From the NCBI GenBank assembly GCA_004296885.1, contig SCVN01000001.1, forward strand, positions 1 to 64,000: 64,000 nt of DNA. The letters are read 5' to 3'. Of this stretch, positions 1-64,000 are shown piece after piece. This DNA is from Nitrospirota bacterium (GTDB lineage: Bacteria; Nitrospirota; Nitrospiria; Nitrospirales; Nitrospiraceae). Each line of letters begins with the position of its first letter. The first letter of the stretch is position 1. The position numbers were made by a program, and so were the translations under genes. The notes beneath the pieces were generated by a model that did not search any database, was not told the origin of the DNA, and saw nothing but the letters and a program-made list of their open reading frames with translations.

Positions 1-246
1 ATGGGGGCCATCATCATGGACGGGGCGGTGATCGGCGAGGACTGCGTGGTGGGGGCCGGGGCGTTGGTCACCGAGGGCACCATCGTGCCGCCCAAGAGCC
101 TGATCCTGGGCTCGCCGGCCAAGGTCAAGCGGTCGGTGACCAAAGAGGAATTGGAGTGGATCAGGGAGTCAGCGGAGAACTATATCCGCTATGCGAAGAC
201 CTATTTGGGGGAACCGCTCAAGTCAAAGCCGGGCTTCCAGCCGTAA
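1..246 (+). CDS. gamma-carbonic anhydrase family protein, C-terminal part
   Basis: This is the C-terminal end of a left-handed beta-helix protein whose start lies before the window. The visible 81 residues contain hexapeptide-type repeats (GAVIGEDCVVGAGALV, GTIVPPKSLILGSPAKVKR) and then a helical tail (TKEELEWIRESAENYIRYAKTYL). That repeat-plus-helix ending is typical of the YrdA/CaiE-like gamma-carbonic anhydrase family, trimeric metal-binding proteins that are often of unproven activity. The metal-binding histidines would lie upstream and cannot be checked. The frame is open from base 1, so the ATG at base 1 is probably internal. It runs toward the convergent rimO gene. Confidence 0.8.
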   Translation: MGAIIMDGAVIGEDCVVGAGALVTEGTIVPPKSLILGSPAKVKRSVTKEELEWIRESAENYIRYAKTYLGEPLKSKPGFQP

Positions 247-289
247 CAACCATATCGCGTCGTTCGTCGCCCGCCAGAAACCTCTCGTT

Positions 290-1738
290 TCACGAGTGCC
301 CCTTCGCGGTCATTGCCGGCATCACAAGAGCCACCGGTGAAGATTTATCAACCGTCGGCGAGCCGGCCACGTGGCCGACAAGATCGTAGGCTGATGCATC
401 CGTAATGGTCGCTTTGACGAACTCTCCCGCTTTGGCCGACCCCTGATTCAAATACACCAGCCCGTCGATTTCAGGCGCCATGCCTTCGTGACGGGAAGCC
501 AGCAGTTGATCCGATTCCTCGGACGGACCTTCCACCAACACCTCGACCGTGCGCCCGAGCAGCGCTTGGCTCTTCTTGAGCGCAATGCCTTCCTGCAAGT
601 TGAGCAGTTCGGCCCGACGTTCGTCCATGAGTTGCCTGTCGAGCTTCCCATTCATCTCGACGGCGGACGTGTCTTCCTCGTCGGAATAGAGGAACACGGC
701 CACCCGCTCGAAGGCCATGTCCTGCACATACTGCTTCAGCTCGTCATAGGCTGCGTCGGTTTCACCGGGAAACCCCACGATGAACGCCGTCCGAAACGTG
801 AGCCCCGGAATCCGTTTCCTGAGCCGTTCCACCAGCGCCGTAATCGAAGCCTTGTCCCCCAACCGGTGCATGCGCTTCAGCATCGCATCGTTGATGTGCT
901 GGAGCGGCATGTCGATATACTTGGCGATCTTTTCCTCCCCGGCGTAGAGCGAAATCAATTCGTCGTTCATCTGCTGGGGATAGAGATAGAAGGGCCTGAT
1001 CCATCGCAGCCCGTTCACCTTGACCAACCCGCGCAGGAGCTGCGTCAACCCCTGCCTGAGCCCCAGATCCACCCCATAGTTGACCGTGTCCTGGGAGATC
1101 AGGTTGATCTCCTTCACTCCTTCATCGGCGAGCCGCTGGGCCTCCGCCACGATGGACTCCACGGGCCGGCTCCGCTGTTTGCCCCGCATGAGGGGGATGG
1201 CGCAGAAGGCGCAATTGCGATTGCAGCCCTCGGCGATCTTGATATAGGCCATGTGCGGCTTGTCCAGCCGGAGTCGGGGGGTCCGTTCATCGTAGAGATA
1301 GGGAGGCGGGGAGAAAAAGAGCCCTTGCCGCTTGCGGCCCGGCTTGAGCAACGTCTGGGTGATCTCGGCGATCCGGCCGATCTCGCCGGTCCCGACCACT
1401 CCGTCCAACTCAGGTAGTTCCTTCAGCAGCTCGCCTTGGTACCGCTGCGCCAGGCAGCCGGCGGCGATCAGCACCCGGCAGGAGCCGGTTTTCTTCAGAT
1501 GCCCATGCTCGATGATCGCATTGATGGATTCCTGCTTGGCTTCTTCGATAAACCCGCAGGTGTTGACGATGACGACCTCGGCCTCGGCTGGATCGGGGGT
1601 CAGGACAAACCCCTTCGCCACCAGCGAGCCGAGCATGACTTCCGCGTCCACCTGGTTTTTGGTGCATCCCAGGTTGACAAAGCCGATGCGCGTCTTGCCG
1701 GATTCCGAGAGAAGGGGCAATGGTTTGCGAGTGGCCAT
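290..1738 (-). CDS. rimO: ribosomal protein S12 methylthiotransferase RimO
   Basis: RimO is a radical-SAM enzyme that adds a methylthio group to an aspartate of ribosomal protein S12. The 482-residue product has the N-terminal methylthiotransferase domain with the signature VNLGCTKNQVDAE (Cys25), further cysteines in VNTCGF and AAGCLAQRY, then the radical-SAM cluster motif GCNRNCAFC near residue 172, and a C-terminal TRAM-like region. The LGCTKNQVDAE and MRGKQRSRP signatures fit RimO better than MiaB. The frame extends to 1825, but the ATG at 1738 starts MATRKPLP just before the family core and lies a few bases after a good promoter, so I chose it. It appears to be a single-gene transcript. 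Confidence 0.95.
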   Translation of the reverse strand: MATRKPLPLLSESGKTRIGFVNLGCTKNQVDAEVMLGSLVAKGFVLTPDPAEAEVVIVNTCGFIEEAKQESINAIIEHGHLKKTGSCRVLIAAGCLAQRYQGELLKELPELDGVVGTGEIGRIAEITQTLLKPGRKRQGLFFSPPPYLYDERTPRLRLDKPHMAYIKIAEGCNRNCAFCAIPLMRGKQRSRPVESIVAEAQRLADEGVKEINLISQDTVNYGVDLGLRQGLTQLLRGLVKVNGLRWIRPFYLYPQQMNDELISLYAGEEKIAKYIDMPLQHINDAMLKRMHRLGDKASITALVERLRKRIPGLTFRTAFIVGFPGETDAAYDELKQYVQDMAFERVAVFLYSDEEDTSAVEMNGKLDRQLMDERRAELLNLQEGIALKKSQALLGRTVEVLVEGPSEESDQLLASRHEGMAPEIDGLVYLNQGSAKAGEFVKATITDASAYDLVGHVAGSPTVDKSSPVALVMPAMTAKGHS

Positions 1739-1747
1739 ACGCAAGAC

Positions 1748-1777
1748 AGTGTACGGGTCGGTTGAAGGGGCTGTCAA
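1748..1777 (-). promoter_or_regulatory. sigma-70-type promoter of rimO (leaderless)
   Basis: On the minus strand TTGACA (1777-1772) and TACACT (1753-1748) are 18 bp apart. The rimO ATG (1738) is only 9 bases after the -10 box, so the transcript would start at or within two or three bases of the start codon, and no Shine-Dalgarno is present. Position and match are seen; use is inferred. Confidence 0.65.
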
Positions 1778-1861
1778 CACAGCGAAGGGGCTACATAGAG
1801 AGACAGGAAAGCAATTTTCGCTCACTCAAGCAAATGGCCCCGAGCAGCCATAATGGGCTGT

Positions 1862-1987
1862 GCAGGATGTTCAAAATGGCCACCCAGCGAGGCCGCAGCA
1901 AGCGAGAAACCGAGGCGTACTTTTTATCGTACGGTGAGGTTTTGAGCGATGCGAGAACAAAGCTGGAGGCCTTTTTCAACATCCTGC
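1862..1987. repeat. interspersed palindrome-ended repeat, copy 1
   Basis: A 126-bp element whose ends are inverted repeats: GCAGGATGTTCAAAATGGCC at the left and GGCCTTTTTCAACATCCTGC at the right. The right 31 bp (AAAGCTGGAGGCC onward) match copy 2 at 20097-20128 almost exactly, while the cores differ. It abuts the stop codon of the methyltransferase-like gene and probably works as a terminator hairpin. It may be a MITE- or REP-like mobile sequence. Confidence 0.8.
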
Positions 1988-2682
1988 TAACGAGTTCCAA
2001 TGCGGATCAGACAGACCGGATCGCCCACCAGCGCCGTGGGATAATCTGTTTCCTCCACCGAGCCGGATACCTTGTGGCGGCTGCACCAATCCTCAATCCA
2101 GGGAATCTCTTCGACCGATGTGGTGACCAGCCCAGGCCGCTTGAGCTTCCTCAGACAGGCATCGGTCAGGCTCCTGACGATTGTCCGTTCGCGCGCAAAA
2201 CGCGACGCATCGAACGTCGCCGGGTTGGCCCGGCCATAAGAAAGCGCGGCCAGCTCGGGAAATCGCTCCGGATCGTTCAACACGCTCACCACCCACAGAT
2301 GGTCGAATCGGCCTGCAGCCTTGCCGCCATCCTGCGCCGAAATGCGGAATGGCAAGCCGGCACAGGCGCGATTCAACAAGCGGACTTCCTTCGCCCTGAG
2401 ATTACACGCCGTGACTTCGCGCCCGAGTTCCATCGTTTCCATGGCGAGCAGGGGAATCTCCGCCACCCCGGCGCCGACGTACAGGCTCCGCCCCTTCGGT
2501 TTCAGGCGACCCAGCAGCACCTCCGCCATCTTGATCCCGAGTTTCCGGCAGGGCTCGCGCTTCGCCTTCCAGAAAGCCGCTCCCCCTTCGTCGCAGTAGA
2601 TCGGGCCCAGTTTCACATAGTCCAAGCGCCTGAAGACTGCCGCAATGGCTCTTGTGGTATCGGATGTCAGCTGCTTCTTCAT
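1987..2682 (-). CDS. methyltransferase-like protein of unknown function
   Basis: A 231-residue soluble protein that I do not recognise as a named family. Around residues 60-90 it has a glycine-rich strand-loop (SLYVGAGVAEIPLL) followed by a stretch (VTACNLRAKEVRLLN) that resembles motifs I and II of class I SAM-dependent methyltransferases; the DHLWVVSVLND region could be the later strand. A rigorous fold assignment is not possible by eye. The start was set at 2682 because its ATG overlaps the TGA of the M28 peptidase gene (ATGA), which implies translational coupling; the long upstream frame is a shadow of that gene. It is the last gene of the trmFO operon, and a palindromic repeat follows directly. 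Confidence 0.6.
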   Translation of the reverse strand: MKKQLTSDTTRAIAAVFRRLDYVKLGPIYCDEGGAAFWKAKREPCRKLGIKMAEVLLGRLKPKGRSLYVGAGVAEIPLLAMETMELGREVTACNLRAKEVRLLNRACAGLPFRISAQDGGKAAGRFDHLWVVSVLNDPERFPELAALSYGRANPATFDASRFARERTIVRSLTDACLRKLKRPGLVTTSVEEIPWIEDWCSRHKVSGSVEETDYPTALVGDPVCLIRIGTR

Positions 2683-3545
2683 GGGGCAGGCTGCTCCTTG
2701 ATGGTTGCGAGCCGGACCGTTGCAGCCGCGAGACAATCTACCACCAGCTCCATAAAGGCAAAGTCCAAGGTCTCGATGGTATCCGTGGGCCGGTGGTAGT
2801 GGGGATTGCGGAAATCGGCCGTGTCGGTGAGCATGACAGCCGGATAGTCCTCGTCCCAGAAGGCCGCATGGTCGCTGCGCCTGCTGTCGGGAAGCTGCTC
2901 CCCTCGCCCCGGCACCAGAAGTGGAACGGTTTTCAGCTCCGGGACGAGCCCCTTGGCCGCTTGCGCAAGCGCCGTCACCAGATGGGCGGCCGCTTCGTTC
3001 CCGATGACGCCGAGGAAATCGCCCGTGGTCGGAACCGGGATGGGTACGCCCGGTGGAATCCTCTGCGAGCCGGGCTCGGCGCTGGCATAGCCCATACATT
3101 CCAGCGCGATCATCCCCTGAATCGGCTGGTTCGTCGTCCGCAGATGAGCCGCATAGGCCCGGCTGCCGAGCAGGTTCTCTTCCTCCAGACAAAAGCCGAT
3201 GAACTGCACATCGTGAATCAGCGGGCGATGCTTGAGGCTCCTGGCCGTTTCCAGCAGCACGGCCAGGCCGCTGGCATTGTCGTCCGCGCCCGGCGAACCA
3301 ATGACCGTGTCATAATGGGCCGCGATGAGAAGCGGAGCCGCCGACGCGTCCGTTCCCGTGAGCGTGGCGATCACGTTGCGGAAGGTCCTGCCATAGGCGG
3401 CGAAGGGGTGGCCGGTCACGATCAGCCCCAGGCTCCGGAACTGGTCGACGAGGTACTGGTCTGCTTGCGCGAGTGTAGCCGGGGAAGAAACAGGGTGCCG
3501 TTCACCGACGAGCGCCATCACATGTTCGCGGAGGCGATCCTGCAC
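2679..3545 (-). CDS. M28 family zinc metallopeptidase
   Basis: A 288-residue aminopeptidase-type enzyme of the M28 family (co-catalytic two-zinc peptidases). Visible ligands and catalytic residues in order: AHYDT (His, Asp), GADDNASG (bridging Asp), CLEEEN (general-base Glu and zinc Glu), and a late His in HYHRPTDT; SDHAAFW is also typical of the fold. No signal peptide is seen, so it is probably cytoplasmic. The frame is open to 3608, overlapping argB, but a GTG at 3545 lies five bases after the argB stop and starts just before the conserved N-terminal helix, so it is preferred. ATG 3608 cannot be excluded. It overlaps the next gene by 4 nt. Confidence 0.8.
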   Translation of the reverse strand: MQDRLREHVMALVGERHPVSSPATLAQADQYLVDQFRSLGLIVTGHPFAAYGRTFRNVIATLTGTDASAAPLLIAAHYDTVIGSPGADDNASGLAVLLETARSLKHRPLIHDVQFIGFCLEEENLLGSRAYAAHLRTTNQPIQGMIALECMGYASAEPGSQRIPPGVPIPVPTTGDFLGVIGNEAAAHLVTALAQAAKGLVPELKTVPLLVPGRGEQLPDSRRSDHAAFWDEDYPAVMLTDTADFRNPHYHRPTDTIETLDFAFMELVVDCLAAATVRLATIKEQPAP

Positions 3546-3549
3546 GATG

Positions 3550-4443
3550 CTAGGAGACGATCTCGGTGCCGATCCCCCGATCGGTGAAGATCTCCAGCAA
3601 GATCGCATGCGGCATGCGCCCGTCGATGATGTGGGCTTTTTGAACCCCGCCGTCCAGCGCGGCCAGGCAGGATTGGACTTTCGGCAACATGCCCTCGCTG
3701 ATCGTGCCCTTCTTCACCATCTTCTGCATGTCCTTGCGCGACAGGGTGGACACGTGGCTGCCCTTGGCGTTGCGGATGCCCTTCACGTCGGTCAACACGA
3801 GCAGTTTTTCCGCCTTGAGCGCCGCCGCGATGGCGCCGGCGACCAGGTCCGCGTTGATATTGTAGGTGTTTCCCGCGCGGTCTGCGCCGATCGGGGCGAT
3901 GACGGGGATAAAGCTCTCCTGTTGCAGCTTTTCGATCAGGCGCGGATTGACCGACTGGACCTCGCCCACGAGCCCGAAGTCGCCGTCTTCCTCTCCGTCA
4001 GGCTCCGTGCCGAGGCTTTCCGCCCAGGCCTTGACCGTAAGCGGCTTGGCCATGATCATGCCGCCGTCCTTGCCGGTCAGCCCGACGGCCCGGCCGCCGT
4101 GCTGGTTCAGCAGGTTGACGATTTCCTTGTTGATCTTTCCGCCCAGGACCATCTCCACGACCTCCATCGTGGCCCGGTCGGTGACCCGCACGCCCTGGCG
4201 GAACTTGGCCTCGATGCCGAGGTGGTCCAGCATCTGATTGATCTGCGGGCCGCCCCCGTGCACGATCACCGGATTGAGGCCCACGTACTTCATCAGCACC
4301 ACGTCCTGCGCGAAGCCGTCCTTGAGCTGGTCGTCCGTCATGGCCTTGCCGCCATACTTGATGACGACGGTCTTGCCGGCGAAGGTCCGGATGTAGGGAA
4401 GGGCCTCGATCAGGACATTGGCCTTCTTGATCAGTTTGTTCAT
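3550..4443 (-). CDS. argB: acetylglutamate kinase
   Basis: ArgB phosphorylates N-acetyl-L-glutamate with ATP, the second step of arginine synthesis. The 297-residue protein has the amino-acid-kinase signatures: TVVIKYGGKAM near residue 30, the substrate loop VIVHGGGPQIN, GLTGKDGGM, and the C-terminal NINADLVAGAIAAAL segment with LLVLTDVKGI. The length is normal for the family. An arginine-sensitive form usually carries an N-terminal helix; the first 20 residues (NKLIKKANVLIEALPYIRTF) fit that type, so feedback inhibition by arginine is likely but inferred. It sits 29 bp after hslU and just before the M28 peptidase gene in the same operon. Confidence 0.96.
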   Translation of the reverse strand: MNKLIKKANVLIEALPYIRTFAGKTVVIKYGGKAMTDDQLKDGFAQDVVLMKYVGLNPVIVHGGGPQINQMLDHLGIEAKFRQGVRVTDRATMEVVEMVLGGKINKEIVNLLNQHGGRAVGLTGKDGGMIMAKPLTVKAWAESLGTEPDGEEDGDFGLVGEVQSVNPRLIEKLQQESFIPVIAPIGADRAGNTYNINADLVAGAIAAALKAEKLLVLTDVKGIRNAKGSHVSTLSRKDMQKMVKKGTISEGMLPKVQSCLAALDGGVQKAHIIDGRMPHAILLEIFTDRGIGTEIVS

Positions 4444-4472
4444 ACGTCGCTCCGCTCCTCAGCTATCAGCTC

Positions 4473-5885
4473 TTACAGAATAAACCGGCTCAAATCCTCG
4501 GCCTTCGCGATCTCGCGCAGCCGGTCCTTCACATAAGCGGCATCGATCAGAATCGCTCGCTCGACCACGTCGGGAGCCTCGAACAACACCTGCTCCAGCA
4601 GCCGCTCCATAATCGTGAACAGCCGGCGGGCTCCGATGTTTTCCGTCCGGTCGTTCACCTGGACGGCGGTGGCGGCAATCTCCTCTAGTCCGTCCTTGGT
4701 AAAGTCCACGGTCACTCCCTCCGTGTCGAGCAAGGCCCGATACTGGGTGATGAGCGCGCCGCGCGGCTCGGTCAGAATGCGGACCAAATCGTCTTTGGTC
4801 AAGGCCGTCAGCTCGACCCGGATCGGAAACCGGCCCTGGAGCTCCGGAATCAAATCCGATGGCTTGGCCACGTGAAACGCCCCGGCCGCGATGAACAGGA
4901 TGTGATCGGTGCGGACCGGGCCGTATTTCGTGTTGACGGTGGACCCCTCCACGATCGGCAGCAGGTCCCGCTGCACCCCCTCGCGCGACACGTCCGGGCC
5001 GGCCATCTTCTCCCGTCCGGCGATCTTGTCGATCTCGTCCAGAAACACGATGCCGGTTTCTTCCACCTTGGCGACGGCGTCGCGCACGACCTCGTCCATG
5101 TCGATCAACTTCTGGGCTTCCTCCTGCGTCAGATGCTTCAACGCATCGGGCACCTTCATCAGGCGTTTCTTTTTCTTCCCCGGAAACAGCCCGCCCAGCA
5201 TCTCGCGCAATCCGCCTTCCAGCTCCTCCATCCCGCCCACGTTGGAGATCACGCCGATGGGCAGCCCCCGCTCCTTGACCTCCAGCTCGAGGGAACGATG
5301 GTCCAGCTTGCCTTCGCGGAGCTGCAAACGCAGCTTCGATCGGGTGGCGTCGTAGGATTCATTCACCGGGGCCCCGTCGGCCCCCTGGTCGTCCGGCGCG
5401 CCGAAAGAAGCCTTGGCGCTCGGCGGCGGCAGGAGAAGATCCAGTAACCGCTCCTCCGCCTGCTGCTCGGCCTTCTGCTGCACCTGCTCTTGATGCGCGG
5501 CCTTGACAAGGCTCACCGCCTGTTCGGTCAGATCGCGGATGATGGACTCCACGTCGCGCCCGACGTAGCCGACCTCGGTGAACTTCGAGGCTTCCACCTT
5601 GATGAACGGGGCCTGGGCCAGCTTGGCCAGGCGCCGCGCGATCTCGGTCTTGCCCACGCCGGTCGGGCCGATCATGATGATGTTCTTGGGAATGACTTCG
5701 TCCCGCAGTTCGGGAGTGAGCTGCTGCCGCCGCCAGCGATTGCGCAGGGCGATGGCCACCATGCGCTTGGCGTCCCGCTGGCCGATGACGTAGCGGTCCA
5801 ATTCGGCCACGATCTGGCGCGGCGTCAGGTTATCCAGCCCCGCCTGTGTGTGCGTCAGCTCGACCATGCCCGGCTCGCCCTTCAC
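4473..5885 (-). CDS. hslU: ATP-dependent protease ATPase subunit HslU
   Basis: HslU is the AAA+ unfoldase that feeds proteins into the HslV peptidase. The 470-residue product has [17 protein letters not shown] at the N terminus, Walker [10 protein letters not shown] near residue 74, the pore loop [12 protein letters not shown], an inserted I-domain (residues about 115-250, charged and proline-rich), Walker B VFLDEIDK, and the C-terminal RFIL tail that docks into HslV. The ORF begins with a GTG that overlaps the hslV stop (GTGA); an ATG at 5867 is an alternative start, seven residues in. Gene order and overlap show co-translation with hslV. Confidence 0.95.
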
Positions 5886-6418
5886 GGCGTGAGTTCTTCC
5901 ATGACCAGTTGCTGGTTCGTGTAGATGTCGATGTCGCCCGCGATCTTCATGGACTCCTCGACCACCGCCCGCGCATCCAGGTTCGAATGGCGGAGGAGGG
6001 CCCGCGCGGCAGCCAGGGCATAGGGACCGCCGGAGCCGATCGCCAGAATGCCGTCTTCCGGCTCCACCACGTCCCCCGTGCCGGAGATGACGAAGGAATG
6101 CTCCAAATCCGCCACCGCGAGCAGGGCTTCCAGCCGGCGGAGCACCCGGTCGGTCCGCCAGTCCTTCGCCAGCTCGACCGCGGCGCGGGTCAGGTTGCCC
6201 CGATGCTCCTCCAGCTTGGCTTCGAACTTCTCGAACAGGGTAAAGGCGTCCGCCGTCGCCCCGGCAAAGCCGGCCAGAATCTGATCGTGGTGCAGACGGC
6301 GCAGCTTGCGCGCATTGTGCTTCATGACCGTGGTGCCGACCGTCACCTGCCCGTCCGACCCCATGGCCACGCGGCGGTCCCGCCGGACGCAGAGAATCGT
6401 CGTGGAGCGAATCTTCAT
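5882..6418 (-). CDS. hslV: ATP-dependent protease peptidase subunit HslV
   Basis: HslV is the proteasome-like threonine peptidase of the HslVU complex. The 178-residue protein begins [16 protein letters not shown]; the catalytic threonine is the first or second Thr (residue 6 or 7), so a short propeptide of about five residues must be removed. The motifs [37 protein letters not shown] and the C-terminal EELTP are those of HslV. Its ATG overlaps the xerC stop by 4 nt (ATGA) and its own stop overlaps the hslU GTG, so the three genes are tightly coupled. Confidence 0.95.
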
Positions 6419-7365
6419 GATGCCGCGCCCTTGTCCGATGCGCCGGTCGGCCGCTTGGCCCGCGGGTGGGCCCGGTCGTAGACCGCCATCAACTGATCCG
6501 TCGCCAGATGCGTATACTTTTGCGTCGTGCCCAGCGACGCATGGCCCAGCATCTCCTGAATGGCGCGCAAATCGGCCCCTTCATCCAGCAGATGCGTGGC
6601 GAACGAATGGCGGAGCGCGTGCGGGCTGACGCGGCCGCTGACCAGCAGGCTGGAATACTTGCCGACGATCCGCTCGACACTGCGCGCCGTCAGGCGTCCG
6701 CCCCGATGGTTGCGGAACACCGGGGTCGCCAGTTGCGCCGAGGGCTTGCCGGCAACGGCCTTCAGCGGCAGGCTCGCCTGATACTCCTTCACGCTTTCGA
6801 CGGCCACCTCGCCGATCGGCACGATGCGCTCCTTGCGACCTTTGCCCCTGAGCCGGACCAGCCCGTCGCCCATGTTCAGGTCCTCCAGATTCATCCCGAC
6901 GAGTTCGCTCACCCTGGCGCCCGTCGAATAGAGCGTTTCCAGAATCGCGCGGTCCCGCAAGGACAGAAGGGTGTTCCCCTCCGGCAACTCCATCAGCGCG
7001 TCGGCATCGTCCTTGGTCAGGACCCGCGGCAGATATTGGGGCTGCTTCGGAGTCCGGACCTCCTCGGCCGGATTGCGTCCGACCAAGCCTTCTCGGGCCA
7101 AAAACCGGTAGCAGCTCCGCAGCGCCGCCAGCTTGCGCGCCAACGAGGATTTCTTTTCGCCTTTGCGGTCCAGCCAGGCCAGGTAACTCCGAATCAGCAG
7201 CGGGTCCACCTGGTCCGGCGCAAGCGGGGAGGCCAAGGCGGCGCGGGGCTCGTTCGCGAACGAGAGGAACTGGCGGAGGTCCGACCGGTAGCCGCGAATC
7301 GTTTCGCGGGACGCGCCCTGCTCCACGTCGAGAAACGTCAGGAAAGCCCGGATCGCTGCTTCCAT
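6415..7365 (-). CDS. xerC: tyrosine recombinase XerC
   Basis: XerC works with XerD at dif to resolve chromosome dimers. The 316-residue protein has the N-terminal SAM-like core-binding domain (residues 1-90) and the catalytic domain with the R-H-R-H-Y set visible as [11 protein letters not shown] (Arg), [11 protein letters not shown] (His, Arg), [13 protein letters not shown] (His and the Tyr nucleophile). It lies between trmFO and hslV, the gene order known from Bacillus and other phyla, which supports a housekeeping XerC rather than a phage integrase. Its start overlaps the end of trmFO by 28 nt. Confidence 0.93.
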
Positions 7366-8654
7366 GCCTCGAGATCCTCCAGCGCACGCTGGCCGATCTT
7401 CCGCCGCTTCTGCTCCTTGTCCCGGATGTTGCCGGCCAGGGGTGGAAACAGACCGAAATTCGTGTTGATCGGTTGAAAGTGCCGGGGGTCCGTCGTCGTA
7501 ATGTAGGTCAGCAAACTCCCATGCGCCGTCGTGGGCGGAGGCGTGACCAAGGGCAGTCCGGCCAGCCCACGAGCCGCGTTGATCCCGGCCAGCCCGCCCA
7601 TGGCCGCCGACTCGGTATAGCCCTCTACACCCACGAGTTGGCCCGCGAAGAAGGCCGTGCCCCGCACCTTCAACTGCAACGTGTCCTGCAAAAGCTGGGG
7701 CGAATTGATGAACGTGTTGCGGTGCAAACTGCCCAATCGTAAAAACTCGGCGTTTTCCAGCCCTGGGATCATGCGGAACACCCGACGCTGCTCCGGGTAG
7801 GTGAGCTTGGTCTGAAATCCCACCATGTTATAGCAGGTGCCATGGACATTCTCCGGCCGCAACTGCACGACCGCGTGAGGCCGCTTGCCGGTCTTGGGAT
7901 CTTCCAGCCCCACCGGTTTCAAGGGGCCGAACAACATGGTTTGCTTGCCCCGCTCCGCCATCACTTCGATCGGGATGCAGCCTTCGAAATAGGGCACTTT
8001 CTCGAAGTCCTTGGGCTGGACTTTTTCCGCCTTGATCATGGCGTCGTAGAAGGCCCCGTACGTCGCCTCGTCCATCGGGCAGTTCAGGTAATCCGCCGTG
8101 CCCTTGTCGTAGCGCGAGGCGCGGAAGACCTTGTCCATGTCGATGGAGTCTGCGTCGATGATCGGGGAGATCGCGTCGAAAAAATACAAGTGCTTGGTAT
8201 GGGTCAGCTCGCGGATGGCGTTGGCCAGAGCATCCGACGTGAGCGGGCCCGTCGCCAGGATGCAGAGGCAGTCGGTCGGAATCTCCTTGATCTCCTCGCG
8301 GAGAATCCGGACGTTCGGATGGCTTTCCAGCACCTGGGTGATTTTCTGCGAGAACTGGTCGCGATCCACGGCCAGCGCCGAACCGGCCGGCACGCGGACT
8401 TCGTCCGCCACCCGGATCACGAGCGAATTGAGGCGGCGCATCTCCTCTTTGAGGATGCCGGGCGCGTTCAGGATGTCGGTGGAGCCGAGCGAGTTGGAGC
8501 AGACCAGTTCGGCCAGGTAGCCGGTCTTATGGGCCTGGGTGGACTCCTTGGGGCGCATTTCGTAGAGCGTGACCTTGGCGCCATGATTGGCCGCCTGCCA
8601 GGCCGCCTCTGACCCGGCCAGGCCACCCCCGATGATGACGATGTCGTCGCGCAT
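7338..8654 (-). CDS. trmFO: methylenetetrahydrofolate-tRNA-(uracil-5-)-methyltransferase TrmFO
   Basis: TrmFO makes 5-methyluridine at position 54 of tRNA with methylenetetrahydrofolate and FAD. The 438-residue flavoprotein starts [20 protein letters not shown], a dinucleotide-binding motif, followed by [17 protein letters not shown], the [14 protein letters not shown] region and the C-terminal [20 protein letters not shown] motif that binds FAD. GidA/MnmG is related but longer and lacks these signatures. It is the first gene of a seven-gene operon. A GGAGAAGC ribosome-binding site precedes the ATG, and a strong promoter lies about 30 bp upstream. Confidence 0.95.
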
Positions 8655-8683
8655 GCTTCTCCAATTTGCTCCGTGAAAATCGC

Positions 8684-8712
8684 ATTGTACGGGCCACCCT
8701 AGGGGGAGTCAA
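8684..8712 (-). promoter_or_regulatory. sigma-70-type promoter of the trmFO operon
   Basis: TTGACT (8712-8707) and TACAAT (8689-8684) are separated by exactly 17 bp on the minus strand. Start of transcription is expected near 8677, giving a leader of about 23 nt before the trmFO ATG. Confidence 0.75.
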
Positions 8713-8866
8713 GCCAACCGGACCGGCTCAAGAGAGCCGCAAAATTATCGGTCGGCGCGGGGAAAGGGCTGGTCGTTGCGGGCTATTGCGAAGAGCAATG
8801 GCAGTATCTACTGTGCGTGTGGATCGGGCGTTCCGGTGAAGGGGAGAAGCGAGCAGCGGACCTTGT

Positions 8867-10207
8867 TCAGCAGCCCTTGAATTGCCGTGCCTCACACTGT
8901 CGCGCGAGTTGCTGGGCTTCAGCCAGTTGCGCGGGAGCCAGACGACGAGCGAATTGATCTCGCCTGTCTGCTCGGCGCTTCTGAGCTTCGCCTGTCGAGG
9001 CTGCTGCCCCGAGGCTGTACCACATGTACGCCCGCACATAGTCCTGCGGAACGCCATCGCCGTTTTCATACAGTACCCCGAGGTTGACTTTCGCCGATGC
9101 GTTCCCCTGCGCGATGGCTTTTTCGTACCACCGCCGCGCTGCCGCGTAATCCTGCGGCACGCCCTTTCCATTGTCATACAGCAACCCGAGATTGTACTGC
9201 GCCGATGCGTACCCCTGCGCAGCGGCTTTTTCGTACCACTGCCGCGCCATCGCGTAATCCTGCGGCACGCCGTTTCCCATGCTATACATCAACCCAAGGC
9301 TGTTCTGCGCCGACACATCTCCCTGCGCAGCGGCTTTCTCGTACCACTGCCGTGCCGTCGCATAATCTTGCGGCACGCCCTCTCCCTTGTCATACAACAC
9401 CCCGAGGTTGTTCTGTGCACTCGCGTTCCCCTGTGCGGCGGCTTTCTCATACCACTGCCGTGCCTTCACAAGATCCTGCGGCACGCCCTCCCCCTGGGCA
9501 TACAGCACCCCGAGGTTGAACTGCGCCGACGCGTTCCCCTGTGTGGCAGCTTTCTCATACCACTGCCGTGCCTTCACGAGATCCTGCGGTACGCCGTCTC
9601 CCAAGTCATAGCGATACCCTATTTCAACCTGTGCCCAAGCATCGCCCTGGGCTGCCTGCGCCTTCAGCCTTTGGATCTCTTCGGTCGAGAGGTCACTGGC
9701 TTGGGGCGAAGGCGTCTCTGTAGAAACTTGTCCCTCCTGCCGTTGTTGCTGTATCGCCTCCAACTGGGCTTCCAGACGTTTCAGACGCTCCTGTTGGGCT
9801 GCCACCGTATCCCGCACCCCGGAATCAACCTGGCGCGAGGCGAGTTGCTTCCGCACCTCCGCCAAATTCACATCTGCCTTGATCGTCAGCGTAAGCGTCA
9901 TGTGCTCATTCTCGAAACCGAACTTTTCCTTGGTGTCCTTGACCTGCATGACGGCTGAAGCAAACGAGGTGATCTTGTCCTTGGTGAGTTGGAAGTCTTT
10001 CACTTCCGACGCGCTCTCGATCAGCACGCCCGCTTGCTCCAGCACCTTGCGTTTGGCTTCGAGCAAGCAGCGCTGGCGGGCGTCGTCTTTGCTGTCGTGG
10101 TCGCCCAGGATGTAGGTGTGCGTGGCGGTGAAGGTTTTGACTTCAGCGGAAGCAATTGTAGGCAGGAAGAGCACCGCTAGGAGAGTGAAGACGGAAAGGG
10201 CACGCAT
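8867..10207 (-). CDS. exported Sel1-repeat (TPR-like) protein
   Basis: A 446-residue secreted protein. It starts with a signal peptide ending LFLPTIASA (about residue 21), followed by a domain of about 110 residues (TFTATHTYILGDHDSKDDARQRCLLEAKRKVLEQAG) that recurs in bacterial envelope proteins as a conserved N-terminal module, a short coiled coil (QERLKRLEAQLEAIQQQ), and six Sel1 repeats of 36 residues each with the core ARQWYEKAAAQG and GVPQDY. The repeats are also near-identical in DNA, as 108-bp tandem units at about 9040-9650, so copy number may vary. Sel1 proteins usually act as scaffolds for protein-protein contact. The start at 10207 replaces an upstream in-frame start because a promoter ends just before it. 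Confidence 0.85.
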   Translation of the reverse strand: MRALSVFTLLAVLFLPTIASAEVKTFTATHTYILGDHDSKDDARQRCLLEAKRKVLEQAGVLIESASEVKDFQLTKDKITSFASAVMQVKDTKEKFGFENEHMTLTLTIKADVNLAEVRKQLASRQVDSGVRDTVAAQQERLKRLEAQLEAIQQQRQEGQVSTETPSPQASDLSTEEIQRLKAQAAQGDAWAQVEIGYRYDLGDGVPQDLVKARQWYEKAATQGNASAQFNLGVLYAQGEGVPQDLVKARQWYEKAAAQGNASAQNNLGVLYDKGEGVPQDYATARQWYEKAAAQGDVSAQNSLGLMYSMGNGVPQDYAMARQWYEKAAAQGYASAQYNLGLLYDNGKGVPQDYAAARRWYEKAIAQGNASAKVNLGVLYENGDGVPQDYVRAYMWYSLGAAASTGEAQKRRADRRDQFARRLAPAQLAEAQQLARQCEARQFKGC

Positions 10208-10214
10208 GGGGCTA

Positions 10215-10243
10215 AGTATGACGAAGGAACCTACAACCGTCAA
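10215..10243 (-). promoter_or_regulatory. putative promoter of the Sel1 gene (leaderless)
   Basis: TTGACG (10243-10238) and CATACT (10220-10215) lie 17 bp apart on the minus strand. The ATG at 10207 starts seven bases after the -10 box and has no Shine-Dalgarno, so a leaderless message is expected. The -10 match is only moderate. Confidence 0.5.
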
Positions 10244-10299
10244 GGAAATGGGGGGGCGTCAGCATTGCTTTTGATGAGGAAGCCGCGTTTACCCCTTCG

Positions 10300-10329
10300 T
10301 TGACTGGCTGAAAACCCCTGTGCTAGACT
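10300..10329 (+). promoter_or_regulatory. promoter of tRNA-Val
   Basis: TTGACT (10300-10305) and TAGACT (10324-10329) with an 18-bp spacer. The tRNA 5' end is 10 bases after the -10 box. TAGACT recurs as a -10 box at 11636 and 30178 in this window. Confidence 0.7.
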
Positions 10330-10338
10330 CGCTCGCGT

Positions 10339-10413
10339 GGGCGATTAGCTCAGTGGTAGAGCGCTTCCTTCACACGGAAGAGGCCACAGGTTCGATACCT
10401 GTATCGCCCACCA
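10339..10413 (+). tRNA. tRNA-Val (CAC)
   Basis: A 75-nt cloverleaf. The acceptor stem GGGCGAT pairs with ATCGCCC, with discriminator A and an encoded CCA. The D-arm is TAGCTCAGTGGTAGAGC, the anticodon stem-loop CTTCC-TTCACAC-GGAAG has anticodon CAC, and the T-arm contains GGTTCGATACC. An array of short palindromic repeats follows. Confidence 0.95.
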
Positions 10414-10490
10414 CCCCGAACTTGTTTGGCGGGAGCGCGGTTAGCGCGATCCGCAGTGAGTCTCTTCTTTCCTGAGTCATTTTTCTGCCA

Positions 10491-10551
10491 AGCTCGCTCG
10501 TACCGGCCGCCCATACAATTGCTCTTGGCGGACGGAGAAAACCCTCCAGTG
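10491..10551 (+). repeat. covarying-stem repeat, copy R1
   Basis: Unit with stem CCGGCCGCC (10503-10511) and GGCGGACGG (10527-10535), 8 of 9 pairs, followed by the conserved tail AGAAAACCCTCCAGTG. The 5' flank CTCGCTCGTA is a diverged form of CTTCGCTTGAA seen in other copies. The stretch between tRNA-Val and this copy (10414-10490) holds a possible further, decayed unit and no gene. Confidence 0.6.
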
Positions 10552-10569
10552 ATCTCTTTCCTCTATATC

Positions 10570-10639
10570 TCGCTTCGCTTGAACCGGCGCCTTTTTATCG
10601 CTTTATCGAATTTGATGGCGCCGGAGAAAACCCTCCAGT
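10570..10639 (+). repeat. covarying-stem repeat, copy R2
   Basis: Flank CGCTTCGCTTGAA, perfect stem CCGGCGCC (10584-10591) with GGCGCCGG (10617-10624), an AT-rich loop containing TATCG twice, and the tail AGAAAACCCTCCAGT, identical to that of R1. Confidence 0.75.
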
Positions 10640-10659
10640 ATTTTTCCTCTATCCCGCCC

Positions 10660-10711
10660 GTCTTGCTGAACCGCCCCCTTCGATCAAATGGGGGCGGAGA
10701 GGTTCCTTTCC
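10660..10711 (+). repeat. covarying-stem repeat, copy R3 (short loop)
   Basis: Flank TCTTGCTGAA, perfect stem CCGCCCCC (10671-10678) with GGGGGCGG (10690-10697), a short 11-nt loop, and the diverged tail AGAGGTTCCTTTCC. Stem sequence differs from the other copies on both arms, so pairing is kept. Confidence 0.6.
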
Positions 10712-10729
10712 ACAAGTAATCTAATTCCC

Positions 10730-10787
10730 CCCACTACGTGTGAGCCGTCGGCTCACCATCGCGTTATCGTCATGAATCCGCGCCCAA
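10730..10787 (+). repeat. covarying-stem repeat, copy R4 (3' arm degenerate)
   Basis: The 5' half (flank CTACGTGTGAGCCGTCGGC, then TCACCATCG and TTATCGTCAT) closely matches copy R5 at 11497, but the 3' arm and tail are lost or replaced. R4 and R5 therefore flank the NTF2-like gene in direct orientation. The part 10788-10928 leads into that gene; I see nothing else in it. Confidence 0.6.
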
Positions 10788-10928
10788 GACCATCGTGAAG
10801 CGGGAAACCTGTTACACCCTCCGAATTGCAAATATGAGCCGGCGAGCCTATGATTCGCGGCAGATTCGCTCGAAATCGCCTGCTGCGCGCATTTTGAATG
10901 CATGGCCCTGAAACCATCGGAGCTCACC

Positions 10929-11468
10929 ATGGACAAGACCTATTCGGCATCCGAGCTCGCCATGATCAAGCTTCTCGAGAAGCACGTCAATGCCGAACTC
11001 CAAGGCGACTTGGAGACCACGATGGCAACTATGGCCGACAATCCTCACCTCCTCAATATCGCCAACATGATGGGCGGAAACGGATACGAGGGGGTCAGAA
11101 GCTTTTACAAGAATCATCTCGTCGGCAAATTCTTTCCACCTGACGTAACCATGAATCGCGTGTCCCTCACCGTTGGGACGAATCAAATCGTAGAAGAATT
11201 GGTCATAACGTTTACGCACACGACGGTGATTGATTGGTTACTCCCGGAGGTGGCCCCAACGGGCAAGAAGGTGGAAGTCGCCGTCGTCGTCATCGCCGGC
11301 ATTCAGGACGGCAAGATCACGCATGAGCATATCTATTGGGATCAGGCGAGCGTGTTAGTCCAGGTGGGCTTACTGGACCCAAAGAGTTTGCCCGTATGTG
11401 GTTCTGAGAGTGCCAGAAGACTACTGGATGCATCAGTGCCAAACAGAACTCTAAAGAAACGCTCATAA
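10929..11468 (+). CDS. NTF2-like (SnoaL-type) protein
   Basis: A 179-residue protein of the NTF2-like fold: an N-terminal helix pair (SELAMIKLLEKHVNAELQGD, then TMATMADNPHL), a middle YEGVRSFYKNHL segment and C-terminal strands (VEVAVVVIAGIQDGKITHEHIYWDQASVLVQVGLL). The DGKITHEHIYWDQAS strand is typical of the SnoaL/ester-cyclase-like group. The reaction cannot be deduced; members include cyclases, isomerases and non-catalytic partners. The last 25 residues look unconserved. The ATG at 10929 is preferred over 10902 because GGAG lies seven bases before it. The gene stands alone between two direct copies of a palindromic repeat, which is unusual. Confidence 0.75.
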   Translation: MDKTYSASELAMIKLLEKHVNAELQGDLETTMATMADNPHLLNIANMMGGNGYEGVRSFYKNHLVGKFFPPDVTMNRVSLTVGTNQIVEELVITFTHTTVIDWLLPEVAPTGKKVEVAVVVIAGIQDGKITHEHIYWDQASVLVQVGLLDPKSLPVCGSESARRLLDASVPNRTLKKRS

Positions 11469-11496
11469 GACCGTCTCTCTGGGACCGTCATACCGC

Positions 11497-11563
11497 ACTT
11501 CGTGTGAACCGTCGGCTCACCATCGTTTTATCGTCATTGACGCCGACGGAGAAACACCTCAGT
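11497..11563 (+). repeat. covarying-stem repeat, copy R5
   Basis: Flank CACTTCGTGTGAA, perfect stem CCGTCGGC (11509-11516) with GCCGACGG (11542-11549), loop with TTTTATCGTCATT, and tail AGAAACACCTCAGTTTG. It begins 29 bp after the stop codon of the NTF2-like gene and could also end its transcript. Confidence 0.75.
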
Positions 11564-11612
11564 TTGATCTTCTCATTTGTTTTCCTCTCCCCGTCCCAAA
11601 ACCTTGATTTGC

Positions 11613-11641
11613 TGGACAGAATCGGCCTTGTCGGCTAGACT
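11613..11641 (+). promoter_or_regulatory. promoter of the small lipoprotein gene
   Basis: TGGACA (11613-11618) and TAGACT (11636-11641) with a 17-bp spacer, upstream of the lipoprotein gene at 11696. Leader about 48 nt. Confidence 0.6.
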
Positions 11642-11695
11642 CCAGGACATACTGGTGAGAAAATCGATTCCTGTTCGAGACAGAGAGGTGATGCG

Positions 11696-12022
11696 ATGAA
11701 GAACCAGACCGTCATGGGACTCGTGATGATCCTGGCGTTGGTGGCCACTGCCTGTTCGAGAACCACCGAGATCAAGACCAACCAGACGACCATCTATTCC
11801 TCCATGGAAAGCACGGCCCTGGTCTATACGGACCCGGAAGGCACGTCGGCCGTCGACGACCATCCGCTCCGTTGGGTCGCCTTCTGGATGAGCCCCTTCG
11901 CCAATGCCTTCGATTATGCCTTCAACCGGCAGTGGTACAACCTGGCGTCCACCAGGCCCAATCTCTTCGGCTATACCGCCGAAGACGCCATGTTGCATTC
12001 GCAACGGCCCAGCGCATACTAA
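11696..12022 (+). CDS. small lipoprotein, function unknown
   Basis: A 108-residue predicted lipoprotein. The signal peptide ends in the lipobox LVATAC with Cys20. The mature part has a polar stretch (TTEIKTNQTTIYSSMESTALVYTDPEG) and an aromatic C-terminal half (HPLRWVAFWMSPFANAFDYAFNRQWYNLASTRPNLFGYTAED) that may be a membrane-associated amphipathic segment. I do not recognise the family. The ATG is preceded by GAGAGGTG five bases upstream. It is followed after 74 bp, including a 30-bp perfect palindrome, by a second lipoprotein gene in the same direction, so the two may be co-transcribed. Confidence 0.75.
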   Translation: MKNQTVMGLVMILALVATACSRTTEIKTNQTTIYSSMESTALVYTDPEGTSAVDDHPLRWVAFWMSPFANAFDYAFNRQWYNLASTRPNLFGYTAEDAMLHSQRPSAY

Positions 12023-12046
12023 CCTCCGCGACATCATGATTCGTCT

Positions 12047-12076
12047 AGGTCCGGTGGGCCATGGCCCACCGGACCT
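12047..12076. repeat. 30-bp perfect palindrome between two lipoprotein genes
   Basis: Arms AGGTCCGGTGGGCCA (12047-12061) and its exact reverse complement (12062-12076), with no spacer. No T-run follows on either strand, so it is not a standard intrinsic terminator. It could be an RNA stabiliser or processing hairpin, or a protein-binding site. Confidence 0.85.
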
Positions 12077-12096
12077 GGTCCACCCGACCAGTCTTC

Positions 12097-13275
12097 ATGA
12101 AGCCTCCTTTTCCTCACATTCCTCACAGGCTCGGAATCGCATCCCGAGGGTTGGCCGGCTGCACCCTGGCACTGAGCCTGCTGGTCAGCGGGTGCGCTGA
12201 GGAATTTGAGCACCGTGAATTGCCTCCCTCGGCCAGCGATCTGGTCCTGATGAAATCCGCGCACGTTTGTGGACCAAAGGCCGAGTTCTTGAAAACCCAC
12301 CAGGCGCTTCCGATCCAGACCGTCCCTTGGGGCGGGGGGGAAGAGCTGCGCATCCCGGCCGCCAAAAGCGAATCCCATGCGGAGGAATCCTACTTCTTCA
12401 ATGAAGAAGGGCTCTCGGTGGGCGTCTTGTTTACCTTCCCCAGCGGCCTCGACTTGAAGCCCTACCCCGTGCTCCGCATGACCCTGGAAGCCTTGAAGCC
12501 AGACGTAGAATTTTATATGAGTCTGGCCCAGGCGCCGAGCCGCGCCGATCTCGACTTCAGCACGCTCTACAAGACCGGCGATGAAAAAAGCACGACCCAG
12601 TACATCACGATGGGCCCGCCCGATACGGCCAGCCTGCTGATGGCCTCGGTCTCGATCGACACCTACGAAAGTCTATTGAGCCCCTACCGGAAGGAGTTTC
12701 TCAGCCGCGTCGCCATGAGCAGCAAGGGGAAGGGGGGGGCCAAAGCGGACGTCCGGGGCGCAGAGGATAAGGAACCCTTCGCGTCGTTACAGCAGTTTGC
12801 GCGGGGGGAAACGGCCCAACTGGCCTATTGCGGGCCCAGCGATCCGGCGGTCGCCGTCACCGCCTACGGGAAAGCCATCGCCGGCGGCTTCTCGGACAAG
12901 GCGATGCTGTCGGAGGCCCATCACAAGCTGGGGCTGGCGTTGAAGCGGCAGGGCCAACTGGACAAGGCGCGCGACGCGATGCAACAGTCGCTCACGGTCT
13001 ATCCCAACAGGCCGGAGGTGCTCAACAACCTCGGCGACGTGTACCGGGCCCAGGGCGACCAGAAAAAGGCCCTCGAAGCGTTCCAACGAGCCGTCACGCT
13101 CCGCCCGAACTATCCCATCGCGCGGTTCAACTTGGCCCAGGCGTATGAAACGATCAATCAGCGGCGGGCCGTCACCGAGTATGAAACGTACCTGGCGTTG
13201 GGAGAAGGGATTCCCGAGGAGGCCGAACGGGTCATGCAGGTCAAGAAACGCGTGGCGGAGTTGAAGAAACGCTGA
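12097..13275 (+). CDS. TPR-repeat lipoprotein
   Basis: A 392-residue predicted lipoprotein. The signal peptide ends in LLVSGC (Cys33), then comes a unique domain of about 190 residues with two cysteines outside the lipobox (HVCGPK, LAYCGPS) and a strand-rich part, a glycine-lysine linker (SSKGKGGAKADVRGAEDKE), and a C-terminal run of three TPR units (HKLGLALKRQGQLDKARDAM, LNNLGDVYRAQGDQKKALEAF, ARFNLAQAYE). TPR lipoproteins commonly serve as scaffolds in envelope complexes; no enzyme motif is visible. The ATG at 12097 gives a normal signal peptide; the earlier in-frame ATG at 12062 lies inside the palindrome and would add an odd N terminus. Confidence 0.8.
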   Translation: MKPPFPHIPHRLGIASRGLAGCTLALSLLVSGCAEEFEHRELPPSASDLVLMKSAHVCGPKAEFLKTHQALPIQTVPWGGGEELRIPAAKSESHAEESYFFNEEGLSVGVLFTFPSGLDLKPYPVLRMTLEALKPDVEFYMSLAQAPSRADLDFSTLYKTGDEKSTTQYITMGPPDTASLLMASVSIDTYESLLSPYRKEFLSRVAMSSKGKGGAKADVRGAEDKEPFASLQQFARGETAQLAYCGPSDPAVAVTAYGKAIAGGFSDKAMLSEAHHKLGLALKRQGQLDKARDAMQQSLTVYPNRPEVLNNLGDVYRAQGDQKKALEAFQRAVTLRPNYPIARFNLAQAYETINQRRAVTEYETYLALGEGIPEEAERVMQVKKRVAELKKR

Positions 13276-13295
13276 GGGGGACGCGGCCGGCCTTC

Positions 13296-13811
13296 CTACC
13301 GACGGATCAGTTCTTCCTGTTCCTGGAGCGTCTTGCAGTCGATGCAGAGCGTCGTGACGGGACGCGCTTTCAGCCGCTTGTAAGGGATGTCCCCCCCGCA
13401 GCTCTCGCAGATGCCGTAGACGTTGTGGGACATCCGATCGAGCGCCTCGTCGATCTTCTTGATCAGCTTCCGTTCGCGATCCTTCAACCGCAACAAAAAG
13501 TTCTGATCCATTTCTGCCGAGGCTTGGTCGCTGAGGTCCGGGAAAGTCTCGAATTCGGCCCGATTCGTCAGGGCCACCCCCGCTTCTCGCAGCAGCGCGG
13601 CCCGTTGTCGTTGGAGGTCCCGGCGGATATCGGGATATTTCCCCGCCGGTTTGGCGGTTTTCTTCGCGGGGCGTTTCGGAGCGCTCTTCGGAGCGGCCTT
13701 GCGGGCGGACGGGGCTGGCCGACGAGCCTTGGGCACCTTGGCAGCGGACTTCGCCGCGCGTTTGGGCGCGGCTCGTTTCTTCACCGGTTTGGAGGTTCGA
13801 CGTGTAGGCAT
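13296..13811 (-). CDS. DksA/TraR-type zinc-finger protein with lysine-rich N-terminal tail
   Basis: A 171-residue protein. Residues 1-57 are a Lys/Ala/Pro-rich basic tail (repeats such as KKRAAPKRAAKSAAK) like histone H1-like bacterial proteins. Residues 60-171 form a DksA-like unit: a coiled coil (DIRRDLQRQRAALLREAG and DFLL-type helix QNFLLRLKDRERKLIKKIDEAL) and a C4 zinc finger CESCGGDIPYKRL..CIDC. DksA binds RNA polymerase through its secondary channel to reset rRNA and stress promoters; the coiled-coil tip residues cannot be verified by eye. The basic tail suggests added DNA or RNA binding, which is inference. It is convergent with the TPR lipoprotein gene, 20 bp away. Confidence 0.85.
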   Translation of the reverse strand: MPTRRTSKPVKKRAAPKRAAKSAAKVPKARRPAPSARKAAPKSAPKRPAKKTAKPAGKYPDIRRDLQRQRAALLREAGVALTNRAEFETFPDLSDQASAEMDQNFLLRLKDRERKLIKKIDEALDRMSHNVYGICESCGGDIPYKRLKARPVTTLCIDCKTLQEQEELIRR

Positions 13812-13885
13812 GCAGGACTATAGCAGAGCGCGGAAATTTGCGTCAATGGAATCTCTGTCGGCGCGGGCGTCCTGCGCAACCATCG

Positions 13886-14488
13886 TTACAAATCCCGCCG
13901 CCCTTCGAGGGACTTGATCAGCGTCACTTCGTCCGCATATTCGATGTCCATCCCCACGGGAATCCCGTAGGCGATGCGGGAGACCTTCACGCCGAACGGT
14001 TTGATCAGCCTGGTGAGGTAGATGGCCGTGGCTTCGCCCTCGATCGTCGGGTTGGTCGCCAGGATCACTTCCTGCACGCCGCCGGCCTTCAGCCGGTCCG
14101 CCAACTCCTGCGCCCGGATGTCGGAAGGACCGACCCCGTCCAAGGGCGAGAGCGACCCCAGCAGGACATGATACAGGCCGCGGAATCCGCCGCTCCGCTC
14201 GATCGCATAGAGGGTGCTCGGCTCCTCCACCACGAGAATCTTCGTACTGTCCCGCTTGGGGTCGAGGCAAAACTCGCACAGCTCCCCCTCGGCGATGTTC
14301 CGGCACTGGCGGCAGAAGGCCAACCCTTCCTTGACGGCATGGATCGCATCGGCCAGACGCAGGGCTTCTTCCTGATCCGTCTTCAGAATGTGAAACGCCA
14401 GCCGCTGGGCGGTCTTCTGGCCGATGCCCGGCAGCCGGACCAGTTCGCGGATGAGTCGGGCGAGGAGCCCCTGTTGATCCATCGCCAT
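13886..14488 (-). CDS. recR: recombination protein RecR
   Basis: RecR acts with RecF and RecO to load RecA at gaps. The 200-residue protein has the N-terminal helix-hairpin-helix (LIRELVRLPGIGQKTAQRLAF), the C4 zinc finger CRQCRNIAEGELCEFC near residues 57-72, the Toprim domain (ILVVEEPSTLYAIERSG) and the Walker-B-like C-terminal EYADEVTLIKSLEGRRDL. It is the last gene of the dnaX-ybaB-recR group, the order known across many bacteria. A 95-bp spacer with an imperfect hairpin of short repeats separates it from ybaB. Confidence 0.95.
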   Translation of the reverse strand: MAMDQQGLLARLIRELVRLPGIGQKTAQRLAFHILKTDQEEALRLADAIHAVKEGLAFCRQCRNIAEGELCEFCLDPKRDSTKILVVEEPSTLYAIERSGGFRGLYHVLLGSLSPLDGVGPSDIRAQELADRLKAGGVQEVILATNPTIEGEATAIYLTRLIKPFGVKVSRIAYGIPVGMDIEYADEVTLIKSLEGRRDL

Positions 14489-14504
14489 AGCTACCAGGTC
14501 AGAA

Positions 14505-14582
14505 CGATGAATGATGAATGCGAAGTGCTAAATGAATTTGAAATCTCCGGAAATGCCATTCCGCATTCATACTTCATCATTA
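14505..14582. repeat. intergenic imperfect hairpin of short repeats (recR-ybaB)
   Basis: The left arm has AATGATGAATGCGAAGT and the right arm reads TTCCGCATTCATACTTCATCATT, its imperfect reverse complement with a 7-nt insertion. Each arm is itself built from short near-repeats of ATGAAT type. Function unknown; it may pause transcription or tune recR expression. Confidence 0.6.
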
Positions 14583-14583
14583 T

Positions 14584-14910
14584 TTACATCAGCCCCGGGA
14601 TGTTCAGTCCGCCGGTGACCGCTTTCATCTCTTCGGCCATCATGTCCCGAGACTTGTGCAGCGCATCGTTCGCCGCGGCAAGGACCAGGTCCTGCAACAT
14701 CTCGACGTCTCCGGATTTCACCACCTCCGGATCGATCTTGACGGCCACGATGTCCATGGCCCCGTTGGCCGTCACGGTGACCATCCCGCCGCCCGCGGTC
14801 CCGCTGACCTGCCTGGCCGCCGCCTGCTCCTGAATCTTGGCCATCTGCGCCTGCATGGCCTGGGCCTGTTTCATAATGTTGCCGATATTGCCGAACGGGT
14901 TTTTGCTCAT
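14584..14910 (-). CDS. ybaB: nucleoid-associated protein YbaB/EbfC
   Basis: A 108-residue DNA-binding protein of the YbaB/EbfC family, dimeric nucleoid-associated proteins usually encoded next to dnaX and recR. The sequence has the N-terminal helix (NIGNIMKQAQAMQAQMAKIQEQAA), the strand pair with VSGTAGGGMVTVTANG and the KIDPEVVKSGDVEMLQDLVLAAANDAL segment that define it. The ATG overlaps the dnaX stop codon by 4 nt, so translation is coupled to dnaX. Slightly Met/Gln-rich N terminus; length is normal. Confidence 0.95.
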   Translation of the reverse strand: MSKNPFGNIGNIMKQAQAMQAQMAKIQEQAAARQVSGTAGGGMVTVTANGAMDIVAVKIDPEVVKSGDVEMLQDLVLAAANDALHKSRDMMAEEMKAVTGGLNIPGLM

Positions 14911-16850
14911 GTCTCCGTCTCCTTCTGTGGCGTCACCTGACGGACATCCACCAGTTCGCCCCCGAAGGTGGCCAGGGCCTGTTTGACGAGGGGGTGGGTC
15001 TTGGTCCGTTCCAGGAGCGCCTGCTTCTGCTCTCGTTCTTTCGCCAGTCGCGTTTGGGCCATGCTGGGCGCGGTGGGTTGGCCCTCCGCCATTTCGATCA
15101 CGCTCACCCGCACCTTCCGGCCGGCCAGCTCCGAACAGAGGCCGGCCACCAGGTTGCGGGTCGCCTCGGTGTTGATGCGGGCAAAGGCCGTCGACGCCTT
15201 CTGATAGCCCATGGTCACGCTCTCATGATCCGTGCCGATCAGCGTCCCTTGGGCCAGAAATGGCGCGATGCTGGGATGCTCATTTTCAATGCGCTCGAGC
15301 AGTTGCTCCCAATTGAGCTGGATCGGCGGCGCAGCAGGCGGCGCGCCGGAGGCCGGGACAGGTTTGGCCTTGGCCGGATCATCGGCAGGCCGGCCTTGAG
15401 GTTTCTGGGACGGAGGATTGGACGGGCCGCTCGCTTCTATCGGCTTGGCTGGCGGCCTGACCAGCGGCCCGGCCGGACTCGCCGGGGTCGGCCCCGTCGC
15501 CGGACCCGGTATGCTCCCTCTGGCAGGCGTCGAACCGGGCGGTTTGGCTGGGGCTGAAGGGGCCGGTGCGCGCGGCGCGGTTGAGGCAGGACCAGCAGCT
15601 GGCGCCGGCCTCGACGGTGACGTTTGAGGTGGTGCGGATCGGGTCGGCGGAGGAGCGCCTGCCGGTTGGCTCACAGACTTGAGTGACGCAACCGCCCGTG
15701 CCGGCGCAGGGGCCGCCACGGCCGCTGCCGAGGCCGTTCCACCGGCCGATGGACGCGTCGCGCGCACGGCCGCCACCTCCAAGGCAAAACGGGGATGGCT
15801 GCTGAGCCGCAAGGTGTCTTCCGTCTGGGAGAAGATCTTGAAGAGCTCCTGCAACTGCTCGGCCGTGAAGGTGCCGGCATCGGCGATAATCTGGGTGATT
15901 TCTTCATCGGACAAATCGATGAGCCCGTGGAACGCTTGCGGTCCCTGGCCTGGGGGCACGACGGAGGCGACCAGAAGATTGCGCAGGTGCTCGACAAGCT
16001 CCGAACAGTAGGCCCGCAAGTCATGGCCTTGATCCAGCAACTGGGCCACCACCCGCACCGCGGCTGGACTGTCTTGCGTGCGGATCGCCGCGACCATGGC
16101 GCGGACCTGTTCCTGCGGCACCGAGCCGAGCAGCGTTTCAAGATCGCGGTGCTGCAAGGCTTTCCCGCCGAAGGCCACCGCCTGATCCAGCAGGCTGAGG
16201 GCGTCCCGCATGCTGCCTTCGCTCGCCCGGGCCAGGGCCGCCAGGCTGCGGGCTTCGATCGTGAGACCTTCCTGGTCGGCCACGTGCTTGAGCTGCTGCA
16301 TGATTTCCGCTTTGGAAATCCGCCGGAAGTTGTAGTGCTGGCAGCGGGACAGGATCGTCGCCGGGATCTTGTGAATCTCCGTCGTGGCGAAGATAAAGAC
16401 CACGTGCGAAGGCGGCTCCTCCAGCGTCTTGAGCAGGGCATTGAACGCGGAGTTCGAAAGCATGTGGACTTCGTCGATGATGTAGACCCGATAGTGGCCG
16501 CGGAAGGGCGCGAACTTGACGTTCTCGCGGATCTCCCGCACATCGTCCACGCTGGTGTTGGACGCGCCGTCGATCTCGACCACGTCCACGGAGGTGCCCT
16601 GGGTGATCTCCTGGCAGTTGGCGCAGGTCTCGCAGGGCGTGCCGGTGGGGCCCTGCTCGCAGTTGAGGGCCTTGGCCAGGATGCGGGCGACGGTGGTCTT
16701 GCCCACCCCGCGCGTGCCGGAAAAGAGAAAGGCGTGGGCGATGCGTTTGGTCGCGATCGCGTTGACCAACGTCTGCACGACGTGGGGCTGGCCAATTACC
16801 GACTCAAACGTGCCGGGCCGGTACTTTCTGGCTGAAACCTGGTAGTCCAT
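14907..16850 (-). CDS. dnaX: DNA polymerase III subunit gamma/tau
   Basis: DnaX is the clamp-loader ATPase of the replicative polymerase. The 647-residue product has MDYQVSARKYRPGTF at the N terminus, Walker A FSGTRGVGKTT near residue 43, a four-cysteine zinc module (CEQGPTGTPCETCANC), the DEVHMLS Walker B and the FIFATTEIHKIPATILSRCQ sensor. A Pro/Ala-rich linker (about 370-510) leads to the tau C-terminal domain (LNWEQLLERIENEHPSIAPFLAQG). No A-rich slippery run is visible in the linker, so a gamma form by frameshift is not evident. The ATG at 16850 with AAAGG upstream is preferred over 16865. Confidence 0.94.
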   Translation of the reverse strand: MDYQVSARKYRPGTFESVIGQPHVVQTLVNAIATKRIAHAFLFSGTRGVGKTTVARILAKALNCEQGPTGTPCETCANCQEITQGTSVDVVEIDGASNTSVDDVREIRENVKFAPFRGHYRVYIIDEVHMLSNSAFNALLKTLEEPPSHVVFIFATTEIHKIPATILSRCQHYNFRRISKAEIMQQLKHVADQEGLTIEARSLAALARASEGSMRDALSLLDQAVAFGGKALQHRDLETLLGSVPQEQVRAMVAAIRTQDSPAAVRVVAQLLDQGHDLRAYCSELVEHLRNLLVASVVPPGQGPQAFHGLIDLSDEEITQIIADAGTFTAEQLQELFKIFSQTEDTLRLSSHPRFALEVAAVRATRPSAGGTASAAAVAAPAPARAVASLKSVSQPAGAPPPTRSAPPQTSPSRPAPAAGPASTAPRAPAPSAPAKPPGSTPARGSIPGPATGPTPASPAGPLVRPPAKPIEASGPSNPPSQKPQGRPADDPAKAKPVPASGAPPAAPPIQLNWEQLLERIENEHPSIAPFLAQGTLIGTDHESVTMGYQKASTAFARINTEATRNLVAGLCSELAGRKVRVSVIEMAEGQPTAPSMAQTRLAKEREQKQALLERTKTHPLVKQALATFGGELVDVRQVTPQKETET

Positions 16851-16892
16851 CGTCCTTTGGCGCAATAGGCGTCCGATTGCAAATTATCCAGA

Positions 16893-17054
16893 CAGTGGCG
16901 CGCCAGAGTACCTTCCGGCAGTGGCAACGAACGCCGTAAGCGGTGTCGCGTCGCGCGACACCTTTTCATGGGCAGGGAAAATCACTGCCCCTTAGTACAA
17001 CTGGCGCACCACTGCCTGCTGGCAAATCAACCGGGCATTTTCTATCGCGCCAAG
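16893..17054. repeat. imperfect repeat A flanking the SRP RNA gene
   Basis: Begins CAGTGGCGCGCCAGAGTACC, an exact 20-bp match to 17207-17226, and ends TATCGCGCCAAG as repeat B does. Inside is a perfect hairpin GGTGTCGCG-TCG-CGCGACACC followed by TTTT on the plus strand, then GGGCAG..CTGCCC and TACAACTGGCGC. It lies between the SRP RNA gene and dnaX. The whole looks like a diverged duplicate of repeat B. Confidence 0.7.
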
Positions 17055-17059
17055 AAAGT

Positions 17060-17160
17060 GGGGCCAGGTGATCCTGCGGCACACACACGAGCCTGCTTAC
17101 CGTTGCTTCCTTCCGGACCTGGCGGGGTTCACAGGATTTTGTTGCACAGGGCCCGGCCCC
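17060..17160 (-). ncRNA. ffs: signal recognition particle RNA (small bacterial type, 4.5S-like)
   Basis: On the minus strand the 101-nt RNA starts GGGGCCGGGCCC and ends ACCTGGCCCC, which pair as the closing helix. The centre holds the SRP domain IV signature AGGTCCGGAAGGAAGCAAC and the partner CGTGTGTGCCG side, as in E. coli 4.5S RNA. It binds Ffh to target membrane proteins. It lies upstream of dnaX in the same direction, a common arrangement. Ends are estimated from pairing. Confidence 0.93.
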
Positions 17161-17206
17161 GAATCTTTTTGGCGCGAGAGAAACATACCGACGGCAAACC
17201 AGCCGG

Positions 17207-17411
17207 CAGTGGCGCGCCAGAGTACCAACAGGTAACGAAGCTCCGCGCCGAAATTTTGGTGTCGCTTCGCGGCGTCATCTCAGTGTTCCAAGTCCTAATA
17301 GTGAGTCGCGTACCGCGACACCTTTTTTCATGGGGACGGAGAATCATGGCCCGTTGGTACAACTGGCGCGCCATTGCCCAAACCATACATACCGATGTTT
17401 ATCGCGCCAAG
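17207..17411. repeat. imperfect repeat B flanking the SRP RNA gene
   Basis: Starts with the same 20 bp as repeat A and shares GCGACACCTTTT, CATGGG, the TACAACTGGCGCGCCA block and the end TATCGCGCCAAG. A hairpin GTCGCG-TAC-CGCGAC followed by ACCTTTTTT is a plus-strand terminator-like structure. It lies between tRNA-Ser and the SRP RNA. Overall identity with repeat A is partial and the two are of different length. Confidence 0.65.
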
Positions 17412-17413
17412 TT

Positions 17414-17503
<90 letters not shown>

Positions 17504-17623
17504 GCGATCTCAGTCTCAAAGAGACGGGCATCTTAACATGGGGGGGGGGCAGCGGCAAGGCAAGGCTTGCGCCGCACCGCGCAGTTCCTTATGCTTCCCC
17601 AGCGACGGGCAGGAGACCATCCG

Positions 17624-19114
17624 ATGTCCCAACAAAATGACACAGAGCGGCGGCTGGCCTGGTTGACCGTCCTCGCCGATCCACGCTTTCTGCCGACGCT
17701 CGTCGATCTGCTCGCCGACATCGCCACAACGGTCGGCCTGGGGCAGGAGGAGGCCCGGAAGCTGGATCTCGTCCTGAGCGAAGTGTTCCGCAACATCGTC
17801 GAAGAAGGATACCAGGGAGACACCAGCCAATCGCTCGATGTGACCGTATCGTTGCGTGGGCATGCGCTCGTGGTCGCCGTCGAGGATAGGGGCCTGCCTC
17901 TCGATTATCGAGGGCTGCAGGAAGGCCGGAATTCACGCTTCGCCTCCATCCTGCAGGCCGGCTATGTGGATCGGGTCCGCTTTATGAATCGCGGGCCCCA
18001 GGGCAACCGGGTCGAATTGATCCGGGAGTTGCCGGCCGAAGACTTTCGAGACAAGGCGGACCCGAAGGAGCACCAAGCCACGGTCGAGGCAGCGAAGGCG
18101 CATCCCGAAGAAACCATCGCCACGCGGCCGATGAAACCGGAGGAGGCGGCTGAGTTGGCCCGCCTCGTCTACCGTTGTTACGGCTACACCTATCCCGGCG
18201 AGTTCATCTACTACCCGGAGAAAGTGGAAGCGCAACAGCGGGCGGGGTTGATGAAATCCTACGTGGCCTGCAACCAGCGCGGCGAGCTGATCGGGCACCT
18301 GGCCATGACCTTTCCCAGACCGGGCGCCAAGGTGGTCGAGTCGGGACAGGCGGTGGTGGACCCCCGCTACCAGGGCCATGGCCTGTTCCAGCGCATGAAG
18401 TTGCAAGCCCGCGACGACATGGCCGCGCACCAGGTGGTCGGCATTTACAGCGAAGCGGTGACGGTTCATCCCTACAGCCAGAAGGGGAGCCTGGACATGG
18501 GGGCGCACGAAGTCGGCTTCCTGCTCGGCTATACATCGGGCACCGTCTCGTTCCGGAACATCAGCGAGTCCGAAAGACCTCGCCGCCAGTCGGTCGCCTT
18601 CCTGTATCTCACGGCCCTCGCCCATGAGCCGGCCACCGTCTTTCTGCCGGCACCCTATCGAGACTTGGCGCAGGGGATTTACGAGGCGACGGGCATTCAA
18701 CGGATCGTCACGTCCGATCGGGGCGCTGGGCCGGCCGGCCTTCCGGCAGCCGGACACCTGACCGTTTCGCTACGCCCCGACCACAACCAGGCGATCCTGA
18801 CTGTGGATGTGCTTGGCCAGGACTCATTGGATTCCATCCGGTCCCACTTGCATGAGTTGCGGCTCCAACGGGTGGATTGCATCTACGTGGACCTTCCCCT
18901 TGCCCAGGCAGGGGCGGGGACGCTGGGCGACAGACTCCGGGAGCTCGGCTTCTTCTTCGGGGCCCTGATTCCGGAATTCGGCCAGGGCGACGTGCTACGG
19001 CTGCAATACCTGAACAACGTGGATATCGTCCCCACCGACATCCATACGGCCTCCGACGCAGGCCGCACACTGCTCGCCACGATCCTCGACGACCGGACCG
19101 CCGTGGCAAACTGA
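17624..19114 (+). CDS. anti-sigma-type ATPase / GNAT acetyltransferase fusion protein
   Basis: A 496-residue two-domain protein. Residues 1-125 form a GHKL ATPase of the RsbW/SpoIIAB type: N-box LVLSEVFRNIVEEGYQG and G1 box VAVEDRGLPLDY. Residues about 160-310 are a GNAT-like acetyltransferase domain (TIATRPMKPEEAAELARLVYRCYG, then AVVDPRYQGHGLFQRMKLQARD, the acetyl-CoA loop, and GIYSEAVTVHPYSQK). The last 180 residues are a second, GNAT-like or unclassified domain. Such a fusion suggests phosphorylation or acetylation control of a partner, for example an STAS protein, but no partner gene is nearby. ATG 17624 has AGGAG eight bases upstream. Confidence 0.75.
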   Translation: MSQQNDTERRLAWLTVLADPRFLPTLVDLLADIATTVGLGQEEARKLDLVLSEVFRNIVEEGYQGDTSQSLDVTVSLRGHALVVAVEDRGLPLDYRGLQEGRNSRFASILQAGYVDRVRFMNRGPQGNRVELIRELPAEDFRDKADPKEHQATVEAAKAHPEETIATRPMKPEEAAELARLVYRCYGYTYPGEFIYYPEKVEAQQRAGLMKSYVACNQRGELIGHLAMTFPRPGAKVVESGQAVVDPRYQGHGLFQRMKLQARDDMAAHQVVGIYSEAVTVHPYSQKGSLDMGAHEVGFLLGYTSGTVSFRNISESERPRRQSVAFLYLTALAHEPATVFLPAPYRDLAQGIYEATGIQRIVTSDRGAGPAGLPAAGHLTVSLRPDHNQAILTVDVLGQDSLDSIRSHLHELRLQRVDCIYVDLPLAQAGAGTLGDRLRELGFFFGALIPEFGQGDVLRLQYLNNVDIVPTDIHTASDAGRTLLATILDDRTAVAN

Positions 19115-19138
19115 AATGATTACGGAGGAATCCCTGCC

Positions 19139-19999
19139 GTGACCGAGCCACTCTTCGACTCCGCTCAGTATAAGGCCTCGCAGAAACAGGACTGGAGCAA
19201 CGTCGCCGCCGGCTGGAAAAAATGGTGGCAGACGATGGAGCATTGCGCCAAACCGGTCAGCGACCGTCTGGTGGAACTGGCGCAGATCAGGACCGGGCAC
19301 AAGGTGTTGGATGTCGCCACCGGCATCGGGGAGCCGGCCGTGACCGCGGCACGCAAGGTCGGGCCGACGGGCCGCGTCATCGCGACCGATCAGGCGACAC
19401 AGATGCTGGCCGTTGCGCGGGAACGGGCAGCCGAACTGGGGCTGACGAATCTGGAATTCCGCGAGATTGACGCAGAGGCGTTGGACTTTCCGCGCGAACG
19501 CTTCGATGCCATTCTGTCGCGCTGGGGCCTGATGTTCCTGCCGAACTTGACCGGCGCTCTTGCCAACATGCACCGGTTGTTGAAGCCGGGGGGGCGGCTG
19601 GCCGCGGCTGTGTGGGGACCGTCGCCGAAGGCCCCCTTCATCAGCCTGGCGATCAATACGGTCCGGCAGCAATTGCACCTCCCGCCGCCGCCACCGGGCA
19701 TGCTGGGCCCTTTCAGCCTGGCCGACGCGACCATTCTGGAACGAGCGCTGACACGAGCAGGGTTTTCCGACATCCGGAGCGAGCCGCTGACGCTGCTGTT
19801 CGAGTGGGCCTCGGCGGAGGACTACACCCGCTTTCAGCAGGATATCGCGGCGCCGATTATCGCGATGGTGGCCAAGGAGCCGCCTGCGCGGCAGGCTATG
19901 GTCTGGCGTGCGATCACGGAGGCGGCCCGGCAATATGCGGGCGCGGACGGAACGGTCAAGATGCCCGGCGAGGCGATCTGCTGGTCGGCCCGGCGGTAG
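19139..19999 (+). CDS. class I SAM-dependent methyltransferase (UbiE/COQ5-like)
   Basis: A 286-residue methyltransferase. Motif I is VLDVATGIGEPAVTAA near residue 60, motif II VIATDQATQML, then EFREIDAEALDFPRERFDAILSRWGLMFL and a LKPGGRLAAAVWG strand, the standard order of the UbiE/Coq5-like group. The substrate is unknown; it could act on a quinone, lipid or small metabolite. The start is GTG with GGAGG nine bases before it. It lies 24 bp after the ATPase-GNAT fusion gene and is probably in the same transcript, which ends in a palindromic repeat. Confidence 0.85.
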   Translation: MTEPLFDSAQYKASQKQDWSNVAAGWKKWWQTMEHCAKPVSDRLVELAQIRTGHKVLDVATGIGEPAVTAARKVGPTGRVIATDQATQMLAVARERAAELGLTNLEFREIDAEALDFPRERFDAILSRWGLMFLPNLTGALANMHRLLKPGGRLAAAVWGPSPKAPFISLAINTVRQQLHLPPPPPGMLGPFSLADATILERALTRAGFSDIRSEPLTLLFEWASAEDYTRFQQDIAAPIIAMVAKEPPARQAMVWRAITEAARQYAGADGTVKMPGEAICWSARR

Positions 20000-20018
20000 A
20001 GTCGGCTCGGAAACGATT

Positions 20019-20127
20019 CAGGATGTTCAAAAAGGCGGCCCTCTCACCCGCCCACCCCGGCGCGCAAGACGCGCCTCTTCCACGGGTGCGACCGAGAGCA
20101 AAGCTGGAGGCCTTTTTCAACATCCTG
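20019..20127. repeat. interspersed palindrome-ended repeat, copy 2
   Basis: Starts CAGGATGTTCAAAAAGGC and ends GGCCTTTTTCAACATCCTG, its inverted repeat. The right 30 bp equal copy 1 at 1862-1987; the cores are different. It lies exactly between two convergent genes (stop codons at 19999 and 20134), where it can terminate both. Confidence 0.8.
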
Positions 20128-20133
20128 CTCCGG

Positions 20134-21156
20134 CTAGAAGGCGTAGCGCAGGCCCAGCGTAAATCCCTGCCGCATGCTCATGAACTCGTTGAGCGGCGCC
20201 GTCGAAACGATGCCGGTGCGGGAGTAGCTCTGAAACTGTCCATCCAGCACGTTCATCCACCAGAACCGATACCCAAAATCGAAGAACAATTGCTGGACGA
20301 TCCGATAGCTGAGCGTGCCGTCTGCGTCCACCCCGACCCCGGTGCCGGTGATTCGGATGCTGGGGTTCTGGGCCAGATCGGTCCGGAGATGGTGGATATC
20401 GCGATTGTCCAGCGAGGCATAAGGAATAAACGCCGCCTTCCCGCGAAAACTCAACCGGGGCAGGAACTCATACTCTCCCTCAAGCCCCATGCGCAGGGAC
20501 GTCCAGGAGGCGGTGTTGGTGAGGACCGTCTGGCCCGAATTGCTCACGGTGCCGGCCGAGTTGCAAAATAGGGCGGACGCGCATTGCACCTGCGTCACGC
20601 CCGTCGCCGTATGGGCCTGCCGCCAATATTGGTACCCGACAAAGGCGCTGAGCGAGCCTTTGCCGTTAGGCGACGTGACCAGCTTGGACCCGAGATCCAG
20701 GTTCAGGTACCACATGTCGTGGCCGTTGATGTCGCTGTAGGTCCGGGAGATCCGCTGCGCGCCCGGCGTGCTCGTGCCGTAGAACGTGGCGCCGGCGGCG
20801 CTGACGTAGTCGTCGTCGGTCAGCCTCCCCCCGCCGATGTCCGCGAAGCCATACTCCGCCCGCGCAAAAAACCGTTGCGCATAGGTGACCTGCCCGCCGA
20901 ATTCCACGACGTTCGTTCCCACATCTTTAAATTTCAACTGTGAGGTAGGATCGCCCAAGAGCCGGTTTGACCCGGAGGCATTGTGGCTCCACCGGGTTTC
21001 TCCTTGGCTCAGCCAGGAAGACACCTTTCCTTCAAACTGAAACTTGGAGGGAGAGGGGGTGGCGACTTCTTCGGCCGAGGCCGAGACCACGAGAAGAGAC
21101 AGAGCCAGCCCAATGGCACCCAGGGCCGCGAGCAGCCTTAGGGACAGGGGGATCAT
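20134..21156 (-). CDS. outer-membrane beta-barrel protein
   Basis: A 340-residue exported protein. Residues 1-28 are a signal peptide ending VVSASA. The rest is a sequence of amphipathic strands with alternating aromatic residues (VVEFGGQVTYAQRFFARAEYGFADI, LSFRGKAAFIPYASL, QQLFFDFGYRFWWMNVL) and a C-terminal FTLGLRYAF, ending in the aromatic residue that is the barrel-assembly signal. The barrel probably has 10-12 strands with long loops, which resembles omptin-like or Chlamydiae-type outer membrane proteins, but no catalytic motif is visible. It is alone on the minus strand. Confidence 0.8.
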   Translation of the reverse strand: MIPLSLRLLAALGAIGLALSLLVVSASAEEVATPSPSKFQFEGKVSSWLSQGETRWSHNASGSNRLLGDPTSQLKFKDVGTNVVEFGGQVTYAQRFFARAEYGFADIGGGRLTDDDYVSAAGATFYGTSTPGAQRISRTYSDINGHDMWYLNLDLGSKLVTSPNGKGSLSAFVGYQYWRQAHTATGVTQVQCASALFCNSAGTVSNSGQTVLTNTASWTSLRMGLEGEYEFLPRLSFRGKAAFIPYASLDNRDIHHLRTDLAQNPSIRITGTGVGVDADGTLSYRIVQQLFFDFGYRFWWMNVLDGQFQSYSRTGIVSTAPLNEFMSMRQGFTLGLRYAF

Positions 21157-21210
21157 GTCTCCCTTGTAATGGAGCCCACAATGGCCGTCAAGGCAGGCTG
21201 AACAATCCCG

Positions 21211-22473
21211 CTACAGCTTGCAGGTCGCTTGCTCGCGGCTCCCGGCCACAGCATCGCCCGGCACGGTGGCCAGGATTTCGTAATGACCGAGCCCCAGTTC
21301 CTTCCCGTAGGCCTTGCCGACCAGCACATCTTGCACATGCTGGTGGTCCCAGGCTCGGAAGTAGGACCGGCCCTCTTTCAGCCCGTCGAACTCGTGGCCT
21401 TCCAGAGCCTTGATGACTGAAGCCGTGTCGGTCGTGCCGGCGCGGCGGACCGCTTCCAGGATCTGGGACATGGCCGCATAGCCGAGGTAGCAGCGCGAGG
21501 TCGGGGTATGGTTGTACTTGTCGATCACCCCTTGGATGAATTTCTTGGAGCCTTCGGTGTTGATCTTCGGGTCCCAGATCAAGCCCCAGATGCCGGCATT
21601 GTTGGCATAGCCCAGAGGCCGGCCGATCTGCTCGCCGGCAATCATGCCCCCGACACCGATCTTTTCCTTGGCCAGCTCCAGCTTGGCATAGGTCTTGAGC
21701 GCATTGACCAGGTCCCAGCCATACAGATTCAGCACGATCACCTGAGGCTTGGCGGCCTTGGCCTCGGTGAAGGCGGCGGTGAAGTCCGTCGTTCCAAAGG
21801 GCGTCGTGGTCCCGCCGAGGATTTCGGCTCCCTGCGCCCGCAGGGCGTCGGTCATCGCTTCCAGGGCGGAGCGGCCGTCCATGGTGTTCGCGGTGATCGT
21901 ATAGCAGCGGGTGCCATAGGCTTTCACGATCGCCGGCGCCACGGCTTGCGCCATCATCCGCGCATTCGGCATGAACACGAACGTATGGGAGTTGCAGCGG
22001 GCGCCGGTCAGCTCCATGATGTGCGCGCCGGTGACCATGAACAGTTTGTTTTCTTTCTTCGCCAGCTCGCTGACCGCCAGCGAACACTCGCCGGTGAAGG
22101 TGCCCATCAGGAAGTCCACACGGTCTTCTTTGATCAGTTTGGTCGCGGCCTTGAGCGCGGTGTCCACATTGGAGGCTGTGTCGACTTCAAGAATGGCGAC
22201 CTGGCGGCCCAACACGCCGCCCCGCTTGTTGTACAGGTCCATGGCCACCGTCGCGCCGTGGACGTCGTGGATGGACGACGTCTTATAGGGGCTGGAGAGG
22301 GGGTCGAGAATCCCGACCTTGATCGGTTCGCCGGTCTTCGCCCCGTCGGCCGCATAGGCCAGGCTCCGATCGCCGACCAGGCCCAGCGCTTCCCTCGCCA
22401 GGTCTCCCAAGGCCAGGGCGCCGGCCGTCAGCACCGACGCCTTCAAAAACCCTCTGCGCGACATGTCGTTCAT
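21211..22473 (-). CDS. ABC-type branched-chain amino acid / amide solute-binding protein
   Basis: A 420-residue periplasmic binding protein of the LivJ/UrtA/AmiC type. The start at 22473 gives a twin-arginine signal (MSRRGFLKASVLTAGALALG), so it is exported folded. The mature fold has VGILDPLSSPYKTSS, the VDFLMGTFTGECSLAVSELA strand, FVFMPNARMMAQAVAPAI and the GYAAMSQILEAVRRAGT helix. The likely ligand is an amino acid, urea or amide. No permease or ATPase gene is close, so the transport genes are elsewhere or absent; it may act as a sensor. SD-like AGGGGG precedes the ATG. Confidence 0.85.
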   Translation of the reverse strand: MNDMSRRGFLKASVLTAGALALGDLAREALGLVGDRSLAYAADGAKTGEPIKVGILDPLSSPYKTSSIHDVHGATVAMDLYNKRGGVLGRQVAILEVDTASNVDTALKAATKLIKEDRVDFLMGTFTGECSLAVSELAKKENKLFMVTGAHIMELTGARCNSHTFVFMPNARMMAQAVAPAIVKAYGTRCYTITANTMDGRSALEAMTDALRAQGAEILGGTTTPFGTTDFTAAFTEAKAAKPQVIVLNLYGWDLVNALKTYAKLELAKEKIGVGGMIAGEQIGRPLGYANNAGIWGLIWDPKINTEGSKKFIQGVIDKYNHTPTSRCYLGYAAMSQILEAVRRAGTTDTASVIKALEGHEFDGLKEGRSYFRAWDHQHVQDVLVGKAYGKELGLGHYEILATVPGDAVAGSREQATCKL

Positions 22474-22575
22474 GGTCTTGCCCCCTGTATCGTTCGGATG
22501 TGCCGTCGTTGTCACCGCACGAGCGCTACGACCGGTACGTCGAGACGACGCACCGGCGATCTTTACCAGAATTGC

Positions 22576-23175
22576 TCAGGTTTTCCTAGCTTGAAGTTGA
22601 GCCTCGAGCGAGGCGATCCTGGCTTTGAGCGGACCAGCAAGCGCCTCGACCTCTTCCGCCGAGTATCGAGGAGTGATGTACTTCGGGCAGTTCCAGTCGA
22701 ACGAGACGACGTCGATGAAGACCAGCCGCTCCACGCTCGGCCGCATCTTCGGGTTGGTGATCTGCGCGACGAGTTCCGGATGGACACGGGCGTCCTCGAC
22801 GCGGGCATGCCCCAACACTTTCAACCGTTCTCGATTCTTATAGTCCATGAGAAACAGCGCCACGCGGTCGTTCGCGGACACGTTGCCGGTCGTGAGCAGC
22901 TGCCGATTGCCCTTGTAGTCGGCGAACGCGAGGGTGGTTTCGTTGATGACCCTCAAGAATCCTATGGGGCCGCCGCGATGCTGGATGTAGGGCCACCCGC
23001 TCTCGCCGACCGAGCCCAGATAGAAGCTGTCCCGCGCCGCAATGAACTCGGCCTCGGCCTGGCTCAGCGGATCGCGCGCTGGTGCGCCTTCGATCGTGCC
23101 GCTGTGCCCATAGTACTGCCGCTGCGCGCGGCACACGGAGTCGGTGAATGTCAGATCGAGGTATTTCGTTGCCAT
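22576..23175 (-). CDS. pyridoxamine 5'-phosphate oxidase-like FMN-binding protein
   Basis: A 199-residue protein of the PNPOx-like split-barrel family. FMN-binding-type segments are visible: ARDSFYLGSVGESGWPYIQHRGG, FADYKGNRQLLTTGN and NDRVALFLMDY, and a C-terminal WNCPKYITPRYS as in the short pyridoxamine-oxidase-like group. Members bind FMN or F420 and reduce or oxidise small substrates; the substrate is unknown. ATG 23175 is chosen because the upstream frame is out of the conserved region. The gene is 72 bp after the frameshifted DsrE gene and may belong to the same decaying minus-strand unit. Confidence 0.8.
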   Translation of the reverse strand: MATKYLDLTFTDSVCRAQRQYYGHSGTIEGAPARDPLSQAEAEFIAARDSFYLGSVGESGWPYIQHRGGPIGFLRVINETTLAFADYKGNRQLLTTGNVSANDRVALFLMDYKNRERLKVLGHARVEDARVHPELVAQITNPKMRPSVERLVFIDVVSFDWNCPKYITPRYSAEEVEALAGPLKARIASLEAQLQARKT

Positions 23176-23247
23176 CGATTGCCCCTGTGCAACGCTCGGC
23201 TCATCGGCGGCCGGAAGATCACCTCCGGCCGCCGCCATGAGGCGCGC

Positions 23248-23623
23248 TCAAAATATAATCGTATGCCACCCGTCCGCAACATACCGGCGCAGGCTCAAGA
23301 GGCCGGATGTCCCGGCCAGGGCATGGTCTTTTTTTCAGCGGCACCCCGCAGGATTCCACGCCCGCTGTGGCGCCAAAGACATCCGCGCATCCGCAGGAGA
23401 CCCCTTGCACGACGTCGCGCACCGAGTTGTACAGGCCGTTGGCCGGATGCGAGAGCTTGGTCAGTTCGGCGGGCCATCTCGTGCCGGCCCCGTTGAACAC
23501 CACGGCCACTTCATCGCCCTTCTGTTTGCTTTCCGATGCGAGGGCAAGGGCGTTAAAGACCCGGCCGAGTGCTTCTTCCGAACCGGATTTCGGATCGGAC
23601 ATGATAATGATGGCGGTTTTCAT
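23248..23623 (-). pseudogene. DsrE/DsrF-like sulfur-relay protein, frameshifted at an A7 run
   Basis: The open reading frame from ATG 23623 gives a normal DsrE-family N terminus (MKTAIIIMSDPKSGSEEAL, VVQGVSCGCADVFGAT) up to CGVPLKK, where the minus strand has seven A (23335-23329). In the plain frame the tail is unrelated and runs to 23219. If one A is dropped, the frame reads DHALAGTSGLLSLRRYVADGWHTIIF and stops at 23248, which matches the expected family C terminus (GTSG..SLRRY). So the gene is either frameshifted, read by slippage on A7, or has a sequence error in a homopolymer. The family binds or relays sulfur through cysteines. Confidence 0.8.
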
Positions 23624-23689
23624 AGGTTCTCCTTGAGTTAAATGATTGGTGCTAATTTGCAGGTGTCCATTGGGCCTGCTCCCAGTGCC

Positions 23690-23924
23690 TTAGAGATCCG
23701 AAGCGTTCTTGTCTTTGATTTCATCCCAGTTCTTCTCCGCTTTCTTGATGTAGCCGGGAATGTCTTTCTCCCACTTCTGTTGAATGCCTTTGTCCAGATT
23801 CAGATAGAGTTTGCCCTCAACGATTTTCCACACCTCGGGATCAACCACAAACTTCTTGCCCAAGGCCACGCCGTAAGCACAATACCCGCCAGCGTGGCAA
23901 GTTGAATTTCTGTTTCAGCGTCAT
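23690..23924 (-). pseudogene. YHS-domain protein remnant (N-terminally deleted)
   Basis: On the minus strand a good SD (AGGAG) and ATG 23924 start MTLKQKFN, but the frame then leaves the gene. In the adjacent frame from 23896 the sequence reads HAGGYCAYGVALGKKFVVD, then PEVWKIVEGKLYLN, QKWEKDIPGYIKKAEKNW and ends at 23690. This is the C-terminal half of YHS-domain proteins with their GYCAYG and KLYLN signatures. Joining needs one base removed, and about 60 residues of the normal protein are missing. It appears to be a deletion remnant; the intact version may be elsewhere. Confidence 0.8.
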
Positions 23925-24091
23925 GGAACTCCTCCTGGTTATTGGTTGTTTTGGTGCCTCCGCTGCGATGGCCGAGGCACGATCAAGGTTGCTGACGTTA
24001 CGGCCTACGTGGCCGGTCCGGAATGCTGTCTGCCGCGAAGCAATGCCCATGAAGACCCTCCCATTGTTAGGATAAGACGCGAAATATGGAT

Positions 24092-24161
24092 AACCATCTA
24101 AATGTATATTTGACGGTTATACTATTTCTCAGCTAACCTGTCAAGAGATGTTTAGACGGTT
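24092..24161. promoter_or_regulatory. two tandem 27-bp dyads upstream of the CGNR regulator
   Basis: Dyad 1 (24092-24118) has arms AACCATCTAAAT and ATTTGACGGTT; dyad 2 (24135-24161) has arms AACCTGTC and GACGGTT. Both are 27 bp long and start 43 bp apart, about four helical turns. TATACT (24118-24123), or TTGACG with TAACCT, lies between and in them, so a repressor at these sites would cover the promoter. They precede the gene start at 24188 and look like an autoregulated operator. Confidence 0.6.
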
Positions 24162-24187
24162 TTCTTTTTAAGCAGGGACATCAGGAG

Positions 24188-24802
24188 ATGGAGCGGAACC
24201 GATCAGGGCAGCCGTTTCTGTTCGTGGGCAACCATCTGTGTCTGGATTTCATCAACACGCAGATGATCGTGCAAGGGCAACGGACGGATCTTCTGAAGGA
24301 GTGGACGGACCTGCTTGCTTGGCTGGTCCGGGCGAAGCTGCTGAGTGTGGGCGAGGGGAAGGAAACGGTGGCGCGGCTGGATCGTGCCGAGGGGGAGCTG
24401 CTGCTACACGAGGCGAAGATGTTCCGAACGGTTCTGCGCGAGATGGCGGAGCGGATTGTTGCCGGCAAGCCGATCACCCGATCGACGGTCGAGGCGATCA
24501 ACAAGCTGCTCAGCCAGCGCCCAGGCTATCCGCAACTCATCCGCACCAACGGTCGCTTTGGACGTCGGTTTCATTCGGAAACGTCTGGCGCAACCCAACT
24601 GCTCGTACCTCTTGCCGAGGCCGCAAGCGAGCTACTCTGTGCTGGCGCCCTGTCCCTTGTGAAGAAATGCCGGAACGACGCCTGCATCCTCTATTTTTAC
24701 GATACAACAAAAAATCACGCCCGTCAGTGGTGCAGCATGGGCCTTTGCGGCAACCGCATGAAGGTCGCTGCGCACTACAATCGACATCGAGCAAAATCGT
24801 AG
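24188..24802 (+). CDS. CGNR zinc-finger regulator (ABATE domain)
   Basis: A 204-residue protein with the N-terminal ABATE domain (FVGNHLCLDFINTQ, LLAWLVRAKLL) and the C-terminal CGNR zinc finger: CRNDACILYFYDTTKNHARQWCSMGLCGNRMKV. Both are typical of the DUF1470 family, predicted stress-related transcriptional regulators. The zinc-finger cysteines are present. The start ATG at 24188 is directly after AGGAG, and an AGGGA stands 12 bases further up. Two inverted operator-like dyads lie just before it, so autoregulation is likely. It is divergent from the broken YHS and DsrE genes, which may be its former targets. Confidence 0.85.
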   Translation: MERNRSGQPFLFVGNHLCLDFINTQMIVQGQRTDLLKEWTDLLAWLVRAKLLSVGEGKETVARLDRAEGELLLHEAKMFRTVLREMAERIVAGKPITRSTVEAINKLLSQRPGYPQLIRTNGRFGRRFHSETSGATQLLVPLAEAASELLCAGALSLVKKCRNDACILYFYDTTKNHARQWCSMGLCGNRMKVAAHYNRHRAKS

Positions 24803-24953
24803 ATTCGGTGTGACCGCGGACTGGCGGGGCTATCGGCCCGTGTGGAGCTCCCACCGGATGCTTAACTGTCCTGATCTTCCGTATAGCTCTGCTCGATCGC
24901 TCATGAGACGGCCCCTTGAGTGGCCCGATCAGCGGGGCCGACCCTATGCCTGG

Positions 24954-26030
24954 CTAACTGAACATGTCATAGGTATCGATCTGTTTGATCGACCAGAATA
25001 CGGCCTCCTTGAGCTTCTTTAGCATCACGTTGTCCGGATCGCGTATGTGCTGGAGCTTCTTGTCCAACGCCTTCAGCGGCTCTTCCGCCCGCTTGTCCGG
25101 AAGTTTGCCCAGCGACCAGGCTACTTCGATTTGCACCCGGATATCGATGCCCGGCGCATCCAGCATCTGTAGCAGCGGCGGAATGATGCGCGGATCTCCG
25201 TGCAGGCTGCCGACGTGTCCGAGTCCCTTGGCGGCTGCGGCCTGCAGCTCCGGATCCTTCGAGGTCTTCAGGATGTCGATGAGGATGGGAATCCCATCCT
25301 TGCCGATGCTGCCCATGGCCTCAGCGGCCTGGCCGGCCAGATTTTTGTCTTTGAGGGCTTCCTTGAGCCTCGGCATGGCCTCGTCCGCCAGCATCTCGCC
25401 GAGGAGGGAGATGATTTTCAGCTTGCGCAACTGGTTCGTGCCGGAGGCGTCCATGAGCTTCAGCAGTCGGTCGGCCTGCCCCCATTCGGCCGCGAGGAGC
25501 ACCGGGAAGTCATATTGATCGAGCCGCTCCTTCAGTTTGGCCATGGTGTAGGCTCCCGGATCGCCGGCATTGGCCTGCTGGGCCGCCACCGCCGCATCCT
25601 CGAAGTCGGTCCGGACTTCCTTCTGCCACTTGATCTTGGCGCCTCCCAGGATATAGGTGAGCTGGCAGGCCGGGCCCTTCCAGGTCCGCGAGGGGGAGTC
25701 GGGCAGGTCGGCATCGCTGCCCATGGTGCTGGTCCCTTCCCAGGTCTTGCGCTGTTCGCACTTGACCTTGAACACGACATCGTGGGGCTTGGCTTCGCTC
25801 GTTTCGACGGTATACCCCACGTCGGCCATGTGACGCACCACCGCTTCGGTGAGCGGCGCGGCGTCGATCGGCCCCTTGTCGGTGAGAGCCAGGACTTCCA
25901 CGAGGACCGTCTGGGCTTTCGCCAATTGCTCTTTTTGTTCCTGGGTAAAGTATTCGCGGGAGGCCCAGCTCGTGCCGGCCGAACTCCCGAGTAGCAGGGT
26001 CGCCGCAATGATCACCCATCCCCGTGTCAT
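24954..26030 (-). CDS. exported HEAT-repeat protein
   Basis: A 358-residue protein with a signal peptide (MTRGWVIIAATLLLGSSAGTSWA). Residues 25-190 are a unique region with two cysteines (KCEQRKTWEG, GPACQLTYILGG), followed by HEAT/PBS-type helical repeats from about residue 215: LLKLMDASGTNQLRKLKIISLLGEM, MPRLKEALKDKNLAGQAAEAMGSIG, IPILIDILKTSKDPELQAAAAKGLGHVG. Such repeats are protein-binding scaffolds. The start at 26030 is supported by GGAGGGTGACC upstream and by the signal peptide; the longer frame to 26195 has no such features. It is divergent from the tRNA-Leu promoter. Confidence 0.8.
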   Translation of the reverse strand: MTRGWVIIAATLLLGSSAGTSWASREYFTQEQKEQLAKAQTVLVEVLALTDKGPIDAAPLTEAVVRHMADVGYTVETSEAKPHDVVFKVKCEQRKTWEGTSTMGSDADLPDSPSRTWKGPACQLTYILGGAKIKWQKEVRTDFEDAAVAAQQANAGDPGAYTMAKLKERLDQYDFPVLLAAEWGQADRLLKLMDASGTNQLRKLKIISLLGEMLADEAMPRLKEALKDKNLAGQAAEAMGSIGKDGIPILIDILKTSKDPELQAAAAKGLGHVGSLHGDPRIIPPLLQMLDAPGIDIRVQIEVAWSLGKLPDKRAEEPLKALDKKLQHIRDPDNVMLKKLKEAVFWSIKQIDTYDMFS

Positions 26031-26166
26031 GGTCACCCTCCTCTCGGCCTTTCGACGGAAGGCGTTCTTGCTCGGCGTTCGGTCCGCCGGATAGCCATAG
26101 TATACCCCTCGTCCCGGGCTTGCACCAGCGACACTGGAGCGTTCCTGTCGAGAACGGTGCGACCTG

Positions 26167-26196
26167 TTGACAGTGCACCGCCATGCCCTGTACAAC
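26167..26196 (+). promoter_or_regulatory. putative promoter of tRNA-Leu
   Basis: TTGACA (26167-26172) and TACAAC (26191-26196), spacer 18 bp. The tRNA begins about 95 bases after the -10 box, so the primary transcript would carry a leader of roughly 85-90 nt. Confidence 0.5.
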
Positions 26197-26290
26197 GATA
26201 GCCGAGCGAGGGCTGGAGGCCGATGGAAACCCTCAACGAGCCCACGCGCCCCGTCGAAATCCTGAGACCGTGCCTTCCGACCAACCGGGC

Positions 26291-26373
26291 GCGAGAGTGG
26301 CGGAACTGGCAGACGCGCGAGACTTAGGATCTCGTGGGAAACCGTGGGGGTTCAAGTCCCCCCTCTCGCACCA
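26291..26373 (+). tRNA. tRNA-Leu (TAG)
   Basis: An 83-nt class II tRNA. Acceptor GCGAGAG pairs with CTCTCGC; discriminator A and encoded CCA (26371-26373). The anticodon stem-loop is CGAGA-CTTAGGA-TCTCG with anticodon TAG. Variable arm TGGGAAACC; T-loop GGTTCAAGTCC. Two covarying-stem repeats follow at once. Confidence 0.95.
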
Positions 26374-26379
26374 TAACCA

Positions 26380-26450
26380 AGCTTCGCTTGAGCCGTCGCC
26401 TCTTCATCGGTTTTTCGTAATTGCGGCGACGGAGAAACCCCTCAAGTGTT
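26380..26450 (+). repeat. covarying-stem repeat, copy R6
   Basis: Starts 7 bases after tRNA-Leu: flank GCTTCGCTTGAG, perfect stem CCGTCGCC (26393-26400) with GGCGACGG (26425-26432), loop with TTTTTCGTAATT, and tail AGAAACCCCTCAAGTGTT. Here CTTGAG and CTCAAG can also pair as an outer helix. Confidence 0.75.
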
Positions 26451-26468
26451 CTTGATGGTTTGCGATAC

Positions 26469-26540
26469 ACGCTTGCGAGTACCGGCGGCTATTCAGCGTT
26501 TTTAAGAAACTGAGGCCGCGGGATAAACACCTCAAGTGTT
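26469..26540 (+). repeat. covarying-stem repeat, copy R7
   Basis: Flank ACGCTTGCGAGTA, stem CCGGCGGC (26482-26489) with GCCGCGGG (26515-26522), 7 of 8 pairs, loop with GTTTTTAAG, and tail ATAAACACCTCAAGTGTTTTT. The tail matches R6 and R5 at AAACACCTCAAGTG. Confidence 0.65.
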
Positions 26541-26604
26541 TTTGGCCCATACTTGAAAGCAATCTTGCTTACATAAGTCCACCCATCACCAAGGCCTGTC
26601 ATCC

Positions 26605-27927
26605 ATGAAAGTCGATGTCACTGAACTCGGCCCTGTCAAACGGGCGTTGAAGATCGAGGTCCCCTCCCAGGATGTGAATAAGCAGTTCGCCCTGGCCTAC
26701 GCGGAGTTGAACAAGCAGGTGCGCATCCCTGGCTTCCGTCCGGGCAAAGCCCCTCTGGCCATGCTGGAAAAACGCTACGCCAAGGAAGTCGAGGAGGACG
26801 TGATCCGCCGGCTGGTGCCGGACTACTATGAGCGGGCCGTCCGGGAATCGGGGATCGTGCCGGTCCTCGTGGAGATCCCGCCGCTCGAGCGCGTGAAAAT
26901 CAAGAAAGACGCCGCCTTTTCGTTCACGGCCACGGTCGAAATCAAGCCAAAGATCGAGTTGCGCGACTATAAAGCACCCAACCCGATCTCGCTCAAGCCG
27001 GACAAGCGCACCGTCACGGACGAGCAAGTCACCGGCACGCTCGAAGTCCTGCGCGAGCGGCAGGCGCAACTCGAGGCCGCACCGGCCGACACGGCTCTGG
27101 CCGAAGGGGACTATGCCGTCCTGGACGTGGAGGGATTCCTGGATCAGGCGCCGGTGGAAGGCGCCAAGCAAGCCGGGCAACTTCACAAAGTCGGCTCCAA
27201 TGCGCCGATCCTGGGCATTGAAGTGGACGCGGCACTCGTGGGGAAGAAAGAAGGAGATCTCGTCGAGATTCCGCAGCCCTATCCGGCATCCCATCCGGAC
27301 CAGCGGTTGGCCGGGAAGACGGTCGTGTATCGGGCCACGGTCACGGCGGTGAAGCGGAAGAAGCTCCCCGTCCTGGACGACGAATTCGCGAAAGATTGCG
27401 GCCCCTATGCCTCGATGGCCGAGCTCACGGACAAACTCCGGGCCGAAATGGAAAAAGCGCTCAAGAAAGACATCGAAGATACCTATAAAGATACGATCCT
27501 GAAGCGGTTGGAGGAAACCCACCACTTCGATCTCCCGGATACGCTGGTGGAACGGGAGCTGGAAGCGATCGTTCGCCAGCAGATGCAGGCCCGGCAACGG
27601 CAGAAGGGCCAGCCTGTATCGCCGGACCCGGTCGTGCGCCAGGAGGAAATCCGGAAAGCGCGGGAAGAGCACAAGGCCGAGGCGATGCGCCGGGTCAAGG
27701 TCGGGTTGGTGCTGGAGGCGATCGCCGACAAAGAAGGGCTGAAGGTCGAGCAGGAGGACATCCAGAACGAGCTCCTGCGGCTGAGCCAGGAGCTGCGGAT
27801 GGCGCCGGAGGAACTGGGCCGCCTGATCCAGTCCGGCGGGCAGGATTCCATCGACGAGCTCAGAGCCCGCATCCTGGCCGACAAGGCGCTGGATTTTGTG
27901 TTCCGCCACTCGGTCATTCAAGGGTAA
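26605..27927 (+). CDS. tig: trigger factor
   Basis: Trigger factor is the ribosome-bound chaperone and prolyl isomerase. The 440-residue protein has the N-terminal ribosome-binding domain with VRIPGFRPGKAPLAM (the GFRxGK-type signature near residue 45), the FKBP-type PPIase domain (residues 160-250: GDYAVLDVEGFLDQAPVEG, AALVGKKEGD), and the helical C-terminal chaperone arm. It stands first in the tig-clpP-clpX order found in many bacteria, with a 205-bp gap before clpP. That gap shows no gene and a weak inverted repeat of GACCGTCC type. Confidence 0.95.
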   Translation: MKVDVTELGPVKRALKIEVPSQDVNKQFALAYAELNKQVRIPGFRPGKAPLAMLEKRYAKEVEEDVIRRLVPDYYERAVRESGIVPVLVEIPPLERVKIKKDAAFSFTATVEIKPKIELRDYKAPNPISLKPDKRTVTDEQVTGTLEVLRERQAQLEAAPADTALAEGDYAVLDVEGFLDQAPVEGAKQAGQLHKVGSNAPILGIEVDAALVGKKEGDLVEIPQPYPASHPDQRLAGKTVVYRATVTAVKRKKLPVLDDEFAKDCGPYASMAELTDKLRAEMEKALKKDIEDTYKDTILKRLEETHHFDLPDTLVERELEAIVRQQMQARQRQKGQPVSPDPVVRQEEIRKAREEHKAEAMRRVKVGLVLEAIADKEGLKVEQEDIQNELLRLSQELRMAPEELGRLIQSGGQDSIDELRARILADKALDFVFRHSVIQG

Positions 27928-28132
27928 GGGGGAACGTGGCGCCTGACCGTCCCCGCTGCTCGCGCAACGCGCGGCCTCGGAAGGCCCTCGTTGGACACGC
28001 GCATGAAGGGACCGTCAGGCCACCTCGCGGAAGAGAAGTGAGTGATAAGGAAAGACGGCGGACGGCAGCCGTGCGGGGAAAATGTGATAAGATGGGCCCT
28101 GTGAGTAACCGGAACAGAAAGGACAGAGTGCT

Positions 28133-28768
28133 ATGTTAGTGCCGATCGTCATCGAGCAGACCAACCGCGGCGAGCGCGCCTACGACATTTACTCACGCCT
28201 GCTCAAAGACCGAATCATCTTCCTGGGCGCGCCGATCGACGACATCTTCGCCAACCTCATCATCGCGCAGTTGTTGTTCCTGGAGGCGGAGGACCCGGAA
28301 AAGGACATCAATCTCTATATCAATTCGCCCGGCGGGAGCGTCACGGCCGGCATGGGCATCTACGACACGATGCAATACGTGAAGCCGCCGATCAACACGA
28401 TCTGCCTGGGCCAGGCGGCCAGCATGGGCGCGCTGCTGCTGGCGGCCGGGACGAAAGGCAAGCGTTTCGCCCTGCCCAATGCCCGGGTGATGATCCACCA
28501 GCCGATGGGGGGCTACCAGGGACAGGCCACGGAAATCGACATCCATGCGCGGGAAATCCTCAAGATTCGGGAGCGATTGAACGAAATATTAGCCAAGCAC
28601 ACGGGCCAGCCCCTGGACAAGATCGCCCTGGACACGGAGCGGGATTATTTTCTGTCGGCCGACGAGGCCAAACGGTACGGATTGATCGACGAAGTCATTT
28701 CGCGTCCGCCGAAGGCAATCAAAGAGCCCGGCAAGGACCAGGGCAAGGACGGCGCGAAGGACAAGTAG
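28133..28768 (+). CDS. clpP: ATP-dependent Clp protease proteolytic subunit
   Basis: ClpP is the serine peptidase of the ClpXP complex. The 211-residue protein starts [24 protein letters not shown], has the Ser loop [14 protein letters not shown] (Ser98 region), the His in [12 protein letters not shown] and the Asp in [14 protein letters not shown], so the triad is complete. The C terminus is a charged tail ([18 protein letters not shown]). An AGGACAG site precedes the ATG. It is separated from clpX by 33 bp and the two are probably co-transcribed. Confidence 0.96.
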
Positions 28769-28801
28769 CGGCACAGAGGCGTTCCCCGGGAGGGAGACAG
28801 C

Positions 28802-30052
28802 ATGCCCAAGCAGGAAAAGACGGACCGGCACCTCCGCTGTTCGTTCTGCGGCAAGAGCCGGGATGAAGTGCGCAAACTCATCGCCGGCCCAACCGTCTAC
28901 ATCTGCGATGAATGCGTGAACCTCTGCAACGACATCATCGCGGAGGATTGGGAAGAGGCCAAGGAAGAAATCACCTCCAAGCTCCGGAAGCCCGCCGAGA
29001 TCAAGCACCACCTGGACCAGTACGTGATCGGGCAGGACCGGGCCAAGAAGATTCTCTCGGTGGCCGTTCACAACCACTACAAGCGCATCTCCGCCAGCGA
29101 GGTCGACGAGGTCGAGCTCCAGAAGGGCAACATCCTGATGATCGGGCCGACCGGCACGGGCAAGACCCTGCTGGCGCAGACCCTGGCCCGCTATCTGGAC
29201 GTACCGTTCACGCTGGCGGACGCCACCACGCTGACCGAGGCCGGCTACGTCGGCGAGGACGTGGAGAACATCATCCTCAAGCTCCTGCAGGCTTCCGACT
29301 ACGACGTGGAACGGGCCGAGCGGGGCATCGTGTATATCGACGAGATCGACAAAATCAGCCGCAAGAGCGACAGCCCGTCGATCACCCGCGACGTGTCGGG
29401 CGAGGGCGTGCAACAGGCCCTGCTCAAATTGATCGAGGGCACCGTGGCCAACGTCCCGCCTCAGGGCGGCCGCAAGCATCCCCACCAGGAATTCATCCAG
29501 GTGGACACGAGCAACATCCTGTTCATCTGCGGCGGGGCCTTCGTGGGGCTGGAAGATCTCGTCGAGCAGCGGTTGAACCAGAAGTCCATGGGATTCGGCG
29601 CCGACGTGCGAGGCAAGAGCGAGAGCCGCCTCGGCGAGATGTTGGCGCGGGTGCAGCCGGAGGACCTCCTGAAGTACGGATTGATCCCGGAGTTCATCGG
29701 CCGCCTGCCGGTGGTCGCGACACTGGAGGAACTGGACGAGAAGGCGTTGATCCGCATTCTCACCGAACCGCGCAACGCGCTCACCAAACAGTACGAGAAG
29801 CTGATGTCCTTCGAGAAGGTCAAGCTCAAGTTCACCGAGGGGGCGTTGGGCGCCATCGCCCGCAAGGCCTACACACAGAAGACCGGCGCCCGCGGCCTGC
29901 GCGCGATCCTGGAAGAGGTCATGCTGGAAGTCATGTACGACGTGCCGTCGCAAAAACAGATCAAGGAAATCGTCATCACCGAGGAAGTGATCCACGGCAA
30001 GTGCGTGCCGATTCGGATCTTCGAGCAAGACAAGGAAATGAAGAGCGCGTAA
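28802..30052 (+). CDS. clpX: ATP-dependent Clp protease ATPase subunit ClpX
   Basis: ClpX unfolds substrates for ClpP. The 416-residue protein has the N-terminal C4 zinc-binding domain ([18 protein letters not shown], then CDECV), Walker [11 protein letters not shown] near residue 117, the pore-1 loop GYVGEDV, Walker [10 protein letters not shown], the [22 protein letters not shown] sensor region, a GF-type helix and the C-terminal EITDLRD-like end. All residues of the family are in place. A 13-bp stem-loop follows at 30087 and ends the tig-clpP-clpX block. Confidence 0.96.
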
Positions 30053-30086
30053 CGCCGGCCTTGCGCGCGATCACCAGTACAACATG

Positions 30087-30117
30087 CGGGGCGCCTCGGT
30101 GATGCCGAGGCGCCCCG
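30087..30117. terminator. stem-loop terminator-like structure after clpX
   Basis: A 13-bp perfect stem CGGGGCGCCTCGG / CCGAGGCGCCCCG with loop TGATG. Only a weak T-run (GCCGTTTGG) follows, so it may be a poor intrinsic terminator or an RNA 3'-end stabiliser. Confidence 0.7.
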
Positions 30118-30154
30118 TGCCGTTTGGCCACCCACGTACAAACTGCAAGAGCGC

Positions 30155-30183
30155 TTGGACAATCGGGCAACCTGCGCTAGACT
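30155..30183 (+). promoter_or_regulatory. putative promoter of the PilZ gene (leaderless)
   Basis: TTGGAC (30155-30160) and TAGACT (30178-30183), spacer 17 bp. The PilZ gene ATG (30190) is six bases after the -10 box with no SD, as for rimO and the Sel1 gene. The -35 match is weak, the -10 match is the same as at the tRNA-Val promoter. Confidence 0.5.
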
Positions 30184-30189
30184 ACCCTT

Positions 30190-30735
30190 ATGGGCAAAGG
30201 TGAAAAACGGGATCGCCTGACGCTTCCGGTCACCGTCACGGAGGCGCACAGGGGAAAGACGCTGGACGTGGACTGCGCGCAGGAGACCATCATCCTGCGC
30301 GATCCCGCCGGCGAACCACTGGGAACCGTGACCTGGCAGGCGGTGATCGAGCAGATCTGCGCCGCCACGATCCAGCGTCCGCCCGAACAGATGCGGGCTC
30401 AGCCGCGCGTGTCGTTTCTTTCCAAAGTGCGCTATGGGACGCCTGGCAGCCGGCCGGCCGAAAGCCGCGCCACGGGGATCGGCGGGGGCGGCTTGTTCAT
30501 CGAGAGCACCGCCCCACTGCCGGTCGGCACGGATCTCGAATTGGAATTCACGCTGCCCGAGCGACCGGCCCAATGGCTGAAGGCCCGTGGCATCGTCGTG
30601 TGGGTATGCCCCAAGGCGGACCAGTACACGTTTTCCCCCGGCATGGGAATCCGCTTTACCAAGATCGCCGATGAGGCGCGAGGCTTGGTGCTCGCGCTGG
30701 TCGAGTCGTTGCGCCGGCGGCCGCTTGCTGACTGA
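30190..30735 (+). CDS. PilZ-domain protein
   Basis: A 181-residue soluble protein. Residues 1-80 form a beta-rich region (RLTLPVTVTEAHRGKTLDVDCAQ, IILRDPAGEPLGTVTW), the rest is a PilZ-like domain (RVSFLSKVRYG, then GGGLFIESTAPLPVGTDLELEFTLPE and RGIVVWVCPKADQYTFSPGMGIRFTKI). The usual cyclic-di-GMP motif RxxxR at the domain entry appears only as a weak form (MRAQPRVSF), so binding is uncertain. PilZ domains connect second-messenger signals to motility or polysaccharide output. The gene is likely leaderless. It is followed by the FGE-like gene after 104 bp. Confidence 0.75.
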   Translation: MGKGEKRDRLTLPVTVTEAHRGKTLDVDCAQETIILRDPAGEPLGTVTWQAVIEQICAATIQRPPEQMRAQPRVSFLSKVRYGTPGSRPAESRATGIGGGGLFIESTAPLPVGTDLELEFTLPERPAQWLKARGIVVWVCPKADQYTFSPGMGIRFTKIADEARGLVLALVESLRRRPLAD

Positions 30736-30764
30736 CGGGACCGGCGCAAGCCGACCCGCTCGCC

Positions 30765-30793
30765 TTGCTTTTCCGTCCGAAGCTGGATAGGCT
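30765..30793 (+). promoter_or_regulatory. putative promoter of the FGE-like gene
   Basis: TTGCTT (30765-30770) and TAGGCT (30788-30793), spacer 17 bp; leader of about 40 nt to ATG 30840 with SD GGGAGAGG. Confidence 0.4.
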
Positions 30794-30839
30794 CTCGTCT
30801 CACGCCCTAGCCATGAGACACAACCCCGGGAGAGGTGCG

Positions 30840-31616
30840 ATGCGACCGTTCCTACTGTCGGCCCTGATCTGGTGGTTCGCCGTCGCTTCGACGGCGAACG
30901 CCGAGACGCCGTACCACGTCACCGGCCAGGACGGAGCCCCGATGGTGCTGGTTCCGGCCGGCGAATTCACGATGGGCAGCAACGAAGTCGACGACGAACA
31001 GCCGATTCACCACGTCCATCTGGACGCCTTCTATATGGACCGGTTTGAAGTGACGACATCGCGGTATGCATCGTTCCTCACAGCAACCCAGTTGGCGCCA
31101 CCCCGCCACTGGAACGAAGTGCGTCTTCCCCAGGACGGCGAACGACCGGTCATCGGCGTGACCTGGTTCATGGCCGATGACTATTGCCGTTGGGCCGGCA
31201 AGCGTCTTCCGACCGAAGCCGAATGGGAGAAAGCGGCCAGGGGGACCGACGGACGGGTCTATCCCTGGGGCAACGAGGAGCCGACCGACGACCGCGGTAA
31301 TTTCGGCAAGCCTCGTTGGGCCGGCTATGACACGGTGGCCCCCGTGGGCAATTTCAAGGCCGGCAACAGCCCGTACGGGATTGCGGACATGGCGGGCAAT
31401 GTCTGGGAATGGGTGGCGGATTGGTATGCGGCGGACTACTATCGGACCAGCCCGTCCAAGAATCCGACGGGCCCCCCGCACGGAGAATCCCGCGGGTTTC
31501 GCGGGGGCGGGTGGAACTACGAGGGGTTGCTCGCGCGCGCGGCGGACCGGAACCATGACGACCCGACCGCAGGAATCAGCTCCTACGGATTCCGCTGCGT
31601 CAAGGACGCACCATAG
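30840..31616 (+). CDS. exported formylglycine-generating-enzyme-like (SUMF1) protein
   Basis: A 258-residue protein with a signal peptide (MRPFLLSALIWWFAVASTANA). The SUMF1/FGE-sulfatase fold is clear: MVLVPAGEFTMGSNEVDDEQP, FYMDRFEVTTSRYASFL, PVIGVTWFMADDYCRWAGKRLPTEAEWEKAARG, YPWGNEEPTDDRGNF, SPYGIADMAGNVWEWVADWY and the C-terminal SYGFRCVKD. The two cysteines of true FGE (near the C terminus) are reduced to one, so sulfatase activation is uncertain; many exported members serve as binding modules. Start chosen at 30840 for its SD GGGAGAGG and signal peptide. Confidence 0.85.
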   Translation: MRPFLLSALIWWFAVASTANAETPYHVTGQDGAPMVLVPAGEFTMGSNEVDDEQPIHHVHLDAFYMDRFEVTTSRYASFLTATQLAPPRHWNEVRLPQDGERPVIGVTWFMADDYCRWAGKRLPTEAEWEKAARGTDGRVYPWGNEEPTDDRGNFGKPRWAGYDTVAPVGNFKAGNSPYGIADMAGNVWEWVADWYAADYYRTSPSKNPTGPPHGESRGFRGGGWNYEGLLARAADRNHDDPTAGISSYGFRCVKDAP

Positions 31617-31637
31617 CCGACAGGAGGAGGGGCCGTC

Positions 31638-32456
31638 TCAGGTCTTGGAATTGGCCGACCCTTCCGTCAAGAAGGTCACCGCCCAGGCGGCCCAACGGCG
31701 GACGCGCGCGTCTTCATCCTTCGCCGAAATGAACTGCAGCATCGGCAGCAACGAGTCATCCCCGAGTTTGCCGAGACGAAACGCGGCTTCGCTCCGTACC
31801 CCGACATCCGGATCCTTCAACAGCCGCTGGCGGATCGCCGGCAACGCATGCCCGTCCCCCAACTCGCCCAACGCCGCCACCGCGCCCTGCCGCACCGCCG
31901 CATCCTCGTCGGTCAACGCGTCCAGCAGCATCTGGTAGGCGGAGGGGGATTCCAGCCAGCCCAGAGCCTGCACCACGGCGCGCCGGGTCGCCGGATCCGC
32001 TTCATCCAGCGCCTCGCCCAATAGTTCCACCATCCCCTGCGTCGCGCCGATCTTACCGATCGCCTGCGCTACCGCTGCTTTGACTGCAGGGGAAGGATCG
32101 TTCAATTGCTGCACCAGCACGAGGCCAGCCGGATCGATCGCGCTCTCGCCCAGGTTGCCCAACGCCCAGGCACTGTACTGACGGACTATTTCATCGGGAT
32201 CGAACAGCCCCTCGCGTAAGGCGACGACAACGCCCGGATCGGCAATCTTGCCCAAGGAGAGAGCCGCGGTCCGACGCACGACCGGATCGGGATCCTTGAG
32301 CAACGCAGTCAAACGCGCGACGACCTGGTCAGGATGATTGGGCTCGGGCGACTGGACGCAGCCGCCGAGCGCAATGAGCAGGAAGACAAGAGCGAATGGC
32401 TGATAGCGTATAGCTGAGCGAACGGGTGTTTGTAAGAGAATCCGGCCATGAGCCAT
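31638..32456 (-). CDS. HEAT-repeat lipoprotein
   Basis: A 272-residue lipoprotein with signal peptide and lipobox LIALGGC (Cys33). The mature part is entirely HEAT/PBS-lyase-type repeats of about 30 residues, e.g. LLKDPDPVVRRTAALSLGKIADPG, LFDPDEIVRQYSAWALGNLG, LNDPSPAVKAAVAQAIGKIG, LLKDPDVGVRSEAAFRLGKLGDD. Seven to eight units are visible. Such scaffolds bind partner proteins; nothing catalytic. The gene is 22 bp after the tatA-like gene and convergent with the FGE-like gene, so it probably shares the tatA promoter. No strong SD is visible at the ATG. Confidence 0.85.
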   Translation of the reverse strand: MAHGRILLQTPVRSAIRYQPFALVFLLIALGGCVQSPEPNHPDQVVARLTALLKDPDPVVRRTAALSLGKIADPGVVVALREGLFDPDEIVRQYSAWALGNLGESAIDPAGLVLVQQLNDPSPAVKAAVAQAIGKIGATQGMVELLGEALDEADPATRRAVVQALGWLESPSAYQMLLDALTDEDAAVRQGAVAALGELGDGHALPAIRQRLLKDPDVGVRSEAAFRLGKLGDDSLLPMLQFISAKDEDARVRRWAAWAVTFLTEGSANSKT

Positions 32457-32478
32457 ATGTCATCAGCGCTTGATGATT

Positions 32479-33303
32479 TCAAGCCGGTTTGGGGGGGTCT
32501 TCCTGCACGGCCGGCAATTCCTTGGCCGCCTCGATGGATTGCTCCACTTCCTTCTGGGCCGCATCCATCTCAGCCCGGATCGTCCGCATCTCCGGGTCGA
32601 TGGTATTGCGCACATCCGCCGCCGCCTGCCTGAAGGTCCGCAAGGCATCGCCCAGGCTCTCCCCGAGGCCCTGCATGTCCTGAGCGGCGGGAGCCGAGCC
32701 TTGCGCGGCCTTAGCCTTCAGCGCCGCCTGCTGGGCTTGCACCCGGGCCACGGCCTCCTTGTTCACGACCGCGGAGGGACGCTTCACCGGCGCCTTACCC
32801 TGGGCGGAGGCGGCCGGAACGGGCGGATAGGCTGCGCGGGCCTGCGGCATCCCGGCCTGCCGTTCTTCCATCGTTTGTCCGGTTGGGGCAGCCGGAGCGC
32901 CAGGCTGTGGCGCATTCGGGGCGCCTTTCGGCTTGGGCGGCTGATAGGCCTGCGGGGCCGCGGAGGCCATGAGCGACGCCGTGGTGCCGGGCGTCAATTC
33001 TGGACCGGGCCGGTACGGAGCCGTCGGTTGGGAGGCAGCCGGCGCGGCTGTCTGGCCTGGCACCGCCTGGGCTTGCACCACTTGCGCCTCTTCTATGTGA
33101 GCGGAGGGCTGGGCCGCCTGAGGAGCTGGCGGAGCATTGGGCGCGTTCGGATCAAGCGGCGGCGCTTCGTGGACTTCTTTCTTAAATCCTTTCAACGCCT
33201 TGCCTATTCCTTCGCCGATCTGCGGCAACCGGCCGGCGCCGAAGATAATCAGGATAATGACGAGGATGATGACGAGTTCCGAAATGCCCAGGGTGCCGAA
33301 CAT
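32479..33303 (-). CDS. TatA-like translocase protein with long Pro/Ala-rich and TatB-like C terminus
   Basis: A 274-residue protein. Residues 1-45 are a classical TatA/TatB head: FGTLGISELVIILVIILIIF membrane helix, then FGAGRLPQIGEGIGKALKGFKKEV. The rest, 230 residues, is a Pro/Ala/Gln-rich linker (up to residue 175) and a charged helical end (SLGDALRTFRQAAADVRNTIDPEMRTIRAEMDAAQKEVEQSIEAA). True TatA is about 60-90 residues, so this is an unusual fusion; the last part resembles the helices of TatB. It could be the Tat docking component. It has its own promoter, and the following HEAT lipoprotein is 22 bp away. No tatC is nearby. Confidence 0.8.
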   Translation of the reverse strand: MFGTLGISELVIILVIILIIFGAGRLPQIGEGIGKALKGFKKEVHEAPPLDPNAPNAPPAPQAAQPSAHIEEAQVVQAQAVPGQTAAPAASQPTAPYRPGPELTPGTTASLMASAAPQAYQPPKPKGAPNAPQPGAPAAPTGQTMEERQAGMPQARAAYPPVPAASAQGKAPVKRPSAVVNKEAVARVQAQQAALKAKAAQGSAPAAQDMQGLGESLGDALRTFRQAAADVRNTIDPEMRTIRAEMDAAQKEVEQSIEAAKELPAVQEDPPKPA

Positions 33304-33337
33304 AGGCGCTTGCCTCCCCAATCAATCGCGCAAATAG

Positions 33338-33367
33338 ACTCTATCTGCTGGAATCAGGCAGTGTCAA
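33338..33367 (-). promoter_or_regulatory. promoter of the tatA-like gene
   Basis: TTGACA (33367-33362) and TAGAGT (33343-33338), spacer 18 bp on the minus strand. Transcription start about 33331, leader near 28 nt with SD GGGGAGG. Confidence 0.65.
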
Positions 33368-33433
33368 GCTGGCGCAGACACGTGAAACGTGAGGCATGAA
33401 CCGTGAGATGGATGGAATCGGTCAAGGCTCGCC

Positions 33434-34660
33434 TTACGAAAAAATCGGCACGATCTCCGTCTGGAGGGGAAGGCCGTACACGACCGCCTCGCGATCCGCG
33501 AGATAGACGTCCAGTTCGCTCCGGATGCCGAACTGGCCGGGCAGATAGATGCCCGGCTCGAGCGAAAAGCAGGTGCGGGGGAGGAGGCGCCGCTTGTCCT
33601 GGGTTTCCAGGTTGTCGATGTTGGCGCCGTTGCCGTGGACCTCTTCGCCGATCGAATGGCCCGTACGGTGCAGGAACTTGTCCCCGTAGCCGGCGTCACG
33701 GATGACGTTGCGGCTGACCTCGTCTACCTCCCACCCGCAGGGAAAGTCGCCGGACGCCACGCGGGCCCTGACGAACTCCAGCGCCGCATCGCGGGCGTCG
33801 CGCACCGCGCCGAACACCTCGCGCTGCTTGGCCGGCACCTGACGCCCGACGTACCCGGTCCAGGTGATGTCCGCATAGACCGAGCCTGGCTCGGGCCGCT
33901 TGGCCCAGAGGTCGATCAAGACCAGCTGGTTCTCCGCGATCACGGACGAGCCGGTCGAGATCGGCCCATAGTGAGGATCTGCGCTATGTTCGTTCACGGC
34001 GGCGATGGGGGCGCTGGAGGTGACCAGGCCGTGTTCCTTGAATCGGGACAGGATGAACTGCTGCAGGCCGTACTCGGTCAGCTCTTTGCGGCCTGTCACC
34101 GATTCCCCCACGTGCCGGAACGCCTCGTCCACAATCTGCCGGAGTTTGGCGGCCGCGTCCTGATGGGAGGCCAACTGCCGCTCCGTCCAGACCGCCTCGA
34201 AGCGCTGCACCAGATCGGCCGAGGTCACCACCTCCACCCCGTGCCCGCGAATCTGCTCGATCGTGCCCGCGTCCACCCGCGACACGTAGGGAATGAAGTT
34301 CATCGGGGAATATTGCATGGCCGCCTGCTTCGCCTTCGCCAGGATGCGCGACAGGCAGGCGCCCAGCGATTGCCAGGACATGTACTGCACCGACTCGCCG
34401 GGCAGCTCGTCCAACACATGGGGTTCGATCTTGTGGGTCAGCTTGACCGGCGTCCCCTGGGCCGGCACCCAATAGAACCAGCGGCGGGTTACGTGCTTGG
34501 TCGGGTCCAGCAGCAGCACGCGATAAGCCAGGGGATCGCTGCCGCGGAAATCGTAGAAGAGCCAGCCGTCAAGACCCGGCGTCTCGCGCAGGGCCTGCTG
34601 AATCTCCGCCACGCGCTGGTGTTGAAGGTTTGGTGCATCAGCCATAGCGGGGGACATCAT
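33434..34660 (-). CDS. M24 family Xaa-Pro aminopeptidase-type protein
   Basis: A 408-residue creatinase/aminopeptidase-P-fold protein. The C-terminal pita-bread domain has the five metal ligands in order: LIDLWAK (Asp), YADITWT (Asp), RTGHSIGEEVHG (His), CFSLEPGIYLPG (Glu) and IRSELDVYL (Glu). The N-terminal half (residues 1-170) is the degenerate regulatory domain of this family. Its role could be cleavage of Xaa-Pro peptides; substrate is unproven. Start may be ATG 34660, 34657 or 34645; the first was kept. No signal peptide is seen. Confidence 0.85.
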   Translation of the reverse strand: MMSPAMADAPNLQHQRVAEIQQALRETPGLDGWLFYDFRGSDPLAYRVLLLDPTKHVTRRWFYWVPAQGTPVKLTHKIEPHVLDELPGESVQYMSWQSLGACLSRILAKAKQAAMQYSPMNFIPYVSRVDAGTIEQIRGHGVEVVTSADLVQRFEAVWTERQLASHQDAAAKLRQIVDEAFRHVGESVTGRKELTEYGLQQFILSRFKEHGLVTSSAPIAAVNEHSADPHYGPISTGSSVIAENQLVLIDLWAKRPEPGSVYADITWTGYVGRQVPAKQREVFGAVRDARDAALEFVRARVASGDFPCGWEVDEVSRNVIRDAGYGDKFLHRTGHSIGEEVHGNGANIDNLETQDKRRLLPRTCFSLEPGIYLPGQFGIRSELDVYLADREAVVYGLPLQTEIVPIFS

Positions 34661-34709
34661 ACCCTGAATCGCCGGGGATTTCCTACTCCGGTCCGGGCTG
34701 GCGATGCGG

Positions 34710-35651
34710 CTAAAAGGTCTTGCTCCAGGACAGCGTGAACAGCTCCGTTTGGCTGTTGAAGGGTTGCTCGTGCGGGCCGAAGTAGATGCCGGCCCGCACG
34801 TAGGAGACGGCGATGTCCCAAGGCGTATATTTCAGCGTGATGCCCAGGTGCAGGGACGCATGGCTCAGGGGCTCCCCCCTGGTCTCGACCACTTGCCCGG
34901 TGGTGAGGTTTTCGAGCCGGTGCAGCCGCTCGAACTTGTCGAAGCGGTACATGCCCACCGCAAAGGGGATGAACCGGATCGGCCCCCAGCTCTCCTGCGG
35001 TGCGATGCCGGCCACGAGGCCCGGCGAGAGCAGGGGGAGCGTCTTGTTCTTGGCATAGAACGAGTTGCCCTGAAACTGGAAGGTGCCCTCGGTGGTGGCA
35101 TCGATGGTGCTGAGGCTCAGCCCGAACAACATGGGAATCCGGAGCCCCGGGCCGCTCATCGGGTCGTACACGACTTCCGCCATCGCACTATAGGCCGAGA
35201 TCTGCAACGGCAGGTTCAGGCGGCTGTTCCCCTGCGCGTCAAACCCTTGCGCTCCGAAGCTGATCTGCTGGGCGCTGCCGCCGGCGGTGCGGGCGTAGAC
35301 GCCCTGAAAGCCCACGCCCCAGTGGTCGGAGAGGGCGCGCAGGAACCGGACGGATATGCCGGCGCCTTGCGCGTCAAACTGGGCCAGGGTCTTCCCGTCG
35401 TTGCTGCCCGAATCACGGAAGTAGCCCGGCACCGCCTTCACATACCAATGGCCCTCCTCCATGCCATCCGTGGGGATCGCGTAGGTGGCAAAGCTGCCGA
35501 GGACGCCGGTGCGGACACCGGCTCCGGCGTTGACCCACTGGCCGTTGACCTGGATGCTGGCAGCCTCCGCCTGGACAGACGGTACCTCCCCCAAGATTCC
35601 CCAGCAGGCCATGATAACGATCGAGACCCATGACCGGCTGCGGCGAGTCAT
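34710..35651 (-). CDS. outer-membrane beta-barrel protein
   Basis: A 313-residue exported protein with signal peptide ending EVPSVQA. The body has alternating amphipathic strands with loops: ATYAIPTDGMEEGHWYVKAVPGYFR, GISVRFLRALSDHWGVGFQGVYA, LGITLKYTPWDIAVSYVRAGIYFG and a C-terminal FTLSWSKTF, an aromatic end typical of BAM substrates. Family and function are not recognised; an asymmetric MipA- or phenol-transport-type barrel is possible. It closes the minus-strand envelope gene cluster and lies 36 bp after a lipoprotein gene. Confidence 0.75.
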   Translation of the reverse strand: MTRRSRSWVSIVIMACWGILGEVPSVQAEAASIQVNGQWVNAGAGVRTGVLGSFATYAIPTDGMEEGHWYVKAVPGYFRDSGSNDGKTLAQFDAQGAGISVRFLRALSDHWGVGFQGVYARTAGGSAQQISFGAQGFDAQGNSRLNLPLQISAYSAMAEVVYDPMSGPGLRIPMLFGLSLSTIDATTEGTFQFQGNSFYAKNKTLPLLSPGLVAGIAPQESWGPIRFIPFAVGMYRFDKFERLHRLENLTTGQVVETRGEPLSHASLHLGITLKYTPWDIAVSYVRAGIYFGPHEQPFNSQTELFTLSWSKTF

Positions 35652-35687
35652 GCGAGCATGGGGGACGGGCGGCGCCCCCCTCAGGGG

Positions 35688-36167
35688 CTACCTTCCCCCT
35701 GTCATGCCTCTGATCGGACCGAGCACCTGCTTGCGGTATGCCTCCGACGTGCGCACGCTTTCCTCGCGCTTGGCATGATTCGCGTCGATGATCTGGTCGA
35801 ACCGCTGGGCGCAGCCCTTCACATCGGTGGGGTCCAGACGGCAGGCCACGCAGGCGGCATAGCTCAAGGCGTAGATCCGGTTCACGTCGTGCGTGGCAGG
35901 GTAGTACTTCTCCAAGGCGCCCTGAATCTCGCCGGAGGCGCTGGCCCCGGCCACCGACGTGATGATGCCGCTGACATCCCCGCTGAACTTTTTCATCGTG
36001 TTCCGGTCCTCGTCGGCGACGCTCGACGGGAGCGGGCAGAATTCCCCCTTGATCTGGACTTCGTTGACGCCGCCGCAACCCTGCGTCAGCATCAGCAGAC
36101 CGACCAGGGTGAGCAGAGTGGCCGAGGTGTTCCGTTGAACGCCGTGCAAAAACGTGTGGGTCGTCAT
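35688..36167 (-). CDS. lipoprotein of unknown function
   Basis: A 159-residue lipoprotein. Lipobox LMLTQGC with Cys31; SD GGAGG four to six bases before ATG 36167. The mature part is mostly helical (DRNTMKKFSGDVSGIITSVAG, ASASGEIQGALEKYYPATHDVNRIYALSYAACVACRLD) with four cysteines beyond the lipid cysteine (FCPL, AACVAC and KGCAQRFDQ); two of them form a CVAC pair. Such a CxxC-like motif could bind metal or form disulfides. I do not recognise the family. It lies between two barrel-protein genes and has a covarying-stem repeat just before it. Confidence 0.7.
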   Translation of the reverse strand: MTTHTFLHGVQRNTSATLLTLVGLLMLTQGCGGVNEVQIKGEFCPLPSSVADEDRNTMKKFSGDVSGIITSVAGASASGEIQGALEKYYPATHDVNRIYALSYAACVACRLDPTDVKGCAQRFDQIIDANHAKREESVRTSEAYRKQVLGPIRGMTGGR

Positions 36168-36182
36168 GGGGTCCTCCATACC

Positions 36183-36243
36183 AAACTTCGTTTGAACCGT
36201 TCGCCTTGCAATAGTTCTTGGCGAACAGATAGACACCTCCAGG
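36183..36243 (+). repeat. covarying-stem repeat, copy R8
   Basis: Flank AAACTTCGTTTGAACC, perfect 7-bp stem GTTCGCC (36199-36205) with GGCGAAC (36220-36226), tail AGATAGACACCTCCAGGG. Same orientation as all other copies, although the genes here run on the minus strand; it sits between two envelope genes and not after a tRNA. Confidence 0.7.
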
Positions 36244-36278
36244 GATTCCCAATGCTGGCGGACTTTTGCAGCATTCTA

Positions 36279-36950
36279 TTAGAAATGATAGTTGAGCCCA
36301 AGGTTCAGCGTGTTCGACGTGTACGTGGATTCAAAGCCACGGCCCGGCCCCAGCATGTTGTCGAAGCGAAGGTTCGCATAGTGGTACCGATATTCCAGAG
36401 ACATGGACACGTGCTCGATCAGCAGGATGTTGAGCCCCGCAAAGCCGTTGGCGCCGGGGCTCCAGTTCGACGACGAGGCGCCGTCGGCATTGGCGAAGAA
36501 GACGCCGAGCCCGCCGCCGACATAGGGGCGAAACCGTTCGCCTGGATAGCGGGCCACCAGATTCGTGGTCCAGACGGTCATGCGCATATTCTGTCCGTTG
36601 TTCGCGCCCAACCCGGTGCCTCCGGTCACCGACGCCTGCTTGGAATTAATGTTCGGCGTCGAATTGGACACGTCCATGTCGAGTCCCAGCCACTTGTGAC
36701 TCTCGAAGAAATAGCCCACCTTGCCCCCGTAGGAAAGCGTCGTTTGCTGGGTAAAAGTGTTCAACGTGCCGCCTTGCTGTCCCGTGCCGCTGGTGTTGCT
36801 CAGCCCGTTGGGAATCGTCGCACCCACCGTGCCGCCGACGTACCACTCGGCCGAAGCCGGAAGACTCCAGAGGCCGAGAAGCCCAAAGCACAAGAGGACA
36901 CCGACACGGCGGAAACCGTTGGCGAGGCTGTTCTGCTCGATGACCTGCAT
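36279..36950 (-). CDS. OmpA-like / opacity-type outer-membrane barrel protein
   Basis: A 223-residue exported protein of the eight-stranded porin-like family (OMP_b-brl). Signal peptide ends in LWSLPASA. Strands include EWYVGGTVGATIPNGL, YGGKVGYFFESHKWLGLDMDVSNS, RFRPYVGGGLGVFFANADG, NGFAGLNILLIEHVSMSLEYRYHYAN and the C-terminal NLGLNYHF with terminal Phe. No ligand-binding motif is known. A 110-bp gap separates its start from the end of the CEMIP-like gene upstream, so it may share that transcript. Confidence 0.8.
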   Translation of the reverse strand: MQVIEQNSLANGFRRVGVLLCFGLLGLWSLPASAEWYVGGTVGATIPNGLSNTSGTGQQGGTLNTFTQQTTLSYGGKVGYFFESHKWLGLDMDVSNSTPNINSKQASVTGGTGLGANNGQNMRMTVWTTNLVARYPGERFRPYVGGGLGVFFANADGASSSNWSPGANGFAGLNILLIEHVSMSLEYRYHYANLRFDNMLGPGRGFESTYTSNTLNLGLNYHF

Positions 36951-37061
36951 AAATCCTCCTACTCCCGCTTATACACAAGAGACTGTCTTGCGACCGACAA
37001 CCTTGTTCTCACACCCGTTAGTCCAGTGGGGGAACCCGATGGCGACTCCCCAGACCTCCGC

Positions 37062-40000
37062 TCACTGGGAAGGAGGAGAAAACGTAACTTGCGGTCCGAA
37101 GTTATAGCCGCTGCCTTGATTCGTCATAGTCACCCCGGTCACCGATCCATTGGCGATGGTGGCGACTCCCTGAGCCTGCATTCCGCTGGCAGGGGGGGTA
37201 ATCGTGACCGTCGGCGGCGAGGTATAACCGCTACCGGGATTGGTGACGACCACCTGCAACACGACTCCCGCTTCCATGACGGCGGTTCCCTGGGCAGGCG
37301 CCATACACACAGAAGGGCTCAGAGGATAGGTAAAGCCGCCCGCGGGCGGATAGGCGCCCCTGGAGTTTACCGCCGACCAGGGCGGGTTCGTGACGCAATG
37401 GTAGCGGAAATTTTCCGTCACGGGAACTCTTGGGCCGGGTATCGTCAAGAAGGAATAGGTGACTTGATCACCGGCCGGGGGTGGCGTTCCATCAACAGGC
37501 GCCAGGAAGGCGGGCAATGCCGTGCCGTCTTGAGGTGCGGTGGTCGGCACCGGCAGGCCATTGGGCTGCTGCGGCGGTGTGGCATAGACGAAGTGGTACT
37601 GGTTCCAGGCGCTGTAATCGGTGCGGGCAATGGGGTGCGGCGGAACGCAGGGCGAGCAGGAAGGGGGCGTCCCTACCGTGGCATTGGTGAAGTTCACCAG
37701 ATAGGCCGCGCAACCGGTTTCGTGGCAGGCAAAGAGGTCGGTCGGTTGCGGGGTTTTTTGAGCAACCAGGCAGGACGCATCCAGGGCGGCTTGCACGCCG
37801 CTGGGATCGCTGAAACTCTTGATCTGCTGAATTTGCGCGAGATAGTTCACGCCGGTATTGTAATTGGCTGCATCGCAGGTTCCGAAGGGGGAATACTGGC
37901 GCTGCACCGGCTTTTCTTCGATCATGTAGAAGTACAGCATGTTGTTCGCGGCGTCATAGTAATAGGTCTGAGCGGCAATGAAGGTCGCGATGTCGGCTGC
38001 GGTTGGTTTGGCTATGCCCATCAGGGTCTTGTAGGGCTGTTCGAACTGCTGCCAGCTCGTCGCTTGCGGTAACGTCATCCCGCCGGAATATTGGGTCGGT
38101 CCCCCCGGCCACGGAGCCGGAGGCGCTTGGTTATTCGCGCGGGCCAGGCAATCTTGCCAACGGGGCTCCGCATAGGCCTGCCAGGCAAAGAACGCGCTAT
38201 CGCAGGAAGTGGAAGTGCCGCCTGGCGGGATATAGCCTGGCGGCCACACGAGAGGATTGTCATAGGGCTCCCCCCACTGGCGACGAATCCGGGAGACGTT
38301 GATTTTCGTCGGGTCTGTGACCTGCTGATAGACCGCGATGCGGTTGACAAAAAAGTCTCCGGCTTTTTTCACGGCCGGATCCGTATAACTGAACAGCAGC
38401 CGATTCTGGAAGGCGGCCGGTGTCGTCGTTTGGTGTTCGGTGCCGGTTTTCCCATAGACCGTGTAGCCCATCCGGTCCATGACAAAGGGTTCGTAAATCG
38501 GATTCTGTCCGCGACCGTTGAGAAACAGATAGGGATACACCGTATCGCCGTAGGCCGGCATGTCCCGCTTGATTTCCACGCGGAACGTCGCCGGGATGCC
38601 GCCCGGGGGGTTGTCAACCGACTCGATGTTCAAGGTGGCGTATTTGTGCGGGCTCATCAACGAAGTCGAGCGAAAATCGTTGGGCCCGCGCGAATGGGGC
38701 TCGTCCACGGTGTACTCCGTGGCGTAGTAGTCCACGCTGTTGAGCGAGACGGGGACCAGATCGTGATGGGAGGTCCCGCTCCCGTCCACGACCCTCAAGC
38801 CTGACAACTGGCCGTCCTTGTCGAGGATGACGGTCGTCTTATCCCCGTCGTTAAAGGGTCCCAGATTGACCGCCTCCGTATAGACTTGATGCTTGAAATC
38901 CACATTGTCCCAAATGCTGTTCTGGATGTACTGCGTGGGGGGGACGGTTTGTTGGTTCGATTGAATCCAGCCCGTGGCCGCATCTCCGACATAGCCGTTG
39001 AAAAGGGCCGTGACGGTTCCGTTCAACTGAGGAGCGCCCTGGAGTTGTCCCAGCGTGCCGAGCGGCGGATTCGCATTCTGGACCGTGTCAAACGCCGCGA
39101 TGGTCTGAATATCGGTCTTGGTCAGTAACCGGGCTGCCGGGTTGTTCGGATGGATGCCGGTCGGATCGAAGCGGAAATTGACGAAACGGTTGTGCTCGAT
39201 GCGGGCCGGGCCGTCGTAGTAGCTGTAGCCTTGGATGTTCATCGCGGCCTGGAAATTGGGAGTGGGAAAGTTTCCCCAGCCGCTTAGCCCCGAACTCAAC
39301 TGCACATCGGTGCATTCCGTTGGCCAGGAGGGCGCATTGCTGCCGGCATATTGCCACATGCCGCTCCCCGAAGAAGATCCGGCATTGACGGAGCCGGTGG
39401 TCTGGAAGGTGGTGCCCGTCGTGGTCCCGACGGTCCAGCCGCCATTGGCCGACGTGTAGCCCTGCACCCCGGAGATTTGGACCTGGGCATTTTGCGGGGG
39501 GATGACCGGACTGGTGATGACGAGGTAGTTCGGCGCCGGTCCGGCAGTGCTCGCAGCACTCGTGATGGGAAAGGCACAGCCTGCCGGATACCGCTCCACA
39601 TTGTTTCGCGTCATGCCGGCAATCACGTTTTCATGGGCCAGGCCCCAATAACCCGGCGGATTGCCCTCGGGGCCGCCGCCGCCGAGCAAGGAGAAGCCAT
39701 AGGGATTCGTGGCCAACCGGTTGTTGTGCAGGGCCGTGTAGATGGTCCTGATCCACACACCGCGAAAACGCGAGCGGGTGACGGTGTTGTCATTGAGCAG
39801 CAGTACCGGAGCCTGACGGGCGACGTGCCACGTGCCGCCGCTGCCTCCATAGGTTCCGGTGCCGGTCGAGCCATTGAGCGAGAAGGTGCCGGAGCCGTAA
39901 CCCACGGCGGGCGTGGTGACGAACCAGGTGTTGTCGGCCGAGGTGCCCGTTCCCGAGATCGTCACCTGGGTTCCGGTGGACGGGGGAGTCGAAGTGGTCG

Positions 40001-42581
40001 TCACGACGATGGGCGGAAGCGCGACCCCTGTGATGCTCTGAGCCTGCAGCTGCCAGTTGCCCGTATTAGTCACAGGAAAGCCCGCGTTGCTGCTGCTGGT
40101 CGAGTTATTGAGCGAGAAAGTGCTGGTGCCGGTGTTCGTGACGGTCCAGGTGTTGTCGGCGGCAGTTCCGGTCCCGGTGATCGTCACCTGCGTATTCGTC
40201 GGGGGGGCAGGAATGCCGCCCGGAACGGTAATGACGATGGGCTGGTTCGTGACCTTCGTGGCCGTAAAAACGGGATAGGCCGGCAGTTGCCAAGTCCCGC
40301 CGCTGCCCGAATAGGTCCCGGTGACGATCGCGTTCTTGATCCCGAACGTATACGGTTGCCGGCTATTGTTGATGTTCGTGACGGGCCATGTGCCGGCTTG
40401 GATGTTGGTTCCGGCGATGGTCACCGTTTGCGTGCCGCTGGGCAGGGGCGTCGGACTGGTGATGGTGATGGGTGGAATCGTCACGCCCGTGACGGGATAG
40501 GACGACGATGGCAGGAAGGGTTGGGGATTCAGCGCCATGACGGTATCCGCATTGGTATCGATGCCGTTGTAACACCCATGCGAGCGGTTGCCGGTAAACT
40601 CCGGATAGGCAAAGCGCTGGTTGTTCTGAGTCAAGAGCCAATAGGCTCGTCCCTGGGCCTGGCATCCGGCCACCGAATTGTTGACGAAGGTATTGCCGAG
40701 GTTGGTAATCCAGAATCCACCGGGATGGAAAAGATCAGGTCCGGGCATGCAGGACCCACCGGGGCAGACGGCATTGGCGCCCGAAAATGAGGTGTCCGGG
40801 ATGCCGCTGGTGGCATACCAGGTGGCGGACGAATAGGAGCGTTGCAAGTTGTCGCCGTCCCAATAAGTGCTGCCATTTTGTCGCGGGTAGGAATAGGTGC
40901 TGTTGGCCGCCATGGTGCCGGCGATGAGGTTCCGCATGAACTGGTTGCCGGTGATGCCGGTCCCGTCCTCCAGGTAGACCCCCTGGCCGACGGTGCGGAC
41001 GCAGACGTTGTTGTAGAAGTTGGCATTCCCCGTGGCGTGAACCACATAGCACTTGTTGTAACTGTGGTGCACGCTGACGTCCTGAATCAGGACGTTGGTC
41101 CCACTGGGCAGTTTGTGCAAGTGGACGGGGTAGCGTCCCACCAGGGCCTGGCCGAACTTTTCAATCTCCACGCCCACCAACGTCAGGGTGGGGCTGGTCG
41201 TGCCGCTGACCATTGTGACCACGTGGCCGCCGATGAAATTGTTGGCGTCGGTGGTTTGGCCGGCCGCCGAAGTGAGTTTGATGTTCCGGGACAGCAGGGC
41301 CACCTCCGCCCTTTCGTCGATCCCATAATTGCGATGATGGTCGTCATAGAAGCTTTTGGCTTGGCGGCTGACGTCGATCGCGTTGCCGCCTGGCACGACG
41401 ACCTGTTTCGTCTTGGCCGGAAAGAGCCCCGGCGTCGGCGCGAGCCCGCCATAGTGGTAGTGCTTGAGCTTCGTGCCCGAGCAGAGGGTGAGCTGGCTCA
41501 CCTGGGCCGGCGTGCCTGGGATGGGGGTCTTGGCGGAGGCTTCCGGGTTGGCCACGGCGGCGATGCTGCAGATCTGCACGATCTCCGTCTGATGCGAAGT
41601 AAAGCTGGTCGTAGCGACGGCCACCCAGTCGTTGACCTGCCAGTCCACCTGCATTGCCAACGTCAACGTCGTGTCCGGATTCGTCGCCGGCACGGGCGCG
41701 CTGACGTTTTCCGCGTCGTTATACTTGGCCGGCCCGGCGGGCACCGAAAGATAGGTCCAGCTCTTCGTGCCGAAAACCGTGTTGATGAATATCGGATTCC
41801 GGAGGGGATTGTTTTGCGTGCCGTCCGGCCTCGCCGAGAGGCCTTTGCCGCCATAGAGCGCCAGGGTTCCCCCGTCCATGACGGTGAGGTCGCGGGCATT
41901 GGGGTTCTGGTCGCCCGCCGTGGGCGGGAGCGCCGCCGAGGCGTTGCCGGCCATGACGATCGTGATCTGGCTTTGAATGGGCGCCGTCACCGAGCCCGCC
42001 TGCATCGCGCCGCCGTTCCGGATCAGGAAAGAGCTGGCATAGAGCGTCATGGCCTGGTCCTGCAGGGTCAGGGTGCCGCCCGAGCCGACGATGACAGGCA
42101 TCAGAGGCGCTTGCGCAGTGAACGTTGCATCCGACGTGCCCACGGTCACGTTTTGACAAGGGGTACCGCTGGCAATATGCAAAGCCGTGACGGCTTGCGG
42201 CACGACGGGCGGGTTTGCCGGTATGGTCAGCTGGCACTGACCATTGTTGTAGTTAGTCACGGCCTGGCTCAGGGTGATGCTTGACGCTGTGCCTCGGAGC
42301 GGAGCCCCCAACGGGGCTTGAGATTTTCCCCCCAAGGCCTTGGCCAGCTTGTCGGCCTCGGCCTTTCGCACCTCGCTCTCCTGTTCCATAGACTGGGCAA
42401 GCTTGCGCTCCTGCTGCAGTTCGGCGCTCATCTTGGCCTTGGCCCGCTCCCGCTCCTGCCGGACTTGCTCCACGTCGCCGGAGGAGGCGCAGCCGGTCAA
42501 GAGGCCCACACACATGAGCAGGGCCACGGTCCCGGTCTGCGCGCGACGTTGGATGATCGTGGCCGTATCGTCTGTCGTCAT
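37062..42581 (-). CDS. giant lipoprotein with CEMIP-like G8/right-handed beta-helix region
   Basis: A 1839-residue surface lipoprotein. Lipobox LLTGC (Cys31) is followed by ASSGDVEQ and a coiled coil (residues 33-85) shared with the next two lipoproteins. Residues about 115-350 look like a G8 domain (VIVGSGGTLTLQDQAMTLYASSF), and 440-570 contain right-handed beta-helix turns with GRYPVHLHKL and VHHSYNKCYVVHATGNANFY, strikingly like CEMIP/TMEM2 hyaluronan-degrading proteins (RYPIHFH motif). About residues 700-920 and 1015-1080 carry inserted Thr/Gly-rich repeats (TVTITGTGTAADNTWTVTN; FSLNGSTGTGTYGGSGGTW). The C terminus has GSGYTSPPTVTI repeats. Substrate is unproven; surface polysaccharide binding or cleavage is likely. 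SD AGGAGG precedes ATG 42581. Confidence 0.85.
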   Translation of the reverse strand: MTTDDTATIIQRRAQTGTVALLMCVGLLTGCASSGDVEQVRQERERAKAKMSAELQQERKLAQSMEQESEVRKAEADKLAKALGGKSQAPLGAPLRGTASSITLSQAVTNYNNGQCQLTIPANPPVVPQAVTALHIASGTPCQNVTVGTSDATFTAQAPLMPVIVGSGGTLTLQDQAMTLYASSFLIRNGGAMQAGSVTAPIQSQITIVMAGNASAALPPTAGDQNPNARDLTVMDGGTLALYGGKGLSARPDGTQNNPLRNPIFINTVFGTKSWTYLSVPAGPAKYNDAENVSAPVPATNPDTTLTLAMQVDWQVNDWVAVATTSFTSHQTEIVQICSIAAVANPEASAKTPIPGTPAQVSQLTLCSGTKLKHYHYGGLAPTPGLFPAKTKQVVVPGGNAIDVSRQAKSFYDDHHRNYGIDERAEVALLSRNIKLTSAAGQTTDANNFIGGHVVTMVSGTTSPTLTLVGVEIEKFGQALVGRYPVHLHKLPSGTNVLIQDVSVHHSYNKCYVVHATGNANFYNNVCVRTVGQGVYLEDGTGITGNQFMRNLIAGTMAANSTYSYPRQNGSTYWDGDNLQRSYSSATWYATSGIPDTSFSGANAVCPGGSCMPGPDLFHPGGFWITNLGNTFVNNSVAGCQAQGRAYWLLTQNNQRFAYPEFTGNRSHGCYNGIDTNADTVMALNPQPFLPSSSYPVTGVTIPPITITSPTPLPSGTQTVTIAGTNIQAGTWPVTNINNSRQPYTFGIKNAIVTGTYSGSGGTWQLPAYPVFTATKVTNQPIVITVPGGIPAPPTNTQVTITGTGTAADNTWTVTNTGTSTFSLNNSTSSSNAGFPVTNTGNWQLQAQSITGVALPPIVVTTTSTPPSTGTQVTISGTGTSADNTWFVTTPAVGYGSGTFSLNGSTGTGTYGGSGGTWHVARQAPVLLLNDNTVTRSRFRGVWIRTIYTALHNNRLATNPYGFSLLGGGGPEGNPPGYWGLAHENVIAGMTRNNVERYPAGCAFPITSAASTAGPAPNYLVITSPVIPPQNAQVQISGVQGYTSANGGWTVGTTTGTTFQTTGSVNAGSSSGSGMWQYAGSNAPSWPTECTDVQLSSGLSGWGNFPTPNFQAAMNIQGYSYYDGPARIEHNRFVNFRFDPTGIHPNNPAARLLTKTDIQTIAAFDTVQNANPPLGTLGQLQGAPQLNGTVTALFNGYVGDAATGWIQSNQQTVPPTQYIQNSIWDNVDFKHQVYTEAVNLGPFNDGDKTTVILDKDGQLSGLRVVDGSGTSHHDLVPVSLNSVDYYATEYTVDEPHSRGPNDFRSTSLMSPHKYATLNIESVDNPPGGIPATFRVEIKRDMPAYGDTVYPYLFLNGRGQNPIYEPFVMDRMGYTVYGKTGTEHQTTTPAAFQNRLLFSYTDPAVKKAGDFFVNRIAVYQQVTDPTKINVSRIRRQWGEPYDNPLVWPPGYIPPGGTSTSCDSAFFAWQAYAEPRWQDCLARANNQAPPAPWPGGPTQYSGGMTLPQATSWQQFEQPYKTLMGIAKPTAADIATFIAAQTYYYDAANNMLYFYMIEEKPVQRQYSPFGTCDAANYNTGVNYLAQIQQIKSFSDPSGVQAALDASCLVAQKTPQPTDLFACHETGCAAYLVNFTNATVGTPPSCSPCVPPHPIARTDYSAWNQYHFVYATPPQQPNGLPVPTTAPQDGTALPAFLAPVDGTPPPAGDQVTYSFLTIPGPRVPVTENFRYHCVTNPPWSAVNSRGAYPPAGGFTYPLSPSVCMAPAQGTAVMEAGVVLQVVVTNPGSGYTSPPTVTITPPASGMQAQGVATIANGSVTGVTMTNQGSGYNFGPQVTFSPPSQ

Positions 42582-42675
42582 ACCGATCCTCCTTCTCCTA
42601 ACTCGCATCTCTGCGCAGCGATCTTGCGATGGCCCGGCCCGCCCTGGCTCAACCGGGAGGACGAGATCAACGCTG

Positions 42676-45477
42676 CTAGCAATGACCCGGAAAACAGACG
42701 GTTGAGGCCTGCTTGCCAGGCACCGGCGCAAAGGGTGTGCCAATCCCGAGGGTATTGTTATTCAAAATGGACACGGTCGGGAAACTGTTCGCACTCCCCC
42801 CATTCCACCCCGGAGTCAACAGATTGGAGATGGGAGGGGTGAGGAAGGCATTGTTGATATTAAACATGGTATAGCTGCCGCCGTTGGTGACGGTCACCGA
42901 GGACACCGACTCACCAGAGAGGGCGGCGGTGCCCTGGGCCGCCGTGCCGCCCGGCGACGGGTCAAACCCGACGCCCGGCACCGAGGTATAGCCGTTGCCG
43001 CCGTTGGTGACGGTCACCCCATTCACCGCGCCGCCGGAAACGGTGGTGGTTCCCCTGGCAAAAGACGATCCCACATTCGGCGCGCCAAAGGTGACGCCAG
43101 GGGGGATCGACGAGGGAGTCAGGGAAGAGAGGTTGACAACATAATTCCCCTGGTAAACGGTGCTGCTGCTCCCATCGGTGATGGTGAGTCCATACACGTT
43201 GAGCCCTGGGGCGCCCTGGATGGGAGCGCTGGCGCCGAGCGTATAGGGCGCGTTATTGATGGAAACCTGATAGCCTGCGGGGATTTTCCCCGAAGTATTC
43301 GCCGACCAGCTGAGACTGGTGCCGAATGGTATGGACCCGCTTGGAGGCGTGATCCGCCCGGTGGTCGTGCCATAGACGGGAACGGTATAGGATTGAATCG
43401 AATTGGGGCCTGTGGCCGTGACACTGATTTGGTAGGTGGTGCCGGGGCTCAGTCCCGAGATGGTCGTGCCGGACGGGCTGGGCGTGGCGGGCGTCAGGGT
43501 GACCCCGGGAACCGGAATGCCCCCGCCGTAGGTCACATTGACCGTATAGGCCGTCGCGCCGCTGCTGGCCGGCCACGCAATCGTCAGCGAGGTGTTCGTC
43601 GGATTCGAGACGGTCACGATCGGAGCGTCGAGACGAGTGTCATTCAGGATGGTGACGCGCAGCGTGGTTGCGTTGCTCGGCACCGGCACGAAGGGACTGG
43701 GCCGTCCACCGCGGTCGCTGTAGGCAAAGCCATAGGCATCGGACAGGTTGTAAAAGACCGCGGCATAGGGATTGTAGTAGCCATCGTTCGTCTTACGGGC
43801 GCCGCCGAAGGGGTAGAGGGTCGGCGGATTGCTGTACCAATTCGCAGTATTCTGCGGGACGTTGCTCCCCTTGCCCGCATATCCGAAGTTCATGCCCGCC
43901 ATGAAATCCCCCGCAATCACCGCATAGAGGCTGTTGGGGACGGAGGCGATTTGTTGCGGGGTCATTCCCGTCGTCGGCACCGTGAAGGCCGTGGCAGGCG
44001 CACCATAGAGGTTCACGTCGTATCCAGCCTTGGAGGAAGGAGCCGGCAGGTTCACGGTCACGGTGAGATTCGCCGGGAGCACCACGTTGGCCGGCGGAGT
44101 TGGCGGAGCGGCGATCGTGACGGTCGGCGCCGAGGTATAGCCGGTGCCGCCGTGGGAGATCGTCACTCCCGACACCATCCCGCTCGGCGAGAGGGTGGCG
44201 GTTCCCTGGGCGCCGGACCCTCCGCCACCGGTGAAGGTGACCGCCGGCGCACCGCTAAAATAGTCGCTGCCGGGGTTGGTGATGGTCACCGCCGTCACCG
44301 CTTGGCTAGCGATGGTCGCCGTACCTTGGGCCGTCGTTGCGCCAGGGGGGATTCCACATGGCGCTCCGGTCGTGGTGCCCGTTAACGTCACGGTATATCC
44401 GCCCTTCCCGTTGGAAGCGAACTTTCCATTGTAGGAGTAAGGGATGGCCGGGCAACCGGCATTCGAGAACCCGTTGTCGGCGAATGACTGTCCGACCAGG
44501 GAGGCCAGATACGACCCGTAACTTGGATAGGGCGCCGGAGAGCCGGTCGTCGAATTGGACGCCAGGAGCGAAGGGCCCATGACGCGGATGAACGGCGATA
44601 CGCCCTGACTCGGAGTCCACCCTGACGGCCGAAACGCGCCTCCCATCTGTGGGCTGAGCCCATAGAGTTGGTTCAGAATCGTGCTCGTCGACGTGTAATA
44701 GGTCATGGTGGCGATGACGTTGTTGCCGGCATCGAGATAGTCGTATTGCATCGGAATGCCGAAGAAGTCCATGGACGTCAGGTCCGCGCCGCCCGGAGCC
44801 GGATAGGCAAGCTCCATCTTGTCCCAGCGGAACGACTCGGTGCCGGTCGGAAACGCGCCGTTTGTGACGGCGACCGGCGCGGTATAGGAGACCATGAGGC
44901 GCCCGCTGCTGATCGCGGCGACCGAGAATTGATACACATTCTGAGTGGCGCCGGTGTAGGGGGATATGGTCGTGCCGCATGGCGTGAGACTGCTCAATGG
45001 GCCGGCCGTCTGCGTTCCGCTTGGGTTCACGCCGATATCAAGATACGCAAGACCGCTAGGCACGCCGCTGGAGGTCCATCCGATGCCTTTCCCGGTCAGG
45101 AGCACATAGACCTGGCTGTCGTGCAGGTTGCTGTCATTGACCAATTGGACCGCTAGCTGATTGGTATTGGTATTTGCCGGGCAAGAGCCCGAAGCGCCGA
45201 GAGATGAGGGCTTGCCGTTCCCCTTCCCCCTCAAAGCCTGGGCCAGCTTCTCGGCGGAGGCCTTCTTGGCCTCGCTTTCTCTTTCCATCGAGGCAGCCAG
45301 CGCCTGCTCCTGCTGAAGTTCGGCGCGCATCTTGGCCTTGGCCTGCTCGGACTCGTGCCGCGCCTGCTCCACGTCGCCGGAGGAGGCGCAGCCGGCCAAC
45401 AGCAGGGCGGTCGCGAGAAGAATACCGGAGCCGGAGCGGCGGCTGGCGTTCGATTCGTGCGAGTGTACGCGCGCCAT
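42676..45477 (-). CDS. GH64-like (beta-1,3-glucanase/thaumatin-like) lipoprotein
   Basis: A 933-residue lipoprotein. Lipobox LLLAGC (Cys30) and coiled coil like the CEMIP-like protein (ASSGDVEQARHESEQAKAKM). Residues about 105-270 resemble the GH64 thaumatin-like beta-1,3-glucanase fold: LAVQLVNDSNLHDSQVYVLL, SSGRLMVSYTAP, WDKMELAY and SMDFFGIPMQYDYL. GSGY-type repeats follow (VTITNPGSDYFSGAPAVTF, ISHGGTGYTSAPTVTI), a second half of the glucanase region, and a fibronectin type III domain (APIVTVSNPTNTSLTIAW, SGLSPGTTYQISVTATG). The catalytic acids cannot be fixed by eye. It lies 95 bp before the CEMIP-like gene and starts with SD GGGAGAGG at ATG 45477. Confidence 0.85.
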   Translation of the reverse strand: MARVHSHESNASRRSGSGILLATALLLAGCASSGDVEQARHESEQAKAKMRAELQQEQALAASMERESEAKKASAEKLAQALRGKGNGKPSSLGASGSCPANTNTNQLAVQLVNDSNLHDSQVYVLLTGKGIGWTSSGVPSGLAYLDIGVNPSGTQTAGPLSSLTPCGTTISPYTGATQNVYQFSVAAISSGRLMVSYTAPVAVTNGAFPTGTESFRWDKMELAYPAPGGADLTSMDFFGIPMQYDYLDAGNNVIATMTYYTSTSTILNQLYGLSPQMGGAFRPSGWTPSQGVSPFIRVMGPSLLASNSTTGSPAPYPSYGSYLASLVGQSFADNGFSNAGCPAIPYSYNGKFASNGKGGYTVTLTGTTTGAPCGIPPGATTAQGTATIASQAVTAVTITNPGSDYFSGAPAVTFTGGGGSGAQGTATLSPSGMVSGVTISHGGTGYTSAPTVTIAAPPTPPANVVLPANLTVTVNLPAPSSKAGYDVNLYGAPATAFTVPTTGMTPQQIASVPNSLYAVIAGDFMAGMNFGYAGKGSNVPQNTANWYSNPPTLYPFGGARKTNDGYYNPYAAVFYNLSDAYGFAYSDRGGRPSPFVPVPSNATTLRVTILNDTRLDAPIVTVSNPTNTSLTIAWPASSGATAYTVNVTYGGGIPVPGVTLTPATPSPSGTTISGLSPGTTYQISVTATGPNSIQSYTVPVYGTTTGRITPPSGSIPFGTSLSWSANTSGKIPAGYQVSINNAPYTLGASAPIQGAPGLNVYGLTITDGSSSTVYQGNYVVNLSSLTPSSIPPGVTFGAPNVGSSFARGTTTVSGGAVNGVTVTNGGNGYTSVPGVGFDPSPGGTAAQGTAALSGESVSSVTVTNGGSYTMFNINNAFLTPPISNLLTPGWNGGSANSFPTVSILNNNTLGIGTPFAPVPGKQASTVCFPGHC

Positions 45478-45487
45478 GAGCCTCTCC

Positions 45488-45814
45488 CTATTCAAGGTTT
45501 TTCATCGTGGCCCGGACTTGATTGAGGGCGTCCACATGGCGCGCCTCTTCGGCTTTCAGATATTCTTTGACGGACTGGGATATCTTGGCATGCGCGGCGC
45601 GCAGCGTTTCGTTCTCTTTCGCCAAGGTGGAGAACTGCGTCTGCTCCTTCATCAGGTCCGCCCGCAGCTTGCTCTCCCCCTGTTGCGCCTCCTGCTTGAT
45701 CTGCTCCAGGTCGCCGGAGGTCGCGCAGCCGGCGGCCGCCCAGAGGCCGAGCGCGAGGACGAGGCCGAGCGATTTTCCCGAGCGAATCATTGCATAGTTC
45801 GATGACAGATCCAT
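45488..45814 (-). CDS. small coiled-coil lipoprotein, anchor-module paralogue
   Basis: A 108-residue lipoprotein with lipobox WAAAGC (Cys30) and the motif ATSGDLEQIKQEAQQGESKLRA, then a long helix (ADLMKEQTQFSTLAKENETLRAAHAKISQSVKEYLKAEEARHVDALNQVRATMKNLE). The same Cys-A-S/T-SGD-V/L-EQ start and heptad-like charge pattern occur in the two giant lipoproteins, so this is the anchor module alone, an Lpp-like coiled coil that may trimerise with them. SD GGAGGAGG precedes ATG 45814. It is the first gene of the operon that carries the GH64-like and CEMIP-like proteins. Confidence 0.85.
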   Translation of the reverse strand: MDLSSNYAMIRSGKSLGLVLALGLWAAAGCATSGDLEQIKQEAQQGESKLRADLMKEQTQFSTLAKENETLRAAHAKISQSVKEYLKAEEARHVDALNQVRATMKNLE

Positions 45815-45877
45815 GGGCACCTCCTCCATATGTTACGTTGTCGCATCTCGAAGCCGTCAAACGCCTTGCCAGCCATT

Positions 45878-45912
45878 AAAAGGTATTGCCACGCTGCAGG
45901 CAATACCTTTTT
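45878..45912 (-). terminator. perfect intrinsic terminator-like hairpin in the leader of the lipoprotein operon
   Basis: A 13-bp stem AAAAGGTATTGCC / GGCAATACCTTTT with an 8-nt loop ACGCTGCA, flanked by T-runs on both strands. It lies 64 bases upstream of the first lipoprotein ATG and just after a candidate promoter, in a divergent intergenic region where no gene ends. An attenuator or an orphan small-RNA end is the likely role. Confidence 0.8.
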
Positions 45913-45937
45913 CATCGGGACCGGAACGAGCCGTGCA

Positions 45938-45975
45938 AAATAAGACCGTTTTCTTCGGGTGCGTCAAGTGACGCA
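45938..45975 (-). promoter_or_regulatory. putative promoter and palindromic operator of the lipoprotein operon
   Basis: The palindrome TGCGTCA-AG-TGACGCA (45960-45975) has 7-bp arms and covers a TTGACG -35 box (45967-45962). A TTATTT -10 candidate lies 18 bp on (45943-45938). An imperfect second copy, TGCGTCAGATGCCGA, is at 45994. The -10 match is weak. The rest of 45815-46192 shows no gene. Confidence 0.55.
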
Positions 45976-46192
45976 AATACCGTGCCCATAGCCTTGCGTC
46001 AGATGCCGATGCCGGATTTTTCGCATCTCCGCATTCCTGCTAGCGTCTCGCTGTGGACGAATTTCTCCAGACCTTTGTCGAGCCTGTGGGGCCGGCGCAA
46101 CAGTGAGTCAAATTCATGACCCGGTCGATAGAGAGAGTCCGGCCTTGTGTCACGTGAACGCCTGTGGCATAAGAGACCGAGGAACCCACAGC

Positions 46193-46642
46193 ATGCTGTC
46201 GCAGCCCAGCCCCGAACTGCCCCCCTACCGCATCACGCTCTTCTACGGGCCGGAGCCTGTTGAGGCCCTTCCGTCGCATGTGGCCTGCGTCTTCAACGTC
46301 AAGAAACGGAGTTGGAAAGGCGGTGTGCAGGTGGCGGTCGAAGTGAACGAGGCGCAAACTGCCCGCGCCAGCCAGGCGCTCGACTTCGAGGCCTGGCTGC
46401 GCAAGGCCCTGGCTTCCATCGCCGTTGCGGAACGACCAACCTACGAGAGCCGGGCCAGGGAACTGCTTATCCAAGGTCTCTGCTCGCTCAAGTTGGATCT
46501 GGCCATCAAGGCGGGGATTCAACAGGCAAACAGCCGCATCGCGGCTGACGCCTTCGTAAACGAGCTGAATCAAGCGGTAGAGCAGCAGGCAGACCGACTG
46601 AAATCACAGATTCTCGCCGAGCTGGACCTGGCCGCGCCATGA
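46193..46642 (+). CDS. conserved-looking hypothetical protein
   Basis: A 149-residue soluble protein without a known domain. It begins MLSQPSPELPPYRITLFYGPEPVEALPSHVACVFNV, a strand-rich half with one Cys, followed by a helical half (ASQALDFEAWLRKALASIAVAERPTYESRARELL, NELNQAVEQQADRLKSQILAEL). The start at 46193 has GAGGA upstream; the longer frame to 46103 has no ribosome-binding site. It reads away from the lipoprotein operon, sharing the divergent intergenic region with its palindrome and hairpin. Function unknown. An antisense frame opposite to it is a shadow. Confidence 0.6.
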   Translation: MLSQPSPELPPYRITLFYGPEPVEALPSHVACVFNVKKRSWKGGVQVAVEVNEAQTARASQALDFEAWLRKALASIAVAERPTYESRARELLIQGLCSLKLDLAIKAGIQQANSRIAADAFVNELNQAVEQQADRLKSQILAELDLAAP

Positions 46643-46649
46643 CGTAGCC

Positions 46650-46711
46650 AAAGTCGAACGTCTCGCACGTCCGCACGTCCCGAAAGTTGTCGGTCCGGAC
46701 GTTTCGACTTT
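46650..46711. repeat. intergenic imperfect hairpin of short repeats
   Basis: Left arm AAAGTCGAACGTC (46650-46662), right arm GACGTTTCGACTTT (46698-46711), its near-exact reverse complement; loop with CACGTCC repeats, then the short tandem CTTTCTGA twice. It follows the stop of the gene at 46642 and may be a terminator. Confidence 0.6.
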
Positions 46712-46745
46712 CTGACTTTCTGACTTGCGACTATGACAGAAGGGT

Positions 46746-46773
46746 TTGCATAAGCTCTGGAATTTGCTATATA
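46746..46773 (+). promoter_or_regulatory. putative promoter of the small exported protein gene
   Basis: TTGCAT (46746-46751) and TATATA (46768-46773), spacer 16 bp. Leader about 70 nt to the GTG at 46851. Confidence 0.5.
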
Positions 46774-46850
46774 CAACAGCCTGTGGGAAGCTGGGTCAAA
46801 ATCCCCCATAGGATGGTATCCGGCCGGACGTCAGGAAAGGAGGAATTCCC

Positions 46851-47237
46851 GTGCGAACAATGATGAAAGGGCTGGCGGTGCTGCTGGTGGTGGCGCTCGT
46901 GCACCTGGCCGTCGTTCCGGTGATCGCGGCCCAGGGGACGGAAGACGCATCCCAGGGGTCGGCCAAAGGCGCAGGGCTGCAGGCAGCCAGTTGGCTGCTC
47001 ACGCTTCCCTATGGTGCCACCAAAGTCTGTTTTGCGATCCTCGGCGGAGTAACAGGCGGCCTGACCTACGTCTTCTCCGGCGGGAATCTGGATGCGGCCA
47101 AGTCGGTCTGGCACACCAGCGTGTACGGAACCTATGTTCTCACCCCTGAGCACCTGCAGGGAGACAAGCCGGTGCGGTTTCTTGGCGTGGCCTCGGAGAA
47201 TGACGGCGCCTCCCTGACGACCGAGCCGGGGAAATAG
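46851..47237 (+). CDS. small exported protein, function unknown
   Basis: A 128-residue protein with a signal peptide (GLAVLLVVALVHLAVVPVIAA). The mature part has a small hydrophobic stretch (ASWLLTLPYGATKVCFAILGGVTGGLTYVFSGG), which may be a membrane segment or an amphipathic helix, and a YVLTPEHLQGDKPVRFLG segment near the end. This pattern recurs in small envelope proteins of uncertain function. The GTG start is supported by GGAGG at normal distance; ATG 46860 is the alternative. It is followed after 19 bp by the GATase gene and may be co-transcribed. Confidence 0.7.
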   Translation: MRTMMKGLAVLLVVALVHLAVVPVIAAQGTEDASQGSAKGAGLQAASWLLTLPYGATKVCFAILGGVTGGLTYVFSGGNLDAAKSVWHTSVYGTYVLTPEHLQGDKPVRFLGVASENDGASLTTEPGK

Positions 47238-47256
47238 CGGCGCCCACGCCCTCGCC

Positions 47257-48000
47257 ATGAAACCATTGATCGGCGTCACGCCGGACTTCAATGCCGGCGA
47301 TCGAAAAGACATGGGCGGCCGAGAGCCGACCTACTTTCTGCGCGCCCGCTATGCCCGCGCCATCGAGGCACTCGGCGGGGTGCCGGTGATTCTCCCCTTG
47401 ACGGACGACCCGGCTTTGCAGCGCCGGCTGTTCGAGGGGATGGACGGCTTGCTCCTGACAGGCAGCGGCCCGGACTTGCCTCCGTCCCTGTATGGCGAGC
47501 GCCAGCGATACAAGTTCCGCGTCATGAGCCGACAGCGTTATGCGTTCGAACAAGCTATGGTCGGTCGAGCCATGAAGTCCCCGCTCCCTGTATTCGGGAT
47601 CTGCGGAGGCATGCAGGCGATCAACGTCGCATTGGGAGGCAGCCTCATCCAGGACATCGGCTCGCAGCTCACGAAGGCCCTGCAACACCGGGCCCCGGGT
47701 CCGGCCACCGAGTACGCCCATGCGGTGCGCGTCGCGCCCGACAGTCTGCTGCGGCGGATCACGCGTCAAGCCAGCCTCCGCGTAAACAGTTCACACCATC
47801 AGTCGGTCAAGACCGTCGCCCCCTCGCTGATCGCGACCGCCGTGGCGCCCGACGGCGTGATCGAAGCGATTGAGGCGGCCGACCGCCGACGCTACCCTTT
47901 CTTCCTCGGGGTCCAGTGGCATCCGGAATATCTCTTCGACCGCTATGCGGTGCAATGCCGCCTGTTCGAAGCTTTTCTCCAGGCCGCCCGCCGTGGCTAA
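47257..48000 (+). CDS. gamma-glutamyl-gamma-aminobutyrate hydrolase family protein (class I GATase)
   Basis: A 247-residue class I glutamine amidotransferase of the PuuD-like peptidase C26 family. The nucleophile is in VFGICGGMQAINVALGG, the partner His and Glu in GVQWHPEYLF; the family opener PLIGVTPDFNAGD is present. Members hydrolyse gamma-glutamyl-GABA or related compounds in polyamine breakdown; the exact substrate is open. The next gene, an amino-acid permease, overlaps it by 8 nt, which suggests that uptake and hydrolysis of the same compound are linked. Confidence 0.9.
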   Translation: MKPLIGVTPDFNAGDRKDMGGREPTYFLRARYARAIEALGGVPVILPLTDDPALQRRLFEGMDGLLLTGSGPDLPPSLYGERQRYKFRVMSRQRYAFEQAMVGRAMKSPLPVFGICGGMQAINVALGGSLIQDIGSQLTKALQHRAPGPATEYAHAVRVAPDSLLRRITRQASLRVNSSHHQSVKTVAPSLIATAVAPDGVIEAIEAADRRRYPFFLGVQWHPEYLFDRYAVQCRLFEAFLQAARRG

Positions 48001-49411
48001 TTCTCTCTTCCGGACCAAATCCATCGAACAGATTCTCGCCGACAGCAACCATCCGAAGCACCGGCTGAAAAAGTCCCTCTCGGTCTGGGACCTGACGGCG
48101 CTCGGCATCGGGGGCATCATCGGCACGGGCATTTTCGTCCTGGTCGGCACAGCCGTGGTCGGAGACGCCAACCGTCCCGGCGCAGGTCCCGGCATCATCC
48201 TGTCGTTCATCCTTTCCGGTGTGGCTTGTGCGTTGGCTGCCCTCTGCTATGCCGAATTCGCCGCGATGATGCCTGTGGCCGGCAGCGCCTACACCTATTC
48301 CTATGCGACGCTGGGCGAATTTCTGGCCTGGATCACCGGATGGAATCTGATTCTGGAATATGGCGTCGCCTGCGTCGTAGTCGCCATCGGCTGGTCCGGC
48401 TATTTCAACAATGTCCTGAAAACGCTCGGCCTCCACCTGCCGGCCTGGGCGACTCATCCGCCTGGCGTGGACGGAGGGATGATCAACCTGCCGGCGGCGA
48501 TCATCGTGCTCTGCGTCACCGCCGTGCTGATACGCGGGATGAAAGAAAGCGCCAGGGCGACCGGGCTCATCGTCATGATCAAGCTCGCCGTGATCGTGTT
48601 CTTTCTTGCCGTAGGCTCGTCCTCCGTGGACCCGTCCAATTGGGTCCCGTTCATGCCGAACGGATTTCAAGGGGTCGGAGCGGCGGCGGCCATCGTCTTC
48701 TTCGCCTTTATCGGCTTCGACGCGGTCTCAACGACCGCCGAAGAGGCCAACAACCCGCAGAAAGACTTGCCCATCGGCATCATTACGTCGCTCGGCCTCT
48801 GCACCGTCCTGTATGTGCTGGTGTCGGCCGTCCTGACCGGCATGATCCCCTATCAACAAATCGACATCCATGCGCCGGTTGCAGAAGCCCTACGTGTAGC
48901 GGGCTTTCGCTGGGGCGCAGCCCTGGTCGCCACCGGGGCCCTGGCGGGGATTACGAGCGTCCTGTTTGTGATGATGATCGGGCAGATCCGCGTTTTCTTC
49001 GCCATGTCGCGCGACCAACTGCTGGGCCCCTGGCTCTCCGCCGTCCACCCCCGGTTCGGCACCCCCCATCATGCGACGCTGCTGACCGGCCTCGGCGTGG
49101 CCGGCATGGCCGCGTTCGTCCAAATCGGCGAGGCAGCGGACATGACCAACATCGGCACCCTCTTTGCGTTTGTCCTGGTCTGCGCGGCGGTGCTCGTGTT
49201 GCGGCGGACTAAACCGGACCAGCCTCGGCCCTTCCGCATCCTGTTCATGCCCTGGATTCCGCTGCTGGGCATGGCGGCTTGTCTAGGCCTGATGGCATTC
49301 CTGCCGACGGTGACCTGGATCCGGTTCGGCGTGTGGAGCGTGATCGGCACAGTGGTCTACTTCCTCTATGGGAAGCACCACAGCCGACTGGCTGCGAAAA
49401 TTGACGATTGA
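47993..49411 (+). CDS. APC-family amino acid permease
   Basis: A 472-residue permease with about 12 membrane helices. The APC opener GLGIGGIIGTGIFVL appears as DLTALGIGGIIGTGIFVLVG, then SFILSGVACALAALCYAEFAAMMP, GWNLILEYGV and the FFAFIGFDAVSTTAEEANNPQKDLP signature of cationic or other amino-acid transporters (CAT-like). It imports an unidentified amino acid or polyamine-type compound. The GTG at 47993 overlaps the GATase stop; the longer frame from 47870 is out of the conserved region and overlaps that gene. It is convergent with the next minus-strand gene. Confidence 0.88.
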   Translation: MANSLFRTKSIEQILADSNHPKHRLKKSLSVWDLTALGIGGIIGTGIFVLVGTAVVGDANRPGAGPGIILSFILSGVACALAALCYAEFAAMMPVAGSAYTYSYATLGEFLAWITGWNLILEYGVACVVVAIGWSGYFNNVLKTLGLHLPAWATHPPGVDGGMINLPAAIIVLCVTAVLIRGMKESARATGLIVMIKLAVIVFFLAVGSSSVDPSNWVPFMPNGFQGVGAAAAIVFFAFIGFDAVSTTAEEANNPQKDLPIGIITSLGLCTVLYVLVSAVLTGMIPYQQIDIHAPVAEALRVAGFRWGAALVATGALAGITSVLFVMMIGQIRVFFAMSRDQLLGPWLSAVHPRFGTPHHATLLTGLGVAGMAAFVQIGEAADMTNIGTLFAFVLVCAAVLVLRRTKPDQPRPFRILFMPWIPLLGMAACLGLMAFLPTVTWIRFGVWSVIGTVVYFLYGKHHSRLAAKIDD

Positions 49412-49481
49412 GTGATTGGCTGATTGAAGCGACGGCGACTGCTTCCGGTCAGCAAATCAGCCGATCAACAAATCAATCAAT
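49409..49481. repeat. intergenic imperfect hairpin between convergent genes
   Basis: Left arm GATTGAGTGATTGGCTGATT (from 49406) and right arm AATCAGCCGATC then AATCAATC near 49460-49480. The arms are complementary with a 4-5 nt gap and consist of TGATTG-type short repeats. It may end the permease and the following minus-strand transcripts. Confidence 0.5.
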
Positions 49482-49491
49482 TCTGCAGAGG

Positions 49492-49944
49492 TTAGCTTGG
49501 GTCGGCGGCCGGAGTCGATGATCCGGCCGGGGCGGCTGTTTCGGTCTGGGCGCTTGGTTTGGCAGCGGCAGGAGCGGGGGCCGGTTTCGGAGGAACGGCG
49601 GGAACAGCAGCGGCTGTTTCCGTTCCAGGAACCGCAGCGACGGCAGCAGGCTTGGGAGGAGCCGCCGGCTTCGGCGGGGCCGGGCGTTCCGGCTTGATTC
49701 CCCCTTCCCAGGAAGGGCCGGAGTACATATCCGCCGCAAGGCCCTTGGTTTTCCACTTGTCTTCGAAGTCGGCCGCGGCCTTGTTCGGCGTCTCGCCCTT
49801 ACCCACCACATCGTTCCAGGGATAGGATTTGGGTCCGATCTGGCACCCGCTCTCACCCCGATTCAGATACAGGGCGATGGGGTTCCCGCGGTAGGGGCCG
49901 AGGAAGATATGGACGCAGCCGACATATTCCATGAGGTGTGCCAT
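49492..49944 (-). CDS. hypothetical protein with Pro/Ala-rich tail
   Basis: A 150-residue protein. Residues 1-75 are well ordered (MAHLMEYVGCVHIFLGPYRG, NPIALYLNRGESGCQIGPKSYPWNDVVG) with two cysteines and a DFEDKWKTKG helix, residues 90-150 are a low-complexity Pro/Ala/Lys tail (PAPPKPAAPPKPAAVAAVPG). No signal peptide is seen and I do not recognise the domain. The start was set at ATG 49944 with GGAG seven bases upstream; the longer frame runs into the oxyR-like gene on the same strand. It follows that gene after 85 bp. Confidence 0.65.
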   Translation of the reverse strand: MAHLMEYVGCVHIFLGPYRGNPIALYLNRGESGCQIGPKSYPWNDVVGKGETPNKAAADFEDKWKTKGLAADMYSGPSWEGGIKPERPAPPKPAAPPKPAAVAAVPGTETAAAVPAVPPKPAPAPAAAKPSAQTETAAPAGSSTPAADPS

Positions 49945-50029
49945 CCGGCAACTCCGAAGGTCGGCATGATGCCATATCCGGAAACCCTGTGCAAGTGTAT
50001 GTCGGTCGAGGAGAGCTGGACGCCGGCCA

Positions 50030-50974
50030 TCAGCCGGCCGCGGCAACCCTGGCTCGCCCGTTGGCCGCTTTCCCCGAGCCATCGACATGCAGGTCGGCCA
50101 AGGTGCTTCGGCAAAGGCGGATGAACTCCTGCGCGGCCAGGCCTAAATGCCGGTTGGCAAGATACGCCAAGCCGACCGGATGTTTGGGCGCCGGATCGCG
50201 CAGCTCGATGATCCGCAAGGCGCCGCCCGCCAGCTGATGCCGGACGAACAGCTCCGGCAGGATCGTCAATCCCGCCCCCTGTTTCACCGCCTCCAGGATG
50301 CCCTCCGGCGACGTCATCTCGATGGACACTTGCGGGCGCACGCCCGCCTCCGCACATTCCGCCTCGACCATCTTGCGCAAACAATAGTCGGCCGGCATCA
50401 GAATCAACGGAAGGCCGGCCAGCTCCCGCATTTTCATGCGGCTGCCCTTGCGTGGAAAGCCGGCCGGCGCCACCAGGCAAAGGGTTTCCTCGAAGAGGCG
50501 GCTCGTGACCAGACGTTCGCTCCCGACCGGGAGGAGACAGAGGCCCAAGTCCAGACGGTTCGCCAGAAGATCCGCCACGACGTCGGCGGAAGGCCGGGCT
50601 TGGATCTGCAGCTGGACCTGGGGGAAACGCTGCCTGAACCGGGAGACCAGCGGCGGGATCAGATAAGCGTTCACGGTGGACAGGGTGCCGACCAACAGGC
50701 GGCCACGCTCCGCGCCCGTGAGGGCATGGATGGCTTGCGTCCCCTGCTCGAGTTCCCGCAAGGCCTGTTGCGCATGCTCGCGCAGGACCTGGCCAGCCTG
50801 GGTCAGGGCGACGCGCCGGCCGAGGCGATCGAAGAGCGGCGCGCCGAGTTCTTCTTCCAAGGACGCGATCTGGACCGAGAGAGACGGCTGGGAGACATGC
50901 ACGGCCTCAGCCGCCCGCGTGAAGTTCTGCGCCTCGGCCACAGCCAAAAAATAGCGTAACTGTCGCATTTCCAT
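50030..50974 (-). CDS. OxyR-like LysR-family transcriptional regulator
   Basis: A 314-residue LysR-type regulator. The N-terminal winged helix is MRQLRYFLAVAEAQNFTRAAEAVHVSQPSLSVQI. The effector domain carries Cys198 and Cys207 in the setting DYCLRKMVEAECAEAG, spaced nine residues apart exactly as the redox pair Cys199-Cys208 of E. coli OxyR (GHCLRDQAMGFCFEAG). The later GILEAVKQGAGLTILPEL also follows OxyR. So it probably senses peroxide or another oxidant by disulfide formation. It is divergent from the truncated hemoglobin and DsbA-like genes, and an OxyR-type operator lies between. SD GGAGGG precedes the ATG. Confidence 0.88.
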   Translation of the reverse strand: MEMRQLRYFLAVAEAQNFTRAAEAVHVSQPSLSVQIASLEEELGAPLFDRLGRRVALTQAGQVLREHAQQALRELEQGTQAIHALTGAERGRLLVGTLSTVNAYLIPPLVSRFRQRFPQVQLQIQARPSADVVADLLANRLDLGLCLLPVGSERLVTSRLFEETLCLVAPAGFPRKGSRMKMRELAGLPLILMPADYCLRKMVEAECAEAGVRPQVSIEMTSPEGILEAVKQGAGLTILPELFVRHQLAGGALRIIELRDPAPKHPVGLAYLANRHLGLAAQEFIRLCRSTLADLHVDGSGKAANGRARVAAAG

Positions 50975-50995
50975 GACGACCCTCCGACAAGTTCA

Positions 50996-51032
50996 ATAGG
51001 CATAAGCTATGGCAATTATCAAAACAATGTAT
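50996..51032. promoter_or_regulatory. OxyR/LysR-type operator ATAG-N7-CTAT-N7-ATCA-N7-GTAT
   Basis: ATAG (50996-50999), CTAT (51007-51010), ATCA (51018-51021), GTAT (51029-51032): four half-elements each separated by seven bases, the exact spacing of the OxyR binding motif ATAGnTnnnAnCTAT repeated. It lies in the divergent region 22 bases upstream of the regulator gene and 95 bases before the hemoglobin gene. Confidence 0.65.
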
Positions 51033-51127
51033 TGGACCTATGCATCTTAGCCCCGCTACAGTCCCCCCGTCAACCACCAAACGTGCCGCGATGCAACAAG
51101 TGCGGCTATCACGAAAGGAGACATGAG

Positions 51128-51595
51128 GTGAGCACCAAGTCCGTATGCGTCCGTTTCCCTCGCACGATCGTCGCCCTGGCTCTGGCTGGGCTGCTGTTGA
51201 GCAGCCTGGGCTGCGGCACGATGGAGGCTGCGCCGGCCGCATCCCTCTACAACCGGCTGGGAGGCAAGACGGCGATCACCGCCGTGGTGGATCAATTCGT
51301 GGCCAACGTGGCGCAGGACCGGCGCATCAACGGCCGCTTCGCCACGACGGATATTCCCAAGCTGAAGCGGCACCTTGTGGACCAAGTCTGCATGGCCTCC
51401 GGCGGGCCCTGCACTTACCAGGGCCGCGACATGAAGACCACCCATGCCGGGATGAAGATCTCGAATGCGGACTTCAACGCCCTCGTGGAAGACCTGGTCA
51501 ACGCCTTGAACGCATTCAACGTGCCCGCGACGGAAAAGAACGAACTCCTGGGCCTTCTGGGTCCGATGAAGCAAGACATCGTCGAAGGGCCGTGA
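51128..51595 (+). CDS. exported group 1 truncated hemoglobin (lipoprotein)
   Basis: A 155-residue protein. The N-terminal 35 residues are a lipoprotein signal peptide (ALAGLLLSSLGC). The rest is a group 1 truncated hemoglobin: SLYNRLGGKTAITAVVDQFV (helices A-B), INGRFATTDIPKLKRHLVDQVCMASGGPCTYQGRDMK, THAGMKISNADFNALVEDLVNALNAF, with the proximal His in THAGMKIS. Binding of O2 or NO in the periplasm or outer membrane is likely, for detoxification or sensing. GTG 51128 has AAAGGAG seven bases upstream. It is controlled by the divergent OxyR-like gene and followed by a DsbA-like gene. Confidence 0.88.
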   Translation: MSTKSVCVRFPRTIVALALAGLLLSSLGCGTMEAAPAASLYNRLGGKTAITAVVDQFVANVAQDRRINGRFATTDIPKLKRHLVDQVCMASGGPCTYQGRDMKTTHAGMKISNADFNALVEDLVNALNAFNVPATEKNELLGLLGPMKQDIVEGP

Positions 51596-51682
51596 GCCGC
51601 TGGGCACGGTGGGGCGGGGCGGTTACGCCCCGCCCCCTGTGGGTCAGCCATGCCTGTGGTTCAACTATGCGAGGAGTCGGCC

Positions 51683-52297
51683 ATGCAAGCCCCCGTCATC
51701 GTCTACAGCGATTTCAACTGTCCCTTCTGCTATGCCCTCAATGAAGAGCTCGGCAGGCTGGACATCACCGAGCGCCTCTCCTGGCGGGGCGTCCAACATG
51801 CTCCAGGGCTGCCCGTGCCCCTGGTTTCATGGAACGGGGAGTTGACGGAGGCCCTGGAGCGGGAAGTGGAGGCGGTGCGTCTGCGGGCGCCGGAGCTGCC
51901 GATCGAGGCGCCGGGCGGGAAGCCGAACACCGCGAGAGCCATCCGCGCCGCAGCCTTGGCCTTGGCAATGGATCGGCAACGGGGCCATGCCTTCAAGGAT
52001 CTGCTCTATCGCGCCTTCTGGTGCCGGGGAACGGACCTGTCCGATCCCGAGACGCTCGATCGCCTCGCCGCGGAGGCGGGCTTCACCGGCCTGTCGTTCG
52101 CGCAGCTGGACCGGCACGAGATCGTCGCCACGACCTCAGGCTGGCAGCACGAGTGGGAGCAAAACGGTTGCCTTGCCGTCCCGGCGCTCCTGCGCCCAGA
52201 CGGTGTGACGCTCATCGGGTTCCACGGACGCGAGCAGACCGCGCAGTTCTTACAGTCTGAGATCGGAGCGAGGCCGGGCAGCAGCAGGGCGGTGTAG
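51683..52297 (+). CDS. DsbA-family oxidoreductase (FrnE/thioredoxin-like)
   Basis: A 204-residue thioredoxin-fold protein of the DsbA/FrnE/2-hydroxychromene-2-carboxylate isomerase group. The active-site CPFC is in VIVYSDFNCPFCYALNEEL, and a cis-Pro occurs in CLAVPALLRPDG. No signal peptide is seen, so it acts in the cytoplasm, unlike the exported hemoglobin before it. It could reduce or oxidise thiols as part of an oxidant response. ATG 51683 is chosen for GAGGAG at seven bases. It lies 87 bp after the hemoglobin gene in the same direction. Confidence 0.82.
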   Translation: MQAPVIVYSDFNCPFCYALNEELGRLDITERLSWRGVQHAPGLPVPLVSWNGELTEALEREVEAVRLRAPELPIEAPGGKPNTARAIRAAALALAMDRQRGHAFKDLLYRAFWCRGTDLSDPETLDRLAAEAGFTGLSFAQLDRHEIVATTSGWQHEWEQNGCLAVPALLRPDGVTLIGFHGREQTAQFLQSEIGARPGSSRAV

Positions 52298-52312
52298 CAG
52301 GAGACACGCCGC

Positions 52313-52600
52313 TCAGCGGCGGGAGGACGCGGCCAGCAGCAGACAGGCCAAGGCGCGCACTCGTTCAAAGTAGGCGGCGGCCTCATCGGTGAGATCGGGC
52401 AAGAGCCCGTTCAGGTCGGCCAGACAATCCTCCACCATGACGACGCGCTGAGGGTCCAGCCCCTCGGCCGAGTCCAAGTAGTAGGTGACGCAGCCGCTGA
52501 TCACGGTGTCCAGCGTCATCAGCTCACCCTGGTTCGGATCGGAGAAGGTTGGCCAGCCCGCACCCTTGTGCCTCTGCCAGAGTTCGAGGAGATCGTTCAC
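52313..52600 (-). CDS. small hypothetical protein
   Basis: A 95-residue soluble protein with no recognised domain: NDLLELWQRHKGAGWPTFSDPNQGELMTLDTVISGCVTYYLDS, then DPQRVVMVEDCLADLNGLLPDLTDEAAAYFERVRALACLLL. It has three cysteines and is helical. The GTG start overlaps the stop of the membrane-protein gene by 4 nt (GTGA), so it is translated in coupling with that gene. The longer frame up to 52948 is a shadow of it. Function unknown. Confidence 0.7.
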   Translation of the reverse strand: MNDLLELWQRHKGAGWPTFSDPNQGELMTLDTVISGCVTYYLDSAEGLDPQRVVMVEDCLADLNGLLPDLTDEAAAYFERVRALACLLLAASSRR

Positions 52601-52989
52601 AACGTTCCTTGCAAGACATCCATCGCCAGCAACGTGCCCAAGGCCAGCAGGAGAACCCCGGCCAGCCGGTGCAGCCAGGCTGGGGTTCGCCCCCAATACT
52701 CCATCAATCGGTCGCGCAAGGGTGCCGAGATGCCCAGAAGCAGCAATCCCTTGACGACCGTGAGCACGCCGAGGGCGGCCCACAGCCAATGCCCTCGCAG
52801 AGGAGCCGCCCCCAGGAACAGCAACAACCCGCCCAGGATCATCCCTTGCGCCATGAGCAGACCGCCCAAAGGATCGGCCAATGCCAGCCGCATCCGTTCC
52901 TGCCACCAGGCGGGCAGAGCGATCATCGCCACGCCGATCCCGACCCACACCACACTGATGAGTCCGCCCACGAACAACGTCTGGATCAT
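52597..52989 (-). CDS. small membrane protein, tandem paralogue 2
   Basis: A 130-residue protein with four predicted helices: LFVGGLISVVWVGIGVAMIAL, LLMAQGMILGGLLLFLGA, LWAALGVLTVVKGLLLLG and HRLAGVLLLALGTLL. The pattern and the loop TVVKGLLLLG resemble the preceding gene (MVVKGTFLALG), so the two are likely diverged tandem copies of a DUF2065-like family. The ATG at 52989 is one base after the previous stop (TGAGATG). Function is unknown. Confidence 0.7.
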   Translation of the reverse strand: MIQTLFVGGLISVVWVGIGVAMIALPAWWQERMRLALADPLGGLLMAQGMILGGLLLFLGAAPLRGHWLWAALGVLTVVKGLLLLGISAPLRDRLMEYWGRTPAWLHRLAGVLLLALGTLLAMDVLQGTL

Positions 52990-52990
52990 C

Positions 52991-53377
52991 TCACTCGTTC
53001 TCCAGCCAACCCAAGGCCCGCAGCAGGAGCAACGCCAGCGTGCACAAGGCCAGGCCCCAAAACCGGTAATCCACATCCTCCCGTTGCAGGCACCATTCCA
53101 ATATGTTCTTTTTGAGCCCTTCGGGCCCGAGAGCCAGGAAAGTCCCTTTGACGACCATTGCCAGGCCCGTCACAATCCAGAGCGGCTCATAATGGAGGCC
53201 GGCGGCGCCCCAGAGCAGCAGGAGGCCCAGACAGACGGCTACCCCTTCCCAGCGCAAGAGGGTGGGGGACAAGGCCAGCGCCTCCCGCACCCGCGCAATC
53301 ACGAGGCGGGGCGCTACCAACAGGGCCAGCCCGTCGGCCATCCAAATCCCGGCGATCGCGGCAAGGACGTACTTCAT
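52991..53377 (-). CDS. small membrane protein, tandem paralogue 1
   Basis: A 128-residue protein with four hydrophobic segments: YVLAAIAGIWMADGLALLVAP, VCLGLLLLWGAAGL, LWIVTGLAMVVKGTFLALG and FWGLALCTLALLLLRALGW. It is similar in plan and at the VVKG loop to the following gene and shares about its length. The ATG at 53377 replaces a TTG three bases up. It lies 108 bp after the glutamate dehydrogenase gene, across an imperfect hairpin of short repeats. Function unknown. Confidence 0.7.
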   Translation of the reverse strand: MKYVLAAIAGIWMADGLALLVAPRLVIARVREALALSPTLLRWEGVAVCLGLLLLWGAAGLHYEPLWIVTGLAMVVKGTFLALGPEGLKKNILEWCLQREDVDYRFWGLALCTLALLLLRALGWLENE

Positions 53378-53386
53378 CAAGGCCCC

Positions 53387-53480
53387 GTGAATGGTGAGTA
53401 GTGAATGGTACCGGGAAAGGGAGCGGTCCTGAGCGCATTGACCCCTTCTGTCCGTTCACAATTCACGATTACCTGTTCAC
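53387..53480. repeat. intergenic imperfect hairpin of short repeats
   Basis: Left arm GTGAATGGTGAGTAGTGAAT then GGTACCGG (53387-53414); right arm CCGTTCACAATTCACGATTACC then TGTTCAC (53452-53480), mostly complementary. The arms are made of GTGAATG-like units. It lies downstream of the glutamate dehydrogenase gene. Confidence 0.55.
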
Positions 53481-53485
53481 TTGTT

Positions 53486-54738
<1,253 letters not shown>

Positions 54739-54742
<4 letters not shown>

Positions 54743-55443
54743 AGCAATCCTCTTCCGCCTCCCACACCAGCCGACAGAACAGCCTCAGCCTGGTCCGGCT
54801 CGGTCCAGCCAAGATCGAACAATCGCCCGAAGTGTTCCGCCACCTGCCGCCGGACCAAGGGCATGTCCGCCGACCCGCCGAGCCGCGCGGCCATGGACGT
54901 CACCAGGCAACCGGCGATACCGCAAGGCGTGATCCGGCTGAACGGGGTCACATCGACATTCACGTTCAAGGCGAACCCGTGCATGGTGATCCCCTTGTTG
55001 ATGCGCACGCCGACCGCGGCGATTTTTTCAGCCGGCTCACCGCCAATCCACACGCCCGGCAGCTTCTCCACCCGCCGCCCGGTGATCCCCCAGTCAGCCA
55101 GGGTCCGGATCACCACTTCCTCGAGAAGCCCCACGTAGGCTTTGGGGCCGGGACAATGGTCGGTCAGCTTCAGAATCGGATAGCCGACGAGCTGGCCCGG
55201 CCCGTGATAGGTCACCGAGCCGCCCCGTTCCACACGATGGACCGGAATCCCCTCGGCAGCAAGGTCCTTCCAATGGTCGTCCTTTCCGGTCCGCCCGACC
55301 GTAAACACCGGCTCATGTTCGAGCAACAGCAGGGTGTCGGGACGGCGGTCGGCGGCCCGTTCCTCGACCAGCCGATGTTGCAGGTCCCAGGCTTGGGCAT
55401 AGTCCAAACGGCCAACATTGAAGAGCGCAGCGGGTGTGGACAC
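54739..55443 (-). CDS. lipB: octanoyltransferase LipB
   Basis: LipB moves octanoyl from acyl-carrier protein to lipoyl domains of the 2-oxo-acid dehydrogenase and glycine-cleavage complexes. The 234-residue protein has LLLLEHEPVFTVGR, RGGSVTYHGPGQLVGYPIL, the GVWIGGEPAEKIAAVGVRI segment with the catalytic Lys, and MHGFALNVNVDVTPFSRITPCGIAGC with the Cys nucleophile. The start is GTG, and the frame ends in the start of gdhA. It is divergent from the NtrC-type regulator gene 205 bp away. It probably heads a lipB-gdhA transcript. Confidence 0.93.
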
Positions 55444-55648
55444 GACGACCGCTCCCGTTGAACAAGCTCGTGCAGAACAAGGCGAATCGGGAAATCAGCA
55501 TAGCACAGCCCCGGGACCCGGACAATCAGGAGCGGGCCGCGAGGCGGTTCCGATGAAAGAGCCCCGGCATCCTTGACCCGCCTCTGGAAAGAGATTACCC
55601 TTACGGGCGCAACGCGGCGATCACAGCATCCCGGAGCAAGCATCCTAA

Positions 55649-57022
55649 ATGGACAATTCGAGCGCGATCCTGATTGTGGACGACGAGCCGGACATGCGGG
55701 CCCTGCTCAAAGACGTGCTGGAGGAACGGGGCCATCGAGTTCAGGTGGCGTCCAATGGCCGCGAGGCGCTCAAGAAGCTGGCCGAGGAAGAATACTCGGT
55801 GGTGCTGACGGACATCCGCATGAAAGAAATGCAAGGAATCGAACTGCTGGCAGAGGTCAAGCGGACGTACCCCGACATCAACGTCATTGTGATGACCGCC
55901 TTCGGCTCGGTGGAGAGCGCGATCGAGGCCATGAAACAAGGAGCCTACGACTATCTCACGAAGCCGGTGAAGACAGAAGAACTCATCCTGGTCATGGAAA
56001 AAGCCCTGCGCGAGGCCTCCCTGCGGCGCGAAGTCGGCCGGTTGCGGCGCGAGGTGCACAAGGAGTACAGCTTCCACCAGATCCTGGGGAAGAGCAAACC
56101 GATGCAGCAGGTCTTCGACCTGATCCGCCGGGTCGCCGACAGCCCCACCAACGTCCTGATCACCGGCGAGAGCGGGACCGGCAAGGAACTGGTTGCCAAG
56201 GCCATCCACTACAACAGCGAACGGCGCGACGCCCCCTTCGTGCCGGTGAACTGCGCGGCCATCCCGGAAGCCCTGTTGGAAAGCGAGTTGTTCGGCCACA
56301 TGAAGGGCGCCTTCACCGACGCCAAGGGGGACAAGCGGGGCCTGTTCGAAGAAGCGCAAAAGGGCACCCTGTTCCTGGACGAGATCAGCGAATTGCCGCT
56401 CATGCTCCAGGCCAAGATCCTGCGCGCCATCCAGGAGCGGGAGATCCGGCGGGTCGGCGCCACGAAGTCCATGCCCGTGGACGTCCGCATCATCGCCGCC
56501 ACGAATCTGCACTTGGCCGAAGAGGTCAAGGCGAAGCGGTTCCGCGAGGACCTCTACTACCGCCTGAACGTCATCGAGATCCACCTACCGCCGTTGCGGG
56601 AGCGTCGGGAGGATATCCCCATGCTGGTGGAGGCGTTCCTCAAGAAGTGCGCGGAAGCCAGCCACAAGAACCTGCGCGGCATGAACGAGACCGCCCTGGC
56701 GCTCCTCATGGACTATCCCTGGCCGGGCAACGTGCGGGAGCTGGAAAACGTCATCGAGCGGGCCGTCACGCTGGCGCGGGGCGAGAAGATTGTCCCGGAC
56801 GATCTGCCGCCGGCCATCCAAGGCGCGCGCGGCGACCGAGCGGTCATCGACGAGGCGGCGGAGCACGTCCTGCCGTTGGCCGACGTGGAGAAAGAATACA
56901 TTCTCCGCATCCTGGAAAAAACCGGCGGCAACAAGTACCAGGCGGCCCAAACCCTGGGCATCGACCGGAAGACCCTCTACCGGAAGCTGGCGGAAATCGA
57001 AGAGCGAAACAGGAAGTCGTAA
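55649..57022 (+). CDS. NtrC-family sigma-54 response regulator
   Basis: A 457-residue three-domain activator. The receiver domain (1-120) has the acidic pocket VDDEP and phospho-Asp in VVLTDIRM, with MTAFGS and LTKPV. The AAA+ domain (residues 145-380) has Walker A GESGTGKE, LFLDEIS and the GAFTGA loop in the variant GAFTDA (FGHMKGAFTDAKG). The C terminus is a Fis-type HTH (GNKYQAAQTLGIDRKTLYRKL). It is followed after 14 bp by the histidine kinase gene, its probable partner. The GAFTDA variant is common among NtrC relatives but could change sigma-54 contact. Confidence 0.93.
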   Translation: MDNSSAILIVDDEPDMRALLKDVLEERGHRVQVASNGREALKKLAEEEYSVVLTDIRMKEMQGIELLAEVKRTYPDINVIVMTAFGSVESAIEAMKQGAYDYLTKPVKTEELILVMEKALREASLRREVGRLRREVHKEYSFHQILGKSKPMQQVFDLIRRVADSPTNVLITGESGTGKELVAKAIHYNSERRDAPFVPVNCAAIPEALLESELFGHMKGAFTDAKGDKRGLFEEAQKGTLFLDEISELPLMLQAKILRAIQEREIRRVGATKSMPVDVRIIAATNLHLAEEVKAKRFREDLYYRLNVIEIHLPPLRERREDIPMLVEAFLKKCAEASHKNLRGMNETALALLMDYPWPGNVRELENVIERAVTLARGEKIVPDDLPPAIQGARGDRAVIDEAAEHVLPLADVEKEYILRILEKTGGNKYQAAQTLGIDRKTLYRKLAEIEERNRKS

Positions 57023-57036
57023 GGAGCCGCGGGAGC

Positions 57037-58491
57037 ATGATCGATGATGAGCTGATCGGCGAAGCCCACCTCCGCCACATCGTCGAGTCGGCGATGGACG
57101 CGATCATCACGATCAACGCCGAACAGCGCATCGTCCTGTTCAATCCGGCCGCCCAGCAGATGTTCCGCTGCGCGGCCACGGATGCCCTCGGCCAACCCAT
57201 CGACCGGTTCATCCCGCAGCGGTTTCGCCCGGCGCACCAGGGCCACATCGAAACCTTCGGCCATACCAGAGTCACCAACCGGCGCATGGGGATGCTGGGC
57301 ACGGTCACGGGCCTTCGCGCGGACGGGGACGAGTTCCCGGCCGAAGCCTCCATCTCCCAGTTCGACACCTCCACGGGAAAGTTTTTCACCGTCATTCTGC
57401 GCGACATCACCCAGCGCAAGCGAGCCGAGGCCGCGCTCCAGGAAAGCGAAGCCCGGTTCAAAGCCTTCATGGACAACAGCCCTACGATCGCGTTCCTGAA
57501 AGACACCCAAGGACACTACGTCTACGTCAACCGCCCGTTCGAGATGCACCTGAATAAGCCTGCCGCCCACGTGCTCGGCAAATCGGTCTTTGAAGTCTGG
57601 CCGTCAGACATCGCGCACAAGCTGCACGATCATGACGCCAAGACACTCGTCGCAGACACCACCATCGAGCATGTCGAGGTCATTCCCGATGCGAAGGGAG
57701 AACTCCGTCAGTGGCTGGTGCTGAAGTTTCCCTTCAGAGATTCGTCAGGAACACGCTATGTCGGCGGAGTGGGCCTCGACATCACGCATCGCAAGGACCT
57801 GGAGGAACAGCTTCGCCAGACCGAGCGGCTGGCCGAGCTGGGCACCCTGGCCTCCGGCATGGCCCATGAGATCGGCACGCCCATGAACGTGATCCTGGGC
57901 CGAGCCGAGTTCCTGATGCGGAAGACCCAGGAGGAGCAGACCAAGAAGGGGTTGGAAACCATCGTCGCGCAGGTGGAGCGGATCACGAAGCTCATGAACC
58001 AATTGCTGACCTTCGCCCGGCGGCGCCCGAGCGAGCGGCGCGCGATGGATCTGCGGACCACCGTGGAAACGTGCTTGGAGATCCTGAGCGAGCGGCTGGC
58101 ACGGCACCATGTGAAGGTGGACACGACGATTCCCCTCGACCTCCCGCCGGTCCATGCCGACCAGGATCAGATGAGCCAAGTCTTCCTGAACCTGTTCATC
58201 AACGCCGTGCATGCGATGCCGGAAGGGGGCCAGCTCCGCATCGCGGCGGAGCCGACCGGCAACCACGTGACCGTCACGGTGGCCGATACGGGCCACGGGA
58301 TTCCTGCGGAATACCTGACGAAGATTTTCACCCCATTTTTTACGACCAAGGAGGTCGGCAAGGGAACCGGCCTTGGGCTCACGGTCGTCCACGGGATACT
58401 GCAGGAACATGGCGGGTCAATCACCGTGGAAAGTCAGAAAGACCAGGGCACGGCCTTTACCCTCATGTTGCCTGTTTCTCCGTCCCAATAA
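57037..58491 (+). CDS. PAS-domain histidine kinase
   Basis: A 484-residue sensor kinase without membrane helices. PAS 1 (residues 10-130: [30 protein letters not shown]) and PAS 2 (140-255: [27 protein letters not shown]) precede the dimerisation domain with phospho-His in [14 protein letters not shown] and the ATPase part ([48 protein letters not shown]). The signal is unknown; a soluble redox or gas ligand is possible. It is the partner of the NtrC-type regulator just before it. SD AAGGAG is nine bases before the ATG. Confidence 0.92.
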
Positions 58492-58725
58492 CTCGTTTCC
58501 CGCTCGTTCAACATTCCATTTTGGTTGGTTCTTCCTCCTTAATATTCTGTCCGATTGTAGAATTCTGGGACCGAGCGGGCGATCGCTTGCGCCGTACTTG
58601 TCCCCATTCACCCCACATCCTATGATCCAACCTTACGAGTCACTGCCATTGTCGGATAGGGAAACCCGCGTCCCTCCTGTGTTCTTCTCGATCGTGCTGG
58701 TCCGAATGGCCCGCTTGCTTCAGAC

Positions 58726-58740
58726 AGGCATATCTATTGC
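58726..58740 (+). promoter_or_regulatory. putative sigma-54 promoter before the single-domain regulator
   Basis: AGGCAT-N5-TTGC at 58726-58740, with the GG and GC of the -24/-12 consensus in the correct register (consensus TGGCAC-N5-TTGC; two mismatches). About 48 bases before ATG 58788. The rest of 58492-58787 has no gene. Confidence 0.45.
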
Positions 58741-58787
58741 GAAGGAGAGGATCGTACGGAGCCCTTCCTTAAGGGTCCAAAGGAGTC

Positions 58788-59189
58788 ATGGTGGCAATAA
58801 AGGAGTCTGCGGTGTTGCTTGTAGTGGAAGATGATACGGCGATGCGAAGCCTCATCTGCGATGAATTTTGGGACTTGGGCCTCCGGATTGTGGAGGCAGG
58901 GGACGGAGACGAGGCCTTGCAGCGCATCGCCGAGCACCAGCCCGACCTCATCCTGACGGACCTCCGCATGCCGGCGGGGGGGCTCGACTATGTCGCCCGA
59001 CTGCGGACCGTGGCGCCAAGCTGCCCGATCATCCTGATGACCGCCTTCGGAGACCCCAGAGTCAGGACGGAAGCGCTGCAAGCAGGCGTGACGGCCTATT
59101 TCAGCAAACCGGTGCGCATGAGCGACTTGAAGACCGCCGTCAAGGACTTGTTGGACCACAAGACGGGAGCAAATGGCAACTCGAGATAG
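58788..59189 (+). CDS. single-domain response regulator
   Basis: A 133-residue receiver-only protein. The acidic pair is in LLVVEDDTAMRS, the phospho-Asp in DLILTDLRM, the Thr in ILMTAFGD and the Lys in AYFSKPV. The tail (KTGANGNSR) is not a DNA-binding domain. It could carry phosphate from the PAS kinase to other partners, or act like CheY or Spo0F. It lies between the kinase and the sigma-54 activator genes; SD AAAGGAG precedes its ATG. Confidence 0.92.
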   Translation: MVAIKESAVLLVVEDDTAMRSLICDEFWDLGLRIVEAGDGDEALQRIAEHQPDLILTDLRMPAGGLDYVARLRTVAPSCPIILMTAFGDPRVRTEALQAGVTAYFSKPVRMSDLKTAVKDLLDHKTGANGNSR

Positions 59190-59195
59190 AAAGCC

Positions 59196-59272
59196 TATCG
59201 CCTATGGCAAATGGCAAGAAAAGGGGCTGACCGCCTCCGAGCCATTCGCTAATTGGTTATAATTCATAGGCT
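59196..59272. repeat. intergenic imperfect hairpin of short repeats
   Basis: Left part CCTATCGCCTATGGCAAATGGC and right part GCCATTCGC..ATTCATAGGCTCTTT are mainly complementary; CCTAT and ATGGCAA units repeat. It lies between the single-domain regulator and the sigma-54 activator, close to the latter's start. Confidence 0.45.
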
Positions 59273-59291
59273 CTTTGCCCTGGAGAACGAG

Positions 59292-60683
59292 ATGGCCGGA
59301 TCTCGACGAGACAGCACCCCTCCCCCTCTCACGCCGGATGACCCGATTCTGGCCGCCCACCTCGAAGCGGTGCGGGCGCTCGGCGAGCGGCTGCACGAGC
59401 CGATCGCGGTGATCGACCGGCAGTTCAAGCTCGTCTACGCCAACAAGCCGGCCCACGAGAGCCCGGACTGTCTGGAGATTGAGACTCCCGCCGTGAAGTG
59501 TCATGCGGCCTTCGTCGGCCAGTCCGACCCCTGCCCGATCTGCCCGGCGCAGCAAGTTTTTGACGGCCTGGACTTCAAGACGGTCGCCGAGCAGCTACCA
59601 CCGGATGCGGCGACCTGCGGCGTCGTGGAAACATTTCCCCTGCACTCGGCGGACGGGGAGCGGGCCTGCGTCGTTCAAATTCTCAAGCCGCGCGGGGCAG
59701 CAGGGCGGGCCACCGCGGAGGCCAGCCGCCCGAAGAACAGCGACCATCTCGGGAGCATGATCGGACACAGTCCGGCCATGCGGGACCTGTTCGAGATGAT
59801 CCGGTTGATCGCCGACAGCCAAGCCACCGTGCTCCTGCATGGAGAAAGCGGGACCGGCAAAGAACTGGTGGCCAAAACCATCCACCAGCTCAGTGGACGG
59901 CGCGACAAGCCCTTCGTGGTCGTGGACTGCGGGACGCTCACGGAAACGCTGCTCGAAAGTGAACTGTTCGGGCACTTGAAAGGCGCTTTCACCGGCGCGC
60001 ACGCCGCCAAGAAGGGCCTCTTCCAGGAAGCGGACGGCGGCACCATCTTCCTGGATGAAATCGCCGATACGAGCGCGCACTTTCAGGCCAAGCTCTTGCG
60101 CGTCCTCCAGGAAGGTGAAGTGAAGCCGGTGGGGAGCGGACGATCGACCAAGGTGGATGTCCGGGTGATCTCGGCCACGAACAAGGACTTGCAGGGTCTG
60201 ATCAAGGCCAGGACATTCCGCGAAGATCTTTATTATCGCCTCGCCGTACTGCCCCTGGCCCTGCCGCCGCTACGCGAACGGCGCGAGGACATTCCGCTGC
60301 TTATCCGACATTTCATCGAGGCCGCCTCCAAACGGCACCGCAAGCCGCTTCGAGACGTGACAGCCGATGCCATGCGGGCCTTGGTGGATGCGCCCTGGCC
60401 GGGTAACATCCGGGAACTCGAACATCTGATCGAGCGGGCGGTCGTCACGACGTCAGGTCCGCAAGTGACGCAAGCGCATTTGTTCGGATCCAACCCCTCA
60501 CGCACCGCCCCGGCGGAAACTGATCTTCGCACGGTGGCTCGCACGGCAGCGCAACAGGCCGAGCGGACCCGCATCGAGGAAGCCCTGCGCCAAGCCTCCG
60601 GCAACCGGTCGCATGCCGCTCGGCTGCTCAAGGTCAGTCGGGCCAATCTCTACAATAAGCTCCGCACCTACCAGATCGTCTAG
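59292..60683 (+). CDS. PAS-containing sigma-54 activator (bEBP) with cysteine-rich insert
   Basis: A 463-residue activator. Residues 20-150 are a PAS-like sensor with a cysteine motif (KCHAAFVGQSDPCPICPAQQVF) that might bind a metal or cofactor. The AAA+ domain has Walker A GESGTGKE, the intact sigma-54 contact loop GAFTGA (FGHLKGAFTGAHA) and LDEIAD. The C-terminal HTH is SGNRSHAARLLKVSRANLYNKL. There is no receiver domain, so it is controlled by its own sensor domain or by the nearby regulators. A near-perfect sigma-54 promoter is 310 bp downstream, before the multicopper oxidase gene, its likely target. Start ATG 59292 with SD GGAG. Confidence 0.92.
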   Translation: MAGSRRDSTPPPLTPDDPILAAHLEAVRALGERLHEPIAVIDRQFKLVYANKPAHESPDCLEIETPAVKCHAAFVGQSDPCPICPAQQVFDGLDFKTVAEQLPPDAATCGVVETFPLHSADGERACVVQILKPRGAAGRATAEASRPKNSDHLGSMIGHSPAMRDLFEMIRLIADSQATVLLHGESGTGKELVAKTIHQLSGRRDKPFVVVDCGTLTETLLESELFGHLKGAFTGAHAAKKGLFQEADGGTIFLDEIADTSAHFQAKLLRVLQEGEVKPVGSGRSTKVDVRVISATNKDLQGLIKARTFREDLYYRLAVLPLALPPLRERREDIPLLIRHFIEAASKRHRKPLRDVTADAMRALVDAPWPGNIRELEHLIERAVVTTSGPQVTQAHLFGSNPSRTAPAETDLRTVARTAAQQAERTRIEEALRQASGNRSHAARLLKVSRANLYNKLRTYQIV

Positions 60684-60994
60684 CCGTTGATAGGAACATT
60701 CCTTTCCATACTGGTTATTTTCTGTCGAGATAGTTCTTCAACCATCTACTAAGTATCCCCCAAGCCCCCTGCATAGACTATATCTGCCCCAATCTGTCTC
60801 TGCCGCCGATTATGCTGTTCAATTCTTTGGACAACAAAACCTCTTGAATTATATGGAAAGACATAGATCCGGTCGCGAAACTGTCCATGCCTGTGGAATT
60901 CTTCCGCGTTGCTGCGACCTGGCCGGGCTGACATTTCACGTCTACATTATTAATAAATATGGTTTTTTTGACTCTTTGACAGAAAGCCGCAACA

Positions 60995-61009
60995 TGGCAC
61001 GCCTGTTGC
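60995..61009 (+). promoter_or_regulatory. sigma-54 promoter of the multicopper oxidase gene
   Basis: TGGCAC (60995-61000), five bases, TTGC (61006-61009): an exact match to the -24/-12 consensus. Transcription should start near 61020, giving a 5' leader of about 205 nt before ATG 61225. Upstream is an AT-rich tract (60940-60980). The region 60684-60994 holds no gene and is likely to contain the activator sites. Confidence 0.82.
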
Positions 61010-61224
61010 GGAGATAAACGTCCGCTGGCGGAGGGAGGGTAGCTAGGACCGGCCTCCGAATGACCCTGACCTGTCAATAAGAAGGACTCTCCGCCGGCAC
61101 TTATTTTTCAATCATATGGAGAACGGGAGGCCGGGCAGCAGCAGACATAAGAAGGAATCCGCGATCTTTTTCCGGTGGCCGCAGGCTTTGCGACCGCCGT
61201 TGTTGTCAGAAAGGAGGCCGAGTG

Positions 61225-64000
61225 ATGAGGTCCTTGAAGTCCCAACGCAGACGCCGCTCCGCGCAAGTGGTGGCGAGTCTGCAGGCAGCGCTGCTGGCGA
61301 GCAGCCTTATAGCATCGCCATCCCTGTTCGCTGCCGGTCCTTCGCATGAATCCCATCAGGGTCATGCGACGCCGGTGTCCGGTCCGGTGGCCGGCTCGAA
61401 CTGGCAGGACGCCCTGAAGGCGCAGACGAAGGTGGAGGACGCCCTGGAGGGGCGCGCCGGACGCTCCGAAGTGGTCGAGATGCAACACAACCGGCTCATG
61501 CGCAAGATGGACGAGCAGATGGCGCAGGATGCCCAGGCGCATCAGACGTCCGGTTTATTCAACGGCATGTCGTCGATGCACCAATACATGGGGCAGGACG
61601 GATCCAGCTTCCTGCTGATGTCCGACAACAAGGTTGAACCGGTCTCGATGACCGGCGGCAAGTGTCCGGCCGGCGCGCCCGTGAAGACCTATGACGTCTC
61701 GATGATCAACGTCGAGATCTCCCTCAACCGGTGGCTGGACTACTATCCCGGCTACATGTACGTGCTGGCCCGGGACATCGACAAGGTTCGGGCGGAAGAG
61801 GCCAAGAACAAGGCAGCGCGTGAAAAAGAAGGCTTCGATCCGGGATCGGTGACCACCGGCCTCCAGGGCGACGCGATCCAACCGCTCGTCCTCAGGGCGA
61901 ACCAGGGCGACTGCGTCAAGATCACCCTGCGCAACCAGATGGCAGACGAATCGGGCAGCTTGCACATCCAGTCCGCCGGCATGGTCATCAGCGCCACCGG
62001 GAAGGCGGCCACCACCACGAACCCGGATTCCGTCGTGGCACCGGGCAAGTCGGTAGAGATGGAATGGTACATTCCTTCCAGCACGCAGGAAGGCGTCCGG
62101 CAGTTCCATTCCTACAGCCGCGACCGCGAGCTGACCGTGTTGGGCCTCTTCGGCGCGTTCGTCGTCGAACCGAAGGGATCCAAGTATCTCGATCCGCTCG
62201 GGACCGGGGCGGCGCCGGAAACCGCCAGCGGCTGGCAAGTCATGATTGACAACGGCTCTGGGCCGGATTTCCGCGAGCACGTGCTCTTCTATCATGAGAT
62301 CGGCGACGAGGCGTTCCGCCCGTTGAACAAGAAGAGCGACTTCCTGCCCCAGCGCGATCCGCTCACCGACGCCTACCGTCCGGGTGGCCGCGCGCTGAAC
62401 TACCGCAGTGAGCCGTTCGGCATCGACCAGATGCACTTGCAGCACGAGTATTTCGGGTTCGAGGACGAGTCCTTGGCCTACAGCGCCTATACGTTCGGCG
62501 ATCCGCCGACCACGATTCCTCGCGGCTACCTGGGCGATCCGACCAAGTGGCGCATTGTCCACGGTGGATCGGAAGTATTCCACTCGCACCATCCCCACAG
62601 CGGAACGATTCGCTGGCAGCGTAGCCCTGCGACCGAGCCCAACAACATGTGGGCGATGGGCCAGGACGGCCCGGTGAAGTATCCGGTCGTGCGGACCAAG
62701 TCCGATCGCGTGGACGTGGAGGTGATCGGGCCGTCGGAAGCATTGGACCTCGAACCGGAATGCGGCGGCGGCGGGTGCCAGCACCTGGCCGGCGAATTCC
62801 TGTTCCACTGCCACGTCGCCCACCACTATGTCGCGGGGATGTGGGGCTACGGCCGGTACTACAACACGCTCCAAGTCGGCCAGGGCCATACCGACACGAT
62901 GCCGGACATGCGGGAACTGCCGGATCGGCAAGGACGGATGAAGCTCGGTGTGTCGTCCGACAAGCTGATCGGGACGACCGTGGATTGGTTCGGCAAGAAG
63001 TTCAAGATCGTGGATCGGAAGCAGAAGACCAACTGGAAGGCCGATCCGGCGATCGTGAACATCAAGGACTGGGTGGAAATCTTCGTGCCGGCTCAGGGCC
63101 AGCCGGGCCATAAGGACGACGAAGTCGCCCAGATCAAGGCCTATGACGCCACCGTGTGGGACTGGAAGTGGGACGGCGACGTCGCCAAGGGCGAGCGGGA
63201 GAGCACGGCCAAGAATCCGAAGTACCCGGCGGCGGACAAGTGGTCGGACAGCACCAGACCGGCCATCCTGTTCGATCCCACCACGGGGAAAATGGCATGG
63301 CCGCTCTTTAAGCCGCACTTCGGCAAGCGTGTGCCCTTCTCGGCGAACCACAGCGGGGCGCCCTGGCTGGAGCCGATCCACCAGGATGAAAACGGCGAGC
63401 GGACCTCGGAGCCGGCCAAGCCGGGTGAGAACGGCCCGTGGAGCCTGTGCCCGAACAATGCGAACACTCCCAAGGTGAACAACCTGCACTTCATCCGGCT
63501 GCCCATCACCCTGTCCAAAAAGCAGGGGAAGGAGCCGGCGATCACGGACAAGGACGGGTTGATTTACGTTCACCATGAGGAAGAGCGGTTGACCCGTGCC
63601 AACGACGATATGAAGTATCCCGCGGTCCTGCGCGCCAACGTGTACGATTGCGTGGATACGATTCTCACCAGCGAATGGGACGATGATGATTTCACCAACT
63701 TCCAGTCGTCCAAGATCAACATCCATCCCCATTTCTTCCAGTTCGATACGGGGAACTCGGACGGCGTGATTTCCGGGATGGAGTATGAAATGTCGGTCCG
63801 CCCCTTCACCATGTGGGGGAAGAAGACCAATCACGGGTTGCCCGCGCCGATGGTCGCCAAGGTCGTCGGCGGAGCGAAAGCCGGCGCCACGTCCATCAAG
63901 ATTCAGATGGCGCCCGGGGCGGCGGCGTTCCATGTGAACACCGAAGTGATGGTGGGCATGGATTGCTTGGAAAAGGGCAACGATCACGCGGCGTCACTGC
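61225..64000 (+). CDS. large multicopper oxidase (MnxG/MofA-like), 3' partial
   Basis: The frame is open for 925 codons to the window end. Residues 1-38 form a signal peptide (ALLASSLIASPSLFAAG) followed by a His-rich start (SHESHQGH). Domain 1 opens VSMINVEISLNRWLDYYPG. Two copper-ligand motifs are HSHHPHSGTIRW (about residue 455) and EFLFHCHVAHHYVAGMWG (about residue 530; the HCHxxxHxxxxM type 1/3 motif). Near residue 833 comes INIHPHFFQFD, a further HxH motif. This order, with the HCH motif in the N-terminal half and HxH motifs after it, is that of MnxG/MofA-type manganese oxidases. The first domain has HIQSAG and FHSYSR in place of full HxH motifs. AGGAGG precedes the ATG. Confidence 0.9.
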   Translation, partial: MRSLKSQRRRRSAQVVASLQAALLASSLIASPSLFAAGPSHESHQGHATPVSGPVAGSNWQDALKAQTKVEDALEGRAGRSEVVEMQHNRLMRKMDEQMAQDAQAHQTSGLFNGMSSMHQYMGQDGSSFLLMSDNKVEPVSMTGGKCPAGAPVKTYDVSMINVEISLNRWLDYYPGYMYVLARDIDKVRAEEAKNKAAREKEGFDPGSVTTGLQGDAIQPLVLRANQGDCVKITLRNQMADESGSLHIQSAGMVISATGKAATTTNPDSVVAPGKSVEMEWYIPSSTQEGVRQFHSYSRDRELTVLGLFGAFVVEPKGSKYLDPLGTGAAPETASGWQVMIDNGSGPDFREHVLFYHEIGDEAFRPLNKKSDFLPQRDPLTDAYRPGGRALNYRSEPFGIDQMHLQHEYFGFEDESLAYSAYTFGDPPTTIPRGYLGDPTKWRIVHGGSEVFHSHHPHSGTIRWQRSPATEPNNMWAMGQDGPVKYPVVRTKSDRVDVEVIGPSEALDLEPECGGGGCQHLAGEFLFHCHVAHHYVAGMWGYGRYYNTLQVGQGHTDTMPDMRELPDRQGRMKLGVSSDKLIGTTVDWFGKKFKIVDRKQKTNWKADPAIVNIKDWVEIFVPAQGQPGHKDDEVAQIKAYDATVWDWKWDGDVAKGERESTAKNPKYPAADKWSDSTRPAILFDPTTGKMAWPLFKPHFGKRVPFSANHSGAPWLEPIHQDENGERTSEPAKPGENGPWSLCPNNANTPKVNNLHFIRLPITLSKKQGKEPAITDKDGLIYVHHEEERLTRANDDMKYPAVLRANVYDCVDTILTSEWDDDDFTNFQSSKINIHPHFFQFDTGNSDGVISGMEYEMSVRPFTMWGKKTNHGLPAPMVAKVVGGAKAGATSIKIQMAPGAAAFHVNTEVMVGMDCLEKGNDHAASL

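Follow-up and report, generated by a model that had tools for sequence, protein, structure and literature searches.

Introduction

Among the described systems closest to the locus reported here is the CEMIP/TMEM2 family, named after two human proteins of hyaluronan degradation, whose mechanism is open. The active site of TMEM2 is unassigned, purified sTMEM2 shows no hyaluronidase activity in vitro, and the substitutions R265C, D273N, and D286N, reported to abolish the activity of TMEM2, sit in its lectin-like domain 1 (PMC10206443). Bacterial G8 proteins (those of Croceibacterium and Vitreoscilla, together with orthologues in Thalassospira and the BD1-7 clade) have the same two domains, G8 and beta-helix, as one of the proteins described below; none of them has its stalk, and the plasmid-borne ones are of about 900-1030 aa and 26-30% identical. 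Further points of comparison are the Lpp/OprI alanine-zipper lipoproteins (NF040598), with their short Cys-anchored helical stalk, and the GH64 beta-1,3-glucanases (e.g., PDB 3gd0) with the thaumatin-like proteins. Thaumatin-like relatives can be non-catalytic, and the thaumatin fold often serves for binding only. The invariant Glu and Asp of GH64 are the catalytic pair of LPHase (E154/D170).

The surface and matrix biology of Nitrospirota is little known, and in a literature search (most subscription journals lay outside it) neither this locus nor G8-domain lipoproteins were found as the subject of a paper. We analysed a Nitrospirota window, that is, the whole stretch of 64,000 nucleotides; positions are those of the window unless another record is named.

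Organization of the Locus

Six genes lie on the minus strand in the order F-E-D-C-B-A, running from 45814 down to 34710, with gene starts picked by ribosome-binding site. The open reading frames confirm both the interval and the strand that had been given in the first-pass annotation. F (45488-45814) is a small lipoprotein of 108 aa, formed, according to its ORF and stalk alignment, by a Cys-anchored helical stalk without cargo domain; it gives a weak NCBIfam Ala_zip_lipo match, and its orthologues head the block in G001, G003, and G014. E (42676-45477), a lipoprotein of 933 aa, combines the shared stalk with a GH64-like domain, an fn3 domain, and GSGYTS-type repeats. D (37062-42581) is a giant lipoprotein of 1839 aa with the shared stalk, a G8 domain, and a CEMIP-type beta-helix; small repeats are inserted in it, and its C-terminal region, long and conserved, matches no family. 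C (36279-36950) is an outer-membrane beta-barrel with a clear match to the OMP_b-brl family (Pfam, 3.7e-14) and with orthologues in the block. A (34710-35651) is a probable outer-membrane barrel as judged by its signal peptide, composition, and C-terminal Phe; it has no family match and is present only in genomes having the block. Where two or three barrels had been annotated, C is thus clear and A probable, and a third one was not found. B (35688-36167) is the additional lipoprotein proposed on this strand, recognized by its lipobox LTQGC; its family is unassigned, and a search of Pfam, NCBIfam, and PHROGs gave no match.

Signal peptides and lipobox Cys are present in F, E, D, and B (LTGC, LAGC, AAGC, and TQGC, resp.), the lipoboxes, that of B included, having been judged by eye from the sequence. 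Evidence for an operon comes from the gene spacing, and a promoter scan of the block gave a result no better than shuffles. Near the block, at 30765-31616 on the plus strand, a secreted protein of the FGE-sulfatase (formylglycine-generating-enzyme) type is encoded.

The Block as a Presence/Absence Unit

G000, G001, G003, and G014 have their genes in the order F-(E or another gene)-D-C-B-A and share the flanks, an M24 peptidase on one side and the unnamed gene at 46103 on the other; for G001 and G003 one of these flanks is found on a different contig, and the A-side flank of G001 is past the contig end. Partial blocks, with C-B-A or A adjoining M24, were found at contig ends of G010 and G022. 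The flanks adjoin each other in eight block-less relatives. The gap between them is of 69-108 bp in G004, G005, G008, G009, G012, and G021, and of 1.05 kb, without similarity to the block, in G016. In G002, which belongs to the same genus, the gap measures 192 bp (L128, between 1879 and 2072) and still contains the end of gene A, approximately 46 bp, together with sequence downstream of it (76% identity, 2e-15). Read from its sequence, this remnant is the deletion scar of the whole block; for this genus, if not more widely, the block was probably an ancestral feature that G002 has since lost.

Since the 11-kb block stands between genes that are adjacent in eight relatives, the interval singled out in the first-pass annotation is the block itself. 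The idea that its genes form a joint apparatus gains from this: the whole interval behaves as one presence/absence unit, order and flanks are kept in four Nitrospirota genomes, and dN/dS values of 0.14-0.36 for all block genes tested indicate purifying selection. Because the genes are linked, their co-inheritance was taken as one line of evidence, not six. In base composition the block is unremarkable, and therefore there is no sign of recent foreign origin.

Some variation occurs among the copies. E is absent from the assembled copy of G003, and gene A in G014 is cut to approximately its last 45-56 codons (L048, 13857-13988) with the rest of the block intact. G003 may have a second copy of F at another contig end (L047, 1-1030); with a fragment of B before F (L051, 5259-5444), this suggests a possible tandem second cassette across an unassembled gap.

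The Shared Stalk of F, E, and D

F, E, and D have in common a lipobox and a helical stalk of about 55 residues, which carries the sequence Cys-Ala-Ser/Thr-Ser-Gly-Asp-Val/Leu-Glu-Gln. By stalk comparison and alignment it spans Cys36 to Gly90 of the 939-aa ORF in E (45226-45390, minus strand) and Cys85 to Gly139 of the 1893-aa ORF in D (42327-42491, minus strand). The stalks of D and E are 57% identical (9.1e-22), and that of F is more distant yet significantly similar (1.6e-6, 32% identity), matches that bear out the lipoprotein anchor previously proposed for the three proteins. The coiled-coil character ascribed to this anchor fared less well. In a simple test of heptad periodicity D was marginally significant and the other stalks were not (p 0.05-0.28), and NF040598 matched all three stalks weakly (18-24 bits versus a cut-off of 43). 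The coiled coil is a fair guess, based on family resemblance through a match below the cut-off. The likeness to Lpp/OprI lies in the short Cys-anchored helical stalk; the difference is that the stalks here score below the curated cut-off and that E and D bear large C-terminal domains.

The GH64-Like Lipoprotein E

None of the domain libraries searched put a name to the large domain of E, and Pfam GH64 (PF16483) gave no match to E at E < 1. As sequence and profile searches of the PDB with E returned no GH64 either, a profile-profile test was undertaken, by which the GH64-like region was placed at 43681-45153 (minus strand). The resemblance to the beta-1,3-glucanase/thaumatin fold noted in the first-pass annotation was recovered in this way: in hhalign, E against the GH64 alignment reached a score of 59.3 (probability 94%, E-value 2e-7) over the N-terminal ~140 residues of the domain, while the reversed GH64 profile scored 15.4 and 30 column-shuffled GH64 profiles at most 24.3 (reversed and shuffled profiles together, 12-24). 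With default settings, in which insert columns are counted, the score was 42 and the probability 60%. The E profile was built from two sequences. The GH64 alignment was composed of real sequences from plasmid records, and an approximate GH64 sequence served as probe only. E228 (codon 44812-44814, minus strand) and D243 (codon 44767-44769, minus strand) align with the invariant E123 and D139 of GH64 alignment A5, and both invariant acidic residues are kept in the E proteins of G000 and G014. In the C-terminal half of the region the profile match is weak, and the AlphaFold2 model of E alone (pLDDT 33) was unusable. At the profile level E shows homology to GH64 beyond chance, firm for the N-terminal part and weak for the C-terminal one.

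The fn3 domain of E is located at 43405-43617 on the minus strand (Pfam HMM, 4.6e-7, above cut-off). E shares with GH64 and thaumatin-like proteins the profile homology and both acidic residues, and it differs from them in falling below the Pfam threshold, as a distinct branch that stands on a lipoprotein stalk and has insertions of repeats and fn3. In G001 the slot of E is occupied by a stalked protein of 431 aa with matches to Pfam Thaumatin (0.0049, below cut-off) and TIG (3.6e-11), and the slot seems, from these profiles, to keep one fold group. The thaumatin-like region of this G001 protein had no match in the PDB by phmmer, and no homologue of E was found among the plasmid sequences. A search of 198 Nitrospirota genomes with PF16483 was silent, as were its controls, and it says nothing about absence. 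The A3 matches in other families turned out to be GSGYTS repeats, not GH64.

The CEMIP-Type Lipoprotein D

The G8 domain of D (41847-42116, minus strand) matches PF10162 above the gathering score (5.8e-12). The CEMIP beta-helix domain (40887-41234, minus strand), with the motifs RYPVHLH, VHHSYNKC, and YLEDG, matches PF24606 (CEMIP_beta-hel) at 2.8e-27, with 96 bits versus a cut-off of 27.3. Both domains are also above the Pfam cut-offs in three Nitrospirota orthologues of D. Human CEMIP2 (PDB 8c6i) was matched by D at 6.5e-14 with phmmer and by a six-sequence D profile at 8e-26, and the match is colinear, covering G8, the helix core with the GRYPVHxH and SxHHSxxxC motifs, and one weaker segment. 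The annotated kinship of D with CEMIP/TMEM2 is in agreement with these results, and the membership of D in this fold family is supported at the sequence level.

The suggested link with hyaluronan found no support. Lectin-like domain 1 gave no Pfam match in D, where ~100 profile positions correspond to ~210 in 8c6i, and, as this domain is missing and the activity of TMEM2 itself is disputed (sTMEM2 being inactive in vitro, PMC10206443), hyaluronan is not supported as substrate of D. Apart from this domain, D differs from CEMIP/TMEM2 in its lipoprotein stalk, inserted repeats, and long C-terminal region. The RYP-x-H-x-H and ED motifs are retained in most, not all, of the sequences compared (the window D, BD1-7, Thalassospira, Croceibacterium, Vitreoscilla, two further Nitrospirota proteins, and TMEM2) and are candidate functional residues.

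Three small FCCH-like repeats (residues 745-978; 39810-40511, minus strand) are inserted in the core of D; related repeats match E1_FCCH in orthologues, for example, in the Thalassospira protein. GSGYTS repeats are found at 37074-37304, 42844-43104, and 44104-44415. Both kinds of small repeat are loop insertions in D and E that some orthologues have gained or lost. One kind matches phage structural proteins (PHROGs) and the other E1_FCCH in the Thalassospira protein; a phage origin was rejected, given that the PHROG matches of D and E are limited to the short repeats. The D protein of G003 is 78% identical to that of G014 and 72% to that of G000, most clearly in residues 600-1300, whereas G000 is the nearer one for the M24 gene of the flank and for the stalk and C-terminal stretch of the protein. 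This suggests that the middle part of D was exchanged between lineages, and such a pattern, in the middle and not in the stalk or C-terminus, would be as expected for an exposed domain. The AlphaFold2 model of D, from a six-row alignment, was also unusable (pLDDT 31), so that the fold claims for D and E rest on sequence profiles.

Proposed Function and Alternatives

Domains, stalk homology, the presence/absence unit, purifying selection, and the retained GH64 acidic residues are direct observations; from them we infer the surface side, stalk oligomerization, catalysis, substrate, and the role of A, B, and C. The reading that we favour, to which we give about an even chance, is that of a dispensable cassette, gained and lost, whose stalked envelope lipoproteins, helped by the barrels and B, would bind polysaccharides outside the cell and probably cut them. 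F, E, and D would be exported as lipoproteins, the Cys being followed by Ala-Ser, which is compatible with outer-membrane sorting. By helical stalks of ~55 residues, which may be compared with the alanine zipper of Lpp/OprI, they would be held at the envelope and may be assembled together, F being the cargo-less partner. E would bind, and probably hydrolyse, a beta-1,3-glucan-type polymer through the acid pair E228/D243, and a second polysaccharide outside the cell may be bound, and perhaps also cleaved, by the CEMIP-type beta-helix of D. C, A, and B would assist in the outer membrane. Most likely the cassette would remodel the matrix of the cell itself, or attach the cell to a foreign matrix and loosen it.

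The main rival is that D and E are surface adhesins or matrix-binding proteins, with enzyme-derived folds on stalks that attach cells to cells or particles. This is a real, if clearly less than even, possibility. Adhesins typically have repeats and fn3/TIG domains, the middle region of D is mosaic, and the protein in the G001 slot resembles thaumatin, a fold often used for binding only. The inactivity of sTMEM2, whose active site could not be assigned, points in the same direction (PMC10206443). However, a purely binding role sits poorly with the fact that E has retained the invariant acidic pair of GH64 in G000 as well as in G014, and that the RYP-x-H-x-H and ED motifs are conserved in human TMEM2 and in most bacterial relatives of the set compared.

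The stalk itself, in its resemblance to Lpp/OprI lipoproteins, may be read as tying periplasmic domains to the outer membrane, with the enzymes acting on periplasmic glucans or cell-wall sugars in envelope maintenance, and the surface exposure of D and E is itself a prediction. We regard this as unlikely: the cargo is very large (a core of ~1400 residues), the block is dispensable, and a secreted role is suggested by the Thalassospira homologues, in which a signal peptide is present and a membrane anchor absent. Still less probable is a nutrient-acquisition locus in which glucans would be cut by enzymes at the surface and the products taken up through the barrels. Its gene order does resemble that of surface-enzyme-plus-barrel loci, but C is a small OMP_b-brl barrel and not a TonB or SusC-type importer, and neither a transporter nor a SusD-like protein nor any gene of sugar catabolism is present in the block.

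Distribution of Stalk and Core

Returning to the favoured cassette of stalked polysaccharide-binding lipoproteins, its stalk is also found on other cargo. In G000 it is carried by a GH141-like beta-helix protein (C23; L045, 7382-10165), of which G001 has a stalked copy with an in-frame stop (C64; L050), and in G028 a related stalk is set on a histidine acid phosphatase adjoining an F homologue (L117, 3815-5473). Conversely, D orthologues of Thalassospira and of a BD1-7 clade gammaproteobacterium, with 58% identity over ~1640 residues, have no stalk. The former is a stand-alone protein with a signal peptide and no lipobox; the latter is a lipoprotein encoded beside glycosyltransferase-type genes. 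As the stalk occurs without the D core and the core without the stalk, they are separable modules, and among the sequences compared they occur together only in Nitrospirota.

A tentative extension, which we hold to be less likely than not, is a modular surface display in which one Nitrospirota stalk family, together with the cargo-less F, would build oligomers of mixed composition that bear enzymes at the cell surface, with CEMIP-, GH64-, thaumatin-, and GH141-like as well as histidine phosphatase domains plugged in. A stalk with interchangeable cargo, if true, would be a natural scaffold for enzyme display. Whether the beta-helix acts as an enzyme could be tested more simply on the bacterial relatives that have no lectin-like domain and share motifs with the human protein (RYP-x-H-x-H, YLEDG). 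The CEMIP helix was present in 6 of the 296 Nitrospirota genomes sampled. One Nitrospirota CEMIP/G8 protein (G060; L121, 4956-8105) has PKD and cadherin-like domains and not the stalk.
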